A DNA stretch of 32,917 nucleotides from a virus. A model generated the notes under the pieces. That model saw only the letters and a list, made by a program, of their open reading frames with translations. It was not told where the DNA came from and did not search any database. Numbering within the stretch: the first letter of the stretch is position 1; each line of letters opens with the position of its first letter. The stretch spans positions 1-32,917 of the IMG/VR virus record IMGVR_UViG_3300036828_001637; one strand, 5' to 3'. A program made the position numbers and the translations under genes. Of this stretch, positions 1-32,917 are shown one piece after another.

Positions 1-222
1 TCACATCCAGGCGATTTGTTGCTGCCCTGTCGACGTCGGGTGAGGTAAAGCTGGTTTCACTTCGCCCGGCTTAACGATGTAGCGTTCGACCGTTTCCGTC
101 GTGACAAACGTGCAACTGCAATTAATATTTGTGCACTGGTGATAACGTTCCTTTGTCGTGTCCGTAAAGTAACGGCTGGTGCGGGCATGAGCGGCTGTAT
201 GGCATAACGGACAATGGAACAT
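1..222 (-). CDS. ogr: Ogr late-gene transcription activator
   Basis: Small zinc-finger activator of the Ogr/Delta family that binds dyad sites upstream of P2 late promoters and recruits RNA polymerase through its alpha subunit. With the ATG at 222 the protein has 73 residues. The Cys pattern C-x2-C-x22-C-x4-C (C4, C7, C30, C35) matches the family exactly, and the segment HARTSRY followed by TDTTKERYHQC is almost the same as in P2. A GTG nine bases upstream would add three residues, but the ATG at 222 is preceded by an AGGTGAGG ribosome-binding site at good spacing and matches the P2 N-terminus (MFHCPLC). It is the last gene of the D-side late region. Its stop codon is the first base triplet of the window, so its terminator and the attachment site are not visible. 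Confidence 0.95.
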   Translation of the reverse strand: MFHCPLCHTAAHARTSRYFTDTTKERYHQCTNINCSCTFVTTETVERYIVKPGEVKPALPHPTSTGQQQIAWM

Positions 223-303
223 TTTTATCACCTCACCTAATGATTTAATAACGCCATCTTATCCATTAAATCCATTTAAAACAAATAGATAAATAACATC
301 ACC

Positions 304-1479
304 TCACTCATCAGCCGCAGACTCATACTCTACATCCGAAAGCCTCACCTCAAGCTCTACGCCCGTCGTGAAGCCGTTATTATTGAGGCTGTGTGTCACC
401 TTGCTGATTAACCACGCCTGCTCGTCTATGACGCGCTTAAAGCCTGACACCTTCACCGGCATTTCGGGATAAATATCCGCCCGACCGGTCGCGAGGCTGA
501 TTGAGAACTCCGCGACTCCACGCTGCAATTTATCCCACTTCGCCTGAGCCGCCCGGATAGCCTGCGCTTTTGATGCGTAAATCGTGGTCATCGCGAAAAC
601 ATTATCCGCCTCACCTGCCATATACTCACCCTCGCGGGCTTCCTGCTCTTTCTGTTTTTTGGCCTTTGCCACACTGCTGACCGGTTGCGCTTTTGGATGC
701 TGGAGCGCCCGAAGGTGCTGCTCTTTTTGCTTGCGCTTCAGCTTCACTTTTTGCGCCTGCTTCCCAGGCTTCGGGTCTTTGGTATGCAGCCATTTCGCCG
801 TCACGCCGGTATACGCTCCCCGGTCGGCAATGGCGAACTGATGCCGGTCGCCGTCACTGCGTTCGATGCTGGTTTGTGGGATATTTTTTCCGGTGGCTGT
901 CGTACCGCTCCCGGCTTTCAGCATCAGCAATTTACCAGCCTTGACCGATACCGCGCCGCCATTGCGTTCAGCAAGGCGGGTTAAAAACACGGCGTCTGAT
1001 TCCTGCGACTGGTCAATGTGTGGGATTGGGATCCCCGCGAGCGATGTCACCACACAGGCCTTCAATTTGTTACGGGCGGCAATGGCACCCACTACCGCAC
1101 CGAGCGTGGTATCATGCCATGATTCTTCCCGACGTGAATTGAGCGTACCGCGAAAATCCGCACTCCGCGCGCGCAACGTCACCGCATCCGGTGCACCGTG
1201 ATGCTCCACCTCATCGACAGTAAAATCCCCCTTCCCGACCAGCGCAAATCCTTTCCAGCCGAGATACAGCGACAATACCGCACCGCGTACCGGCAGCTCG
1301 ACAAGGCCGTCGGTATCGTCGAGCTCAATGTCGAGCTGGTCAGCTTCAAATCCGCGATTGTCTGTCATCGTCAGATTAATCAGCCGGTCACTGATATTAC
1401 CGGTGATGTCCTGACTGTTGAGGGCCAGCATAAACGCAGGTGTCAGCGTGGCACCTGCGCCGGTCACAATATCCGGCAC
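304..1479 (-). CDS. D: gpD, phage late control / tail hub protein
   Basis: P2 gpD-like protein of 391 aa (P2: 387). In myoviruses this family (gp27-like, Phage_GPD) forms the baseplate hub at the base of the tail tube where the spike gpV docks. Similarity runs over the full length, including TGNISDRL near residue 27, the HIDQSQESDA segment and the C-terminal LEVRLSDVEYE. The basic lysine-rich stretch near residues 235-275 is the family's variable linker. The start codon is GTG, not ATG, with a strong GGAGG six bases upstream, only two bases after the U stop codon, so D is translationally coupled to U. It is the last structural gene of the FI-FII-E-T-U-D operon. Confidence 0.96.
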   Translation of the reverse strand: MPDIVTGAGATLTPAFMLALNSQDITGNISDRLINLTMTDNRGFEADQLDIELDDTDGLVELPVRGAVLSLYLGWKGFALVGKGDFTVDEVEHHGAPDAVTLRARSADFRGTLNSRREESWHDTTLGAVVGAIAARNKLKACVVTSLAGIPIPHIDQSQESDAVFLTRLAERNGGAVSVKAGKLLMLKAGSGTTATGKNIPQTSIERSDGDRHQFAIADRGAYTGVTAKWLHTKDPKPGKQAQKVKLKRKQKEQHLRALQHPKAQPVSSVAKAKKQKEQEAREGEYMAGEADNVFAMTTIYASKAQAIRAAQAKWDKLQRGVAEFSISLATGRADIYPEMPVKVSGFKRVIDEQAWLISKVTHSLNNNGFTTGVELEVRLSDVEYESAADE

Positions 1480-1481
1480 GG

Positions 1482-1946
1482 TTAACCTCCTGCCTGTGAG
1501 AGCACATTACCCGCCCGGCCGACCAGAGATTCGGCCTGTTTCCCGATGTCACCGTAGAGGGCAACGAGCGAGTCATCGACGCGGGTCAGTGACAGCGTAA
1601 AGCTGATTTTCCGGGGTGAACCATCGGCAAAAAATACACTCCCCGTTTCACTCACGTTATTGATGACGAACATCCCGTAAATCATCCCGATGCCGGAGAT
1701 GAGCGGCCACGCGCGCCCCTCATCTGCCATCTTATACAGCGCCAGCATCGACAGCGTGCCGCCGGTCAGTTCGGGGTATAACTCACCGGTGAGCGTGATT
1801 TTTTCCTCACCGGGGCCGAGGAACTGAAACGCATCGCGCTTCCCGACACGGGCATTCGACGACCAGCGATAATCCGCACTGCGTTGCAGATTTTGAAACG
1901 GGACCGTCTGGCGCATAAAAACAAACATTCCAAGAGCAAGCATCAT
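1482..1946 (-). CDS. U: gpU, tail terminator/assembly protein
   Basis: P2 gpU-like tail protein of 154 aa (P2: 159). The family (Phage_P2_GpU) acts in tail assembly. The N-terminus MMLALGMFVFMRQT is the same as in P2, and the core YPELTGG, EEGRAWPL-like and ADGSPRKISFTLSLTR segments are conserved. The C-terminus is a little shorter than in P2. It lies 11 bases after the T stop and two bases before the GTG start of D, as in P2. Nothing unusual is seen in it. Confidence 0.95.
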   Translation of the reverse strand: MMLALGMFVFMRQTVPFQNLQRSADYRWSSNARVGKRDAFQFLGPGEEKITLTGELYPELTGGTLSMLALYKMADEGRAWPLISGIGMIYGMFVINNVSETGSVFFADGSPRKISFTLSLTRVDDSLVALYGDIGKQAESLVGRAGNVLSQAGG

Positions 1947-1957
1947 CGTCAGACTCC

Positions 1958-4396
1958 TTAATCATGCATCATGCTGGCACGGGCTTTGGCGCGCTTGTTG
2001 CGATCATATTTTTCGAGCGCATCCTGTAGCTGGTTCCCGAGCGCGCCGCCCGGTGCGCCGCCCTGCAAGTTAATCTGGTACGTCGGGCTGCTCTGGTCGA
2101 CATAAGTGCGCGGAGCCGGAGCGGTGACCGGGGTATACGCCTGATAGCCACCGGGTGAACGGGTCGCCGGGATATACCCGCCACCTTGACTGACCGGCGG
2201 TGTGTTGGCGGGTGCAGCATCGAGGGAAGTTGATTCCTTTTTTACGAGGCCAAGCTTTTCGAGGATCACATCGAGACCGCCGCGCAGCTTGTTGAAGATG
2301 TTCAGCGGTAACATCAGCGCATCAGCCAGCGCCTGACCGAATACCACCCCGGCATTTTTGCAGCTATCCAGTGTGTCCTGTGTGGCTTTCACCGGCGCAA
2401 TAAGGTCCTTAAACCACTGCCACACGGCGCTGAGCTTCTGCCCGAGACTGTCAAAAACCGGGGCCAGAGGCGCAAACATTTCGCCAACGGGAGAAAAAGC
2501 CGCGATAAGGCCCTGCACCACCCCCGAGAAAAAGGCGCTGATGGGCTCCCAGTATTTACGGATAAGCAATGCCCCGGCGACAACCGCCGCCACAACGGCC
2601 ACAATCGGCCACGTAACCGCTCCGAGCGCGGCAACAATCACTGCCCCTACCGTTGAAAACACCACGCTCATCAGGCCAGCCGCCGCAATAACGGCATTTA
2701 TCCCGGCGATAACCGGCCATGCAATCAGGCCAATGCCGCCCAAAATCCCAATCAGAGCCAGTGCGCCGGTCACGATGTTAAACAGGGTCTTTGTCAGTTC
2801 CGGGTTGGCCTTCGTCCATGCGGCCACAGTACCCAGCCATTCTGTCGCCGAACGGGTCAGTTTTCGCAGGGCCGAATCTTCTTTCTCGAAGACTTCAATT
2901 TGCAGGTCTTCCCACGCCGACTGGAGGTTTTTTAAATCCCCGTCGAGGTTGTCAGTCTGAATTTTTGCGATGAGCTCAGTGGTGCCGGTGGCGTTTTTAA
3001 TCTCGCTACGTTTTTTGTCGAGCGAGCCATCACCGGCAGCGGCGACAAGCTTAATCGCGCCTTTCATAGCCTCTTCACCGAAAATCACCTTGAGGTATTC
3101 GCCGGTTTCAGCGGTACCGAGTTTGTTTTTCACAAACGAGCGATTAATCGATTTGAGGATCTGCTCCACCGGCAGCATGTTGCCTTTGGAATCGCGGGTT
3201 TTAACACCGAGCTCGGCAATCGCTTCAACTGCTTTTCCCATCGGGGCCTGAAGCCGGTTAAAGATGGCGCTTGCGCCGGTACCCGCCATCGAACCTTTAA
3301 TCCCGTTATCCGCCATAATCCCGAGCATCGCGGTCGTATCTTCGATACTGGCCCCTGCCGCCTCAGCCACGGGCGCAACATACTTCATCGCCTCGCCGAG
3401 CTCGATAAGGCCGGTATTGGATGACGTAAACCCTTTTGTCATCACGTCAGCGACACGCTGAATTTCCGTGGTCGGCAGATTAAAAGCCGACTGCATATTC
3501 GTGATGATGTCGGCAGCTTCGGCAATGTCCACATCTGCCGCGAGACTCAGGTTAACCGTGGAACCGGTTGCTGCCAGCACGTCATCCGCTTTGTAGCCTG
3601 AGCGGGCAAGCGTGGTCTGTGTCCGGGCAACGTCACTCGGTGCAAATGCCGTGCTTGCGCCAATATCGCGGGCCTGCTTACGGATCTGCGCCAGCTTATC
3701 ATCCCCTTTTTCCAGACCGAGGATCGCCTGCGTACCGGACATCTGTTTATCAAAACCGATGCCCGGTGCGATAAACCGTGAGGCACCGTACAGACCCGCC
3801 GTCGCGACACCGACCCCGGTCATTCCGGCATTACGCGCACCATTCGCGAGCTGTTGGCCGGACTCATAGCGCGATTTCACGGCCGACAGTTTTGCCTGCT
3901 GCGCACTTACGCGCGCCAGCGCATCGCGCTGACGAGTGAGCTGTGTGGTGGTCTCACTGATGGAGGTTTTAAGACGACGTTCATCACCCGACAGCGTGCG
4001 GGTACTGATGCCCGCCTGCTGTAGCTCGCTGCGCTGGCGCTGTACCGAGACACGCAGATTGTTGTATTTCGTTTGCAGTTCAGACGCAGCCCGCTTCGCC
4101 ACCTCCAGTGCCTGAGCCTGTGCCCGCGTTGGGGTTGTCGTGTTTCTGAACTGCACCGCCAGTGCAGCCGCTTCCTGTTTCGCTTTAGTGAGCGACTGAC
4201 CCGTTACCGCCAGTTGTGCACTGGCCTTGCGAAAACCCTCGATGCGGGATGCCTGACCGTTCAGATCACGTAATGATTTCTGCGTCGAGCGAATATCTCC
4301 CGACAGCGTTTTGCTCGCGGTCTGGATGGATTTAAACGGTCGGGTTGCCTGGTCGACCGCTTTCAGCAGCACTTCGAGTTTAAGGTTATTACTCAT
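1958..4396 (-). CDS. T: gpT, tail tape-measure protein
   Basis: Tail length determinant of 812 aa, close to the P2 gpT length (about 815). The N-terminal third is charged and helical with coiled-coil character. The region around residues 205-400 is the tape-measure core (PhageMin_Tail type). A strongly hydrophobic block at about residues 540-615, rich in Ala/Val/Ile/Gly, is the predicted membrane-active segment of the family. A Pro/Gln-rich stretch precedes the C-terminus. The start ATG at 4396 overlaps the end of the E' frame, the usual arrangement that couples the frameshifted tail chaperone to the tape measure. Confidence 0.96.
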   Translation of the reverse strand: MSNNLKLEVLLKAVDQATRPFKSIQTASKTLSGDIRSTQKSLRDLNGQASRIEGFRKASAQLAVTGQSLTKAKQEAAALAVQFRNTTTPTRAQAQALEVAKRAASELQTKYNNLRVSVQRQRSELQQAGISTRTLSGDERRLKTSISETTTQLTRQRDALARVSAQQAKLSAVKSRYESGQQLANGARNAGMTGVGVATAGLYGASRFIAPGIGFDKQMSGTQAILGLEKGDDKLAQIRKQARDIGASTAFAPSDVARTQTTLARSGYKADDVLAATGSTVNLSLAADVDIAEAADIITNMQSAFNLPTTEIQRVADVMTKGFTSSNTGLIELGEAMKYVAPVAEAAGASIEDTTAMLGIMADNGIKGSMAGTGASAIFNRLQAPMGKAVEAIAELGVKTRDSKGNMLPVEQILKSINRSFVKNKLGTAETGEYLKVIFGEEAMKGAIKLVAAAGDGSLDKKRSEIKNATGTTELIAKIQTDNLDGDLKNLQSAWEDLQIEVFEKEDSALRKLTRSATEWLGTVAAWTKANPELTKTLFNIVTGALALIGILGGIGLIAWPVIAGINAVIAAAGLMSVVFSTVGAVIVAALGAVTWPIVAVVAAVVAGALLIRKYWEPISAFFSGVVQGLIAAFSPVGEMFAPLAPVFDSLGQKLSAVWQWFKDLIAPVKATQDTLDSCKNAGVVFGQALADALMLPLNIFNKLRGGLDVILEKLGLVKKESTSLDAAPANTPPVSQGGGYIPATRSPGGYQAYTPVTAPAPRTYVDQSSPTYQINLQGGAPGGALGNQLQDALEKYDRNKRAKARASMMHD

Positions 4397-4825
4397 TGGT
4401 GTTTCCGCTTCGCTGGAGCGCCTTTTCGCGCCATGTGACGAGCTCGGTGAGACTCATCGGACAGAGCTCTGATGGCCCCCAGTGAAAAATCACTGCAACG
4501 TCGGCCATCAGGTCGTCGACCGTAAAATTTGCCCCGAAATTTAAGCCGCCGAACTCGGCGACAAAAAACCGACCACCTCACCGGCAAAGCTCAGCAGGTC
4601 AGGCAACTCCAGCGCGGCGACTTCCTGCTCGGTCAGTGTCGGCAGGGTCATGCGTGGGAGTACCTTAATCAGGGCATCAACGTCTGAGTTAGCCACCGCC
4701 GCCAGACCGACGCCACGCAGGGTTCCGGCCGTGGGTTTCAGAAGGGTGACTTCTGTGATTTCGGTTTCACCGCGCTGGATGGCTTTTACCAGGGTAATGA
4801 CGTGTGAGTTTTCAACTTTTTTCAT
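4389..4825 (-). CDS. E: gpE+E', tail assembly chaperone made by -1 frameshift
   Basis: Extended form of the tail assembly chaperone. The E frame reads to a slippery heptamer T TTT TTG at 4568-4562, positioned exactly on the X-XXY-YYZ codon boundary (GGT TTT TTG). A -1 slip there continues through an open frame from 4562 to the TAA at 4391-4389. This gives 88 + 57 = 145 residues, against 142 in P2. The E' tail ends with an EKALQRSGNT segment, as in P2 E', and its stop overlaps the T start codon. The arrangement is equivalent to lambda G/GT. The shorter in-frame product is listed separately. Confidence 0.9.
4541..4825 (-). CDS. E: gpE, unshifted tail assembly protein
   Basis: In-frame product of 94 aa (P2 gpE: 91). 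It is a soluble tail assembly chaperone (Phage_P2_GpE type) that cooperates with the frameshifted E+E' form to load the tape measure before tube polymerisation. It starts at MKKVENSHV and ends eight codons after the slippery site at a TAA (4541-4543). It sits between FII (tail tube) and T (tape measure), the conserved position for this chaperone pair. Confidence 0.93.
   Translation of the reverse strand: MKKVENSHVITLVKAIQRGETEITEVTLLKPTAGTLRGVGLAAVANSDVDALIKVLPRMTLPTLTEQEVAALELPDLLSFAGEVVGFLSPSSAA
4562..4568 (-). promoter_or_regulatory. Programmed -1 ribosomal frameshift site of gene E
   Basis: Heptamer T TTT TTG read on the minus strand, in register with the E frame (codons GGT TTT TTG). 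It is the same class of slippery sequence reported for P2 E/E'. After the slip the ribosome reads 57 more sense codons before TAA. Confidence 0.88.
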
Positions 4826-4886
4826 GGGTTCTCTTTCTCATTCAGTATTCAGGGATGCCCGGCCAGCGACGCTGACCGGGTGAAGA

Positions 4887-5405
4887 TTACAGACCGATAT
4901 TGCGGCGATGCTCCGCGAGGCGGTCGACGCCGTTGACCTTTTCAATCAGGTTGACCGTGTCGATTTCGATAAGCTCTTTGCCGTTATAGGTGAGCTTGTA
5001 ATAGGTGCAGTCCATTGCGATTTTGGATGTCGCGACCTCGCCCTGTTTGGCCTCCCCGGTGTCGACCTCTTTCTGACGACCACGCAGCACCACCTCAACA
5101 GGCACTGTCGCGCCGGTGTCGTCGCGCTGGTAGGAGCCCGAAAAGCGCAGCGGCACCGCAGAAGCATTCGCAGCACCATAGAGTGACCAGATAACGTCAT
5201 CCGGGAAACCGCCGGTGGAAAACTCCGCCGCCAGCGCGTCATCATCGAGACCGAGGTCAATCGAGGCAGAGCCATTCATCCCGCCGCCGCGGTACTTTTC
5301 GAGTTTGCGGGTCAGTTTGGGCAGCGTCATCGACTGGACGACCCCGAGGAAACTCGTGCCGTCGATAAACAGGTTCATGAGCTTTAACGTACGCGGTAAT
5401 GCCAT
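4887..5405 (-). CDS. FII: gpFII, major tail tube protein
   Basis: Tail tube subunit of 172 aa (P2: 172). It polymerises into the inner tube surrounded by the gpFI sheath. It begins MALPRTLKLMNLF, closely like P2, and carries conserved GGGMNGS, DYxDxxxx-like acidic and YKLTYNGKELIEID segments. It lies 12 bases downstream of FI. An ATG with an AGGAG-like site precedes it. Confidence 0.96.
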   Translation of the reverse strand: MALPRTLKLMNLFIDGTSFLGVVQSMTLPKLTRKLEKYRGGGMNGSASIDLGLDDDALAAEFSTGGFPDDVIWSLYGAANASAVPLRFSGSYQRDDTGATVPVEVVLRGRQKEVDTGEAKQGEVATSKIAMDCTYYKLTYNGKELIEIDTVNLIEKVNGVDRLAEHRRNIGL

Positions 5406-5417
5406 GATTCAGGCTCC

Positions 5418-6608
5418 TTATTTGCTGTTCACGGACGAGATGAGGTTCGCCAGATATTTGTCGGTGATGCGCTGGCGCAGGGTCAGATTTTCCAGCGGTG
5501 GTACCGGCGTGTAGTCGTAATCGAGGTACAGCTTCCCGGCTTTCAGCGTCTCTTCATCGTTGGCGTTGTCGTCAAACCAGCAGGTGGCATCGACGATATA
5601 GCCGTTGCTTTTCAGCTCGCGGAATTTGGCATTGATGCCATCGATGATGTCGCGAATGATCGTGGCGGTAATCGGTTTATCCACCGCCCACATGTGCGCC
5701 TCTGCCATCGTGTCGGCGATGACCTGCGCAGTGCGGGTGTAGTTTTCAAACTGGGATAACGGGTCATCTGAGCAGGTGCGGTTACCCCAGAAGCGAAAAC
5801 CGTCTTTGCGGATAAGCGTGGTCACGCCCGCTTCATTGAGCAAATCGGCATCGGTGCCGGGCTCCTGTAAATCCCAGTACACCGAGGCGCTGATACCGGT
5901 GACACCATTCACGCCCACGTTAGACAGGGTTTTGTGCCAGCCGATGTCATTGTCAATTTTCGCACGCAGACCGAGTGCCACCGCCGGACCATAGAGCACT
6001 TCAGTCGAGTTTGTCGCGGTATCCCACGCGAGGAAATTCGGCCAGATGACCATCAGCTCGCGGGCGCTGAAATTGTCGCGGTACTTAATGGCATCAGACA
6101 GAGTTTTACAGCCCCACGCCGAAACATACCCGAACGCCCGCAACTTTTGCGCCACCGGTACCAGCGCGGTCGCCACTTCCAGCGTATCGAGACCCGGCAC
6201 GCCGAGAATACGCGGTTTAACGCCAGTCACCGCTTCGGCGGTCAGCAGCGCTTTCAGGCCAGTGTATTTCCCGTTCTCATCCGTGGTACCGATGATATTA
6301 GAAATCGTCTGCGCCAGTGCGTCCTCTTCGTTTTCGCCTTTGCCCTCTTCCACACGCACGACGACAGTCACCGGCTTTGACTGGTTGACGATGGCCTGCA
6401 ATGATTTTGCCAGTGTGCCTTTGGTACCCGCTTTACCGATGACGCTTTGCGGGTTGGTAATTAACACCGGCTCATTGAGCGGAAAGGCATCAGCGTCAGC
6501 ATCACTGGCCGTGCAGACCATGCCGACAATGGCGGTGGAAACCGTGGAAATAGTGCGCGTGCCGTCGTTGATTTCGACGACCTGCACGCCGTGATGAAAA
6601 TCACTCAT
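5418..6608 (-). CDS. FI: gpFI, contractile tail sheath protein
   Basis: Tail sheath subunit of 396 aa, the same length as P2 FI. It begins MSDFHHGVQVVEINDGTR, the family signature, and has the conserved WGNRTCSDDP segment in the C-terminal half and DYTPVPPLE near the end. The reading frame is open 39 codons further upstream, but the ATG at 6608 matches P2 and has GGAG eight bases before it. First gene of the FI-FII-E-T-U-D late operon, behind the proposed PF promoter at 6634-6698. Confidence 0.96.
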   Translation of the reverse strand: MSDFHHGVQVVEINDGTRTISTVSTAIVGMVCTASDADADAFPLNEPVLITNPQSVIGKAGTKGTLAKSLQAIVNQSKPVTVVVRVEEGKGENEEDALAQTISNIIGTTDENGKYTGLKALLTAEAVTGVKPRILGVPGLDTLEVATALVPVAQKLRAFGYVSAWGCKTLSDAIKYRDNFSARELMVIWPNFLAWDTATNSTEVLYGPAVALGLRAKIDNDIGWHKTLSNVGVNGVTGISASVYWDLQEPGTDADLLNEAGVTTLIRKDGFRFWGNRTCSDDPLSQFENYTRTAQVIADTMAEAHMWAVDKPITATIIRDIIDGINAKFRELKSNGYIVDATCWFDDNANDEETLKAGKLYLDYDYTPVPPLENLTLRQRITDKYLANLISSVNSK

Positions 6609-6633
6609 CCGTTTAACTCCGTTGGGTTGGGGT

Positions 6634-6698
6634 GAGTGATATTTTCTGTTGTGTGAGAGACCGGGGCCATTTATGCAGGTTGGTCTGCATCTGGAACA
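6634..6698 (-). promoter_or_regulatory. Candidate Ogr-activated late promoter PF
   Basis: Between the hairpin after G and the FI start is an imperfect Ogr box. On the plus strand it reads TGG-N12-ACA (6681-6698), one base off the TGT-N12-ACA dyad. A box centre 55 bases upstream places transcription start near 6634, about 26 bases before the FI ATG, with an A/T-rich -10 stretch near 6640-6647. The region falls where P2 has PF. Confidence 0.5.
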
Positions 6699-6709
6699 AC
6701 TGCGGGTAA

Positions 6710-6739
6710 AGAACGGGCGAGCCATCGCCCGCCCGTTCT
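6710..6739 (-). terminator. Hairpin terminator at the end of the V-G operon
   Basis: Perfect 10-bp inverted repeat (AGAACGGGCG / CGCCCGTTCT) with a 10-base GC-rich loop, overlapping the stop codon of G. On the minus strand it is followed by only TTTA, so it is a strong hairpin with a short U-tract. It sits exactly between the V-W-J-I-H-G and FI operons. Confidence 0.55.
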
Positions 6740-7316
6740 ATTCTGGTGTCACTGGCCATGCGATATCCGGTGCCGTGCCGACATCCACCCGATAAAGGAG
6801 GACACGGTATTTTTTCCAGACCAGCAATGCGGCCTCTTCACGCTCATCAGCCATGCCTAAATCAACCGCATCCTGAAGCGGGCCGATGTGCTCATTTGCC
6901 GTCTGAAGCAGTTCAGCCCTTCGCGCTCCGGCCTCATCAATGCTGGCCGCTTTTTCTGCTGCGTCGTCTTTCACCCACTCGCTACCGTTCCAGCGGTCAA
7001 ACGCGGATGCCGGAGACTTTTCCGTTGTGCCTGCCGGTAACGGGCCAGGGTCAGCAATCAGAAGCGCCTGCCCGGTCGCGGTGTCGTACACCACTTTTCC
7101 GCGATGATCCTCGATAAGCAGCCAGCGCTTTTTCTGCTCATCAAAGACGGTGATATTTCCCTCCGTTGTATCGGGCGGTTTAATTTCAGTGCAACAGGCA
7201 GGCAGACCGGTCTGCGGCGGGATATACGCATCTCCCGCGCCGATAAATTCCCGGGTGTCTGCCGCAAAGTTATAAACGGTCAGGGTACGCTCGGTTTTAA
7301 GCATCTTGAAGGTCAT
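6738..7316 (-). CDS. G: gpG-like tail fibre assembly chaperone
   Basis: Tail fibre assembly protein of the Caudo_TAP family, 192 aa. The family helps trimerise or fold the distal tail fibre. The C-terminal half has the typical RWNGSEWVKD motif and the hallmark helical region ending in KKYRVLLYRVD (about residues 167-177). The ATG at 7316 overlaps the H stop (TGATG), so production is coupled to the fibre. It is usually matched to the C-terminus of its own H protein, so the pair is likely to travel together. Confidence 0.93.
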   Translation of the reverse strand: MTFKMLKTERTLTVYNFAADTREFIGAGDAYIPPQTGLPACCTEIKPPDTTEGNITVFDEQKKRWLLIEDHRGKVVYDTATGQALLIADPGPLPAGTTEKSPASAFDRWNGSEWVKDDAAEKAASIDEAGARRAELLQTANEHIGPLQDAVDLGMADEREEAALLVWKKYRVLLYRVDVGTAPDIAWPVTPE

Positions 7317-9154
7317 CAGGCCAGTCTCACAATGTAGTTGAATGCGGTATTTTTAACGGTGGTTTCGGCATTACCGGCGGCAGCAATGCTGATGGTGTGC
7401 GTGTGCGCACCTAGGGCGATAGAGTGCGAGTGTGCGCCAATGCCGACAGTATGGTTATGCGCCCCGATAGTGACTGTGTGGGCATGATTACCCGCCGCGC
7501 CGGTTGTCGCCGTTGGGCTGCCAATGTTTGCGTTATTGGTACTGTCACCACAGGCGAAATTCTTCTGGTTACCACTGCCGTTGTGACCAAAAACCGGCTG
7601 AGTGTGAGCGTGGTTGCCGGTGGTGTTGGTTGTCTTTGTGCCGTAATCGAAGGTGCTGCTGGTTTTAGTGCCATAGTCAAAGGCGCTGGTCGTTTTGGTG
7701 CCGAGGTCGGTGCTCGAGGCGCTGGCCCCATGGGTATGACTCTTAATGCCGTCCTGCTCCTGAGACAGCACGGCGCGACCCGTGGCGGACTTGCCTTTCA
7801 CTGTCTGCCCGCGCATATCAGGGATCACGCCCGACGGATACACCACCCCGAGCAACGGGTAAACGTCTTTGTTGAACGTCTGACCCTGCATAAAGGCATA
7901 GCCCGGTTGTACGACGTCAGACGGCCACGGAACAGGTGCTCCGACCGGGAAAGCATCTTCAGGTGTCCACGGTGTCCAGTCGCCGGTCGCATACTGGCTG
8001 CGCGAATAACTGCGGGAGCTGTTGTACACACGGTATACCTGCGTAACCCCGGCACTTTTGTAGATAAGCAACGCACCTGCACTGTTTTCAGGGTAATGCC
8101 GGGCTGAGGTGGCGTTGGCATTCGCCATCTGACAGTAAACCCCCGGCATTTTCAGTGCATTGAGGTCTTCCGTTGCCAGACCGACAGCCTGCGTATCAAA
8201 AATATCCTGCGGGGTGACACTAACATCGCCCGTCAGCGCTTTACCGTTCACTTTCCGGCTCGTCGGCACGCGCCCGCTGGCATTATCATTCGCGGCCTTC
8301 ACCGCTTTTGGCGTGGCGGCGAATACCTCTGAGGTACTGTCGGTGGCGCTGCTGAGCTGGACGATACCCTTTTGTGTCGTGGTGGCGTCCTGTGCCGAGT
8401 ATTTCCCGCTGGCGAGATCATAGGCGGCCTTGACGGCTTTCGGCGTCGCGGCAAGCTTCTCAGAGGTGCTGTCGGTGGCACTGCTGAGCTGGACAATGCC
8501 TTTTTGCGTGGTGGTCGCGTCCTGAGCCGTGTATTTCCCGTCAGCAAGGTCATATGCCGCCTTCACCGCTTTCGGCGTCGCGGCGAGCGTCTCAGACTCA
8601 CTGTCGGTTGCATTACTGAGCTGAGTAAACCCTTTTTCTTTCAGCGTGGCGTCAGGATGGCGGCGCGATTGTTCATGCTCCGCGATTTTGTCGTCAACGT
8701 AATCCTGCGTGGCCATCACCATTGACGAATCGATGGCAAGCTCAACCGATTCGAGGTCTGACAGAATGATGACCATGCGCAGGGTCTGCGCCCGACCGGA
8801 CCCCTCTTCGAGTTTCGGCTTGTAGCTTTCGGCCATATTGCCGACGGCGACCAGCGTGCCAGTGTCGTCGTAGAGCCCCATTTCACGCAGCCAGAAGCCG
8901 CCCGTCTCCGGCGGGATCACCAGCTCCGCCACCACATAATTTTTATGCTTTTTGTCCTGGCTGATTTTGTTCAGGGCATTGCGCCAGACCTCATTAATCA
9001 GTGTTGTCTGCGCGGCGTTAGGCTCCGGCAGCGTGCCGCCGCCATCCCCGACGGCCATCGTCACGATGTTGACTTTTTTGCCCCCCGGCACCAGTGCGGC
9101 CGCGAATTTTGCTGCCCCGGCCGTGGTGACAACGGTTTTATATTTCACTGTCAT
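7316..9154 (-). CDS. H: gpH, tail fibre (host receptor-binding) protein
   Basis: Tail fibre of 612 aa (P2 gpH: 669). Residues 1-160 are the conserved attachment part that joins the baseplate (phage tail-collar fibre, DUF3751-like). Residues 175-301 hold three tandem 44-residue repeats with a [19 protein letters not shown] core, the third one incomplete. Around residues 380-450 is a tail-collar domain ([10 protein letters not shown] through [11 protein letters not shown]). The tail is rich in Gly/Thr/Ser and His, with several HxH pairs (HAHT, HNHT, HSHS, HTHT) typical of fibres stapled by metal ions. The N-terminus is P2-like and the tip differs, as expected for the host-range determinant. Confidence 0.94.
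8252..8632 (-). repeat. Three tandem 132-bp repeats in the tail fibre gene
   Basis: In-frame repeats of 44 codons each at about 8632-8501, 8500-8369 and 8368-8252 (third shorter and diverging). They encode the [36 protein letters not shown] unit. They form part of the fibre shaft and could change in copy number by recombination. Confidence 0.85.
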
Positions 9155-9165
9155 TCTGCTCTCAC

Positions 9166-9696
9166 TTAGCCCGGATAAACGGTCATGATGTCACCGTCGT
9201 AACTGACGCCACCGGTGAAGAGATAACCGGCGACGTCCTGAATAATATTGAGCCCGATAAGGTGTCGGCTGGCGGGTTTGGCATCCGCGATGAGGCGCTC
9301 CATTTCGAGATACATTTCCTCGGTGATGCCGGTTTCCAGTACGCCGATATCGAGGCGAAAGGTGCCGGGCGGGTCGCGTGTTTCCCACCATTCCGTCACG
9401 TTAATCACGTACCCCAGCGGCTCGACCACACGTCGCACGGCACCGATGGTGCCTTTGCGACTGTGAATATAAAAAGCGGCCCGGATAACCTCACGTTTAG
9501 TCTCTTCCGGCCAGTCGCTGTCCCACCGGTCGACCGAGTACGCCCACGCCAGCCACGGCAGCAGATTCACCGGGCAGTTGTCCGGGTTCCACAGGCGGCG
9601 CAGCGGGACCGGGATATTTTCAATTTCCGCACAGGCGCGGGCGGCAGCGACCTCCAGCGTGGATGACCCGACCGGCAACAGGCGGACATTACTCAT
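9166..9696 (-). CDS. I: gpI, baseplate assembly protein
   Basis: P2 gpI-like baseplate protein (Phage_tail_P2_I family), 176 aa from the ATG at 9696, the same length as P2. Conserved features are the WNPDNCP and [14 protein letters not shown] segments near residues 36-57, then the C-terminal SRHLIGLNI. The open frame extends 37 codons upstream, but those overlap J in another frame and are not homologous. The proper start overlaps the J stop by eight bases. It forms the baseplate wedge with J and W. Confidence 0.95.
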
Positions 9697-10597
9697 CGGA
9701 GCCCCCGAGACGGATTTGATACGCGGTGCAAAAAGAGGCCTGCGTTTTATCGAGCACGATGTCAGCGGCCGGTGCCGCCAGCTCGACTCGCTGCACGCCT
9801 TCCACATGCAGCGCGGCGTAAATGGCTGACTGGCGAATGTCGCGCCCGAGGCGATGCTGAGCGCTGATATAGGCTTTTAGTTTCGCTTCGGCTGCGGCTG
9901 TAATGGGTTCACTTTCCGGGCCGGGGTAGATGTAGAGCGTCGCATCGATGGTGTAGTCGACAATCGCCGCCGACTGGACCGTCACCCGGTCGGCAACCGG
10001 CCGCACGTCTTCATCGTTGAGCGCGTTACGCACCACCGCAAGCAGATTTTCAGAAGCCGCGCCATTGTTTTCGCGAGAAAGTACGGAAACGGACACACAC
10101 GCAGGCTCAGGGCTGACGACCGAAATATCGGCGACCCGGCCATCGGCGCTGCGACCGTGAAACTCATACGCCCCCACTGGTCCGGCGACGCTTAAGCCCT
10201 CAAAAGCCTGTTGCGCCCGCAGACGAAAATCGGTGTCGGATTCCATGACCGCCGGGGTCGGCGGGATTGTGCTGTCGTCGGCGGGCGTGATGACCAGACG
10301 GGGGGTATTGGTGTTCGCCGCCATCACATCGAGGTCGTTATTTTCGGCATAGGCCAAGGTGACGGCCAGCGCCGCCTCGTTCACCCGCTGACGCCACAGC
10401 ACTTCCCGGTAGGCGTTTTCTTCCAGGTATTTGACCAGCGGCTCGGACTCGAGCGCGAGCGTACGGGCGACAGCCTCCTGCTGGTCTTCCGGGTAGAGCG
10501 AAATCAGCGTCGCCTTTCGCTCGGCAAGGATGGATTCATAATCCAGCGTTTCCACCACGTCGGGCGCGGGGAGCTGGCTCAGGTCGATAATGGCCAT
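9689..10597 (-). CDS. J: gpJ, baseplate wedge protein
   Basis: Baseplate protein J family (gp6-like), 302 aa as in P2. It starts MAIIDLSQLPAPDVVETLDYE, the family signature, and contains the conserved LLKYLEENAYREVLWRQRVNEAA-like and GRVADISVVSPEP segments. It lies between W (five bases upstream) and I (eight-base overlap) in the V-W-J-I-H-G operon. Confidence 0.96.
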   Translation of the reverse strand: MAIIDLSQLPAPDVVETLDYESILAERKATLISLYPEDQQEAVARTLALESEPLVKYLEENAYREVLWRQRVNEAALAVTLAYAENNDLDVMAANTNTPRLVITPADDSTIPPTPAVMESDTDFRLRAQQAFEGLSVAGPVGAYEFHGRSADGRVADISVVSPEPACVSVSVLSRENNGAASENLLAVVRNALNDEDVRPVADRVTVQSAAIVDYTIDATLYIYPGPESEPITAAAEAKLKAYISAQHRLGRDIRQSAIYAALHVEGVQRVELAAPAADIVLDKTQASFCTAYQIRLGGSDE

Positions 10598-10601
10598 AGG
10601 T

Positions 10602-10949
10602 TCAACTCACTGGAATGGTCAGGGATAACGGGGCGCTGCTGCCTTTGATTTCACCGGTCAAATCAACCATCATCTGACCGTTAAACTGCCGCTCAATGGT
10701 CAGCGACGTGAGGGTGACGCGCGGCTCCCACTTCAGCAGCGCCATATAACAGGCACACATCAACTGGAGATCCAGCGCATCGTTTTGTGGCATATCAATC
10801 AGGGATGACAGCAACGAGCCATACTCACGACGCATCACCCGCGACCCGACCGGCGTGCGCAGGATGTCACTCATACTCTGGCGAATATGGTCAGCATCAG
10901 TAATTGCCCGTCCGGTATCGCGATGCATACCGATATAACGACTCGTCAT
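10602..10949 (-). CDS. W: gpW, baseplate wedge protein (gp25-like lysozyme family)
   Basis: 115-aa baseplate protein of the T4 gp25 family. Seen: IGMHRDTGRAI near the start, then the conserved RVMRREYGS-LL-LID segment around residues 38-53 that forms the core wedge (EPR/gp25 fold). Its ATG overlaps the V stop (ATGA), so it is coupled to V. It initiates sheath polymerisation in the family. Confidence 0.95.
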   Translation of the reverse strand: MTSRYIGMHRDTGRAITDADHIRQSMSDILRTPVGSRVMRREYGSLLSSLIDMPQNDALDLQLMCACYMALLKWEPRVTLTSLTIERQFNGQMMVDLTGEIKGSSAPLSLTIPVS

Positions 10950-11587
10950 TTCGTACCCTCCGTCCGGCTATTACCGCGTTCGACGCCGCCGTGGTCGTGG
11001 TCATCCACCTGCACGCCATTGGAGGTAAATTTCCCGCCCGCATGCTCGATGTCACCGCTCATCTTCCCGCCCTTCTGTACTTCGAGCGTGCCGGTGATGA
11101 GTTTGTTGGTACACACGACTTCGGGCGTATCGAGCGTGACGCGGGTGTCGGCCTTAATCAGCACGACCGGCACCGTGGCGGTAATGGACTCTTTTGCGGT
11201 AACGTCTGCGGTGGTGATGCCACTAACCGAAAGCGCCCCGATGTCGGGCTCGTACTCGATGACCGCGCCGTCGGGAAAAGCAATATGAAACGCATCGGCA
11301 GAGGCCGAAGGTGCAGGAAAATCATCAGAGAAAATGCCGGGCAGCACAAACGCAGTGTCGAGTTCGCCGCCAATGGCGAGGATTAGCACCTGCTCACCAA
11401 CCGAAGGAGCCCACCAAGAACGCGAGCGCCCGGCGCGGGAGGTCAACCACTGAAGCCAATCGGTAACAATCCCGCCAGTCTGCACGCGACAGCGACCGGC
11501 ATCGAGGTCAGTCTCAATGATGACGCCGGTGCGGATAAGGTTGCGCAGAACGCGTAGAATGTCCTGGAGAGTGGCTTGAGTTTTCAT
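10946..11587 (-). CDS. V: gpV, tail spike / membrane-piercing baseplate protein
   Basis: P2 gpV-like spike, 213 aa (P2: 211). The N-terminal OB-fold includes AGRCRVQTGG and TDWLQWLT-RAGRSR-WWAPSVGEQV. The middle repeats VTATVPVVLIKADTRVTLDTPEVVCT form the triple beta-helix. The C-terminal tip has HDHGG, the HxH iron-binding apex known from P2 gpV. The frame is open 23 codons further upstream, but the ATG at 11587 matches P2. No strong Shine-Dalgarno site precedes this ATG, and the predicted Ogr-promoter start would fall almost at it. Confidence 0.95.
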   Translation of the reverse strand: MKTQATLQDILRVLRNLIRTGVIIETDLDAGRCRVQTGGIVTDWLQWLTSRAGRSRSWWAPSVGEQVLILAIGGELDTAFVLPGIFSDDFPAPSASADAFHIAFPDGAVIEYEPDIGALSVSGITTADVTAKESITATVPVVLIKADTRVTLDTPEVVCTNKLITGTLEVQKGGKMSGDIEHAGGKFTSNGVQVDDHDHGGVERGNSRTEGTK

Positions 11588-11652
11588 ACATGAGAGAATG
11601 CCGCCGGTCAAGATTCGTAGCAATACAGGCCGTATGTACAGCCTGTAGTACA
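11588..11652 (-). promoter_or_regulatory. Ogr-activated late promoter PV with perfect TGT-N12-ACA box
   Basis: A perfect 18-bp Ogr dyad, TGT-N12-ACA, at 11635-11652. With the usual box centre near -55, transcription would start around 11588, one base before the V ATG at 11587. The position upstream of V is that of P2 PV. The short leader implied by this spacing is odd and may mean the start site is slightly different here. Confidence 0.65.
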
Positions 11653-11660
11653 ACATTCTA

Positions 11661-12428
11661 CTAACCGAAAAGATTTGTTAGAGTAGAGAATGGATACGAT
11701 AAAACTTGTATAAAGTAATTAGTATTACCTTGCGAATCTGAAAACATAACGCCTGACAAGAAAAGATAAGCCATATATCCCATTGCTATCATCAGAGCGC
11801 AGAACCTAAAGATGTCGTTCCCATCTCTAGCTACTGTGTAAGCAAATGACAAATAGAACCCCAAAACAATCAATGCTGGGCACGCAATACTTGAGACCAC
11901 AACAAAGAAAAAATCATGTGTTTGCAATGGCACATCAAAGAGCCCCATGAAGCGATACCCTGATATATACTCGTAAATCGAATACAGTTTGGGATAAAGA
12001 TCAATGTAATTGCCCATAATTTTTGACGAACAATAAAAAAGAACACCCACTATAAGCATAGCGAGGGGGTACATAACATCCCACCCTCTACTAAATCCAT
12101 GTAGCCTTATCGTATAAATCACCCCTGCAACACTAAACAAAGGCAGCAGAAATGCTAAAGAACCAAGCAAATTGACATAAAAAAGAGGAAACATGTGAAA
12201 CGTAATCATCATCACGAAAGCAAACACTTTCACAGAAAACGCCATCTCTTTCCTGACGGAAACCATTGCCTGATTGTAGATGACGATATTGTTATCCCCA
12301 TTTATATTTGGGCTTTGCGTCCTAACATCACTTCGTAGGTTAAGGTTGATTTTGGCGATTTTAAAACTGAATATAGCCCCTACTGAAATAGCAATTAGTG
12401 ACTCAATATTAAGTAAATTCTCAAGCAT
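11661..12428 (-). CDS. Polytopic membrane protein in the orf30 cargo locus
   Basis: Unrecognised 255-aa protein with about six hydrophobic segments (roughly residues 9-24, 62-82, 86-105, 122-135, 172-196, 208-226). Between the first and second lies a polar stretch with an INGDNNIVIYNQ motif. The frame could extend to a TTG at 12491, but the ATG at 12428 follows an AAGGGA-like site and lies downstream of a plausible promoter that overlaps the upstream part. It occupies the place of P2 orf30 between S and V and is strikingly AT-rich beside GC-rich late genes, a sign of separate acquisition. It is probably expressed from the prophage. Its function is unknown; superinfection exclusion at the inner membrane is one possibility only. 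Confidence 0.72.
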   Translation of the reverse strand: MLENLLNIESLIAISVGAIFSFKIAKINLNLRSDVRTQSPNINGDNNIVIYNQAMVSVRKEMAFSVKVFAFVMMITFHMFPLFYVNLLGSLAFLLPLFSVAGVIYTIRLHGFSRGWDVMYPLAMLIVGVLFYCSSKIMGNYIDLYPKLYSIYEYISGYRFMGLFDVPLQTHDFFFVVVSSIACPALIVLGFYLSFAYTVARDGNDIFRFCALMIAMGYMAYLFLSGVMFSDSQGNTNYFIQVLSYPFSTLTNLFG

Positions 12429-12461
12429 TTCCCTTGTATCCCTCACGTTTTCCGAAGGCTT

Positions 12462-12491
12462 AGAATAATCAAGCCTAATTCCGTGAGTCAA
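12462..12491 (-). promoter_or_regulatory. Candidate sigma70 promoter of the V/S-locus cargo gene
   Basis: On the minus strand: -35 TTGACT (12491-12486), 18-base spacer, -10 TATTCT (12467-12462), ending 34 bases before the ATG at 12428. It supports independent, Ogr-free expression of this gene in the lysogen. Confidence 0.4.
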
Positions 12492-12549
12492 GAAATCCTT
12501 AACTACATAGGTATAATAATTAAACGACCCAACATTTAATTATCATGCC

Positions 12550-12571
12550 AAAAAAATTGCATATGAAATGC
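12550..12571 (-). terminator. Weak hairpin with T-run after S
   Basis: Just after the S stop, on the minus strand, GCAT-TTCAT-ATGC is followed by AA and seven Ts. The stem is only 4-5 bp, but the position, at the end of the O-to-S late operon, suits a terminator. Confidence 0.4.
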
Positions 12572-12581
12572 TCGAAGTTAG

Positions 12582-13031
12582 TCACATTCCTAGATGTTTG
12601 ATAATAAGCTCATCAATATCGTGCTTTTCTGACTGGCCGAAACCAAGCAGCGGACGCTTCGGATATTGCACATCTTGACTGCGTGGGTTTGGCCGGTCTT
12701 TTAGTCCGTACTGATGCACTTTAACCATACGCTGAACCTTCCCGGTAAATTCCACCACAGCAGCATCATCGCGCCCAATGGTTTTCAGGTAGCGGTTGGT
12801 GCGTAGCTTCGCGAACATCTCCCGCTTTATTCTGCCGCTCTTGGCTCTGACCGGCTGGCGCTTACGGGCGGCATACGGAGTGCCGTCCGGTGCGGTCTGC
12901 GTTTTAATACGACGTTGCTGTGACGTGCGCAGCTTCTTCGCTATATCTGCGGCCATCCGTCGACGGTTCGTCGGTGACAGTGCCGCAATCAGCCCGGCCA
13001 GCCGGTCATCAAAGGCTTTAAATTCATTCAT
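12582..13031 (-). CDS. S: gpS, tail completion protein
   Basis: P2 gpS-like tail completion protein, 149 aa (P2: 150). Conserved DGTPYAARK, KREMFAKLRT and YPKRPLLGF segments (virion morphogenesis family PF05069). It overlaps the end of R by eight bases. S and R act together to finish the tail before head joining. Last gene of the leftward O-S late operon. Confidence 0.95.
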   Translation of the reverse strand: MNEFKAFDDRLAGLIAALSPTNRRRMAADIAKKLRTSQQRRIKTQTAPDGTPYAARKRQPVRAKSGRIKREMFAKLRTNRYLKTIGRDDAAVVEFTGKVQRMVKVHQYGLKDRPNPRSQDVQYPKRPLLGFGQSEKHDIDELIIKHLGM

Positions 13032-13491
13032 TCCATTCGCTCACAAGCTCGCCGTGAACATAGAGCTGCATCGGCCGGGTGATCGGTTCGGGCGGCTGCG
13101 GCTCGGGGGCATGCTCGATGTGCAGCTCGACTCCGACCTCTTTGACTATCGTGCGCTCGCTCAGTAACAGGCTGATGCTGAGATCGATGCTGTCGTCGTT
13201 GTTAATATCGGCGTCATAGGTGAAGCCGCGCTTACGCCCCTCATCAGTGGTCATGATGTCGGCCTGATTAACGCGCAGCCACGCCTGAATCGGCACGAGG
13301 ATCAGGTCTATATCCCCCGGGAAATCCGTCACGATAACGTTCAGCGTGTACTGATTTTCAAACGACAGCGATGTGGCGAGCGTCGAGGCCAGTTTTCCGT
13401 TATCGATAAAAATGCGCAACATTTCAGGATTGGCTTTCAGTACCGGCACAGCATCAGTTAAAGCCTTGCGCAGACTCGTCGGTTTGAACAT
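13024..13491 (-). CDS. R: gpR, tail completion protein
   Basis: P2 gpR-like tail completion protein of 155 aa, the same length as P2. Shared segments: LRKALTDAVPVLK, LNVIVTDFPGD, DIMTTDEGRK-GFT, and the end MQLYVHGELVSEW. The C-terminal part has a Glu/Pro-rich stretch. Its start lies inside the end of the o-spanin frame (38-base overlap). Confidence 0.95.
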   Translation of the reverse strand: MFKPTSLRKALTDAVPVLKANPEMLRIFIDNGKLASTLATSLSFENQYTLNVIVTDFPGDIDLILVPIQAWLRVNQADIMTTDEGRKRGFTYDADINNDDSIDLSISLLLSERTIVKEVGVELHIEHAPEPQPPEPITRPMQLYVHGELVSEWNE

Positions 13492-13744
13492 CTGTTTTGT
13501 CCTGGCATTCTTTTATCGTTTCGACCTGAAGCGCACAGCTTTCGAGCGCGGTTTCGAGCTGGCGAATATCGGCGCTCAGGTCACCATTAGTGAGCGGATC
13601 ACTCCCCGGCATCGGGCACAGACTCACCCTCGGGCAGGCGTTCAGCACAACGACCGGCTGATGCACAGGGGGCGCGTCGGTGCAGGCCGCGCACAACATC
13701 AGGCAGCTCAGTAGCGTACCAGCGCCGTAAATCTTCGTTTTCAT
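13454..13744 (-). CDS. lysC: LysC-like outer-membrane spanin lipoprotein
   Basis: O-spanin of 96 aa encoded out of frame within and beyond lysB, the standard embedded spanin layout. The N-terminus MKTKIYGAGTLL is followed by a hydrophobic stretch and a lipobox LCAAC (Cys at residue 21), so signal peptidase II would give an outer-membrane lipoprotein of about 76 residues. The mature part is Pro/Cys-rich (ACPRVSLCPMPG). With LysB it fuses inner and outer membranes at the end of lysis. Its 3' end overlaps R. Confidence 0.88.
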   Translation of the reverse strand: MKTKIYGAGTLLSCLMLCAACTDAPPVHQPVVVLNACPRVSLCPMPGSDPLTNGDLSADIRQLETALESCALQVETIKECQDKTDVQTDESAQGFN

Positions 13745-14012
13745 TGAGTAGCCTCGTGATGGTTTGCTCGCGACGCTGCGCGCGCTTTGCAGCAGTGTCG
13801 AGTTTCTGGCGCAGTTTTACCTGCGCGCGGTCATTGTCGGCACTCAGGCGCTGCGTGGTAATGAGCTGGTCTTTCAGCATGTCGACAATTCGTTTCTGGT
13901 CAGTGGCGACGTCGTTTGCACGGTTAAACGAGCGGCTGAGTTTGGTGTTCTCATGCTTCAGCCATGCCAGCGCCACGATGGCCAGAGCCAGTAAAATAAT
14001 CAGTGTTTTCAT
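13599..14012 (-). CDS. lysB: LysB-like inner-membrane spanin
   Basis: I-spanin of 137 aa. One N-terminal transmembrane segment (residues about 3-18, LIILLALAIVALAWL) is followed by a long charged coiled-coil (about 20-95), the typical Rz-like architecture. The ATG at 14012 overlaps the endolysin stop (ATGA) and has GGGGGG just upstream. It pairs with the embedded LysC. P2 lysA, which lies between K and lysB in P2, is absent here because the endolysin runs directly into this gene. Confidence 0.88.
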   Translation of the reverse strand: MKTLIILLALAIVALAWLKHENTKLSRSFNRANDVATDQKRIVDMLKDQLITTQRLSADNDRAQVKLRQKLDTAAKRAQRREQTITRLLNENEDLRRWYATELPDVVRGLHRRAPCASAGRCAERLPEGESVPDAGE

Positions 14013-14518
14013 TTTCCCCCCTGCATACAGCGCGACCATTCCCGGGTGCGACGGTTTTCAAGTCCGGTGTTTTTAACCCCGTTCACATACACCCAGCGGC
14101 CGAGCTGGTCGCATGCCTGCCCCCACTGCTGACGTTTAATAAACGAGACCAGCGTCGAGCGACAGGCCGCGCCAGTGCCGACGTTAAAGGCGAAGCTGAC
14201 GAGCGAGTCATAGACCGGCTGCGGCATTTTGACCGGTGCGCATACCGCCAGCCGCCGCTCGGTGCTGAGCACATCGGCGACCAGATTTGCCGCCGCCTGA
14301 CGCTCGGTGATGTCGCGTTTCGGTACCACCCCGGCAGTGTGGCCGATGCCTGATGTCCACACACCTGCGCTGCACTGGTAGGGGCGCAACCGGCACCCCT
14401 CAAGGTCGGCAATCAGGGCGAGACCGTCAGGCGAGGTATTCAGCAGACGAAAATCAGGCACCAGTGCCGCCAGCGCCAGCACGACGGCCACACTGCAACG
14501 TTTAACGACTGAGGCCAC
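14009..14518 (-). CDS. SAR endolysin (T4-lysozyme/GH24 type)
   Basis: Muramidase of 169 aa that cleaves peptidoglycan. The catalytic triad spacing E-x8-C-x5-T (E40, C49, T55, in DLEGCR...YQCSAGVWTSGIGH) is that of phage 21 R and relatives. A weakly hydrophobic N-terminal segment (residues 8-20, CSVAVVLALAALV) looks like a signal-arrest-release domain, so the enzyme can be exported by Sec and wait inactive in the membrane. The start is GTG with AAGGGGG six bases upstream, overlapping the holin end by 17 bases. It is unrelated in sequence to P2 gpK, so the lysis enzyme has been exchanged. Confidence 0.9.
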   Translation of the reverse strand: MASVVKRCSVAVVLALAALVPDFRLLNTSPDGLALIADLEGCRLRPYQCSAGVWTSGIGHTAGVVPKRDITERQAAANLVADVLSTERRLAVCAPVKMPQPVYDSLVSFAFNVGTGAACRSTLVSFIKRQQWGQACDQLGRWVYVNGVKNTGLENRRTREWSRCMQGGK

Positions 14519-14711
14519 GCATTACCCCCTTATCGATTCCGGCTGCGACGAGATAGCGGTATGTCTGACGGCGGTACCAGAAATTCACCAGCGCGGTGAA
14601 AATGGCGCAACCGCCGCCGACATACAGCGCGAGTTTTTCCGGGGTCTGCGTGCCAAAATAGGCCAGCGCCACGGAAAACCAGTACGTCAGAAAAGTTGTT
14701 ATTTTTTCCAT
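14502..14711 (-). CDS. S21-like small holin (probable pinholin)
   Basis: 69-aa protein starting MEKITTFLTYWFS, resembling phage 21 S (MDKI-T start). Two hydrophobic segments (about residues 7-23 and 30-48) and a basic C-terminus (YRRQTYRYL...MRGLSR). It would depolarise the membrane and release the SAR endolysin. It occupies the place of P2 gene Y but is shorter than gpY (93 aa) and does not resemble it. The frame is open from a GTG at 14723 that overlaps X; ATG 14711 is preferred from the S21 comparison. Confidence 0.8.
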   Translation of the reverse strand: MEKITTFLTYWFSVALAYFGTQTPEKLALYVGGGCAIFTALVNFWYRRQTYRYLVAAGIDKGVMRGLSR

Positions 14712-14713
14712 CG

Positions 14714-14917
14714 TTAATCCCACAGGTTGACGGTCTCCGTGACAGGGGCCGTGTCGACTTCCGGCAAACTGACCCGCGTACCATGCGGCAGAATAGGCCC
14801 CAGTTCGGCAAGCCCCGGATTAGCCTCAAGCACGGCCTCGACAATGCCCCCGGTACGCCCGTAGTGACGAAAGCACAGTGCATCGAGGGTGTCGCCCTGC
14901 TGCGCGATGACGTTCAT
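14714..14917 (-). CDS. X: gpX, tail protein
   Basis: P2 gpX-like tail protein of 67 aa, exactly the P2 length, of the LysM-like Phage_tail_X family. It has QQGDTLDALCFRHYGRT near the start and NPGLAELGPILPHGT in the middle. The ATG overlaps the L stop as TGATG. The frame is open 23 codons upstream but that part lies inside L. Confidence 0.95.
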   Translation of the reverse strand: MNVIAQQGDTLDALCFRHYGRTGGIVEAVLEANPGLAELGPILPHGTRVSLPEVDTAPVTETVNLWD

Positions 14918-15417
14918 CAGATTTGCCCCACGATGCAGCGGGCCTTGTCCTGAATGCGGGCCACGGACCAGCGCATATCCCGCCACATCTCATCGATGGT
15001 GCTGTCGATGCTGTCGGCCTTTTTGTCGCCTTTGGCGCTCGCATCCACCCCGCGATAACGCTCATAGAGCGTGGCGGTGGTCATCGCACACACCGCGTTG
15101 AAGTAGTGGAAAACGCGCACGCTCTCGCCATCAAGTTCGTCGGTGGGTACATCCTCAAGACAGGCATAACCGGCATCACGCTGAAGGTCACGCCACTCAC
15201 GCAACTCGGCGTTGGTTTCCGCTATCCCGGCCTTAATCGCCCGGCGCAGTCGTACAGGGGAAACCGTCTGCTCAAGGCGCATTTCTTCCCGCACACGCTT
15301 CGGATCCACATCCGGGAAAAAGGCGGTATTTTTAATCACCGGTTCCGCTTCCGGCACTGGCGGGATGACCACCGTCTCGCGCTTTTGCGTCGGGTTGTTT
15401 ACTACTAGCGTCGTCAT
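14917..15417 (-). CDS. L: gpL, head completion protein
   Basis: P2 gpL-like head completion/stabilisation protein, 166 aa (P2: 169). The C-terminal half is nearly the same as P2 (LYERYRGVDASAKGDKKADS). It fills the portal end of the packaged head so the tail can join. Followed by X with a TGATG overlap. Confidence 0.96.
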   Translation of the reverse strand: MTTLVVNNPTQKRETVVIPPVPEAEPVIKNTAFFPDVDPKRVREEMRLEQTVSPVRLRRAIKAGIAETNAELREWRDLQRDAGYACLEDVPTDELDGESVRVFHYFNAVCAMTTATLYERYRGVDASAKGDKKADSIDSTIDEMWRDMRWSVARIQDKARCIVGQI

Positions 15418-15513
15418 GACTACTTCGGAAATAGGTGGGCGGTGGACGCTGGCCTCAGTTCGGGTGAAACACCGACATCGGCCAGCGTGCCGCCCGGCGC
15501 GGGGCGCATTCTG

Positions 15514-16281
15514 TTAACCGGCGACTTTTCTCGGGCGACCTCGCCCGCGTTTCACCGGTGAATCGGATGTTTTTTTCATGACCTTTTTCGCGGGCTTCGG
15601 CGGTGTTTTCTTCACCGGTGCAACAGGCCGGGGCTTCGGGTTCAGCTCACGGTCGAGTCGCTCAATGTCTTTTTTGACGCCACAGCTTTCATCAAGCTGA
15701 ATGGCGCGTTGCAGGTGTGTCATTGCTTCTGCAAGTTGCCCGTTATCACGCAGCGTGAGACCGACAACCTTATGCAGACGGGCACGAACCTCGTCGGGCA
15801 TATCAGCAACACGGGTCATCCCGATAACGCTTAGCAGTGGCTGAACATCCACCGGCTGACAGGCGATACGGGCGCGAATGGCGGCAAGGGCCACTTCTTC
15901 GGCCAGCATGTACGGTGCGGTGCGCGAGTGACCGTCAGGCATCGATAAGCGGTAGTGCAGCGCATAGCGGGCAATCTCAATTGCGCCGGGAATATCACCG
16001 ACATCAAGACGCCACAGCATCACGGTCATCAGGATGTCATCCTGAGCGCCGGTGCCGGTCTCCAGCACACCGGTGACCCACGGCAGATAGAACGGCAACA
16101 GCTCGCGTTTTTTCTCAGCTTTGCGCTCTTTAGAATGGATTTGTTTTAGCGTCCGGCGGTCTGCGGCCAGCTTGACGAGCATCTGCTCGTAAGCCGTGGC
16201 ATGGCGCAGCGGATGTTGTTCCCGCTGCGATGCCTTTTCAGCCGAGACCCGCATCGCGTGACGCATTGCGGGGCTCGCCAT
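15514..16281 (-). CDS. M: gpM, small terminase subunit
   Basis: P2 gpM-like terminase small subunit/endonuclease, 255 aa (P2: 247), which cuts cos with gpP. Conserved: RHATAYEQMLVKLAADRRTLK, KRELLPFYLPWV, GAQDDILMTVMLWRLD. The C-terminus is a long basic Pro/Lys tail ending in an AT-hook-like RGRGRPRK, likely a DNA-binding arm. The start has GGAGG upstream, adjacent to the N stop. Confidence 0.95.
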   Translation of the reverse strand: MASPAMRHAMRVSAEKASQREQHPLRHATAYEQMLVKLAADRRTLKQIHSKERKAEKKRELLPFYLPWVTGVLETGTGAQDDILMTVMLWRLDVGDIPGAIEIARYALHYRLSMPDGHSRTAPYMLAEEVALAAIRARIACQPVDVQPLLSVIGMTRVADMPDEVRARLHKVVGLTLRDNGQLAEAMTHLQRAIQLDESCGVKKDIERLDRELNPKPRPVAPVKKTPPKPAKKVMKKTSDSPVKRGRGRPRKVAG

Positions 16282-16284
16282 CGG

Positions 16285-17445
16285 TTAAGCCTCCCCGCCG
16301 TCGGTAGTTGCACCCTTCGCAGCGCTATCGGCATTCATCGCCTGCAAGGCTTTCACCATTTCAGCCGCGAACACGCTCGCGCTGGTCGCTTCCGGGGTGG
16401 CCCCCTCTCCCTGCTCAAGGATTTCGATGTTTTCAATCAGGCAACCGGCCGCATAATCCTCGATAACGAAATCGACTTTCACCTGCTCGTAGTTTTCCAC
16501 CTGATCCAGTTTCGGGTTTTCAACGATATGACGGCGGTGCGCGTCTTCGTACAGGTAGATGGAAATGTTATCCAGCGTGGTGATAAAGATGCTGTTAGCC
16601 GGGAAGAACGGCGCACGCACGGCCTGTAACTGACCAATGGTTTTCTGGCTGACAATCAACTCAGCGGCGAGCTGTTCGCTGTTTGCCTGGAATTTGTTAA
16701 TCATCGGGAAATATTTATCGGTCAGGATGCGGCGACCGCAAATCACCACCATTTCCGGGTTTTCGCGGTGAATTTCTTCAATCAGCGATTCATGCCCGTC
16801 CATCACCAGCGCATCAAGGTTGGCGTAATGCCCGCCCTTGCCGACCTTGATCGTGTCCGAAATGACCGTACCGTCATCATCCAGAACCTTCGACATCACA
16901 CGCTCTGGCGCGTCTTCGCGGTATTTTTGCAGCCAGCCGACAGCCACATCCTGAAGCAACGGATTTTTCGCACGGTCAGATGTCGCGGCACGGCTCACGC
17001 CGTTAAAACCAATGGTGATGTAGTCCAGTGCCTGACGCTTGATGATGGCGTTACGGATGCGGATCTGAAAATCTTCAAAACGCGCCCACAGGTCGAGCTT
17101 GTTGTACTTCAGGTTGTAATCGAAATTGACCGGTTTGCAGAAGTAACGGAACGCATCCAGCTTCGAGAAATCTGCCGTTTTGCGCTCGACGCCGCCGTCA
17201 GTGTCGGTGGTGCTGGCGATGGTGCCGGTCACATCGATACCGACTTTTTCCTCGGTCAGTTCCCCCACAGTCACCATGTTGATGAGTTGCAGGAAGGAGG
17301 ACGACTGCTGGATTTTATCGAAGAGTTTCTGCGTGACAGACGGCTCGACGTTGAATTTTTTATCAAGGTCAGGCACCTCGACGCCGTTCAGTTCAGCGAG
17401 GCGGCTCAGGTATTTATTGAATTTAAAACGGGTCTCTTTACGCAT
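16285..17445 (-). CDS. N: gpN, major capsid protein
   Basis: P2 gpN-like major capsid protein (HK97 fold, Phage_cap_P2), 386 aa against 357 in P2. It starts MRKETRFKFNKYLSRLAELNG and keeps DVAVGWLQKYREDAPERVMSKV, GKGGHYANLDALVMD and HRRHIVENPKLDQVENYE. The N-terminus is probably trimmed by gpO. The C-terminus has about 25 extra Ala/Glu-rich residues (EQGEGATPEATSASV...). Size-determination by a P4-type satellite acts on this protein in P2. Confidence 0.96.
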   Translation of the reverse strand: MRKETRFKFNKYLSRLAELNGVEVPDLDKKFNVEPSVTQKLFDKIQQSSSFLQLINMVTVGELTEEKVGIDVTGTIASTTDTDGGVERKTADFSKLDAFRYFCKPVNFDYNLKYNKLDLWARFEDFQIRIRNAIIKRQALDYITIGFNGVSRAATSDRAKNPLLQDVAVGWLQKYREDAPERVMSKVLDDDGTVISDTIKVGKGGHYANLDALVMDGHESLIEEIHRENPEMVVICGRRILTDKYFPMINKFQANSEQLAAELIVSQKTIGQLQAVRAPFFPANSIFITTLDNISIYLYEDAHRRHIVENPKLDQVENYEQVKVDFVIEDYAAGCLIENIEILEQGEGATPEATSASVFAAEMVKALQAMNADSAAKGATTDGGEA

Positions 17446-17490
17446 AGTGTTTTTTTATCCTGTCAGAAAGCGGGCGTTAAAATGGATGAC

Positions 17491-18357
17491 TCAGCAGTCG
17501 GTCAGCGTCACATCCCCGACATCACCGCCGGTGCTCAGCAGGCGACGCGGCTGTGTAATGCTTTCGGTTTTGTCCAGGGTGGTCTGGATCGTGCTGAACT
17601 GCTGCGCAGTTTCATCCCCCTGCGCGGCTACGTTTTGTTTCAGTGTCGCGAGTTCATTTTCCAGCGCCGCGAAGCGGGTTTCGGTCGCTTCCTCGCCGGT
17701 TTGCACACGTTCCGCGATAGATGTCACCGCCTCATGCACGTCGGCGAAACGCACGTCGTCGCTCTGTTGCTGGCGACTGAAAATGGCCTTAACGGAGTCG
17801 GTCAGTTTGGTGAGAAGCGTATCGGGCTGGTCTTCAAATTCCAGCTCGGCGAGTGTCGCCACAGAGAAGAGATCACCCGGCTGGTCTTTCTTGCCGTTCA
17901 GCGGATTGGCGGTAGCACGGCTGCAAAACTCGAGGTATTCGGTACCGAGGCTTGCGGGGTCATCGGTGACGGCCAGCCCGACGAGATAGCTCTTGCCGCT
18001 GTTGGCGAAGTTCGGGCGGATTTCCATTGAGGTGTAAACCTTCTGGCCTTTCGCCACCATGTCGACGAGATTGTCGAGCGGGGCAATTCTGCCAAACAGC
18101 GCCAGCTTACCTTTCAGCGCGGAGTCATCATCGATGACGTCGGCTTTCACCTCAGCAACGTCGCCATAACGCCCGTACTGGCCGTCGGGATTGATGCTGC
18201 GGATATGTTCGAGATTGATGCGGCAACCATAGACGCGCGGATCGAAGGTGTCAGCCATTTCCTGAATATCGGACGCGCCGATGACACGACCGTCGCAGGT
18301 GTCACCCTCGACACCGATGCGGAACCATTTAGAAATTTTGGAGGCTTTTTTTGCCAT
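17491..18357 (-). CDS. O: gpO, capsid scaffold and maturation protease
   Basis: P2 gpO-like scaffold-protease of 288 aa (P2: 284). The N-terminal serine protease has the three catalytic residues at the expected spacing: D22 (GDTCDGR), H51 (INLEHIR) and S110 (VYTSMEI), which are D19/H48/S107 in P2 with a constant +3 offset. The C-terminal third is a coiled-coil scaffold, released by self-cleavage. First gene of the leftward head-lysis operon. Confidence 0.96.
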   Translation of the reverse strand: MAKKASKISKWFRIGVEGDTCDGRVIGASDIQEMADTFDPRVYGCRINLEHIRSINPDGQYGRYGDVAEVKADVIDDDSALKGKLALFGRIAPLDNLVDMVAKGQKVYTSMEIRPNFANSGKSYLVGLAVTDDPASLGTEYLEFCSRATANPLNGKKDQPGDLFSVATLAELEFEDQPDTLLTKLTDSVKAIFSRQQQSDDVRFADVHEAVTSIAERVQTGEEATETRFAALENELATLKQNVAAQGDETAQQFSTIQTTLDKTESITQPRRLLSTGGDVGDVTLTDC

Positions 18358-18392
18358 GAGTCAGGTGTCCTGATGTTGGGTTTTCGGATCAG

Positions 18393-18504
18393 GCTTAGTT
18401 TCCCGACTCATCCCCGCACCGGCTATCCATTGCAGATGGCGTACCCCTGACACAACAGGGCTTTAGCGATTCGCTGCCCCTGTTTCTTTAGCCTTGCCCT
18501 GTAT
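18393..18504. promoter_or_regulatory. Divergent late promoter region PO/PP with shared Ogr box
   Basis: A box CGT-N12-ACA at 18440-18457 (one base off the TGT-N12-ACA dyad) lies between the divergent O and P genes. Centred near 18448, it predicts starts near 18393 for O (36 bases before its ATG) and near 18504 for P (20 bases before its ATG), so one box could serve both. A 7-bp inverted repeat AACAGGG/CCCTGTT (18454-18460 and 18478-18484) overlaps one edge. Confidence 0.55.
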
Positions 18505-18523
18505 CAACCACGGCGAGGCAAAC

Positions 18524-20293
18524 ATGACCATCACCACTGACACCACACTCCTGAGCGACCCACGACGACAGGCGGCGCTGCTGTTCTGGCAGGGCTTTTC
18601 CGTGCCGCAAATCTCGGAGATGTTGCAGACCAAACGCCCCACGGTACAGAGCTGGAAACAGCGCGACCAGTGGGAAGCGACCGCGCCGCTTACACGCGTC
18701 GAAACCACGCTCGAAGCACGGCTTATTCAGCTCTATGCAAAGCCCGAGCTGACAGCACACGATTTCAAGGTTGCCGACTTTCTGGCACGACAAATGGAGC
18801 GTCTTGCGCGGGTTAACCGTTACAGCCAGACCGGCAGCGAGGCGGATTTAAACCCCAACGTCGCCAACCGCAACAAGGGCGAGAAGAAGAAGCAGAAAAA
18901 GAATTTTTTCAGCGATGAGGCTATCGAAAAGCTGGAAGACATTTTCCTCGACCAGTCATTCGACTATCAGCTCGACTGGTACCGTGCCGGACTGGCACAT
19001 CGCATCCGTCACATTCTCAAATCCCGCCAGATTGGCGCGACGTTTTACTTTGCCCGTGAAGCGCTGATGCGGGCACTGAAAACAGGGAATAATCAGATTT
19101 TCCTGTCGGCCAGTAAAACGCAGGCTTACGTATTCCGTGAATACATCATCCAGTTTGCCAAGCTGGCGGAGGTGGAGCTCGCCGGCGACCCGATTGTCAT
19201 CGGCAACAACGGTGCAAAACTGATTTTCCTCGGCACCAACTCCAACACCGCGCAAAGCCATAACGGTGATTTATACGTTGATGAAATTTTCTGGATCCCC
19301 AATTTTCAGCAACTGAAAAAAGTCTCATCCGGTATGTCGTCGCAGGAGCATCTTCGTACAACCTATTTCTCGACGCCCTCGTCGCTGGCGCACGGCGCTT
19401 ACCCGTTCTGGTCAGGGGAACAATTCAACCGGGGTCGGTCAAATGCAGGCGAGCGCGTTGACATCGACATCACACACGCCGCACTGGCAAAGGGTGTTGC
19501 CTGCCCCGACGGCCAGTGGCGGCAAATTGTCACCCTTGAGGACGCCCTCGCCAAAGGCTGTACCCTGTTTAACATCGACACACTGCGCCGCGAAAACAGC
19601 GTCGACGACTTCCGAAATTTGTTTATGTGTGAATTTGTCGACGACAAAGCGTCAGTATTCCCGTTCGAGGAATTGCAGCGCTGCATGGTCGACAGCCTGG
19701 AGAAATGGGAAGACGTCGCGCCGTTCGCCGACCGGCCATTCGGTCACCGTCCGGTATGGGTCGGCTATGACCCGTCATTACGCGGCGACAGTGCCGGGTG
19801 CGTGGTCATTGCGCCACCAGTGGTCGCCGGGGGCAAATTCCGCATCCTTGAGCGTCACCAGTGGAAAGGCATGGACTTCGCACAGCAGGCCGAATCCATT
19901 CGGGAGCTGACGCTGAAATACACCGTCGAATACATCGGCATTGATGCGACCGGGCTCGGTCAGGGGGTCTTCCAGCTCGTGCGCTCGTTCTATCCGGCCG
20001 CACGTGAAATACGCTACACGCCGGAAATGAAAACCGCGATGGTGCTCAAAGCTAAAGACACTATTATGCGTGGTTGTCTGGAGTACGACGTCGGCGCAAC
20101 CGACCTCACGCAGTCGTTTATGTCTATCCGTAAAACCATGACCAACAGCGGGCGCAGCGCCACTTATGAGGCCAGCCGCACCGAGGAAGCAAGTCATGCC
20201 GATCTGGCATGGGCAACCATGCACGTCTTAATTAACGAGCCACTGACCGCCGCCAGCGGCCAGCCGTCATCCTCAATCATGGAATGGAACTGA
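18524..20293 (+). CDS. P: gpP, large terminase subunit (ATPase)
   Basis: P2 gpP-like DNA-packaging ATPase, 589 aa (P2: 590). An N-terminal HTH (residues about 20-47, LFWQGFSVPQISEMLQ) is followed by the ATPase core with a Walker A-like KSRQIGATF (about 166-174) and Walker B DLYVDEIFW (D253-E254). The C-terminal RNase-H-like domain includes GYDPSLRGDSAG (D416, D422) and IGIDATGLG. The frame is open from a TTG at 18494, but the ATG at 18524 has GCGAGG upstream and matches the P2 start MTITTDTTLL. It works with gpM and the portal gpQ. Confidence 0.97.
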   Translation: MTITTDTTLLSDPRRQAALLFWQGFSVPQISEMLQTKRPTVQSWKQRDQWEATAPLTRVETTLEARLIQLYAKPELTAHDFKVADFLARQMERLARVNRYSQTGSEADLNPNVANRNKGEKKKQKKNFFSDEAIEKLEDIFLDQSFDYQLDWYRAGLAHRIRHILKSRQIGATFYFAREALMRALKTGNNQIFLSASKTQAYVFREYIIQFAKLAEVELAGDPIVIGNNGAKLIFLGTNSNTAQSHNGDLYVDEIFWIPNFQQLKKVSSGMSSQEHLRTTYFSTPSSLAHGAYPFWSGEQFNRGRSNAGERVDIDITHAALAKGVACPDGQWRQIVTLEDALAKGCTLFNIDTLRRENSVDDFRNLFMCEFVDDKASVFPFEELQRCMVDSLEKWEDVAPFADRPFGHRPVWVGYDPSLRGDSAGCVVIAPPVVAGGKFRILERHQWKGMDFAQQAESIRELTLKYTVEYIGIDATGLGQGVFQLVRSFYPAAREIRYTPEMKTAMVLKAKDTIMRGCLEYDVGATDLTQSFMSIRKTMTNSGRSATYEASRTEEASHADLAWATMHVLINEPLTAASGQPSSSIMEWN

Positions 20294-21330
20294 TGAGCAA
20301 ACGCAGCAATCACAAGAAAAACCCGTACATCGCGAAACCACCGCATACCGTAGCACCCGCTCAGAGCATGGAAGCGTTCACCTTTGGCGAACCGACGGCA
20401 GTGCTCGACCGCCGCGATATTCTGGATTACGTGGAATGTGTCGATAACGGTCAGTGGTACGAGCCGCCGGTGAGTTTTTCGGGGCTGGCGAAAAGTATGC
20501 GCGCAGCCGTGCACCACAGCTCACCGATTTACGTGAAGCGAAATATTTTGGCCTCCACATACATTCCGCACCCGCTACTGTCACAGCAGGACTTCAGCCG
20601 GTTTGTGCTCGATTTTCTGGTCTTCGGTAACGCGTTTATTGAGAAGCGTGTCAGCCTGTCAGGCAAGCCGCTCAAACTGGAGACCTCTCCGGCAAAATAC
20701 ACCCGACGCGGGGTGGAAGATGACACCTACTGGTACATACAATCCGACTCGCAGCCGCATCAGTTCGCACCGGGATCGGTGTTCCATCTGCTTGAGCCAG
20801 ACATCAACCAGGAGGTCTACGGTCTGCCGGAGTACCTGAGCGCACTCAATTCCGCTTGGCTGAACGAATCCGCGACACTGTTTCGCCGCAAGTATTATCA
20901 GAACGGGGCGCACGCCGGGTACATCATGTACGTCACCGACGCCGCACAAAGCAGCACCGACGTCGAAGCGCTGCGCAAGGCAATGCGTGACTCGAAAGGG
21001 CTCGGCAATTTTAAGAACCTGTTTTTCTACGCGCCGAACGGCAAAGCCGATGGTATTAAGATCGTGCCACTTAGCGAAGTTGCGACGAAGGATGATTTCT
21101 TCAATATCAAAAAAGTCAGCGCCGCCGATATGCTCGATGCACACCGCATCCCGTTCCAGTTGATGGGCGGCAAACCGGAGAATGTCGGCTCACTGGGTGA
21201 TGTTGAGAAAGTGGCAAAGGTCTTTGTGCGTAATGAACTAACACCTTTGCAAGGGCGATTTAAAGAGATGAATAACTGGATCGGTGAAGATGTTATTCGT
21301 TTTGATAAATACACATTTGATACTGAATAG
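20293..21330 (+). CDS. Q: gpQ, portal protein
   Basis: P2 gpQ-like portal protein of 345 aa (P2: 344), the ring at the packaging vertex. Conserved segments: SFSGLAKSMRAAVHHSSPI, FGNAFIEKR, YGLPEYLSALNSAWLNESATLFRRKYY, RIPFQLMGGKPENVGSLGDVEK. The ATG at 20293 overlaps the P stop as TGATG; another in-frame ATG nine bases earlier is less likely. Last gene of the rightward late operon. DNA composition changes abruptly to AT-rich right after its stop. Confidence 0.96.
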   Translation: MSKRSNHKKNPYIAKPPHTVAPAQSMEAFTFGEPTAVLDRRDILDYVECVDNGQWYEPPVSFSGLAKSMRAAVHHSSPIYVKRNILASTYIPHPLLSQQDFSRFVLDFLVFGNAFIEKRVSLSGKPLKLETSPAKYTRRGVEDDTYWYIQSDSQPHQFAPGSVFHLLEPDINQEVYGLPEYLSALNSAWLNESATLFRRKYYQNGAHAGYIMYVTDAAQSSTDVEALRKAMRDSKGLGNFKNLFFYAPNGKADGIKIVPLSEVATKDDFFNIKKVSAADMLDAHRIPFQLMGGKPENVGSLGDVEKVAKVFVRNELTPLQGRFKEMNNWIGEDVIRFDKYTFDTE

Positions 21331-21350
21331 TTTTTAATATTCATAGCACG

Positions 21351-21399
21351 GCGCTGTTATTGACCATTCTGACGATGGAAATTGCAGCGCTCATTTTTT
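21351..21399 (+). terminator. Candidate terminator after Q
   Basis: Inverted repeat GCGCTG (21351-21356) and CAGCGC (21385-21390) with an inner CCAT/ATGG pair, followed by TCA and a run of six Ts. It lies 20 bases after the Q stop and would shield the convergent cargo gene. Confidence 0.45.
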
Positions 21400-22066
21400 A
21401 ATGGTTGCTTTTTATGGCCTGGACCGTATAGCCAAAAGGATACCATGCTGAGTTATCGCTTGCGAAGACTGTCGGGGTTTCATAAATTTTACTGCCATCA
21501 GGAAACTCAGATAGATAGGTATACTGAAGAACATACCCGCGAGGATTATATATCTTCGAGGATTGAGTACCAAACTGAGTGCTTTTAATAGCTTTTCCGA
21601 AAGGGACTCTTACGTTATTTGATAAAGCCGTAAACTGATCTTTATTATACATCGCCTTAAACTCTGGGTGCATACTTTCATAGAGCTCTGCAAATTGCCC
21701 ATTGTTAACCTCACTAAGCATTTTTTCTGCAACCTTTTGTGCATCAGCACTGCTGGGTGGTAGGGGGAATGGGGCGAAAGGATCATCGGATACAAGACCT
21801 GCTGGATTGAAAAAATAGACCACTACGAAGAACCCGGCTGCTCCCGCAGCTTTAATGGTTTTGTTTACGCTGACTTCCAACGCACCAGGCAACATAGCCC
21901 CAAATCCGCCTGCAATCATAGCAAGAACTAATCCGAACACCCGCCATTGCTTTCCTGTTGGATTCGGTATTGCAACGACAAGTATCAACATTATGATTAC
22001 AAAGAAAACTGCGAAAGAAAATAGCAATGTTTTTTCAATGGAAAGCTTTGAAGTTTTTTCAACCAT
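21398..22066 (-). CDS. Membrane protein with DUF4019-like C-terminal domain
   Basis: Cargo gene of 222 aa, low in GC. Three hydrophobic segments in the first 90 residues (about 10-34, 41-66, 70-91) are followed by a Pro-rich linker and a soluble domain (about 107-218). The order of that domain, AQKVAEKMLSEVNNGQFAEL...PFGKAIKSTQFG...YVLQYTYLSEFPDG...YPFGYTVQ, resembles DUF4019-type domains. That is judged by eye and uncertain. The start ATG at 22066 has GAGG six bases upstream. It lies between Q and cos, transcribed toward Q and away from the peptidase gene next to it. Function unknown. Confidence 0.6.
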   Translation of the reverse strand: MVEKTSKLSIEKTLLFSFAVFFVIIMLILVVAIPNPTGKQWRVFGLVLAMIAGGFGAMLPGALEVSVNKTIKAAGAAGFFVVVYFFNPAGLVSDDPFAPFPLPPSSADAQKVAEKMLSEVNNGQFAELYESMHPEFKAMYNKDQFTALSNNVRVPFGKAIKSTQFGTQSSKIYNPRGYVLQYTYLSEFPDGSKIYETPTVFASDNSAWYPFGYTVQAIKSNH

Positions 22067-22301
22067 AACTAACCTCAATCACAGAGTTACGATGGGTAGA
22101 GAAAAAATATATTGTTTAAATGGTTTATAGCATAACCTTACAAAAGCGGCTATCAACATAAGCATGATTATTAGCCAATGCATATTAGTCATAATGTTGT
22201 AATCAAAGACTTTTATATCACCCATATTTACTACACCAATCAGTTTTATTCGAGTAATAATGCTAAAAGAAGGTGTATGGCGACTCTTTAGCAGTGCTTA
22301 A

Positions 22302-22330
22302 TTGATGTATGCAATGTTTAATAATACTTT
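22302..22330 (+). promoter_or_regulatory. Candidate sigma70 promoter of the cysteine peptidase gene
   Basis: TTGATG (22302-22307), 17-base spacer, TACTTT (22325-22330), ending 26 bases before the ATG at 22357. The 290-base gap between the two divergent cargo genes is otherwise AT-rich and shows no other gene. Confidence 0.4.
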
Positions 22331-22356
22331 ATTATCTCATTTTTGACGAGGTTATC

Positions 22357-22986
22357 ATGAATAGGCGTAGTTTTTTAAGCATGTTATTGTGTTTTACTGC
22401 CATGCAGTCTGCTAAATCAGCTGTGATGCCTCTTGGTCCTATGACTCCTCAGGGACAGCCGATGAGAGCTTATGTAGCACATCCAACACGTGTTACTCAA
22501 AGTTGCCCATATTGGTGCTGGGCGGCATCGATTGCAATGATCTTTGAAGCTCATGGATATCACATCGATCAAACCGAAATTGTTAAGAGAAGTTTTAATT
22601 CAAATATTGCCATTTGCACTACAGGTAACACAAATGCCATGGGAAATAATTTAAGCCAACCATGGGTGGACTCTCAGGGGGTAAGCTTTCAGTCTCAAGT
22701 AGTAGCAGCATATGATATTTTCAATAATATTATCGCAATGAATAATATTATTTTAATTAATGAGTTAGCCAGTGATAGGCCTCTTTTATATGCCAATCGA
22801 AGCCATGCTATGGTTGTCGTTTCTGTCGATTATTATATGACGCCAATGGGGCCAGATGTAAGGGCGGTTGGTGTTCTTGACCCTTGGCCTGCTAGCCCAG
22901 GATATCACCTGCTGAATCCTCAAGAAATGGTTCCTGCGCATATGGGAGGGGATATGACTTTCCTTGCTGCGGTGCAGACGACATAA
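22357..22986 (+). CDS. Exported papain-like cysteine peptidase (cargo gene)
   Basis: Protein of 209 aa with an N-terminal export signal and a C39/papain-like fold. The signal NRRSFLSMLLC has a twin-arginine-like RR-x-F-L, then a short hydrophobic stretch and a likely cleavage site after SAKSA (residue 22). Candidate catalytic residues are C54 (CPYWCWAAS, the usual C-W-A-A context), H150 (SHAMVVVSVDY) and D175 (LDPWP). The ATG at 22357 has GAGG upstream; an earlier in-frame ATG at 22309 would spoil the signal peptide. The gene is AT-rich and lies between Q and cos, outside the late operons. The domain is likely right, but substrate and role (periplasmic protease, toxin or lysogenic conversion) are unknown. 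Confidence 0.75.
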   Translation: MNRRSFLSMLLCFTAMQSAKSAVMPLGPMTPQGQPMRAYVAHPTRVTQSCPYWCWAASIAMIFEAHGYHIDQTEIVKRSFNSNIAICTTGNTNAMGNNLSQPWVDSQGVSFQSQVVAAYDIFNNIIAMNNIILINELASDRPLLYANRSHAMVVVSVDYYMTPMGPDVRAVGVLDPWPASPGYHLLNPQEMVPAHMGGDMTFLAAVQTT

Positions 22987-23046
22987 AGTGTTTGATGGTG
23001 GGGCTGCCTCAAAATTGGGATACCTGTTACGGTAATCCAGCGCGCA

Positions 23047-23065
23047 ATGCTTTCCCCGCCACGCC
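23047..23065 (-). other. cos site (P2-type cohesive end)
   Basis: On the minus strand the sequence GGCGTGGCGGGGAAAGCAT matches, as I recall it, the 19-base P2 cohesive end (GGCGAGGCGGGGAAAGCAC), and the next bases (TGCGCGCTG) continue the match into the P2 left end. It lies at the P2 location, with Q on one side and the A side on the other, and the orientation is correct: the phage left end runs toward Q. The flanks (about 22987-23193) hold no credible gene and are probably packaging signals. Confidence 0.85.
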
Positions 23066-23193
23066 TGCCCGCTTTATGGGGCGCTTTTAATGCAGTTGCA
23101 CGACCACCGACAGACCGCACCAACACTGGCGGTAGCGCGAGGGGGAAAACTACAAACACGCGTGCAAACTCATGCACCTAATGCATGCATAAG

Positions 23194-24012
23194 TTAATTA
23201 GACTCAAGCTGAATCTTATAATTTGTGAAATCAGCTTTTGCTGTCATTATTTCAATGCCATTTTTTTTGGCGAAATTTTCAATAAAAATTCGCATATCCC
23301 CACCTAGACGCTCTCCGATAATGATGGCATCAATGCAACACGCTTGCAGAGGAACCGCAATACCAGGCTGATGTTCGTAAATATTATCACCTTCGAGATA
23401 ATGCAGACTTCTGACCTCCTCCTCACCAGCCCAGTCAGCGTGCTTAACTAGCGCAAAATCACTAGTCATTGATATCGGTTCTTCACGGGTTATTTCAAGA
23501 AGGTGCTTATAAATATTAATCTTCGGTGCTTCAGGGGTATAAGCTACATCAAGAAGGTCAATATCTGATGCTTTCAACTTTACTTTGTTATACGCAAAGC
23601 ATATCCCTTTCATTCCATTACCATAGTATCCCCACATCAATCTACTATCGTATTTTTTGGTAAAACTCGCAACACCAACATTCTTTTGAAACTCCACAAG
23701 CAAACCACTAGCAAACTTCTCACCCCATACCTCATCGATGCGCTGATAAATCTCGTCAAGCTCGCCTCTATATAACAACCCCCTCAATCTATCTCCACCA
23801 CCTACAATTCTATCCATACGCTCTATTAACGTTAAAATATCAGGCTGTTCAAATTTTTTAAGCGCCTCGACATCAAGCTTATAAAACATATCAAAAGGAT
23901 CATTGAGAAAGCTATTTTTTGAATGCCAAATAGTATTATTAACAAGCTCATTTATTGTATTGATGTTATCCCCTCTGAATCTGAACAAATGAGTTGCACT
24001 TGATAAAATCAT
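23194..24012 (-). CDS. DUF2971-like protein, candidate defence gene
   Basis: Cargo protein of 272 aa. The N-terminal segment HLFRFRG...NNTIWHSKNSFLNDPFDMFYKLD (about residues 7-45) matches the DUF2971 signature (RFR, then NDPFD/E). Later, about residues 135-160, are SRLMWGYYGNGMKGICFAYNK, also typical of the family. The start ATG at 24012 has AAGGGA upstream and seven earlier codons are unlikely. It is AT-rich, and sits beside cos where P2 carries old/tin-type exclusion genes. No enzymatic function can be assigned from the sequence. Confidence 0.7.
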   Translation of the reverse strand: MILSSATHLFRFRGDNINTINELVNNTIWHSKNSFLNDPFDMFYKLDVEALKKFEQPDILTLIERMDRIVGGGDRLRGLLYRGELDEIYQRIDEVWGEKFASGLLVEFQKNVGVASFTKKYDSRLMWGYYGNGMKGICFAYNKVKLKASDIDLLDVAYTPEAPKINIYKHLLEITREEPISMTSDFALVKHADWAGEEEVRSLHYLEGDNIYEHQPGIAVPLQACCIDAIIIGERLGGDMRIFIENFAKKNGIEIMTAKADFTNYKIQLESN

Positions 24013-24119
24013 TATGGTTCCCTTTGTAATCAATCAAAAAAGAAAGACTCTAACGCCTCGCCCGCTCGTTGTTCAACCCCGCCAGTACCGAAAACAAGTT
24101 TCAACACTGGCAGCGTTTC

Positions 24120-24365
24120 TTATGGTCGACGTGGTGGCGGGACTATTGGCCCCCGTGCCGATGGATATTGGGCTTCTTTGGAATTATTGATTCCGTCCAT
24201 CCTGCTGTAATTATCCCTGACGATTTCGGCGCACCCAACAAGCTCGGCAGGCGTCAGATTCTCATTGACCATAATTTGTTGCAGTCACTGAACAATAGCC
24301 ATCAGCCGGAGACTCTTACGCGAGTGCAACGGCGGCACCGGGCGCATAGCTGGTAGTATGTGCAT
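24120..24365 (-). pseudogene. Decayed small gene with in-frame TGA
   Basis: A minus-strand frame of 81 codons starting at the ATG that overlaps the stop of the next upstream remnant (TGATG). It reads MHILPAMRPVPP... and is interrupted by TGA at codon 27 (24287-24285), then stays open through LTPAELVGCAEIV...PPPRRP to TAA at 24122. The coupling and composition suggest a former small phage gene from the A-to-cos end of the genome. Not recognised. An internal ATG after the TGA could still allow a short product. Confidence 0.45.
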
Positions 24366-24541
24366 CAGTCATCACCCCACGCGTCATGCCATGCATCCGC
24401 CACACTGCGACCAGACTCATAATCTTCGCGCCATGCTTCAACATCTGAAGCGCTACTGCCGCGCAGTTCTGCATAATCCATCAATTGCTCATGCTAATCA
24501 TCAAAGCTTGCAGTTCGATTTGTGGAAGCAAAATCAGCCAT
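24365..24541 (-). pseudogene. Decayed small gene with in-frame TAG
   Basis: A minus-strand frame of 58 codons: MADFASTNRTASFDD, TAG at codon 16 (24496-24494), then HEQLMDYAELRGSS...WREDYESGRSVADAWHDAWGDD, ending TGA at 24365. The acidic, Trp-rich tail looks like real coding sequence, and the frame is intact apart from the stop. It starts 12 bases after the remnant gene A stop. It is probably an old early-operon gene left when the cargo site was reloaded. An internal ATG at codon 20 might still be used. Confidence 0.5.
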
Positions 24542-24552
24542 TTCAATCACCT

Positions 24553-24755
24553 TTACATACTTGTAGAGAATCCCAGCCATTCATCAGCGACCGGATAAGA
24601 GAATTTTTGTCCGTCAAATGTCACCGTAGCGCCACGCGCCAGCGCATGAAGCTCCCAGCGCTGCGGCGTGATGCCCTGCTGCGACAGCTCGAAGCGAATG
24701 TGCGGAATTTGCGCCCGTTCGGATTTTGTCATTCGCCCCGATGACGCTATCTGAT
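24553..24755 (-). pseudogene. Remnant of a second gene A 3' end
   Basis: Frame read on the minus strand: RMTKSERAQIPHIRFEL, then SQQGITPQRWELHALARG, then VTFDGQKFSYPVADEWLGFSTSM and stop at 24555-24553. It is the C-terminus of a P2-type gpA. It lines up without gaps with the 3' end of the intact A gene (24576-24755 against 27031-27210), with about 155 of 180 bases identical by eye. Its tail (DEWLGFST) resembles the P2 gpA ending (DEWPGFST) better than the intact gene here does (DEWPVF). The other 680 codons are missing. Confidence 0.85.
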
Positions 24756-24766
24756 GCTACTTACTT

Positions 24767-24809
24767 GCAGGTGAAACAACTATGAGATCACCTAGTTAAT
24801 CTCACCTGC
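24767..24809. repeat. Inverted repeat at the cargo/remnant boundary
   Basis: Arms GCAGGTGA (24767-24774) and TCACCTGC (24802-24809), loop of 27 bases. It lies 12 bases from the end of homology with gene A and 62 bases downstream of the 617-aa gene stop, so it could be that gene's transcription terminator (no T-run seen) or a junction structure. The surrounding 24756-24871 shows nothing else. Confidence 0.4.
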
Positions 24810-24871
24810 TGCCGAGTATCTGCTCTGTGTAAACAGATGCAAATTCATTCAATCTTGTGTTAGTGTCTGAT

Positions 24872-26725
24872 TCAGTCGTATAGCTTAGGTCTGAGTTGGT
24901 CATCCATCAGGTCGTCCCATTTACCTAGCAGAGGTACACAGCACAAGTACAGCATTAAACAACATGAATAAATCGCCGCACTGTCATAGCAAGCATTTGT
25001 ACTCAGATTTCCATGGGCAACTCTGTGCCTTAAAGAAGGCCCAACCTTTTGAAGAAACATCATATCTATTGTTAGGATAATATCTTCAGAAAAAATTTCC
25101 TCAAGATCCTGCCTAGCCTTACTTAAAAGTATTGTTAACGAAGTCGCCTCCTCCAATTCTCTTTCTAATACTCTAGTGGGATCTTTACCACTCAGCTCAT
25201 AAACATGTCTAATAGCACTCTCCATATTCGGTAACAGAAGATAACAAGCACCGATAAAATCCCCTTGGAACAACCGATAAAAACCTAAGCAAAACACGCC
25301 CTTTAACGAATTCGGTACAAAAGGAGTATAATTAATTAATATACCGAATGTATCCAGTGTTAGATGATGTTTCTCACCAATGATTTGGCGAGCAACCTCA
25401 AATATAGTATGAACATAAAACTGATGGTCAATATCGATAAATTTTATTCGGTGCATTATTGCAGCATTATCCTTAAAACAACCATCCGATGATATACCAT
25501 CAGAAACTGCCACTTTCCGTCCTTTTTCATCAACATGCTCAGTACTAAGCATACTGCTAAAAACAAACTTCTTTGAATGAGCAATTGCATCTTCACGAAT
25601 TTTATCAATATTCTCCAAGGGCAAATTTTTTATTACTGCAATGATAATATCGGAAAGAGTCAGATTGACTAAACGGTCATAGTTTTCTTCTCTAGAGTCT
25701 TTAATATCTAAAGGTATAGAGATAGGAGCCAGATGATCTAATGCCTTTACTCTAACTTTACTAAGTTCATCAGTAAGTTGTGAGATAAGCTCGTTCATAC
25801 CCCCAATATTTTTAAGTTCTTGGATAGCCGTTCTTAACCAAGCAGCTTTGAAACCGGGGTCATCGCTACTATCTTTCACTTTTACTGTAAGCATCGCAGC
25901 CGAGATCAAACAACGCTTTGAATCTTCAACACAATTAGCTCGTTTATAGAACCAACTTGCTGTGTAATATAATTTCTTAACTGCTTCAAAATACGTTGTA
26001 GCTGTATGTGAATCAGCTATTTTTTCCGCATTTCGTGCCAATTGTAATACATTATAATTTTTAAAATTCGAAAACATTAAATTGGTTACACTATCAAACC
26101 CCTCAAAAACCCCTCTATCAATTAGAAACAAATATAATTTTTCAAGCTCTATTTTTATTTTTTCATTTCCTTCACTTTTTCTCCCATATACTATTCCCGA
26201 TAAATTTAGCCCACGTTCCATATAGTCATTTAAGAAAATAATATCTGATTTAGAATACACGCCATCATCATAATAAATGGAATGAACTACTTCCTCGCAC
26301 ATTAAAGCATATGATTCTATAGCATTAATAGCATAGACTTTTTCCTTTCTATCATTAATCCATATAATTTCATTAAGCCTTGATGCAATAAATGGGTTAG
26401 TTATCCTCTCGAGCGCTATTTTTAATGTCAAAAGAGCTTCACTTGTAAAATCTTCTGGTAGAAAAGTTCTTTTATCTCCTATGATCATTGATGGCTCGAA
26501 GGAAAGAGGTTGCACCACCCGGCTCAAATGGAATGAAAACGCTAAACTTAGAAGCCTAAAAAATTTAGCAAGTATAATATCATCATCAGAAACCTTGCTT
26601 AACTCATCTCGAAAAATAATATCCATTTCGTAAGTGTGGATATTTTTAATGTTATTTGTTAATTCCTCAATAGGAATCAAATCCATTTGTGGCCGGGTTA
26701 AAGCCAAAGAATCAATGGCGGTCAT
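24872..26725 (-). CDS. 617-aa DUF4209/HEPN-like protein, candidate defence gene
   Basis: Large cytoplasmic cargo protein, mostly helical and very AT-rich. Near the C-terminus R566-HRVA-H571-G lies within the segment SLRHRVAHGNLS, matching the RN-x3-HG motif of DUF4209 and the R-x4-H of HEPN-type RNases (H replaces N here). The preceding helix pair, ESAIRHVYELS...ELEEATSLTILLSKARQDLEEIF, fits the same domain. The N-terminal 500 residues are not recognised, but the arrangement resembles DUF4209 proteins with a helical N-terminal partner. The start has AAGGA eight bases upstream and its own promoter. It is inserted between gene A and a gene A remnant. A nuclease-type abortive-infection role is inferred, not shown. 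Confidence 0.65.
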   Translation of the reverse strand: MTAIDSLALTRPQMDLIPIEELTNNIKNIHTYEMDIIFRDELSKVSDDDIILAKFFRLLSLAFSFHLSRVVQPLSFEPSMIIGDKRTFLPEDFTSEALLTLKIALERITNPFIASRLNEIIWINDRKEKVYAINAIESYALMCEEVVHSIYYDDGVYSKSDIIFLNDYMERGLNLSGIVYGRKSEGNEKIKIELEKLYLFLIDRGVFEGFDSVTNLMFSNFKNYNVLQLARNAEKIADSHTATTYFEAVKKLYYTASWFYKRANCVEDSKRCLISAAMLTVKVKDSSDDPGFKAAWLRTAIQELKNIGGMNELISQLTDELSKVRVKALDHLAPISIPLDIKDSREENYDRLVNLTLSDIIIAVIKNLPLENIDKIREDAIAHSKKFVFSSMLSTEHVDEKGRKVAVSDGISSDGCFKDNAAIMHRIKFIDIDHQFYVHTIFEVARQIIGEKHHLTLDTFGILINYTPFVPNSLKGVFCLGFYRLFQGDFIGACYLLLPNMESAIRHVYELSGKDPTRVLERELEEATSLTILLSKARQDLEEIFSEDIILTIDMMFLQKVGPSLRHRVAHGNLSTNACYDSAAIYSCCLMLYLCCVPLLGKWDDLMDDQLRPKLYD

Positions 26726-26747
26726 TTGTTGAATCCTTTTTAATTAA

Positions 26748-26775
26748 AAATTATGTCATGTGAGAATACAATGAA
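26748..26775 (-). promoter_or_regulatory. Candidate promoter of the 617-aa gene
   Basis: On the minus strand: TTCATT (26775-26770), 16-base spacer, TAATTT (26753-26748), 22 bases before the ATG at 26725. An independent promoter would let the gene be expressed in the lysogen without the early operon. Confidence 0.4.
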
Positions 26776-26872
26776 ACCATAACCAATTTAGTTAGTTACA
26801 CCACAATTATTATAAACTTGTAAAAACACAGCCTTCAATACTTCTAAGATTCGTCCTCGAAAATCAAAACAA

Positions 26873-26890
26873 TTGCTTGCAACAAAGCAA
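26873..26890 (-). terminator. Candidate terminator of the early operon (after A)
   Basis: Stem TTGCTT/AAGCAA with a six-base loop, followed on the minus strand by the T-rich TTGTTTTGATTTT. It lies 130 bases after the A stop and before the promoter of the 617-aa gene. The rest of 26776-27019 is AT-rich with no gene seen. Confidence 0.45.
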
Positions 26891-27019
26891 GAAAAATGAT
26901 TTACATCAAAGACATAGCTTTGCATTTTTGGCTCTACCTACCCATGAACCAAAAATTCCATCAGCCAATATTTCCAACTCGCTGTAGCTATGCAAGATCA
27001 ACAACCTGTTTATTCTTGC

Positions 27020-29290
27020 CTAAAATACCGGCCACTCATCTACAACTGGAAAAGAGTATATTTGCCCATCAAATGTCACCGTGGCGCCACGCGCCAGCGC
27101 CTGAAGCTCCCAGCGCTGCGGCGTGATGCCCTGCTGCGCCAACTCGAAGCGGATGCGCGGAATCTGCGCCCGTTCTGCTTTCGTCATTCGACCTGATGGC
27201 GCAATCTGATATGGCTTTAATGGTTCACCGCTTCTTTGCTGGCGATTTTGCTGCGGCGCGTCATGTTTTAGCGCGCCCCTGAGCGCCGTCACGACTTCGG
27301 GGTCATCCCATGCGATAACGCCGCTATCAACAAGATTTAACACCGCTGCGGCATGCTCAGACGGTGTAGGAGTCATAACCGGAACGTCACCGCCGGTGAA
27401 CTTTCCACAGTTATTGACAGGACTCCGAGGCGCGGTGATACCGCTTTTTAAAGTCAAAGGCTCAACGGCCAAAAGCTTTGGAACAATGCGCCAGTCTGCT
27501 GACCGAGTAACGTGGATATGGTTAGCGCCTATATGCGGGGCGTAAATACCGACAACGCGCTCAATATCTTCTTCGTAGTCGTTGACCTCGTCGGTCACGT
27601 TGCGGGCGACCCTGACGGTCTGGCTGTCACGTGGCACATTCGCCCCACCCTGTGCAGCGATGTATAAATCGAATTCTCCCTCATCGGCAGCAGAGCGAGC
27701 CGCTTCGACTCGCTCATCAAACTCGGAAGCAATACTGACACCGCGAGGCAGTTTTCTCAGTTCGCGGTAAGCGCCCATCGTCGGCAGGCCAATCGGCTTA
27801 AATTGAGGGATGCGCCACGTCGACGCCCACGCTGTTACAGCGGCAGCGGTATCTTGTAGCGTTTTGCCTGTGTCATGATCGAGCTGACCATCAAGGGCGT
27901 AACCGTCGATGTTTTTTGCGATGTACTTTGCGATATAGCCCGCCGCACCACCCTGATTGAGATGCTTCGCCTGAAAGCGCTGTTTCGAAGCGCCCCGCTC
28001 ATCACCGTCCTCTTTCAGGGCGTAGCGACGCATGATTTCGGTAATTTGTTTACGCTGGCCGGGTTTGCAAAATAGCATCATATGCCAGTGGGGCGTGCCA
28101 TCATGATGTGGCTCAACCACCCGCATTCCATAAACCTGTAAATCGTTATCCTTAAATGCCGTACGTATCAGGCTCCAGATATGGCACAGATAACGCTGCG
28201 TATCTTTCGGGGTGTAAGCCTCATCATTCCAGCCATGATTAAGCTGAACGGTTTTTTCTTTGCCTTTTCCAACCTGACGGGTCGGGTGATATTTCGACGG
28301 CGCGGTCAGCGTGATAAACATCCCGACATCGCCCTCACCAGCGGCATAACGCTCGATACCGGCGATGGTATTCATCAACTCCATACGGCGGATCTCGGGG
28401 TTAGAAATACTCCCCATCACCTTACTGATGAGATCGATGCGCTCGCCGGTGACCTTATTTTCGAGCTCACAGGATTTCAGGTATTCAAGGTTAGCCAGAC
28501 GGCGAGAATGTACGTCACGGATGGCACTTTTGCTGGCATACGGTGAGCGGTCTTTGTTCACTTCACCGGCGGCGATGAGTAGCGATTCATGCCAGCGCAT
28601 TCGCTGCGCCTTAAACTGGTTAATCCACCACTCATCATTGATAAGACGCGCCACGGCGGAAAATGCCTGGCGGATCGTCATCTGACCTTTGCGGTATTTC
28701 CTCCAGAAAAGCGGCGTGATGTTGAACGCACGGGCCGCGCCAGCGACCTGACCATAAAGGTGAGCCTGCGCCTCATCGGTAAACAGTGATTCTTTGCCAT
28801 CGTGAGCTTCTGCCCAAGCGTCGCTTAATTCCTCGTACATGATGAAAAACTGTGAGGCGATGCGGGAAGCGAATTTCTTCAGCTCTTTGTCATTCATCCC
28901 CGGCAGTCGGGCGTAATTCTCCCGCTCGGTCAGAAACAGCAGCGAGGCATCCGCATTCATTTCGTTACGCTGATTTACGCGCTCAATGCGCGGCCACAAC
29001 CGGCGCAGAAATGTAGACTTGAGAAAATACAGCCCATGCACCGGGCTTTTATTCCGGCGGATATAGTCATATCGCGAGGTAAAGAGGGAGTTCAGGAAAT
29101 ATGGCAGGTAGTCAATCTTTGATAAAACGCCTTGCACCTGACGCAGTTCGTCACGTGTAAGGGGTCTCTCTCGCCCGATGGCATCGCGGGGAGCATTGAA
29201 GGGATAAGCACCGACAAACGGCTTGCCGGTGCTTTTGGAAAATGGCGGTGGAGGTGTAGGGGCGACGCGCCCCCTTCTTTCAACGGCCAT
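27020..29290 (-). CDS. A: gpA, rolling-circle replication initiator (HUH endonuclease)
   Basis: P2 gpA-like replication protein of 756 aa (P2: 761). It nicks the origin inside A and stays covalently linked to the 5' end, giving rolling-circle replication. Metal-binding HUH motif H401-W-H403 (GTPHWHMMLF) and the paired catalytic tyrosines Y452 and Y456 (GYIAKYIAKN) correspond to Y450 and Y454 of P2. The ATG at 29290 lies within the end of the preceding gene, and the frame upstream of it is not homologous. The last residues (DEWPVF) end earlier than P2's DEWPGFST..., and a P2-like ending survives at 24553-24755. Confidence 0.96.
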   Translation of the reverse strand: MAVERRGRVAPTPPPPFSKSTGKPFVGAYPFNAPRDAIGRERPLTRDELRQVQGVLSKIDYLPYFLNSLFTSRYDYIRRNKSPVHGLYFLKSTFLRRLWPRIERVNQRNEMNADASLLFLTERENYARLPGMNDKELKKFASRIASQFFIMYEELSDAWAEAHDGKESLFTDEAQAHLYGQVAGAARAFNITPLFWRKYRKGQMTIRQAFSAVARLINDEWWINQFKAQRMRWHESLLIAAGEVNKDRSPYASKSAIRDVHSRRLANLEYLKSCELENKVTGERIDLISKVMGSISNPEIRRMELMNTIAGIERYAAGEGDVGMFITLTAPSKYHPTRQVGKGKEKTVQLNHGWNDEAYTPKDTQRYLCHIWSLIRTAFKDNDLQVYGMRVVEPHHDGTPHWHMMLFCKPGQRKQITEIMRRYALKEDGDERGASKQRFQAKHLNQGGAAGYIAKYIAKNIDGYALDGQLDHDTGKTLQDTAAAVTAWASTWRIPQFKPIGLPTMGAYRELRKLPRGVSIASEFDERVEAARSAADEGEFDLYIAAQGGANVPRDSQTVRVARNVTDEVNDYEEDIERVVGIYAPHIGANHIHVTRSADWRIVPKLLAVEPLTLKSGITAPRSPVNNCGKFTGGDVPVMTPTPSEHAAAVLNLVDSGVIAWDDPEVVTALRGALKHDAPQQNRQQRSGEPLKPYQIAPSGRMTKAERAQIPRIRFELAQQGITPQRWELQALARGATVTFDGQIYSFPVVDEWPVF

Positions 29291-29555
29291 TAACGCCAAA
29301 TGCCTCAGCACACGCCTGACCGACTCGCTCAATCTGCGCAGCCAGCTCGGCGAAAGTGCAGGCCTCACCCGTTAAAGCATCATGCAGCATCAGACTCGAA
29401 ACGAGCTGATTCAGCTTCGGGTAATAGCCGACGACATCCAGCCATTCATTACCGGCATTTTTCCCGGTTTTGGCTGTTTTCTTCTCCTGCAAAATAAACT
29501 GAAACGGGTCACTGGTGACGACATAACGGTCACCAATCTCGATACGAATGCTCAT
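29280..29555 (-). CDS. Small early-operon protein
   Basis: 91-aa protein (MSIRIEIGDRYVVTSDPFQFILQEKK...) between the zinc-finger gene and A. The N-terminal IGDRYVVTSD-QF-FILQEKK and YYPKLNQLVSSL pattern is found in the small genes upstream of A in P2 relatives, perhaps DUF5405, but this is from memory and not firm. It overlaps A by 11 bases and its ATG overlaps the stop of the preceding gene. No enzymatic motif is seen. Confidence 0.7.
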   Translation of the reverse strand: MSIRIEIGDRYVVTSDPFQFILQEKKTAKTGKNAGNEWLDVVGYYPKLNQLVSSLMLHDALTGEACTFAELAAQIERVGQACAEAFGVNGR

Positions 29556-29776
29556 GCCTGCCCCCGGTAGTGCTTTGCGTTAGCTTCCAGCAATGACTGG
29601 CAATAAACGCAGCGCAGCGCTGTCGGATGTGCGGCGCGGCGTGCTGCCGGGATAGGCCGATCACAATCGACACAAACCAATACCGCCGCGCCACTGGATT
29701 TCAGCCGGGCGGCGTCAACGTGACGGGCCAGTGAATCGGCCTGTAACTCCTGAACGTGATCCATATAATCTGGCAT
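29552..29776 (-). CDS. TraR/DksA-type zinc-finger protein
   Basis: 74-aa protein from the ATG at 29776. A C4 zinc finger, CVDCDRPIPAARRAAHPTALRCVYCQ (C-x2-C-x17-C-x2-C), follows an N-terminal helix. This is the TraR/DksA short family found in P2 as a small orf. Such proteins bind RNA polymerase secondary channel in other phages, but the role in P2-like phages is not established. An in-frame ATG seven codons earlier overlaps the previous gene; the chosen ATG has AAAGGAG-GGAG upstream. It overlaps the next gene's start. Confidence 0.88.
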   Translation of the reverse strand: MPDYMDHVQELQADSLARHVDAARLKSSGAAVLVCVDCDRPIPAARRAAHPTALRCVYCQSLLEANAKHYRGQA

Positions 29777-29789
29777 TGACTCCACTCCT

Positions 29790-30077
29790 TTATGCATTCA
29801 GTTTTTCGAGTTCAACCCGGCAGGCGGCGCTAAACTCTTTGGTTAATTGGGTAAACTCGTCAAAACAGGTTATCTGCTTTAAATAGATGGCACGTTTCAC
29901 CAGAAGGTTAACCATGTCCGACAAGAGGTTTAATGGGTTCGAATAAATGGCGATGACGGACTCAACTTTATTTCCCGTTTCTTTGTCACGTCTAATATCT
30001 GCCAATGTGAAATCACCACCTTTCATTAAGGTGACTTTTAGCCAGTTATTCAGTAGCACAGATTTTTGCGAAACCAT
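29790..30077 (-). CDS. Small early-operon protein, possibly DUF5405
   Basis: 95-aa protein with no recognised catalytic motif ([23 protein letters not shown]...CRVELEKLNA). In P2-like phages the gene between a DUF2732 protein and the DksA-like finger is usually annotated DUF5405, which fits by position only. The start ATG overlaps the preceding stop as TAATG. Confidence 0.65.
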   Translation of the reverse strand: MVSQKSVLLNNWLKVTLMKGGDFTLADIRRDKETGNKVESVIAIYSNPLNLLSDMVNLLVKRAIYLKQITCFDEFTQLTKEFSAACRVELEKLNA

Positions 30078-30298
30078 TAACAGGACTCTCCACGCAATAA
30101 TCCGGCGTCATGAAACTTTGTGGACTCCTGACTGAGTAATTCAACAATCTCGACCCTGTTCAGCTCTCGCTCAGCAATGTGTCGAATCAGCCAGTCAAGA
30201 TGGGACGAGAATCGGGTCGCTGCGTCAGCCTGCGCCTCACTTCTGGCCTGCTGTAAAAGCAAAGAAAATTTACCGGACTGGTTTCTTGCTTTGGTCAT
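30077..30298 (-). CDS. DUF2732-like small early protein
   Basis: 73-aa protein starting [23 protein letters not shown], with [27 protein letters not shown]. It matches the DUF2732 family pattern of P2-like phages (judged by eye). ATG 30298 has GGAG nine bases upstream; the 12 codons before it are not convincing. Basic N-terminus, otherwise helical. Function unknown. Confidence 0.78.
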
Positions 30299-30366
30299 GA
30301 TGACTTTCTCCAGGCAAAAAGAAGCCACGCACATTTAAGTACGTTAAAAAAATTGGCAGTAATTAA

Positions 30367-30867
30367 TTAATGCAAATATTGTTCGGGTTTCACCGAGGTC
30401 ATTATTGTCGGGGCATATTCAAAGAGGCTGAATAGCTCACGCAGTGCGCGAAAGAGTTTTTCGCGCCAGTAACATGACTCCTCATCAATGCGCCAATAAG
30501 GCTGATTAAATTCATTCTCAGTTAATCCGGCATGCATAAATAAAGAGCGGCGCTGACTGACAGTTAAATAACTGATATACGCAACTTCACTTGCCCCAAT
30601 TTGTCTACGCTTTGAAAAGGCTGTACGCATTTCATCGATGGCACATGCCAGACGTTCGCGGTCGACGTCGTTCATTTCTTCAAAACGCATCGTCGCGTGG
30701 CGCTGCTTTAACTGCGCATGAAAACAGACAGTCAGGCGCTCGCGTTCCATCATCTTGTTGTAAAAATTGCAGCTATCCTGCCAGCGAGGCAGAGCCAGAT
30801 GTTTTCCAATCAGGCCGCGTAGACCAGCGGGCTGTTTCTCTACAATACCGGGTGTCATCACAGCCAT
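30367..30867 (-). CDS. B: gpB, replication protein (helicase loader)
   Basis: P2 gpB-like replication protein, 166 aa, the same length as P2. gpB recruits the host DnaB helicase for lagging-strand synthesis. Conserved: MTPGIVEKQPAGLRGLIGKHLALPRW, LKQRHATMRFEEMNDVDRERLACAIDEMR and the C-terminal WREKLFRALRELFSLFE. ATG 30867 has GGAGG eight bases upstream. Confidence 0.93.
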   Translation of the reverse strand: MAVMTPGIVEKQPAGLRGLIGKHLALPRWQDSCNFYNKMMERERLTVCFHAQLKQRHATMRFEEMNDVDRERLACAIDEMRTAFSKRRQIGASEVAYISYLTVSQRRSLFMHAGLTENEFNQPYWRIDEESCYWREKLFRALRELFSLFEYAPTIMTSVKPEQYLH

Positions 30868-31034
30868 TTGCAAAACCTCCGGGCTTTTAGGGAAGCGAGC
30901 GCTGTGCTGATTACGCCCGGCTTACGGGTACGGATAATGATGCCTTTTCGACCGCGACCGTGAGTGATGGTGAAGTTAATCGGGGCCGGGCTTTGGTTAC
31001 GTAAAAGTTGAGCAATGCAACGTGGTTCTTTCAT
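30858..31034 (-). CDS. Small early protein (P2 orf78 position; Fil-like)
   Basis: 58-aa basic protein, MKEPRCIAQLLRNQSPAPINFTITHGRGRKG..., between cox and B. The start has AAGGAG seven bases upstream and the end overlaps B by ten bases. The AQLLRN-SP and ITHGRG pattern resembles the DUF2724/Fil small proteins at this position in P2-like phages, but similarity is short. In phage 186 Fil causes host filamentation; a similar role here is a guess. Confidence 0.6.
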   Translation of the reverse strand: MKEPRCIAQLLRNQSPAPINFTITHGRGRKGIIIRTRKPGVISTALASLKARRFCKWL

Positions 31035-31045
31035 GGCAAAACTCC

Positions 31046-31405
31046 TTATGCAGCCGCACGGCCGCGACCGGATTTTCCGTAACTGATGCGGTTCTTCCAG
31101 TCGTGCCATTCTGTCGGGGCTTCCTCGACCAGTTGGGCGGCATATTTATCCCACTCACGACGGTTTACCCAAAGCTCAGCCTTGCCACCCGGTTTCAGCG
31201 GGTCTGTCATGTAGAACGCCGGTAGTTTTCCAGCCTTTGCCATCTCAACAACAGCACGGGCGGTTTTGCCGATATAAAGCGCAAAACCCTCCTTAGAAAG
31301 CAGGTCTGCTGGAGCTGGTGACAACTTAATCGTAGGTAATGGACTATTTACCGACTCAGAAATTTTATCTGTAATAACGTTAGAAATTTCAGATCCCGTA
31401 CTCAT
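31046..31405 (-). CDS. cox: Cox-like regulator (excisionase and repressor of lysogeny)
   Basis: 119-aa DNA-binding protein with a winged-helix core, ALYIGKTARAVVEMAKAGKLPAFYMTDP (about residues 43-70), closely like the P2 Cox core (FAKLIGKSTGAVRRMIDKGKLPVIDMTDP). Cox represses the C promoter and acts as excisionase with Int. The protein is longer than P2 Cox (91 aa), with an extra acidic N-terminal segment and a basic GRGRAAA tail. First gene of the early operon, divergent from C. Start has GGAG eight bases upstream. Confidence 0.88.
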   Translation of the reverse strand: MSTGSEISNVITDKISESVNSPLPTIKLSPAPADLLSKEGFALYIGKTARAVVEMAKAGKLPAFYMTDPLKPGGKAELWVNRREWDKYAAQLVEEAPTEWHDWKNRISYGKSGRGRAAA

Positions 31406-31510
31406 TTGCTATTCTCCACATTGATATAGCGCTAACTGAAGCTAGTTCGAGTCAATTGGCGGTGTAGATAACCAATCAACTAACGTAAAGATTACGGAGT
31501 TACGTATTTT
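31406..31510. promoter_or_regulatory. Lysis-lysogeny switch: divergent Pe/Pc operator region
   Basis: 105 bases between cox (minus) and C (plus). An inverted repeat ATTGG (31455-31459) / CCAAT (31472-31476) and a second one, AACT (31434-31437) / AGTT (31444-31447), are candidate repressor or Cox sites. TTGACT on the minus strand near 31458-31453 could be the Pe -35, but its spacing to TATATC is too long (21), so I cannot fix the promoter elements. Confidence 0.65.
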
Positions 31511-31810
31511 ATGTCAATACAAGTAGCGGAGAAACTAAAGCTTATCCGCGAGTCTGAAAGGCTCAAAATGAAGGAACTAACTGAAATTACAGGAATAAAC
31601 TACACGACCTATGCAGGTTATGAGCAGGGCAAGGCCAGAATGTCGCTTGAAAATGTCCAAAAACTCTTTAAACCAGCGCGTTTTCGCAAGTATCGCGATT
31701 GGTTCATGTTTGATGAGATAGACCCTTCTACCGGGCAGATTGCACCGGCACTCGCACACTTTGGGCCAGGAAGCGAAACCTCTTCCCCCTCCGACCAAAA
31801 GACTGGCTAA
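31511..31810 (+). CDS. C: C repressor of lysogeny
   Basis: 99 aa, the same length as the P2 C protein. An N-terminal HTH (KMKELTEITGINYTTYAGYEQGK, about residues 20-42) is followed by the conserved tail TGQIAPALAHFG...SDQKTG, close to P2. The HTH residues differ from P2, so immunity is likely distinct (heteroimmune). GGAG is eleven bases before the ATG. It faces cox and is transcribed toward int, as in P2. Confidence 0.93.
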   Translation: MSIQVAEKLKLIRESERLKMKELTEITGINYTTYAGYEQGKARMSLENVQKLFKPARFRKYRDWFMFDEIDPSTGQIAPALAHFGPGSETSSPSDQKTG

Positions 31811-31906
31811 CGATCTACGGGGCTTACCTGTGCAACAAATGTTCTAAAGAAGATTGTTATGTAAACACGCGTGAAAGAGTACCTAGCCATACCATCGAGG
31901 TGACCT

Positions 31907-32917
31907 ATGTCCGTTAAAAAACTCGATGATGGCCGATATGAAGTGGACGTAAGACCGCAGGGCGCAGACGGAAAACGCATCCGGCGGAAATTCAGTACAA
32001 AGGGCGAGGCTCAGACATTTGAGCGTCATGTGCTCGTTAACTATCACAATAAGGAATGGCTTGAGAAACCGGCTGACCGGCGCAAGCTGACAGAACTGCT
32101 GGAACGATGGTGGATTTATCACGGAAAATCCCACACAAGGGGCGAGATAGAAAAGGGTCGCCTGACGACGATAATCGTAAAATTTGGGGCGATGGGTGTA
32201 CACAGAGCCGACCAACTGACCAAAAAGTCAATCATCGATTATCGCGTAACCCTAATGAATGAAGGACTCAAGCCATCCAGTGTAAACAGACATATCGCCA
32301 TACTGAGCGGCATGTTTACTAAACTTATTGATGCTGACGAGTATCACGGCACCAACCCTCTTCATGAGGTGAAGCGCCTGAAAGAAGCGCAGGCAGAGAT
32401 GGCTTTCTTATCGAACGAGGAAATAGAGAGTTTACTCGGTCGGCTTGAAGGAGATGAGCTGAATGTTGCGCTTATCTGCCTTGCGACCGGTGGTCGTTGG
32501 GGTGAGGTATCTGGCCTTAAGGCTGAACACATCATTCAACAGGTGGTGACATTCATGAAAACGAAAAACGGGAAAAGACGCTCCGTGCCAATTTCCGTCG
32601 AGCTGACCGAGCGCATTAAGCGTAAAAACTCCGGCCTGCTGTTTAAAGCAAAGTACAGCACCGTGCGCAGAGTGCTAAAAGAAATCAAGCCAGACCTGCC
32701 AGATGGGCAGGCCGTTCACGTGATGAGGCACACATTCGCCACACACTTTATAATGAATGGAGGTAATATAATCACATTACAGCGCATTCTCGGGCACTCG
32801 AATATCCAGCAAACGATGATTTACGCGCATTTTGCCCCGGACTTTTTACAGGACGCAGTAGCACTCAATCCGCTGTCCAAAGTGTCCATAATGTGTCCAC
32901 AAACCAAAGTTAACTAG
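31907..32917 (+). CDS. int: Integrase (tyrosine recombinase)
   Basis: P2 Int-like tyrosine recombinase, 336 aa (P2: 337). All catalytic residues are present: R197 (TGGRWGEV), K220 or nearby, H271-x-x-R274 (HVMRHTFATHF), H297 (GHSNIQQT) and the nucleophile Y306 (MIYAHFAP). N-terminal residues 1-60 are the arm-binding domain and about 60-160 the core-binding domain. The start has GAGGTGA upstream. It is likely co-transcribed with C. It ends at the last base of the window, so the att site next to it is not visible. Confidence 0.96.
   Translation: MSVKKLDDGRYEVDVRPQGADGKRIRRKFSTKGEAQTFERHVLVNYHNKEWLEKPADRRKLTELLERWWIYHGKSHTRGEIEKGRLTTIIVKFGAMGVHRADQLTKKSIIDYRVTLMNEGLKPSSVNRHIAILSGMFTKLIDADEYHGTNPLHEVKRLKEAQAEMAFLSNEEIESLLGRLEGDELNVALICLATGGRWGEVSGLKAEHIIQQVVTFMKTKNGKRRSVPISVELTERIKRKNSGLLFKAKYSTVRRVLKEIKPDLPDGQAVHVMRHTFATHFIMNGGNIITLQRILGHSNIQQTMIYAHFAPDFLQDAVALNPLSKVSIMCPQTKVN

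Follow-up and report, generated by a model that had tools for sequence, protein, structure and literature searches.

Gene content of the A-Q interval

P2-like phages are a well-studied reservoir of anti-phage genes. The window, by which we mean the whole stretch of DNA analysed (32,917 bases), is a viral record of one such phage in which, read along gene A, the replication endonuclease gene is followed by a 294-nt leader, a gene for a 617-aa protein, ~105 nt with a hairpin, and a second, partial gene A 3' end (hereafter the remnant), and then by a 500-nt segment, a DUF2971 gene, cos, two ORFs, and the Q side (Table 1). Variable genes lie between gpA and gpQ and adjoin cos, in the same order as in the related IMG/VR locus L003, which is the layout of the P2-like gpA-gpQ defence hotspot (the old/tin locus) described by Rousset et al. 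2022 (PMC9122126); the window shares with that hotspot both the locus (A to Q, beside cos) and the kind of cargo. The GTG start of gene A, at 29368, may be placed too far upstream.

Table 1 Features of the gene A to Q interval of the window, with the second A 3' end of another P2-like lineage in the last row
Feature	Position	Strand	Basis or remark
Gene A (gpA, replication endonuclease)	27020-29368	-	PF05840; identity profile, max-chi2 test
P2-type origin block, nick between 27426 and 27425	27401-27435	-	P2 RefSeq rep_origin 29892, alignment, invariance
Intact A 3' end plus 22 nt past the stop, putative incoming repeat copy	26998-27222	-	Repeat alignment
Cargo leader, no relatives among the loci compared	26726-27019	-	Terminator-like 26891-26876, promoter-like 26838-26809
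617-aa cargo gene, DUF7380 + DUF4209 (HEPN), PADLOC candidate PDC-S39	24872-26725	-	Profile matches
Stretch between cargo stop and remnant, no relatives	24768-24871	-	Strong hairpin ~24770-24812
Remnant, putative fossil of the resident gene A 3' end (P2-type ending)	24553-24767	-	Collinear with L003 6666-6877
Segment directly after A in L003 and E. coli 600029	24050-24552	-	Similarity to both
Second cargo gene, DUF2971, PADLOC candidate PDC-S31	23194-24033	-	Slot holding other ORFs in L003
cos	23047-23065	-	P2 cosR with 2 mismatches; far boundary of exchange block
C39-type peptidase-like ORF	22309-22986	+	cos-Q variable spot
DUF4019 ORF	21398-22078	-	cos-Q variable spot
Second A 3' end in another lineage	L119 ~6790-7100; L120 from ~6445		Decayed old A tail

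The 617-aa protein combines an N-terminal DUF7380 with a C-terminal DUF4209 domain, the match to PF13910 (DUF4209) lying barely over the cut-off (23.5 vs 22.3 bits). DUF4209 is counted among the HEPN families (PMC3710099), and the R-x4-6-H motif is present as R566-x4-H571, which is invariant across 9 aligned sequences. An AlphaFold model of the protein has an all-helical C-terminal part at low confidence (pTM 0.48), and its comparison with the PDB returned generic helical repeats and no meaningful match. The PADLOC profiles PDC-S39 (DUF4209) and PDC-S31 (DUF2971), which are candidate defence systems by database label only, match the two cargo proteins of the window strongly. Judging from these families, the 617-aa gene most likely encodes a HEPN-RNase and would be a defence gene of the abortive-infection type. 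The preliminary description had assigned to it a promoter and an early terminator; similar sites are indeed present in the leader, but they are no commoner in this region than in shuffled sequence, so that this part of the description does not rise above chance expectation. Directly after the gene, the hairpin at 24770-24812 (z -2.6 for the stretch) has no T run.

Relatives of the 617-aa protein of P2 type, detected only when an alignment was used as the query, are 33-42% identical to it. They comprise proteins of 13 IMG/VR P2-like loci, the DUF4209 protein of phage 569R9 (41%), ORF612 of P2-EC46 (35%), and a protein of a Salmonella plasmid that also carries P2-like genes; with respect to all of them the window gene is a separate branch. 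Single-protein scans yielded no relatives in viral or genome contigs, the same alignment query yielded none in genome contigs, and the insert DNA had none among the E. coli genomes, distant mode included. The 617-type gene occurs in 15 of the 164 distinct hotspots, the window included. Where its flanks are available it lies behind gene A with a single match to the gpA end (L050, L077, L084, L086, and the L087-L099 set), an arrangement anticipated in the preliminary description. Likewise, in 569R9 the DUF4209 gene directly follows gene A and only one A end is present, whereas the window has two.

DUF2971 genes are found in only three of the 164 hotspots, each time together with a DUF4209 gene (in the window, in L050 at 7818-8729, and in L097 at 3704-4612). 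The hypergeometric probability of this association is 6e-4, or 0.008 when L050 and L097 are counted as one. The two genes, which possibly constitute a two-gene system, are adjacent in L050 and L097 and are split by the remnant in the window.

Two gene A 3' ends and their single-ended relatives

The duplicated gene A end consists of a direct repeat (24543-24755 and 26998-27210) that aligns without gaps over 213 nt with 177 identities (83%), whereas the best gapless match among 21 shuffled sequences reached 79/213. Over the last ~60 gpA codons (24576-24755 and 27031-27210), colinear and ungapped as first described, 156 of 180 nt are identical (87%, against ~86% estimated by eye). The two copies are thus confirmed to be real and well beyond the matches obtained with shuffled sequence. 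Homology begins in the remnant at ~24767, at the gpA codons QIA(P/S)SGRMTK, and extends ~22 nt beyond the stop of the intact gene. Both copies lie on the same strand, the old gene end being kept downstream of the new one, and they end differently: the remnant has the P2-type ending VADEWLGFSTSM and the intact gene ends with VVDEWPVF, i.e. three residues after DEW, both as noted at the outset.

Two gap-free copies in direct orientation would also be expected if the phage had duplicated its own A end in tandem and the 617-aa gene had later entered between the copies, and one pair of P2-like loci, L119 and L120, does have two A ends with no cargo between them. However, the copies in the window are different alleles, since the remnant is 90-91% identical to the A ends of L012 and L018 but 84% to the intact copy, and their endings differ; moreover, near the window no relative has two A ends without cargo. 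We consider such a duplication very unlikely.

The condition of the remnant bears on another reading, to which we give slightly less credit still, namely that it is a separate functional small gene producing the A tail domain. Its ORF is open from an in-frame ATG (59 aa, 24553-24732), as this reading would require, but an in-frame stop lies just upstream, the neighbouring small ORF is also interrupted, and no comparable second copy exists in relatives beyond the decayed one of L119 and L120. A substitution-pattern test for relaxed selection on the remnant gave no clear signal either way.

Relatives with a single A end and no insert, which the preliminary description had foreseen, were found. 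L003 is ~96% identical to the window in gene A upstream of 27401, and its single A end (VADEWPGFSTSM) runs directly into a match to 24050-24552 (88%), after which similarity is interrupted at the DUF2971 slot and picks up again at 23190, extending past cos to the Q side. E. coli 600029 has the empty arrangement too, its A gene being followed by two small annotated ORFs. A single place covering at least 80% of 24034-24770 is present in 64 E. coli genomes, and the matches listed for this stretch are annotated as replication endonuclease.

A second A end, sought in each locus with its own gpA end and with the remnant, was present in none of 83 relatives. Among ~170 non-redundant P2-like loci there is one other lineage with two A ends, that of L119 and L120 (the same loci as L239 and L213), in which a second A tail, decayed and starting ~115 nt past the nick position of the replication origin, comes immediately after a complete A. 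Displacement of an A tail therefore seems to have left a trace at least twice. These cargo-free loci are the only ones of the ~170 in which two A ends occur without the 617-aa gene, a combination that, as a feature of the window's relatives, would have spoken against the origin of the remnant first proposed. Two further loci were rejected as carriers of a second A end, L229 having a frameshift within the gene and L092 a broken A reading frame. In L025 and L027, gpA lacks its last ~65 residues and unrelated sequence begins ~192-197 nt past the nick, near the point (~203 nt) at which the remnant of the window starts; the gpA tail thus appears to be dispensable.

Allele switch in gene A and the proposed exchange

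In pairwise alignments of the A genes, the 5' part of the window's gene A is similar to that of L003 and L002, and the portion 3' of ~27401 belongs to another allele class. Compared with L003 and L018, the window is L003-like at 373 of 408 informative sites and then L018-like at 27 of 35, and the max-chi2 test places the switch at 27436-27393, with none of 2000 permutations as strong; with L002 and L018 as references the interval is 27436-27383. The nick of the P2 origin, whose position was taken from the P2 RefSeq feature table (29892, inside gene A) and aligned to 27426/27425, falls within the interval 27436-27393. The origin block is invariant in 24 divergent representatives, and no other invariant block in the compared part of gene A exceeds 14 nt. 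The A tails of L002 and L003 differ from each other, so that either of them may have swapped its own tail and the crossover of the window event is not fixed by these comparisons. In L087, gene A departs from the sequence of its relatives no more than ~22 nt from the nick, immediately past the origin block.

We consider it likely that the A-to-cos site of this phage was reloaded from another P2-like phage by homologous exchange on the A side and an illegitimate joint on the far side, leaving the remnant behind. Incoming P2-like DNA would have extended from gene A across the 617-aa gene. Homologous exchange on the A side would have taken place most likely at the origin block or a little 3' of it, so that the phage would have kept the catalytic part of its own gpA and gained a new C-terminal tail. 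On the far side, where the sequence flanking ~24767 toward the cargo is unrelated, the incoming DNA would have met the resident A at a joint lacking extended homology, which in resident coordinates is ~203 nt beyond the nick, and the last 65-70 codons of the old A would have been left behind, still joined to the former post-A sequence. Alternatively, a cointegrate formed by one crossover in A and followed by a deletion would give the same product in two steps. The first small ORF of the segment that follows the remnant is broken by an in-frame stop in the window, as might be expected if its expression was lost when the cassette arrived. The preliminary description had proposed recombination through gene A that left the old 3' end behind; this idea is supported, except that only the A side looks homologous whereas the far joint would be illegitimate, and it can now be refined by mapping the A-side exchange onto the replication origin.

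An event of this type would most likely be a C-terminal displacement by homology-facilitated illegitimate recombination (HFIR), a process reported in E. coli (PMC3240628), the allele switch providing its one homologous joint. As outlined in PMC5361080, which cites Jackson et al. 2009 and Kirchberger et al. 2017, rhs and T6SS effector loci also undergo C-terminal displacement with orphan 3' ends: an incoming module replaces the 3' end of a gene and the old end is kept downstream, which is explained there by HFIR. As in rhs-type cases, relatives exist that have the old end in its original place, here L003 and E. coli 600029. In the rhs and T6SS loci, again following that outline, what is exchanged is the tip of a toxin, and the part left in place can still serve a purpose (immunity), whereas in the window the end concerned is the tail of a replication protein and has no evident use.

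Some observations count against the reloading model, namely that the donor was not found in the scans, that the remnant ORF is still open, and that the DUF2971 gene, which elsewhere adjoins DUF4209, sits beyond the remnant. The last of these could reflect a reverse order of events, in which an L003-like piece of ~717 bp (the remnant plus the segment) was inserted between the DUF4209 and DUF2971 genes of one cargo unit that also included the A tail, as the constant company of DUF2971 with DUF4209 and the adjacency of the two genes in L050 and L097 would suggest. That piece, however, would need two non-homologous joints; both flanks of the DUF2971 gene resemble L003, to within 125 nt of cos, as though this gene had entered such a context independently; and the two proteins are just 31-36% identical to the L050 pair. 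We regard the reverse order as improbable and, because both its flanks are L003-like, prefer to see the DUF2971 gene as already resident when the site was reloaded.

Gene A tails and cargo across P2-like phages

The linkage between A tail and cargo extends well beyond the window. For pairs of loci with an A-body identity of 97% or more, mean identity over the final 93 nt of A is 91% when the cargo is the same (n=77) and 56% when the cargo is different (n=738), and none of 2000 label permutations reaches the overall difference. Breakpoints were surveyed in pairs selected for their identity at 1.6-2.6 kb upstream of the nick and by no other criterion. Of 88 significant breakpoints, which in related phages are not fully independent events, 84 fall on the 3' side of the nick; 21 are no more than 40 nt away from it, another group lies near the stop of A, and the interval from -400 to 0 is empty. 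When each distinct combination of tail and body clade is counted once, the 173 non-redundant loci yield 20 distinct tail swaps, nine of them at +23 to +27 (a breakpoint anywhere in the invariant block being reported at the block's 3' edge), 10 at +63 to +183, and one upstream. The clades used for this count need 95% identity over 1480 nt upstream, so that only about the last 370 nt before the nick are open to breakpoints; the binomial chance of at least nine events in 45 nt is 2e-6 over the 670 accessible nt and 1e-3 for the 3' side only. On the far side, 103 pairs combine a near-identical A with different cargo, and in every one of them identity returns before cos, at a median distance of 36 nt. 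The breakpoints and this return of identity together indicate that the exchanged blocks are bounded on one side by the origin block or the A tail and on the other by cos. In its clean form, a block from the 3' part of A to cos, such exchange appears, from the genomes compared, to be the usual route by which P2-like phages trade cargo, and the initial suggestion that the swap is anchored by homology in gene A is borne out across P2-like loci more generally.

The concentration of breakpoints at the origin has, on balance, a probable explanation in sequence identity: the block would be the longest perfect identity between divergent A genes, used by ordinary RecA- or phage-dependent recombination in which the nick plays no role. 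At the origin, every one of the 276 pairs formed from divergent representatives has 25 or more identical nt in common, and about one third do so elsewhere in the part compared. In E. coli, efficient recombination requires at least about this length of identity. Shared identity may likewise account for the boundary at cos. Nevertheless, hardly any breakpoints lie upstream of the nick, although similar lengths of identity are available there in one third of the pairs. In a more tentative and less likely idea, the cargo block would be delimited by two programmed cleavage sites (the gpA nick at the origin and the terminase cut at cos), exchange would start from the nick or from cleaving and joining by gpA, and the far end of the fossil in the window would have missed cos.

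For the hotspot as a whole, cos ends together with homologous recombination have been suggested as the basis of exchange, with a call for further work, and the way in which cargo is exchanged at such rates was left open (PMC9122126). The window differs from the hotspot described there in the second A 3' end left in place and in an A-side boundary at or 3' of the origin nick, and in the literature searched we found no earlier report of an origin-side boundary or of a role of the origin in cargo exchange. The fossil, one exchange caught incomplete, is a rare leftover from a type of event already known. More valuable is the rule drawn from the relatives, namely that cargo travels together with the 3' portion of gene A, in the interval from the origin block to cos, which is testable with P2 and can be used to predict joints in other genomes.

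Other variable positions occur around this interval. L003 carries at 3580-4587, between orf83 and gene A, an extra ORF of 335 aa that by eye is sulfotransfer (PAPS reductase)-like; the 5' end of A may be another point of entry for cargo. Between cos and Q, positions 21398-22986 of the window form a further variable spot, both ORFs of which are common to L003. At the other end of the window, similarity to L002 and L003 falls at ~31033, ahead of the repressor and integrase genes, and ~31034-32917 is best read as a separate module change in the immunity and integration region.
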